A stretch of 16,184 bases of DNA from JBFMHD01 sp040752395 [NCBI: Candidatus Hydrogenedentota bacterium] (GTDB lineage: Bacteria; JBFMHD01): the NCBI GenBank assembly GCA_040752395.1, contig JBFMHD010000048.1:1-16184 (forward strand), in the 5' to 3' direction. How positions within the stretch are numbered: position 1 is the stretch's first letter; the number at the start of each line of letters is the position of its first letter. The translations under genes were made by a program, and so were the position numbers. The notes below the pieces were generated by a model that was not told the origin of the DNA, searched no databases, and saw only the letters and a list, made by a program, of their open reading frames with translations. This document shows positions 1 to 16,184 of this stretch, piece after piece.

Positions 1-106
1 GGGCATGGCCGACGTGGAGTATATCAAAGCAGCCGTTGGTAAAGACGATTCTTTTTCTTTCTTTTTTAAGGCGCACGATAAGCTCTTTGGCCGCATCCCG
101 GGACAT
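1..106 (-). CDS. rfaE2: RfaE2-type ADP-heptose synthase nucleotidyltransferase (5' end only)
   Basis: Thirty-five codons read leftwards from an ATG at 106 and run off the window edge. The visible peptide includes IVFTNGCFDILHVGHA, the nucleotide-binding start of the RfaE2/HldE C-terminal domain, with HxGH at residues 31-34. This family transfers AMP to D-glycero-beta-D-manno-heptose 1-phosphate in the cytoplasm, giving ADP-heptose for the lipopolysaccharide inner core. Only about 19 residues precede the conserved block, so this is the stand-alone transferase and not the fused kinase-transferase HldE. No SD precedes the ATG. The upstream DNA is a repeat (105-170) that reaches the start codon, and the frame stays open through it, so the start is not secure. 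The visible part is more GC-rich than its neighbours. Other cytidylyltransferase-fold enzymes share HxGH, but the TNGCFDILHVGH string favours RfaE2. Confidence 0.82.
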   Translation of the reverse strand, partial: MSRDAAKELIVRLKKERKRIVFTNGCFDILHVGHA

Positions 107-170
107 ATCAAATAGAAGCAAGAAGCAAGAGAACGCAATAACGCAAGAACGCAATAGTGTAGAGCGCAAA
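105..170 (-). repeat. Intergenic repeat A, copy 1
   Basis: On the plus strand this copy holds two GAAGCAA heptamers (115-128), GA, then three 8-bp units GAACGCAA, TAACGCAA, GAACGCAA (131-154), then TAGTGTAGAGCGCAAA (155-170). The last 32 bases (139-170) are identical to 14950-14981. Similarity extends on the other side to TATCAAATAGA at about 106-116, compared with TATCAAGTAGA in the second copy. The second copy has one 8-bp unit fewer, which suggests slippage. On the minus strand the element begins with core TTTGCGCTCTACAC and runs directly into the rfaE2 start codon. I see no promoter or terminator here. Confidence 0.8.
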
Positions 171-188
171 AGCGACGATGGTGATTTC

Positions 189-1064
189 TTAGACATTTTT
201 AGCTCTGGGTCTTGCTCTGGTGACCTCTTCTCTGAACAAAAACTGAAGGAATCGTTTGATGTCATCCTCTTTAAAGTTCTTATATTTTACAGCCAACTGC
301 CATTTGTATCGAGCAGATTCAGATGAGATCTCGCTCACACGTACAACAATTGCTTCAATCCTGTCTGTAAAACAGATATTTTTGAAAAGAGGAGAGATAA
401 GAAATATATCTTCTCCTTTAGATACAGCCAATTTTTTAGTGATAAGATACATGCCGCTGGCACTGATATCCCTTATCATTGCAGGAATAATTGTTTCATC
501 TATCTTGATTTTCATAGGATAAATTACTTTCAGACGGAAGAAAAGCCTTCGCTCTGGTCTTGCGCCGGCTGCTGAGATAGTCTCAAAATGTGTCAATGGT
601 TCTGTAGTATCAATCTCGTATTCTTCTATTGGTATGAATGAACTTTTTATTATATGTTCAAATTCTCTAAGGCTGATTTCAGCGAAAGCGAGACCGTTTA
701 ATACGTTTTTAACTTTTTCAAGAATACATTCTGAGATGAAAGGTTTTGCGATATAATCGCAGGCACCAGCGGAAACCGCTGATTTTACGTCCTCGCTTGA
801 CCTTTTTACAGATATCATAATTATTGGAGTATATTTTGTGGAATTGGTATCTTTAAGTCTCCGACATACCTCAAAACCATTGATATCAGGCATAAGGATG
901 TCAAGAAGTATGAGGTCAGGTCTTTTTTGAAATGCTAATCTTAAACCCTCTTTGCCACTTGATGCAGTAATAACATCATAACCCTCAGGTTCAAGGTTCA
1001 TTTTTATTATTTCCAGTATATCTTTTGAATCATCGATTACTAAAATTCTAATTTTTTTTCTCAT
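189..1064 (-). CDS. Response regulator with REC and PilZ domains
   Basis: A 291-residue soluble protein. Residues 5-120 form a receiver domain: acidic pair D11-D12, phosphoacceptor D55 in LLDILMPDINGFEV, switch S85, and K107 in the YIAKPF motif. A linker of about 50 residues leads to a PilZ domain at about 170-285, with the c-di-GMP-binding motif RLFFR (R173-R177) followed by DISASG (D199-G204). These match the RxxxR and D/NxSxxG signatures. The protein probably joins phosphorylation input to c-di-GMP binding, and its downstream target (motility, adhesion or surface polymer) cannot be read from sequence. The ATG lies 7 nt after the stop of the histidine kinase gene with no SD, so translation is probably coupled. 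The kinase next to it is the obvious phosphodonor. Both domains keep their key residues. Confidence 0.93.
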   Translation of the reverse strand: MRKKIRILVIDDSKDILEIIKMNLEPEGYDVITASSGKEGLRLAFQKRPDLILLDILMPDINGFEVCRRLKDTNSTKYTPIIMISVKRSSEDVKSAVSAGACDYIAKPFISECILEKVKNVLNGLAFAEISLREFEHIIKSSFIPIEEYEIDTTEPLTHFETISAAGARPERRLFFRLKVIYPMKIKIDETIIPAMIRDISASGMYLITKKLAVSKGEDIFLISPLFKNICFTDRIEAIVVRVSEISSESARYKWQLAVKYKNFKEDDIKRFLQFLFREEVTRARPRAKNV

Positions 1065-1071
1065 ATTATTG

Positions 1072-3123
1072 TTATTGTGGTTCTATTTCTACAGGTAGTG
1101 TAAATGTAAATGATGCACCTTTGTCTTCCTCACTTGTTGCTGTAATATTACCTTTATGTGCTTCTATTATGCTTTTTGCTATAGCGAGTCCCAGACCAGC
1201 ACCTCCTGATTTTTTGGTATAGGAATTCTTTGCTCGATAAAATTTATCAAAAATGTATGGAAGGTCGTTTGACGGGATCCCCGGACCATTATCCTGTATT
1301 TTAAATACTATCTCTTTATCTTTTTTTATTGTAGTAATTATTATCTTACCTCTCTTTTGAATGAACTTAATACTATTTCCTATTATATTAATCAAAACCT
1401 GTTTCAGTCCATCAGGGTCTGCATAAATGGGTGGTAAGTCATCAGGTATAGTTGTTTTAATACTTATATTTTTCTTTTTAATACGTTGGTCAAGTATTTC
1501 TATCACTTCAGAAAGTATCTCTGAAAAAATAAAAGATTTTTTTTCTATTGTTAACTCCCCGGCTTCGATTTTCGAGAGATCAAGAAGTTCATTAACAAGT
1601 CTGACCAGACGATTGACATTATTTGAAGCTATATTTAACAATTTAATCTGTTCCTGATTAAGGGGTCCAAGCTTCTGTTTTAATATGAGGTCAGTAGAAC
1701 CTTTGATAGCAGCCATCGGTGTGCGCAGTTCGTGAGAGACAAGTGCTATAAAGTCTGATTTCATTCTGTCAACTTCTTTAAGTTTACTTATGTCCTGGAA
1801 AATTGTTACACATCCTATCTGGATGCTGGTGCTATCAAATAAAGGTGCAGCGTTTATGAGTAGTGGTGTGGGTGGCTTTCTTTTATTGACCATTTGGATT
1901 TCGTAGTTTATCATTGTCATTCCAGTTTCTAATACTTTACCAAAAATGCAACGAGATTTACAAACATCAAGGCCACAATGTTCATGAAAAAATACTTCTT
2001 TGCAACTTTTCTCTATCGCTTCTTCTTTACTGTATCCAGTGATCTTTTCAGCCATCTGATTAAAAGTAATAATCTTGTAATCATTGTTTATGACAACTAT
2101 ACCCTCTGCGATACTGCTGATAACAGCCTCGTGTTTGCTTGTGAGTTCACGAAGATTCTGTGTTGCGGTTTCTACTTCTCTTTTAAGTATCTCCTGAAAT
2201 TTTCTTCGCTCCATTATCAAGCCAATTTGTTCTGTAATCATTGTTGCTAATTTAAAATCATCTTCATTAAATGATTCCTCATTAATTTTATTTAATATCT
2301 CTATTACACCTATAACTTTGTTTTCAAGTTTTAGCGGAACACAGATAACGGATCTAGTGACGAAGCCGGTTATTTCATCGATGCGGCGGGCGAATCTCGG
2401 GTCGGATTGTGCATCGGCTACATATACAGATATATCATTTTTTGCTGAATCACCTACGATACCTTCGCCATCATTTAAGGAGATACCCAAAAGCTTGTCT
2501 CGCTTTGGCCCGGTTGCATATTTAAATACAAGCGTTTTATTCCCTTCTTTATATTCGTATAGCAAAAGAGAAGTTGCTTCACTTAAAACAGTATCTCGCA
2601 ATAACTCCATACCGAGTTCAAGCATTTTCTCCATATCAAATTCTATTTTTAGTATCTGATAGAGTTTATAGAGAGCTTCTAATTTTATTTTTCGTTCTCT
2701 CTCAATAGTATCTTTATAGATGATAATGCTTTTCATCAATTCTTTATGATTATTCAGTAATTCGATATGATTCAAGGCGCGGGTAATAACTATTTTTATA
2801 TTATCGATATCAAATGGCTTGACAATGTAATCATAAGCGCCAATCTTAATAGCTTCACGGCTTACAGCTGTATCTTTTACAGCTGTCACCATAATTACAG
2901 CTATCTGTGGGGCTATCCCTATAATTTTTTTTAATAATTCCATGCCATTCATACCAGGTAGCCTTATATCTAAAAGCATAATATCAGGGGCTTCTTTAAA
3001 CAATTCTTTAAGTGCATGATTTGCATCAGGGGAAGATTTTACTTTATATTCTTCCTTTAATAAAGTATCTAAAAATTCTCTTATGTGTGGTTCATCATCA
3101 ACAATATGGATTAGTTTTTTCAT
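1072..3123 (-). CDS. Sensor histidine kinase, REC-GAF-PAS-HisKA-HATPase
   Basis: A 683-residue cytoplasmic kinase with no membrane segment. The order is: receiver at 1-120 (D9-D10, phosphoacceptor D52, T80, K102); GAF at about 150-305; a helical linker; PAS at about 330-450; HisKA with phosphoacceptor H464 in SHELRTP; and a HATPase at about 570-680 with N box (INIIGNSIKF), G1 (DNGPGIP), F box (FDKFYRA) and G2 (GAGLGLAIA). The N-terminal receiver suggests it both receives and sends phosphate. The PAS domain has a cysteine group, C374, C383, C388 and C392, which could bind metal or sense redox. I chose the ATG at 3123, where the receiver begins. A TTG at 3147 would add eight residues and overlap the upstream gene. 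The chosen start sits 7 nt after the YfhO stop without an SD. The REC-PilZ gene follows 7 nt downstream. Confidence 0.94.
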   Translation of the reverse strand: MKKLIHIVDDEPHIREFLDTLLKEEYKVKSSPDANHALKELFKEAPDIMLLDIRLPGMNGMELLKKIIGIAPQIAVIMVTAVKDTAVSREAIKIGAYDYIVKPFDIDNIKIVITRALNHIELLNNHKELMKSIIIYKDTIERERKIKLEALYKLYQILKIEFDMEKMLELGMELLRDTVLSEATSLLLYEYKEGNKTLVFKYATGPKRDKLLGISLNDGEGIVGDSAKNDISVYVADAQSDPRFARRIDEITGFVTRSVICVPLKLENKVIGVIEILNKINEESFNEDDFKLATMITEQIGLIMERRKFQEILKREVETATQNLRELTSKHEAVISSIAEGIVVINNDYKIITFNQMAEKITGYSKEEAIEKSCKEVFFHEHCGLDVCKSRCIFGKVLETGMTMINYEIQMVNKRKPPTPLLINAAPLFDSTSIQIGCVTIFQDISKLKEVDRMKSDFIALVSHELRTPMAAIKGSTDLILKQKLGPLNQEQIKLLNIASNNVNRLVRLVNELLDLSKIEAGELTIEKKSFIFSEILSEVIEILDQRIKKKNISIKTTIPDDLPPIYADPDGLKQVLINIIGNSIKFIQKRGKIIITTIKKDKEIVFKIQDNGPGIPSNDLPYIFDKFYRAKNSYTKKSGGAGLGLAIAKSIIEAHKGNITATSEEDKGASFTFTLPVEIEPQ

Positions 3124-3130
3124 AGTTTTA

Positions 3131-5650
3131 TTATGACGTAATATCAATTTTTGTCAAGAGAGTAACAGCCAGTAAAAGTATATAGTAACAAGTCCCGATT
3201 AGAAATAAAGCACAACCAGCTGTGAATGAGAGAGGCCTATATTTAAATGATACAATATGTTCACCTTTGTCTATTTCTACACCCCTTACTAAACCATTAA
3301 TACGAAATATCTCCTTCTCTTTGCCATCAACATACACTCGCCAGCCTCTGTAATAAGAATCAACTAAAACTAATATCCCATCAGAAGTTGTCTTCGCAAG
3401 TATCTCAACGTTGTCAGGCCCGTATTTTATAATCTCAGTTTTCCATTGAGGATTGGGTTCCACAATATTAAGATTAATATCTTTCTCTATAATTGCTATC
3501 TCTTTAAAATTAAAACTATTATCAAGTAATATTTGTTGGGCTTGTTTAAAATTGTCTGCTTTTAATGTTTTAAATACAATATATGTTCTGGGACGGAATT
3601 CCTTATTTTCAAAAATAGTTACATCACTGCCTTTATATACAACGGGTAATCCTAAATCAATTCTATTAGTACAGAAAATATATCTTACACCGAGAAAGGA
3701 ATATATCCTCAATTTTTCGATAAAGTCCTTATAAAAGGGGGTTTCAGAATCACTCACTCCGGCAAACCATAGTCTGTGATATCCCTTAAGAGGTTTTGTA
3801 AGTAACAAATTATTGATAAGATTATCTGTCTCTTCTGGTGTTAAAGAATTGATGTATCTAACATCGTATAAATTATAAACACCGGAATAATTAGGGAGAA
3901 ACATCCCATCTACACCGATAATTCTGAAAAGAGATTGTGAGTTTGTTACTTTTTTAATTGGGGGAGTAACAGGGAATGGGTTTCTACGTAATGGTAAGCC
4001 ATAATTGGATGAGAGTTCCAGTATAATGTATGATAATAAGGATATGATTATAAAAAATAAAGCTAAAAATTTTTTTCTAATAAATATTATACTTAACCAG
4101 CCAAACATAAGCGGGATAAATAATAGATAACTCCATAGAGTATCATATCCTTTTGGAATATAAAACCATAATTCAAGAATTATAAGGATGCATAATAATT
4201 TTGTCCTTTGAAAGCCATCAGTGTATTTATTGAAGATAAAGTATAATATTAAGAAGAAGCAGATAAGATGTAAGAAACTTAAGATATAAGAATAATTATA
4301 AAAGTTCGAGAGGGGATGCGGCATAGTAATACCAGCTAAAGATTTATCTAAAGAAAGTTTACTTAAGAGAATCAATAGTAAAATTACAATAAATGAGATA
4401 ATAATATTTTTCTTACTTATGTAAGATATATTCTGCAACCCGATAGCAGATGTTATAGCAAGACAGAGACAAAAGACAGGGCCAGACCATTTTTGAAACC
4501 ATATAATATTAAAAAAAGGCAGGTATCCGAGGTATTTAAATGGTGGGATACCAAATTTATGGAGTAATATTGAGAGACCGCAGACAGTAAAAAAAATAAA
4601 TTCTATTCTATGTTTAATCTCTCTTTTCAAAAACAACGAAAATATCGCTACCCACACAAATAAACTAACATAACCACCTACAATATCCTGATATCCTGAT
4701 TCAGGGAAAGATATAAAAAAATTAAATTTTAATATTACAGCTGGTAACAAGATAAGCACTATTTCTTTAAGACTTAAAAAAATAGAAAATGGGATTTTCA
4801 TTGTTTCTGTATGTATATGATAAGAATTAAAAACCAGTTCTAAAAATAACATTAATAAAGGTGAGGCAAACATAAAAGCTACTATCCACACTTGAATGTG
4901 TTTTAGCAATTCGTTCTTTAAAGCTATAACATCTCGTCGTCTCCATAAACCAAGTAACGTGTACAAAAACCCTAATGCTAAAGCATAGAAACAGACCTCA
5001 GGCTGACCAGCGTATAAAATCAGGGCTATGACTACTGATAAGAACAATTGATTAGATATTTTATTATTTTGTAAAAGAACCTCTATAGCATATAATAGAA
5101 GTGGTATCATCATACCGACATTTGTCATCTGTTCCAGATATACGAACCATACAAAAGAGCCTGAAAATTGATATATTATTCCGGCGATGAAAGAAGGCAA
5201 AATATCTAATTGTAATTTTCTACAGAATAGAAAAGTGAAAAAACCAGCTAACACAAACCTGAATAAAACAAAATAATCCCATAACCAGTAGGGAGAGATA
5301 TTTTCTAAGATTTGATAAGGGAAGAATGAGCGTGTGCTATATTGCGCTGCCAGAGGTGTACCAAGCCCTATATATGGATTCCATAATGGTAGCTTATTGT
5401 TTTTTAGCATATCGCCTGTGATTTTATTTATTGGTTCTTCATAATAGATGGGGGTGGATAAATCAATTGAGAGGGTATTGAGTTGAGGCCGTATTTTACT
5501 ATCATCCATTACAGGTGATGGATAGTAGAGAGAGGGTATGAAAGTTCTTTCAAGAAACGTAACAGGATAATAAATGATAAAGACCAGGGCAGCATAAACC
5601 AGAACGAATTTTACTTTCTCATTAAGCTTAAAGTTATTTGTTTTTATCAT
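3131..5650 (-). CDS. YfhO-family polytopic membrane protein
   Basis: An 839-residue membrane protein of the YfhO family (GT-C-like fold). There is a first membrane helix at about 13-33, an extracytoplasmic loop with the family hallmark LPLWNPYIGLGTP (WNPY at 90-93), many further hydrophobic helices up to about residue 550, a polar C-terminal domain, and a last helix near 805-830. The C-terminal SYYRGWRVYVDG followed by an SFKYRP motif is typical of YfhO. In Bacillus subtilis, YfhO is implicated in glycosylating teichoic acid using a lipid-linked sugar. Here the acceptor is unknown and is probably a cell-surface glycan. It is the first gene of a three-gene operon with the kinase and REC-PilZ genes. 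The ATG has no SD. A weak -35-like TTGACT at 5687-5682 (minus strand) follows the flagellin terminator, without a good -10. Confidence 0.85.
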   Translation of the reverse strand: MIKTNNFKLNEKVKFVLVYAALVFIIYYPVTFLERTFIPSLYYPSPVMDDSKIRPQLNTLSIDLSTPIYYEEPINKITGDMLKNNKLPLWNPYIGLGTPLAAQYSTRSFFPYQILENISPYWLWDYFVLFRFVLAGFFTFLFCRKLQLDILPSFIAGIIYQFSGSFVWFVYLEQMTNVGMMIPLLLYAIEVLLQNNKISNQLFLSVVIALILYAGQPEVCFYALALGFLYTLLGLWRRRDVIALKNELLKHIQVWIVAFMFASPLLMLFLELVFNSYHIHTETMKIPFSIFLSLKEIVLILLPAVILKFNFFISFPESGYQDIVGGYVSLFVWVAIFSLFLKREIKHRIEFIFFTVCGLSILLHKFGIPPFKYLGYLPFFNIIWFQKWSGPVFCLCLAITSAIGLQNISYISKKNIIISFIVILLLILLSKLSLDKSLAGITMPHPLSNFYNYSYILSFLHLICFFLILYFIFNKYTDGFQRTKLLCILIILELWFYIPKGYDTLWSYLLFIPLMFGWLSIIFIRKKFLALFFIIISLLSYIILELSSNYGLPLRRNPFPVTPPIKKVTNSQSLFRIIGVDGMFLPNYSGVYNLYDVRYINSLTPEETDNLINNLLLTKPLKGYHRLWFAGVSDSETPFYKDFIEKLRIYSFLGVRYIFCTNRIDLGLPVVYKGSDVTIFENKEFRPRTYIVFKTLKADNFKQAQQILLDNSFNFKEIAIIEKDINLNIVEPNPQWKTEIIKYGPDNVEILAKTTSDGILVLVDSYYRGWRVYVDGKEKEIFRINGLVRGVEIDKGEHIVSFKYRPLSFTAGCALFLIGTCYYILLLAVTLLTKIDITS

Positions 5651-5697
5651 CAGGTTGTAGGATTAAAAAGAAAACGCAAAAAGTCAATAAAAACAAA

Positions 5698-5733
5698 ACC
5701 CCGCACATCATCCAGGGATGAGTTGTGCGGGGT
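5698..5733 (-). terminator. Rho-independent terminator of flagellin
   Basis: A perfect 10-bp stem, ACCCCGCACA (5698-5707) with TGTGCGGGGT (5724-5733), is capped by a 4-bp inner stem, CATC (5709-5712) with GATG (5717-5720). On the minus strand it is followed by GGGGTTTTGTTTTTATTG, a good T-tract. It lies about 40 bp after the flagellin stop and separates flagellin from the YfhO operon. On the plus strand the tail is poor in T, so the direction is clear. Confidence 0.92.
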
Positions 5734-5773
5734 AAAATTTTCAAATTCTGGACCTACCCGGAATAAAGGATTT

Positions 5774-6604
5774 TTAACGCAATAGGTTCAACACGTTCTG
5801 ACTCGAGAGATTAGCCTGTGCTAGAGATGCGACGCCAGTCTGCTGTAAAATCTGGTTCACAGAAAGACCAACTATCTCAGTAGCTATATCAGCATCCTCA
5901 ATTCGAGACAGACCTGCACGCTGGTTTTCATTAGCGATATTCAGGAAATTGAATGCACCTTCAAGTCTGTTCTGAAATGCACCGATATCAGCTCGCTGTG
6001 ATGCTATATCCTCTATAGCGCTATCGAGATCAGCGATTGCATTTTGAGCATTTGCTTGGGTTGTTACATCGAGATCTGCTATACCGAGAATAGTAGCATT
6101 AGTAGTTTCGAGATTGAGTGTTACGGTTTCATTTCGATTTGCACCTGCCTGAATAGTTAGTCCGCCGTTTGCTTGACCAAAGTTGCCAGTTAACAAAGGC
6201 TGACCATTGAACTGAACAGCGCCAGCCTGACGGTCGATCTCATCAATAAGCTGGTCAATCTCGGTCTGGATAAGCTGTCGATCCTGGTCAGTTAAGGTGC
6301 CATTAGCAGCTTGTACAGACAACTCGCGTATTCGCTGTGTATTCTCCTGAATAACCTGTAGACCACCCTCAGCAGTCTGGACGAGTGAAATGCCATCCTG
6401 CACATTCCGGGCAGCTTGAGTAAGCCCATTTGTCTGGGTTCTGATACGTTCTGCGACTGCAAGGTTAGCAGCATCATCTGCAGCTCTGTTAATACGTTTA
6501 GCAGATGCTAATCGTGCTATACGTTCCTGCAGCTCCTGCTGATTAACCTGCATAAAACGACTTGCACTTAATGCTGGAATGTTATTGTTTACTCTGAAGC
6601 CCAC
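5774..6604 (-). CDS. fliC: Flagellin
   Basis: A 276-residue flagellin, exported through the flagellar type III apparatus and polymerised into the filament. It has a conserved N-terminal D0/D1 region (starting MGFRVNNNIPALSASR, with RINRAADDAANLAVAERIR near residue 40) and a conserved C-terminal D1/D0 region ending in SSQNVLNLLR. The middle is short, so the outer D2/D3 domains are largely absent. The D1 segment QRIRELSVQAANGTLTD resembles the region recognised by TLR5 in other flagellins. The start is GTG at 6604, supported by an SD (GGGAGGG) just upstream and by the fixed N-terminus of the family. It is monocistronic, with its own promoter and terminator, and no other flagellar gene is in the window. 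It is richer in GC than its neighbours, which may reflect high expression. Confidence 0.97.
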   Translation of the reverse strand: MGFRVNNNIPALSASRFMQVNQQELQERIARLASAKRINRAADDAANLAVAERIRTQTNGLTQAARNVQDGISLVQTAEGGLQVIQENTQRIRELSVQAANGTLTDQDRQLIQTEIDQLIDEIDRQAGAVQFNGQPLLTGNFGQANGGLTIQAGANRNETVTLNLETTNATILGIADLDVTTQANAQNAIADLDSAIEDIASQRADIGAFQNRLEGAFNFLNIANENQRAGLSRIEDADIATEIVGLSVNQILQQTGVASLAQANLSSQNVLNLLR

Positions 6605-6624
6605 GGTAGGTCCCTCCCTTCCTT

Positions 6625-6667
6625 GGATAGAACACTATCCTTAATAAAGCCCCTGAGCAGAGGCTTT
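6625..6667 (-). promoter_or_regulatory. Two hairpins in the flagellin 5' UTR
   Basis: On the minus strand, about 10 nt after the expected transcription start, a stem-loop spans 6667-6646 (AAAGCCTCTG with CAGGGGCTTT, one mismatch). A second, GGATAG-TGTT-CTATCC, spans 6640-6625 and ends about 6 nt before the SD. Structures at the very 5' end of an abundant mRNA often protect it from decay, so this role is inferred. Read on the plus strand the first hairpin is followed by TTTTTATTTATTT, but no plus-strand gene leads into it. Confidence 0.6.
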
Positions 6668-6683
6668 TTATTTATTTATATCT

Positions 6684-6711
6684 ATTATAATCATTTTCTG
6701 ATAAATGTCAA
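6684..6711 (-). promoter_or_regulatory. Consensus sigma-70-like promoter for flagellin
   Basis: On the minus strand there is a perfect -35 TTGACA (6711-6706), a 16-bp spacer and a perfect -10 TATAAT (6689-6684). Transcription would start near 6677, giving a 5' UTR of about 73 nt. I found no sigma-28 element (TAAA with GCCGATAA) upstream of the gene. Confidence 0.85.
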
Positions 6712-6768
6712 GATGTTTTTTCTTTTTATTTTGTATCCCATAAAGTTCTGAATTGCAGTTTTTATGGA

Positions 6769-6797
6769 TTGACCTGTGAATAATCTTTTTGTAAAAT
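6769..6797 (+). promoter_or_regulatory. Promoter of the metallo-hydrolase gene
   Basis: TTGACC (6769-6774), a 17-bp spacer and TAAAAT (6792-6797) give five of six matches in each box. Transcription would start near 6804, about 28 nt before the ATG at 6832. The promoter is divergent from the flagellin promoter, with about 58 bp between the two -35 boxes. Confidence 0.65.
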
Positions 6798-6831
6798 AGC
6801 ATAATTTCAAAGGATTCATTACTGAAAATTT

Positions 6832-7428
6832 ATGATATTTCATCAGATACAATTAGGACCGATGGAGAACTGGGTATATATAATTGGGTGTCAGGAAGTA
6901 AAAGATGGAGCTGTAATTGATCCTGGCTGGGAATCAAATAGAATCCTTGAAATTATATATGATAATAAATTAAAGCTGAAATATATTCTTAATACCCATT
7001 CTCATTTTGACCATACCGCAGAAAATAGAATTATTAAAAACGCAACAGGTGCTTTGATCGCTATTGGAGAAAATGAGCCAGAGATATCTCCACCACCTGA
7101 TATCTTACTTAAAGACAATCAGGTTATATTATTAGGTAGCTTGAAGATTAAAACTATTTATACACCGGGTCATACGTCTGGTGGGGTATGTTATTATGTT
7201 GATAATAAGTTATTTACAGGAGATACAATATTTGCTGGTGGTGAAGTAGGGAGGACAGATTTACCGGGTGGTTCAGACGAAAAATTGATAACTAGTATTA
7301 GAAAGATTTCTAAACTTCCTGATGATACTTTAATTTATTCTGGTCATAATTATTCAGGTGTATCTTATACCACACTCAAGGATGAAAAAAATATAAATTC
7401 CTATTTTATGGAGGGTAGTTTTTACTAA
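6832..7428 (+). CDS. Glyoxalase-II-like metallo-beta-lactamase-fold hydrolase
   Basis: A 198-residue soluble enzyme with the complete metal set of the family: THSHFDH (H56, H58, D60, H61), H114 in TPGHTSGG, D131 in FTGDTIF and H172 in SGHNY. Length and motif spacing fit the small bacterial hydrolases annotated as glyoxalase-II-like (hydroxyacylglutathione hydrolase family), which cleave thioesters using two metal ions. Without the glutathione-binding C-terminal extension of true glyoxalase II, the substrate is open. The first ATG is chosen because the family N-terminus (IQLGPMENWVYIIG) requires it. There is no close SD; AAAGGA lies about 20 nt upstream. The last 23 bp overlap the end of the convergent DHH gene. 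Confidence 0.88.
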   Translation: MIFHQIQLGPMENWVYIIGCQEVKDGAVIDPGWESNRILEIIYDNKLKLKYILNTHSHFDHTAENRIIKNATGALIAIGENEPEISPPPDILLKDNQVILLGSLKIKTIYTPGHTSGGVCYYVDNKLFTGDTIFAGGEVGRTDLPGGSDEKLITSIRKISKLPDDTLIYSGHNYSGVSYTTLKDEKNINSYFMEGSFY

Positions 7429-8494
7429 TAATAGAGACGAGTTTATTGACGACCGCTTCAAACGAGGATTCGTCGATATAATCAAATGGGAAACTGCTAT
7501 TATATTTTCGGTTTCCTGCTGCCGATGCTGTCTCATGACCACCGCCGCCAAATATTTTTGCTATCAATCCTGCACTTATGCCTTTAGACTTCTGGTCTCG
7601 CCGAATACTTAAAAAGCCGTGCCTGTTTAATATAACTACAAAATCGGGTTTATATTTATCGAAGAGATAAATCGCAGCTGGTGTTGATTTTAAGCCGTTC
7701 TCTTTGGGTGTTAATGCAAAAACAAAATTTCGTTTTATTTTATTTCTGCTTTTATAAAAAGAGATTTCACGGGTTGTAGTTATAAGTTGTTGACAGAGTC
7801 TTTGAGTTTTTTTCATAGAATATTCATATCTCTCTTGAAGCTCGTCATTCCAGAAGATACCATCTGATAGATACTCGATCAATTTTTTGTTATTATAATC
7901 CGAACCTATAACTACAGAGATTCTTGTTGCTTCATTAAGTTTTCTGAAACCCAGATCCTGGTCTCTTGCAAAAGTTCTTAAGGTTTTTAAAATATTATCA
8001 TCCTTAATATTTTCATAATGAAACAGATATTTTTGTATCATTTCTGTGGCGCATTCTCTGGTATATGATTTTGAAGCTTTCGGGTCTATATTCTGCAGAT
8101 TTAAATAAAGAAAAAGGTTCTCTTCATAGAACTTATAAAAAATATTTCTTATAACATCTGAAACAGGATGATGGTCTACATAAATAAGCTCATTATTCTG
8201 AGATTTTAATCTAAGAAGCAAGTCTCTTACATATTCAACTGAGGAGTGTTTTGAACTGAAAAGTATTGATTCTGCTGGTATATCTGAAAGATATATTTTT
8301 TTATTATGATAAGTAAGCAAAGGCTCGATACTGTAATTATAATAATCGATCAGGGTATAATCATAGTTTTCATATTGGATAAGTTTTAATTTTTTGGCTT
8401 TACGGACGAGTGATGCTACAGAACCAACCGCATCAAAATCTGTTTTACTTCCTTTTATGTCTCCGTGGCTTACGTATAATTCCTTGATCTTCAT
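7406..8494 (-). CDS. DHH-family phosphoesterase with DHHA1 domain
   Basis: A 362-residue soluble protein. The N-terminal DHH domain shows SHGD (9-12) and TDFDAVGS (D19, D21) as motif I, D71 in YLSDIP as motif II, the signature D107-H108-H109 in YVDHHP, and FARDQD (D178, D180) as motif IV. The C-terminal DHHA1 domain ends with GGGGHETASAAG at about 316-327, the substrate-binding glycine motif. Relatives hydrolyse phosphodiesters in nano-RNAs, cyclic dinucleotides or pAp with Mn2+. I cannot tell which applies here; it most resembles the NrnB/COG2404-like group. The start is ATG at 8494 with a weak SD (AGAAAG). It is transcribed alone, and its 3' end overlaps the metallo-hydrolase gene. Confidence 0.85.
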   Translation of the reverse strand: MKIKELYVSHGDIKGSKTDFDAVGSVASLVRKAKKLKLIQYENYDYTLIDYYNYSIEPLLTYHNKKIYLSDIPAESILFSSKHSSVEYVRDLLLRLKSQNNELIYVDHHPVSDVIRNIFYKFYEENLFLYLNLQNIDPKASKSYTRECATEMIQKYLFHYENIKDDNILKTLRTFARDQDLGFRKLNEATRISVVIGSDYNNKKLIEYLSDGIFWNDELQERYEYSMKKTQRLCQQLITTTREISFYKSRNKIKRNFVFALTPKENGLKSTPAAIYLFDKYKPDFVVILNRHGFLSIRRDQKSKGISAGLIAKIFGGGGHETASAAGNRKYNSSFPFDYIDESSFEAVVNKLVSIISKNYPP

Positions 8495-8527
8495 TAGATG
8501 TTTCTTTCTGTTATAGAAATAATCTTT

Positions 8528-8556
8528 ATTTTACGTGGTTAGATTAAATTAGACAA
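8528..8556 (-). promoter_or_regulatory. Promoter of the DHH phosphoesterase gene
   Basis: On the minus strand, TTGTCT (8556-8551), a 17-bp spacer and TAAAAT (8533-8528) fit a housekeeping promoter (four and five of six matches). Transcription would start near 8521, about 27 nt before the ATG at 8494. Confidence 0.55.
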
Positions 8557-8613
8557 CAAATTTTTTCGTTATCTTTATCTTGCTTCACCTATAACCGAGG
8601 GAAAACTTTTTTA

Positions 8614-8641
8614 TTGTATCATTATAATAATATGCTATAAT
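8614..8641 (+). promoter_or_regulatory. Promoter of the thiS-like gene, possibly leaderless
   Basis: TTGTAT (8614-8619), a 16-bp spacer and a perfect TATAAT (8636-8641). The expected start of transcription, about 7 nt beyond the -10, falls on or next to the A of the thiS-like ATG at 8649. The gene has no SD, so a leaderless mRNA is plausible. A second TATAAT at 8623-8628 lacks a convincing -35. Confidence 0.55.
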
Positions 8642-8648
8642 ATTATTT

Positions 8649-8852
8649 ATGAAAGTAAAGATAAATGGTAATATAGAAGAAGTAGCTAATTCTTTAACTA
8701 TATTTGAGCTTCTTAAAAGTAAAGAAATAAAAAATTTAGATGGTATCGTTTGCGAGTATAATGGTAGAATATTAAAAAAAGAATTGTGGGATAAAACTTT
8801 ACTAAATGGGAATGACAGGATAGAATTTATTCAATTTATCGGTGGCGGGTAA
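8649..8852 (+). CDS. thiS: ThiS-like sulfur carrier protein
   Basis: A 67-residue beta-grasp ubiquitin-like protein ending in FIQFIGGG. The C-terminal diglycine is the site that is adenylated and converted to thiocarboxylate by a ThiF/MoeB-type enzyme, giving the sulfur donor for the thiazole of thiamin. The N-terminal KVKINGNIEEV, the central hydrophobic pattern and NDRIEFIQFIGGG fit ThiS better than MoaD, but a carrier for another pathway (tungsten or molybdenum cofactor, cysteine, thiolation) is possible. It stands alone: no thiG, thiF, thiH or other thi gene is in the window. It has no SD, and its promoter suggests a leaderless transcript. Confidence 0.8.
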   Translation: MKVKINGNIEEVANSLTIFELLKSKEIKNLDGIVCEYNGRILKKELWDKTLLNGNDRIEFIQFIGGG

Positions 8853-8953
8853 TCGTGGTTCTACTCTGTTCTCTGATATTTCTTGGTCCCAACTTTTCAC
8901 AGGACTCGTTATGGCTGTGGTTTGCGATTTACACGCTGTTAAAGAAAGTTACT

Positions 8954-9084
8954 CTGTTAGTACTCTGGAGTTAAATTTCGTTCTCTAACAGGTTACACAA
9001 AAAATGAAAAAGTTAACTCCTGAACTCATCAACTTTTTCGAAGGAGTACTCATGAGCGCACTTTGCGCTCTACACAAAGGATGA
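8954..9084 (+). other. Inverted-repeat cluster with a possible 10-residue leader ORF
   Basis: Three inverted repeats lie in a row in the 364-bp gap before the second histidine kinase: CTGTTAG/CTAACAG (8954-8960, 8985-8991), GAAAAAGTT/AACTTTTTC (9006-9014, 9031-9039) and GAGCGCA/TGCGCTC (9055-9061, 9064-9070). Between the last two is a strong SD, AAGGAG (9041-9046), then an ATG at 9052 and ten sense codons (MSALCALHKG) to a TGA at 9082-9084. ACTCC (9016-9020) is complementary to GGAGT (9043-9047) and could mask this SD. The last hairpin contains the repeat-A core. A regulatory leader is inferred only; a decayed mobile sequence is the alternative. From 8853 to 8953 I see nothing recognisable. 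Confidence 0.35.
9062..9075 (+). repeat. Repeat A core, third copy
   Basis: TTTGCGCTCTACAC matches exactly the minus-strand start of repeat A at 170-157 and 14981-14968. Here it lies on the plus strand, upstream of the heptamer arrays and the SD-bearing box B, the same order as in the composite copy at 14894-14981. Confidence 0.6.
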
Positions 9085-9104
9085 AAAACTAAGGATGATA
9101 TGTT

Positions 9105-9167
9105 GGCTTCAGGCTCCGGGCTTCGGGCTCCAGCCGGCTGTAGTCCGTAGCCTGTAGCCTGTAGCCC
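9105..9167 (+). repeat. Two adjacent 7-bp tandem arrays
   Basis: Array 1 (9105-9132) has four 7-bp units, GGCTTCA, GGCTCCG, GGCTTCG, GGCTCCA. Array 2 (9140-9167) has four units, GTAGTCC, GTAGCCT, GTAGCCT, GTAGCCC. Both are strikingly GC-rich in an AT-rich setting. The unit length is seven in both although their sequences differ, and they are followed after 2 nt by box B. Confidence 0.85.
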
Positions 9168-9169
9168 AA

Positions 9170-9201
9170 ATTATTAGGGTTGCGAAGTTTTTCAGAGGAG
9201 G
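9170..9201 (+). repeat. SD-bearing box B, copy 1
   Basis: A 32-nt box: ATTATTAGGGTTGCGAAG followed by TTTTTCAGAGGAGG. It shares the same spacing and most bases with 10050-10081 and, on the minus strand, 14925-14894. The 3' part contains AGAGGAGG, a strong SD. The kinase ATG is 15 nt further on, with a nearer AGGGG at 9207-9211. Confidence 0.8.
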
Positions 9202-9216
9202 TATATAGGGGTATAT

Positions 9217-10035
9217 ATGAGACGACTGGCAGGAAAGATTATTGATAAAATATTAAGTAAATTAAATAGCCTTAAAAATATAAAAGACAATGCAATAAAA
9301 GACGAGATACTTGAAGAACTTGAGGACTTGTTTGATGAGCTGATTATATTTGAGGGTAAGACAGGTGCGAGTTTAAGCAAGACCGTTGATATCCTTGAGA
9401 AAGAGAGAAAACGAGTTAGTCACGAGATACACGATGGGCCAGCGCAGGTTATAGCAGCTGTTGTCAGACGAATAGAATATTGTGAGTCTCTTTTAGAGAG
9501 TGAAACAATTGATAAAACGAAGATTATTAATGAATTGAGAGACATTAAAAATGATTTAAGACGTGAAATAGCAGAGCTTAGAACACTGATATTCAGTTTA
9601 AGACCACCCGCGCTTGATGACCTTGGTTTGAAATCCGCTGTCTCGTCACTTGTAAATAATTTAAAACGTGAAAGAGAGATTAATATAGAATTTACAGGCG
9701 ATGATTGGGTTCAACTGACTAAAGAGGCTGAGTTAAATATATATAGAATAATTCAGGAAGCACTGAATAATATATGGAAATACTCTGATACCACATCTGT
9801 GAGAATTAATTTTCAAATAACCGAAGCCGTATATGAATGGATTATTGAAGATTTCGGCACAAAAGAGATTGAGGTTGAACCTGAGGAAAAACTCATAGAG
9901 AAAGGCAAAGCAGGACTTATTCATATGCTGGAACGCGCAGAACTTATGAATGCTGAACTCCTGATTCAACCCAAAAAGGAAGGAGGCTTGAGTATCATCA
10001 TAAGGTTACCTAAAACAAACAGTCTAAAAACCTAA
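9217..10035 (+). CDS. Soluble NarL/DegS-type sensor histidine kinase
   Basis: A 272-residue cytoplasmic kinase of the HisKA_3 group, with no membrane segment and no recognisable sensor domain beyond a coiled-coil-like N-terminus (about 1-60). The phosphoacceptor is H72 in RVSHEIHDGPAQ, and LIFSLRPPALDDLGL follows as in DegS and NarX. The HATPase region keeps the N box (IIQEALNNIWKYS) and the late GLIHMLERAELMNAEL block. The G1 box is altered: EDFGTKEIE stands where DNGxGF is expected. No partner response regulator with a LuxR-type domain is adjacent. The ATG at 9217 is preceded by AGGGG and, further up, by AGAGGAGG from box B. The next gene, galE, starts 80 bp downstream, with a second box B between them. 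Confidence 0.9.
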   Translation: MRRLAGKIIDKILSKLNSLKNIKDNAIKDEILEELEDLFDELIIFEGKTGASLSKTVDILEKERKRVSHEIHDGPAQVIAAVVRRIEYCESLLESETIDKTKIINELRDIKNDLRREIAELRTLIFSLRPPALDDLGLKSAVSSLVNNLKREREINIEFTGDDWVQLTKEAELNIYRIIQEALNNIWKYSDTTSVRINFQITEAVYEWIIEDFGTKEIEVEPEEKLIEKGKAGLIHMLERAELMNAELLIQPKKEGGLSIIIRLPKTNSLKT

Positions 10036-10049
10036 CACCTGTACCCCGA

Positions 10050-10104
10050 ATTATTAGAGTTACAACGTTTTTCAGAGGAGGGTGATTAAATTTGCAATTT
10101 GCAA
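10050..10104 (+). repeat. SD-bearing box B, copy 2, with a heptamer pair
   Basis: Box B (10050-10081) reads ATTATTAGAGTTACAACG then TTTTTCAGAGGAGG. Ten bases on, TTTGCAA occurs twice in tandem (10091-10104). The box SD (AGAGGAG, 10074-10080) lies 35 nt before the galE ATG at 10116, too far to serve it directly. The heptamer duplication fills part of that gap. Confidence 0.8.
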
Positions 10105-10115
10105 TATAAATAGTT

Positions 10116-11087
10116 ATGAAGAATATTTTGATTACAGGTGGGGCAGGATATATCGGCTCCCATCTCGCTAAGTTTTTTAAAAATAAAGGATATAATATCA
10201 TAATAATTGATAATTTTGAAAGAAGCTCAAAAAAAGTGATTAATGTTCTAAAAGTGGATAAATACTTTGTGATGGATTTAAGAAGAGATGACTTAACAGA
10301 AATTCTTAAAGGGATTGATATCGTTTTTCATTGCGCAGCATATATAGATGTTTCTGAGTCTATAAGAAATCCTGATATTTATTTTGAAAATAATGTTCTG
10401 GGTACCCATAAATTATTAAGCCAGATGAAAAAAGCAGGTGTTTACAATTTAATCTTTTCCTCATCTGCTGCTGTTTACGGTGATCAGGGAGATAGAATGT
10501 TAACAGAAGAAGATATAAAAAAGCCGATACAGCCCTATGGCTTCAGTAAGAGCGTTATGGAAGACTGGATAGAATGGTTCTGCAAGATTTTTGGTTTTAA
10601 TGCGATGGTATTCAGATATTTCAATGCTTGCGGATGTGATGAAGATGGATTAATAGGTGAGGCACATCAACCAGAAACACATCTTATACCACGCGCATTA
10701 CACTCACTTTTTAATAAAGAAGAAGAATTTTATGTTTATGGTAATGATTATGATACTAAAGATGGGAGTTGTATAAGGGATTATATTCACATACTCGATA
10801 TAGTCGATGCTTATAGTAGAGGTATAAAATATTTACAGGAAAATAGGGGGTTTTTTGTATTTAATCTGGGAAATAACAGTGGTTATTCGGTTTTCGAAGT
10901 TTTGACTGAGATAGAAAAAGTAACAGAATTAAAACTGAAGTATAAAATAGTTCAAAGGAGGATAGGTGATCCGGCTATTTTAGTTGCATCTAATAGTAAA
11001 GCAAGAGAGGCTTTATGCTGGAAACCTGCAAGAAATCTGTTTGATATGATCTCTTCTCAGTATAAATACCTTAAAAGAGACCTGTAA
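10116..11087 (+). CDS. galE: UDP-glucose 4-epimerase
   Basis: A 323-residue NAD-dependent short-chain epimerase that interconverts UDP-glucose and UDP-galactose in the cytoplasm, feeding surface polysaccharide synthesis. The Rossmann NAD motif is GGAGYIGS (8-15). The catalytic residues are S117 in SSSAAVYG, Y141 and K145 in YGFSK. The segments RYFNACGCDEDGLIGE with HLIPRAL, and DYDTKDGSCIRDYIH, are typical of GalE rather than of other sugar epimerases, although a 4-epimerase of N-acetylated sugars remains possible. The length is slightly under the usual 330-340. The ATG at 10116 fits the NAD fold, but no SD is near it. It may be co-transcribed with the kinase upstream. Confidence 0.92.
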   Translation: MKNILITGGAGYIGSHLAKFFKNKGYNIIIIDNFERSSKKVINVLKVDKYFVMDLRRDDLTEILKGIDIVFHCAAYIDVSESIRNPDIYFENNVLGTHKLLSQMKKAGVYNLIFSSSAAVYGDQGDRMLTEEDIKKPIQPYGFSKSVMEDWIEWFCKIFGFNAMVFRYFNACGCDEDGLIGEAHQPETHLIPRALHSLFNKEEEFYVYGNDYDTKDGSCIRDYIHILDIVDAYSRGIKYLQENRGFFVFNLGNNSGYSVFEVLTEIEKVTELKLKYKIVQRRIGDPAILVASNSKAREALCWKPARNLFDMISSQYKYLKRDL

Positions 11088-11095
11088 AAAAGTTA

Positions 11096-11123
11096 TTGAC
11101 TAAAATTAAAAAAGTAAGATTAT
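11096..11123 (+). promoter_or_regulatory. Promoter of the rpsO-pnp operon
   Basis: TTGACT (11096-11101), a 16-bp spacer and GATTAT (11118-11123); an alternative -10 is TATTAT at 11121-11126. It begins 8 bp after the galE stop. Transcription would start near 11130, just before the predicted rpsO leader pseudoknot, which supports the call. Confidence 0.55.
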
Positions 11124-11133
11124 TATAAAAGAA

Positions 11134-11176
11134 CCTGAAAATGAATATCCTCTATTTCAGGCAATTTTTCAGAGGA
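11134..11176 (+). promoter_or_regulatory. Predicted pseudoknot in the rpsO leader (S15 autoregulation)
   Basis: Stem 1 pairs CCTGAAA (11134-11140) with TTTCAGG (11155-11161), seven pairs. Its loop contains TCCTCT (11148-11153), complementary to AGAGGA (11171-11176), the SD of rpsO. Loops of 7, 1 and 9 nt give a regular H-type pseudoknot that would bury the SD. S15 is known to repress its own mRNA in Escherichia coli through a pseudoknot at the ribosome-binding site, and other bacteria use unrelated leader folds. Binding of S15 to this fold is inferred. Confidence 0.6.
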
Positions 11177-11185
11177 GATAGTATT

Positions 11186-11452
11186 ATGTTAACCAAGGAG
11201 AAAAAAAAGGAAGTTATAGAGAGGTTCGGGAGAGGGAAGAACGATACCGGCTCACCTGAAGTGCAGATAGCTTTATTAACAGAAAGAATAAATGAGCTAA
11301 CAGAACATCTTAAAAAACATGAAAAGGATTATCATTCAAGGCGTGGGTTATTAACGATGGTAAGCCGTAGAAGAAAACTTATTGCTTATCTTAAGACCAC
11401 GAACGCGGAGAAGTATAAAGAGCTTATCTCAAAACTTGGATTGAGAAAGTAA
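11186..11452 (+). CDS. rpsO: 30S ribosomal protein S15
   Basis: An 88-residue protein matching the usual 89-residue S15, which binds 16S rRNA early in assembly of the small-subunit platform. The conserved block [15 protein letters not shown] is followed by [16 protein letters not shown] and [11 protein letters not shown], which carry the rRNA-contacting residues. The start is ATG at 11186, giving the family N-terminus [14 protein letters not shown], with the SD AGAGGAG at 11171-11177. An upstream in-frame ATG at 11141 lies inside the predicted leader pseudoknot and has no SD, so I reject it. pnp starts 18 nt downstream, the common rpsO-pnp arrangement. Confidence 0.98.
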
Positions 11453-11470
11453 TGAGAGGTTAATGAAGAA

Positions 11471-13564
11471 ATGAATGAAAAGAAATTTTTAAGAAAAGAG
11501 GTAGTCGTAGAGGGTAAAAGTTATATTTTTGAGACAGGGAAAGTTGCAAGACAGGCTAATGGCAGTGTTATTGTACAATGTGAAGGAACGGTTGTTTTGG
11601 GAGCTGCGGTGGCTTCAAAAGAGCCGGTTGAGGGTGTGGATTTTTTTCCGCTAATTGTGGATTATCGTGAAAAATACTATGCTGCTGGTAAGATACCAGG
11701 TGGATTTTATAAAAGAGAGGGTAAGCCAGGTGATAGAGAGACCCTTATCTCAAGACTTGCTGATAGACCCCTGCGGCCTTTGTTCCCGGATGGTTTCAGG
11801 AATAATGTGATAATAACTCTTCAGACTTTATCAGCAGACCAGGTTAACCCGCCTGATATACTTGCTATACTCGCTGCTTCTTCATCGCTTGTGCTTTCTG
11901 ATATACCATTTGAAGGACCTATCGGAGTTGTGAGGATTAGCAGATTAAAGGATGAGTTTGTAATAAATCCAACCTACGATAAAATAGAAGATATCGATAT
12001 AGACCTTGTGGTAGCAGGAACAAAAGATGCTGTTGTTATGGTTGAGGGCGGAGCTAAAGAAGCTAAAGAAGAAGATATACTTGATGCAATATATTATGCT
12101 CACCAAAAGCTACAGCCTTTTATTGAGATTCAGAACCAGATGAGTAAAGAATTAGATATAAAGAAATCTGAGTTTCCCATAAAAACCGTAGCACCTGAAC
12201 TTGAATGCTTTATTGAGGATATGATTCTTGATGACCTGCAAAAGGTAAACAAAAATAAAGATAAAACTCTAAGAAATGAGGCGGTTTTGAATGTTTTTAA
12301 TAAAGTCCATGATTATTTTAAACAAAACAGAGAAGATTATGAGGACATTAAAATAGATATCCAGGAGATACTGAATAAACTTGAGCGTAATCTTGTAAGA
12401 CAGGAAACAATAGCTACCGGCATAAGGGTTGATGGTCGTGGCTATGATGAGATAAGGGAGATAAGTGTTGAGGTGGGGGTTTTGCCGCGGGCACATGGTT
12501 CAGCTCTTTTCAGGCGGGGACAGACACAGTCTCTTGGTAGTACCACACTTGGAACAACTGAGGATGAACAAAGATTTGACAATATTGAAGGTGAGGGTAG
12601 CAGCAGATTTATATTACATTATAATTTTCCTCCTTTTTCAGTAGGTGAAGCAGAGCCTATTAAAGCGCCAGGCCGTCGGGAGATAGGTCATGGTGCTTTA
12701 GCACAAAGGTCACTTGAGGCTATTATACCTGATGAAGAAGATTTCCCATATACTGTACGCGTAGTCTCTGAAATACTTGAATCAAACGGTTCATCATCTA
12801 TGGCATCGGTATGTTCAGGATGTTTATCGATGATGGATGCAGGGGTTCCGATTAAAACTCCGGTTGCTGGTATCGCTATGGGTTTAATTAAAGAGGATGA
12901 TAATATTGTGATTCTAACCGATATTCAGGGGATAGAGGACCATTGTGGAGATATGGATTTTAAGGTGGCTGGTTCAGCAAATGGTGTAACAGGGCTTCAG
13001 ATGGATATAAAAATTGCCGGTATTACAAAAGAGATACTCTCAAATGCACTTGAGAAAGCACGTGTAGCAAGATTAAAAATACTCGAAAAGATGCAAAGCA
13101 TTATACCTGCTCCAAGAGAAGAATTAAAACCATATGCTCCGAGAATTACATTTGTCAATCTACCAGCAGATAAAATTGGTGAAGTCATAGGACCCGGTGG
13201 TAAAGTTATAAGAAACATTCAGGAAAAAAGTGGGGCAAAGATTGAGATACAGGAGGATGGCAGAGCCCTGATTATTTCCACTGAAGAAGAAGCAAGTAAT
13301 AAAGCAAAGGAAATGATAGAGGCAATAATCAAAGAAATAGAGGTTGGGGATATCTATGAGGGAACCATTATAAGGATTATGCCGTATGGTGCATTTGTTA
13401 ATCTTTTACCAGGTAAAGATGGGTTACTTCATATTTCTGAAGTGGATTATAAAAGAATTAAAAGTATTGAGGATTATTTCAGGATAGGAGATAAAGTTAA
13501 AGTTAAAGTTATTGAGATTGATAGAGAAGGGAAGATTAGTCTTTCAAGAAAAGCTTTACTTTAA
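11471..13564 (+). CDS. pnp: Polyribonucleotide nucleotidyltransferase (PNPase)
   Basis: A 697-residue PNPase of full family length that degrades RNA from the 3' end using phosphate and can add nucleotides in reverse; it works as a trimer, often with a degradosome. Order: first RNase PH domain (about 10-145), helical domain, second RNase PH domain (about 315-545), KH domain near 557-617 with the GPGG loop in VIGPGGKVIRNI, and an S1 domain from about 625 to the end. The metal-binding catalytic segment DIQGIEDHCGDMDFKVAG starts at residue 484 (D490 and D496 correspond to E. coli D486 and D492). AGAGG about 12 nt before the ATG is the SD. It is the second gene of the rpsO operon, with 43 bp to the next gene. 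Confidence 0.98.
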   Translation: MNEKKFLRKEVVVEGKSYIFETGKVARQANGSVIVQCEGTVVLGAAVASKEPVEGVDFFPLIVDYREKYYAAGKIPGGFYKREGKPGDRETLISRLADRPLRPLFPDGFRNNVIITLQTLSADQVNPPDILAILAASSSLVLSDIPFEGPIGVVRISRLKDEFVINPTYDKIEDIDIDLVVAGTKDAVVMVEGGAKEAKEEDILDAIYYAHQKLQPFIEIQNQMSKELDIKKSEFPIKTVAPELECFIEDMILDDLQKVNKNKDKTLRNEAVLNVFNKVHDYFKQNREDYEDIKIDIQEILNKLERNLVRQETIATGIRVDGRGYDEIREISVEVGVLPRAHGSALFRRGQTQSLGSTTLGTTEDEQRFDNIEGEGSSRFILHYNFPPFSVGEAEPIKAPGRREIGHGALAQRSLEAIIPDEEDFPYTVRVVSEILESNGSSSMASVCSGCLSMMDAGVPIKTPVAGIAMGLIKEDDNIVILTDIQGIEDHCGDMDFKVAGSANGVTGLQMDIKIAGITKEILSNALEKARVARLKILEKMQSIIPAPREELKPYAPRITFVNLPADKIGEVIGPGGKVIRNIQEKSGAKIEIQEDGRALIISTEEEASNKAKEMIEAIIKEIEVGDIYEGTIIRIMPYGAFVNLLPGKDGLLHISEVDYKRIKSIEDYFRIGDKVKVKVIEIDREGKISLSRKALL

Positions 13565-13607
13565 TTGACAAAGGCTTTGGTAGCGCTTTATTAGGGAGTA
13601 AAATAGC

Positions 13608-14864
13608 TTGCCTTTTAAAAATTATAGAAAATTAGTTCTTCCAAATGGCATACGAGTTGTAATGGAACCGGATAAAAATGTCTGCTCCATTGCGTTGGGA
13701 GTTTTAATTGCTGTCGGTTCTAAATATGAGAGAAAAGAAGATAATGGTATCTCACATTTTATTGAACATTTACTTTTTAAAGGTACAAAGAAACGGAGTA
13801 CATCAGAGATAGCTATAAGTATAGATCAGATAGGCGGTCAGATCGATGGCGGGACAAGCAGAGAATACACACATCTTGAGATAAAAGCGCTTTCTAATCA
13901 TCTTGAATTTGTTATTGATTTACTCTCTGATATGGTATTTAACCCGAGACTTGATATAAAAGATATAGTAAATGAAAAGAGCGTTATACTCGAAGAAATT
14001 AAGATGTATGAAGATACGCCAGATGAATTTATACAGGATATGATTGTAAATGAGATGTGGAAGGATTATCCACTCGGTCAACCGATAATTGGTACAAGAG
14101 AGACAGTCTCAGGTTTTAATAGAGAGAGAGTAGAAAATTTTATAAATTCTAAATATCTGCCTTCGAATATTATAATCTCCTGCTGCGGTAATTTTGAAAT
14201 ACAAAGATTTATTAAATTAGTATCTAAATATTTTAATACCAAAAAAGATAAAAGAGAGATGAGTAAATGGGAGATTAAACTAAAAAATCCACTCTATGGA
14301 GTTAAACACATTGAACGTGATTTAAACCAGGTGCATTGTTGTATGGGTTTTAACGGTTTATCGAGAGTGGATAATGATAGATATGTTCTTCAAATAATTA
14401 ATACGATATTAGGGAGCAGTATGTCATCTCGTCTGTTTCAGGAAGTAAGAGAAAAACAGGGTCTGGTTTATAGTATATATAGTTATCCTGTGCTTTGTAT
14501 GGAGACCGGATTATTTATTGTATATTTTGCTACTACAAAATCAAATCTCAACAAAGCATATAATACTGTTCTGCGAGAGATAAACAATCTAAAAACCTCT
14601 AAAATTTCTAAAGACGAGCTACAAAAAGCAAAAGAGCATCTAAAAGGAAACATTTTATTGTCATTTGAGGGAACAAAATCAAGGATGTCGATTCTTGGCA
14701 GATGGGAACTATATTATGGCAGATATTTTACAGTAAAAGAAATGACGAACGAAATAGATAAGATTACAGTTGAAGATGTCCTTCGGGTAGCAAGAAGATT
14801 ATTCAAAAAAGATAAATCTATGACTTTGACTCTTGGTGAGGCGGTTGTGAAGCCGGTGGTTTAG
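13608..14864 (+). CDS. M16-family zinc peptidase
   Basis: A 418-residue M16B peptidase, related to mitochondrial processing peptidase and Bacillus MlpA/YmxG. It carries the inverted zinc motif HFIEH (H50, E53, H54), with the third ligand probably E130 in VILEEI, 76 residues on, the family spacing. The C-terminal half keeps the inactive lobe with EVREKQGLVYSIYS. It is probably a cytoplasmic or envelope-associated oligopeptidase; no signal peptide is visible. The start is TTG at 13608, chosen because the conserved N-terminus (KLVLPNGIRVVMEP) begins there and an SD, AGGGAG (13593-13598), lies 9 nt upstream. The next in-frame ATG would remove 18 conserved residues. It is the third gene of the rpsO-pnp operon, a common neighbour order. 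Confidence 0.93.
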   Translation: MPFKNYRKLVLPNGIRVVMEPDKNVCSIALGVLIAVGSKYERKEDNGISHFIEHLLFKGTKKRSTSEIAISIDQIGGQIDGGTSREYTHLEIKALSNHLEFVIDLLSDMVFNPRLDIKDIVNEKSVILEEIKMYEDTPDEFIQDMIVNEMWKDYPLGQPIIGTRETVSGFNRERVENFINSKYLPSNIIISCCGNFEIQRFIKLVSKYFNTKKDKREMSKWEIKLKNPLYGVKHIERDLNQVHCCMGFNGLSRVDNDRYVLQIINTILGSSMSSRLFQEVREKQGLVYSIYSYPVLCMETGLFIVYFATTKSNLNKAYNTVLREINNLKTSKISKDELQKAKEHLKGNILLSFEGTKSRMSILGRWELYYGRYFTVKEMTNEIDKITVEDVLRVARRLFKKDKSMTLTLGEAVVKPVV

Positions 14865-14893
14865 TGTAGGATAAGTTAAATAATTTTCTCTCC

Positions 14894-14981
14894 CCTCCTC
14901 TGAAAAACATTGTAACTCTAATGATATCAAGTAGAGGCAAGAAGCAAGATAACGCAAGAACGCAATAGTGTAGAGCGCAAA
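14894..14981 (-). repeat. Composite repeat: A core, arrays and SD-bearing box B
   Basis: On the minus strand this 88-bp unit begins with TTTGCGCTCTACAC (14981-14968), then two 8-bp units TTGCGTTC and TTGCGTTA, then two 7-bp units TTGCTTC and TTGCCTC, then box B (14925-14894): ATCATTAGAGTTACAATG and TTTTTCAGAGGAGG. Box B differs from the copy at 10050 at only two positions. Its SD points into the 3' end of the M16 gene, and no start codon follows, so it serves no gene here. Similarity to 105-170 covers the A part. Confidence 0.82.
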
Positions 14982-15258
14982 CCGCTGCCAAATCACAAAG
15001 AGATTAGAAAAGGAACTTTACAATCAATAATTTGAAGTTTAAAGGTAAAAAGAGAGAAGTATTATTTTTAGATGCCCACACCAGCAGATAATGTATAATA
15101 CAGTTGGACTAAGCCATAGAGATTGGGTTTTCGGTTCTATGGGAAGTTGTATGAAGATTGGATCCTATTTTTTGCTTTTTTTATTTCATTTGGGGAATTT
15201 ATATCTGACCCCCATTTTTAAATTTTCAGTTTCCAATTCGACATTCGCAGAATGTCGC
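14982..15258. other. Convergent intergenic region, no gene recognised
   Basis: This stretch lies between the ends of the M16 gene and trmJ. Short open frames here show no family similarity. At 15239-15257 a perfect 8-bp hairpin, CGACATTC-GCA-GAATGTCG, sits 1 bp after the trmJ stop, but neither strand has a T-tract, so it is at best an atypical terminator. On the minus strand near 15220-15200, ATGGGGGTCAGATATAAAT resembles a border word often seen near REP-associated transposases; no transposase is present. Confidence 0.5.
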
Positions 15259-16032
15259 CTAACGCGGGGGTTTGCCGTAAGTCTTGAAATGATGGACCCT
15301 GTGAAAGATACCACGGATAACCCGGATATCACGCTCCTTTAATTGAGCCCGTTCAAAGATATCACGTAATGCAAGCATCATACGCTGAGGGTTCTCTGGA
15401 TCAAGAAACCCGATCTCAAAAAGAACAGACTCTATATGATTAAACATAAGTTCAAGCGCCTCTCTTTTTGCTAACTCGGGTTTTATAGTTTCCTGTGCTT
15501 TTGGCTCCTCGTTAATCTGTGCGAATATCTCATATAAAATGATAGCAACTGATTGGGATAGATTAATTGAATGAAAAGAAGCCGTAGGAATAGTAATAAG
15601 GTTTTGAGATTTAGCTATAATTGAATTATCAAGACCCTTATCCTCCTGACCAAAGATAACCCCAACCTTAAGATTGGGTATTATCTCTATAATACGTTTA
15701 GCAGCAGATTGCGGTGTAAATTTAGAGATGCGTTTCCTGCCCGTTCGAGCTGAGGTTGCAAAGAGTATGTGCAAATCTTTAATAGCTTCGTCAATCTCAT
15801 CACATATAGTAGCATTAAGTAATATATCATAGCCATTCATTGCCATACGTTTGGCTTCAATATCAAGAATATTGCAGGGATTAACAGCGTAAAGCTCTGT
15901 TATTCCGAAGTTTTTCATTAATCTTGCAATGCTTCCCACATTACCGGGATAAATAGGATTTACCACTATGATTCTCAAGTTATTTTTTAAATACGAGAAG
16001 TATTTTTCGAGCATAGAGAAAGTATTTGACAT
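15259..16032 (-). CDS. trmJ: tRNA (cytidine/uridine-2'-O-)-methyltransferase TrmJ
   Basis: A 257-residue SPOUT (TrmH-family) methyltransferase that uses S-adenosylmethionine to methylate the ribose of nucleotide 32 in the tRNA anticodon loop. Motif 1 is YPGNVGSIARLMKNFG (R37 the conserved arginine), motif 2 includes VGVIFGQEDKGL, and motif 3 with the trefoil knot is HSINLSQSVAIILYEIF. A C-terminal helical extension of about 80 residues is typical of TrmJ and separates it from shorter TrmL. I chose ATG at 16032; ATG at 16014 is also possible, and a TTG at 16104 would add residues read from repeat-like DNA. None has a clear SD. It converges on the M16 gene, and its promoter was not identified with confidence. 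Confidence 0.88.
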   Translation of the reverse strand: MSNTFSMLEKYFSYLKNNLRIIVVNPIYPGNVGSIARLMKNFGITELYAVNPCNILDIEAKRMAMNGYDILLNATICDEIDEAIKDLHILFATSARTGRKRISKFTPQSAAKRIIEIIPNLKVGVIFGQEDKGLDNSIIAKSQNLITIPTASFHSINLSQSVAIILYEIFAQINEEPKAQETIKPELAKREALELMFNHIESVLFEIGFLDPENPQRMMLALRDIFERAQLKERDIRVIRGIFHRVHHFKTYGKPPR

Positions 16033-16066
16033 TATGCAATGTTTTGTCAAAATAAATCTTAGAGGT

Positions 16067-16174
16067 CTCTGAAAAAAAACTGTTCGTAAGGCACAGAGAC
16101 ACAAAGGCAGATAGGAGACAGGAGACAGGAGGAGAAAGGCACAAAGGATATTAGGGGATGGGGTATATTAGGGG
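16067..16174 (-). repeat. Degenerate box B with simple repeats upstream of trmJ
   Basis: On the minus strand, TTACGAACAG then TTTTTTTTCAGAG (16089-16067) resembles the 3' part of box B. Upstream lie two GTCTCCT heptamers (AGGAGAC on the plus strand, 16113-16126), the related words GGCACAGAGACACAAAGG (16090-16107) and GGCACAAAGG (16138-16147), and a direct repeat ATATTAGGGG (16148-16157, 16165-16174). The order of simple array then box then gene matches the other sites. No gene is seen from 16105 to the window end. Confidence 0.5.
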
Positions 16175-16184
16175 GCGGCGGGTA

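Follow-up and report, generated by a model that had tools for sequence, protein, structure and literature searches.

Ribosomal protein S15 is autoregulated in several phyla through unrelated RNA folds (PMC10931766). The window, a 16,184-nucleotide stretch of DNA from a Candidatus Hydrogenedentota bacterium (contig JBFMHD010000048.1), raises the question of whether one more such fold exists. In it, a hairpin loop just upstream of rpsO, the S15 gene, is complementary to the gene's own Shine-Dalgarno (SD) sequence. Could this leader close into a pseudoknot that hides the SD, and would S15 be the ligand that stabilizes it?

The rpsO leader and its pairing potential

The leader lies within the 98-nt gap that follows an epimerase-like gene (end 11087), and the spacing between AGAGGA and the start codon of rpsO, ATG 11186, is nine bases. 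The initial annotation had described a 7-bp stem whose loop contains TCCTCT, complementary at six of six positions to the SD, with loop lengths of 7, 1 and 9 nt. All of its letters and coordinates are correct, and the loop lengths are exact in the sequence (Table 1). The two helices were recognized by inspection, and their 7 + 6 pairs, all 13 of them Watson-Crick, outline a putative H-type pseudoknot in which the SD provides one strand of S2. Judged from the letters, such a knot is possible and rarer than chance would provide.

The transcript had also been predicted to start a few bases 5′ of the knot. A sigma-70-like promoter match is indeed present there, but it is weak: it agrees at 9 of 12 positions, and the stretch contains seven such sites against a shuffle mean of 4.3 (sd 1.8). 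A second ATG, at 11141 within L1, is in frame with rpsO and stop-free to 11185, which would add 15 codons. With no SD upstream of it, this start is probably not used, and an N-terminal extension of S15 was rejected on that ground and because S15 homology begins at 11186.

Table 1. Features of the rpsO leader and its surroundings in the window, with the conserved leader hairpin of a second lineage in the last line.
Feature	Position	Strand	Basis
Sigma-70-like promoter candidate (weak), TTGACT-16-GATTAT	11096..11123	+	9-of-12 match
S1, 5′ strand, CCTGAAA	11134..11140	+	sequence; S1 hairpin energy
L1, 7 nt, ATGAATA, containing an in-frame ATG without a preceding SD	11141..11147	+	sequence
S2, 5′ strand, TCCTCT, anti-SD within the S1 loop	11148..11153	+	sequence; loop duplex scan
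L2, 1 nt	11154	+	sequence
S1, 3′ strand, TTTCAGG	11155..11161	+	sequence
L3, 9 nt, CAATTTTTC	11162..11170	+	sequence
S2, 3′ strand, AGAGGA, the rpsO SD	11171..11176	+	sequence; S2 hairpin energy
rpsO, ribosomal protein S15, 88 aa	11186..11452	+	TIGR00952, 134.8 bits (cut-off 63.65)
pnp, polynucleotide phosphorylase, downstream, presumed operon	11471..13564	+	TIGR03591, 988.5 bits
Conserved rpsO hairpin, GCUUGGGnnnUGGnUAnnCCnnnCCCAGGC-UUAAAAAUAAA-SD	L154-L183, e.g. L154:1439-1503, L181:1439-1503, L166:1765-1829	minus in L166	covariation

Taken alone, the S1 hairpin is worth -6.2 kcal/mol and the S2 hairpin -5.8 kcal/mol. The whole pseudoknot comes to about -10.9 kcal/mol, a rough value built from approximate stacking energies and an approximate Dirks-Pierce-style penalty. 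By this estimate, the knot would be favored over either single hairpin even when ligand-free. The SD is the best duplex partner of the S1 loop within 11162-11290 (-11.2 kcal/mol of stacking), and the loop hexamer has near-equal partners inside rpsO, AGAGGG at 11231-11236 (-10.4) and AGAGG at 11220-11224 (-9.3). The plain fold of 11125-11200 does not stand out (z -0.17). An alternative helix that might have served as a switch, 11135-11140 with 11167-11172, was rejected at -2.9 kcal/mol.

To gauge how rare the arrangement is, we scored H-type pseudoknots with an S2 overlapping the SD by their total stacking energy and kept the best one, using an approximate stacking table and ignoring loop penalties; the SD was kept in the shuffles. 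The window scores -22.4 kcal/mol. None of 1,000 shuffles in a first run reached this value. When 90 nt were dinucleotide-shuffled, 1 of 12,000 sequences was equal or better, as were none of 8,000 after a simple letter shuffle. Shuffling only the putative untranslated region (11130-11170) raised the count to 12 of 12,000. With the S1 arms fixed and the letters of the loop and L3 mixed, 336 of 8,000 were equal or better, so that once a hairpin with such a loop composition exists, an SD match of this quality is roughly a 4% event. Stem and SD pairing together are rare, but the second, conditional on the first, is not very rare.

The same scan was applied to 895 leaders, 120 from rpsO and 775 from other genes. 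The former derive from 142 S15 frames in 154 sequences after removal of leaders lacking an SD of at least 4, those near a contig end and duplicates. The latter precede open frames of at least 150 codons with an SD of at least 4, an uncurated set that includes spurious frames. A rule of at least seven Watson-Crick pairs in S1 and at least six in S2, fixed post hoc to the window's own stem lengths, is passed by the window alone (1/895). At p ≤ 0.0034 against their own shuffles, the strict-geometry scan flags 2 of 120 rpsO leaders and 8 of 775 others, and looser loops give 3/120 versus 11/775. Among AT-rich leaders (GC < 40%), the same threshold is reached by 2 of 49 from rpsO and by none of 131 from other genes. 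SD-capturing knots are not clearly enriched among the rpsO leaders scanned, and these counts reveal no general habit of SD capture at that gene. The scan does not flag the E. coli operator (p 0.20), whose loop pairs elsewhere than the SD; it is therefore no general detector of S15 operators.

Several other rpsO leaders have features of their own. Just 5′ of rpsO, stretches in loci L018 (about 3300-3342; GGTTCGATCCC-like) and L019 (about 3300-3338) resemble the 3′ part of a tRNA by eye and yield SD-capturing hits in the looser scan; ARAGORN finds no tRNA in either locus. The leader in L115 carries a long perfect inverted repeat, GCGCATAGCGACCCACCCCTTCCCCTCC...GGAGGGGAAGGGGTGGGTCGCTATGCGC, which stops about 31 nt short of the rpsO start and looks terminator- or repeat-like.

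Known S15 operators and the determinants of S15 recognition

Rfam's S15 leader model, RF00114, has no gathering match anywhere in the window, and the sole match listed for 10950-11300 (351 bases) at E ≤ 10 is IS009, at 8.7 bits. The E. coli operator, our positive control, scores 117.6 bits with RF00114. In that operator, a loop of the pseudoknot contains the SD and start codon, and the ribosome is entrapped (PMC10931766); our pairing scan places the best partner of its hairpin loop at +3..+10 of the coding start. The window leader belongs to the same gene and likewise has a hairpin loop that could pair downstream to form a pseudoknot at the start, but its loop pairs the SD itself. To call this the expected design for S15 feedback is therefore loose, since the E. 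coli loop pairs the first codons and leaves the SD in a loop.

Recognition of the E. coli operator depends on two sites, both essential: a U-G/C-G motif read via His41, Asp48 and Ser51, and a loop-1 A read by Arg57 (58 with Met) (PMC8470358, PMC4684408). The S15 of the window, DETERMINANTS, retains His41, Asp48 and Ser51, as well as Thr21, Gly22 and Gln27 (roles as given in PMC4684408), and so keeps the residues for the U-G/C-G motif, as in E. coli. Unlike the E. coli protein, it has Thr57 at the position of the arginine. M. smegmatis S15 also does without it (Leu58), so loss of the arginine alone is not fatal. The U-G/C-G step itself, another difference from E. coli, is absent from both window stems. 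Shifting the pairing so as to produce one (C11135-G11161, U11136.G11160, A11159 bulged) gives +2.0 rather than -6.2, about 8 kcal/mol worse. We reject membership of RF00114: there is no covariance-model match and no U-G/C-G step, the SD rather than the first codons is paired, and residue 57 is threonine.

Operators from other bacteria offer partial parallels. The rpsO pseudoknot of mycobacteria and Actinobacteria sits upstream of the start codon, as here, and in the M. tuberculosis model kissing loops hide the SD (PMC8470358). Mycobacterial S15, too, is altered at the arginine position. However, the mycobacterial RNA retains the U-G/C-G motif (PMC10931766), of which the window shows none. The operators of B. 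(Geobacillus) stearothermophilus and T. thermophilus compete with the ribosome for the start site (PMC10931766), and in its effect, occlusion, the window element would be nearer to them than to entrapment in E. coli. They mimic the three-way junction of 16S rRNA (h20-h22), whereas we see two helices in the window leader by inspection, of which the plain fold contains one; the junction models searched are those that Rfam contains. A leader from the alphaproteobacterium Rhizobium radiobacter is structured and includes a ribosome-binding site (PMC4137082), as the window element would; no S15-leader model in Rfam matches the window. S15 leaders of Flavobacteria, Halobacteria and Methanomicrobia are listed in PMC7247131, where the terms "pseudoknot" and "Shine-Dalgarno" are absent. 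The literature searched, to the extent that its text was accessible, held no description of the window's fold.

Relatives of the window and a conserved hairpin in another order

Degrees of relatedness cannot be ranked with a protein as short as S15, so S15-based searches do not exclude a relative, and the phyla covered are a minority. A PNPase scan of genome contigs returned no identity above 52% among the best 80 of 409 relatives. Two genome sets (11 and 12) and the phyla of six centres held nothing close, with near-full-length PNPase reaching at most 52% and 54% across those phyla. Over residues 1-580, identity was 50-51% in five of five genomes, and it was at most 55% in a set of 199 genomes, among the 28 that exceeded the chosen score limit. 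Viral contigs gave nothing in the PNPase scan or in a motif-pattern scan, and among the rpsO leaders of 95 S15-hit sequences, which comprise the window itself and some duplicate genomes, none looked window-like by eye. In a tree of S15 and PNPase, the window sits on a long branch adjoining four loci titled Sumerlaeota (support 0.868). Its lineage looks isolated, and we regard the placement beside Sumerlaeota as weak. Confidence in an S15 operator is capped accordingly, as the leader is a single sequence for which these searches reached no close relative.

Apart from the window, the rpsO leader of locus L130 passes both the strict and the looser SD-capture scans; that of L107 passes the looser one only. 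L130 belongs to the order of genome G137, in which 39 of 41 genomes contain S15, and there the leader can be compared. A hairpin is present in 27 of the 30 loci fetched, a degenerate form in L167 counted in. We aligned these 27 leaders (26 distinct), leaving the hairpin-less L161, L171 and L172 out of all counts, and built a model, R1, from them. Changes on both sides occur in 8 of the 11 hairpin pairs, a number reached by 4 of 500 shuffles. Pairing extends to 91.3% of the alignment cells (76.2% in shuffles), with a covariation score of 0.589 where shuffles give 0.266; 0 of 500 shuffles did as well on either measure. In 18 of the 26 distinct rows, a U.G pair adjoins the basal C-G, a U-G/C-G step of the sort recognized by E. 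coli S15. Across the class, 35 of 41 genomes have an R1 match at the start of rpsO (E < 1e-4), 27 of them in the model and 8 independent, with scores of 31.6-73.1 bits.

Pairing of the hairpin loop with the SD region has a different fate in this order. Runs of at least five pairs occur in 2 of 27 leaders (1.4 expected) and runs of at least four in 11 of 27 (6.6 expected); L154, which has the same leader as L130, has a run of four. In the one comparable case checked, then, the hairpin is real and its SD capture looks incidental. None of four R1-type loci tested has a Rfam gathering match, and this leader is possibly an unlisted S15 operator. As an element, it is better supported than that of the window.

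The two leaders share a hairpin just 5′ of the rpsO SD and loops that are loosely alike by eye, AAAUGNNUANUCC in the L130 type, with a 3′ arm ending AGGC, and AAAUGAAUAUCC in the window, with CAGGC. They differ in that R1 has a longer stem, mostly carries the U.G/C-G step and does not conserve SD capture. We rejected the window as a member of R1, since with filters off it scores 6.6 bits with the hairpin skipped. With filters on, R1 finds no match at the leader across the 16-kb window, its two hits being at 4145 and 2265. In all, the model was run over 86 of 153 loci. It weakly matches an rpsO leader from the same phylum, L125:1762-1813 on the minus strand (16.0 bits, E 0.5), in which GCUU...AGGCUUA precedes the SD; this is possibly a distant version of the R1 leader.

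A candidate operator and the alternatives to it

The reading that we tentatively prefer, at less than even confidence, is that the rpsO(-pnp) transcript carries an SD-occluding pseudoknot operator stabilized by S15. The leader would form hairpin S1, and the loop UCCUCU would then pair with the SD AGAGGA and close the H-type pseudoknot. Free S15, in excess over 16S rRNA, would bind and stabilize the knot, making the SD unavailable to the 30S subunit, and initiation would fall. Once S15 is drawn onto rRNA, ribosomes or bS1 could unfold S2 and translation could resume. The mode would be direct occlusion of the SD, as in competition-type S15 operators, rather than E. coli entrapment. The complementarity, its geometry, its rarity among shuffles and other leaders and its location before rpsO are established; formation of the knot in the cell, its presence on the transcript, its repressive effect and the role of S15 as ligand are inferred. 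Feedback by S15, first proposed from the identity of the gene alone, is only partly supported.

Several observations favor this S15 operator. The 7 + 6 bp are exact, the loops are feasible, and few dinucleotide or leader-only shuffles do as well. No other leader passes the strict rule, and no AT-rich leader of another gene reaches the threshold. The estimated energy of the knot is well below that of either hairpin. The gene is a true S15 gene whose product keeps the motif residues, in a family autoregulated in several phyla, and S15-binding, S15-responsive RNAs close to an SD originate readily (PMC5100602). The single sequence, the missing U-G/C-G step, Thr57 and the lack of an RF00114 match weaken it, as do the 336 of 8,000 shuffles given the hairpin, the two matching sites inside rpsO, the unclear enrichment at rpsO and the loss of SD pairing among the relatives of L130. 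A more specific form of the proposal, an independently evolved operator, a minimal H-type knot that has the SD as its second strand and is recognized by S15 without the U-G/C-G step, the three-way junction and the operator-reading arginine, appears to us doubtful but conceivable.

Chance is the main rival, and a serious possibility. An AT-rich leader may simply contain a short hairpin whose pyrimidine-rich loop matches a purine-rich SD, picked out as the best-looking of many features in 16 kb. The 4% frequency of S2 given S1, the fit of UCCUCU to the purine tracts within rpsO, the ordinary plain fold and the near-background SD pairing in the L130 order speak for coincidence. Against it stand the shuffles of the whole leader and of its untranslated region (1 and 12 of 12,000), the uniqueness of the window among 895 leaders under the strict rule and the position of the site before rpsO, a gene known for leader control.

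Occlusion of the SD might also operate without S15, in a leader tuned for low initiation or a temperature-sensitive knot opened by bS1 or the ribosome, which would set the rpsO level without feedback. With the SD itself as the S2 strand, a ligand would be unneeded; either stem alone is of modest stability, and the known S15 determinants were not found in the window. Ribosomal protein genes, however, require high expression, and static occlusion would be odd for one of them. Autogenous control of rpsO is, moreover, widespread (PMC10931766), and we consider this explanation unlikely.

Least probable of the four is that S1 alone is functional, as an S15-binding or mRNA-stabilizing hairpin like that in the order of G137, with incidental SD pairing: the L130-type hairpin is conserved at the same place, with a loosely similar loop and 3′ arm and no SD capture, but the score that R1 gives the window is far below those of its 35 strong matches, and its 16-kb scan passes over the leader.

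If the window leader is indeed an S15 operator, it would extend the known set of unrelated RNAs that serve S15 feedback by a very small member of 43 nt. Resting on one sequence without comparative support, the case carries modest weight. Such an operator would bear on how easily these elements originate and on what RNA S15 recognizes beyond the two known rRNA-like motifs.
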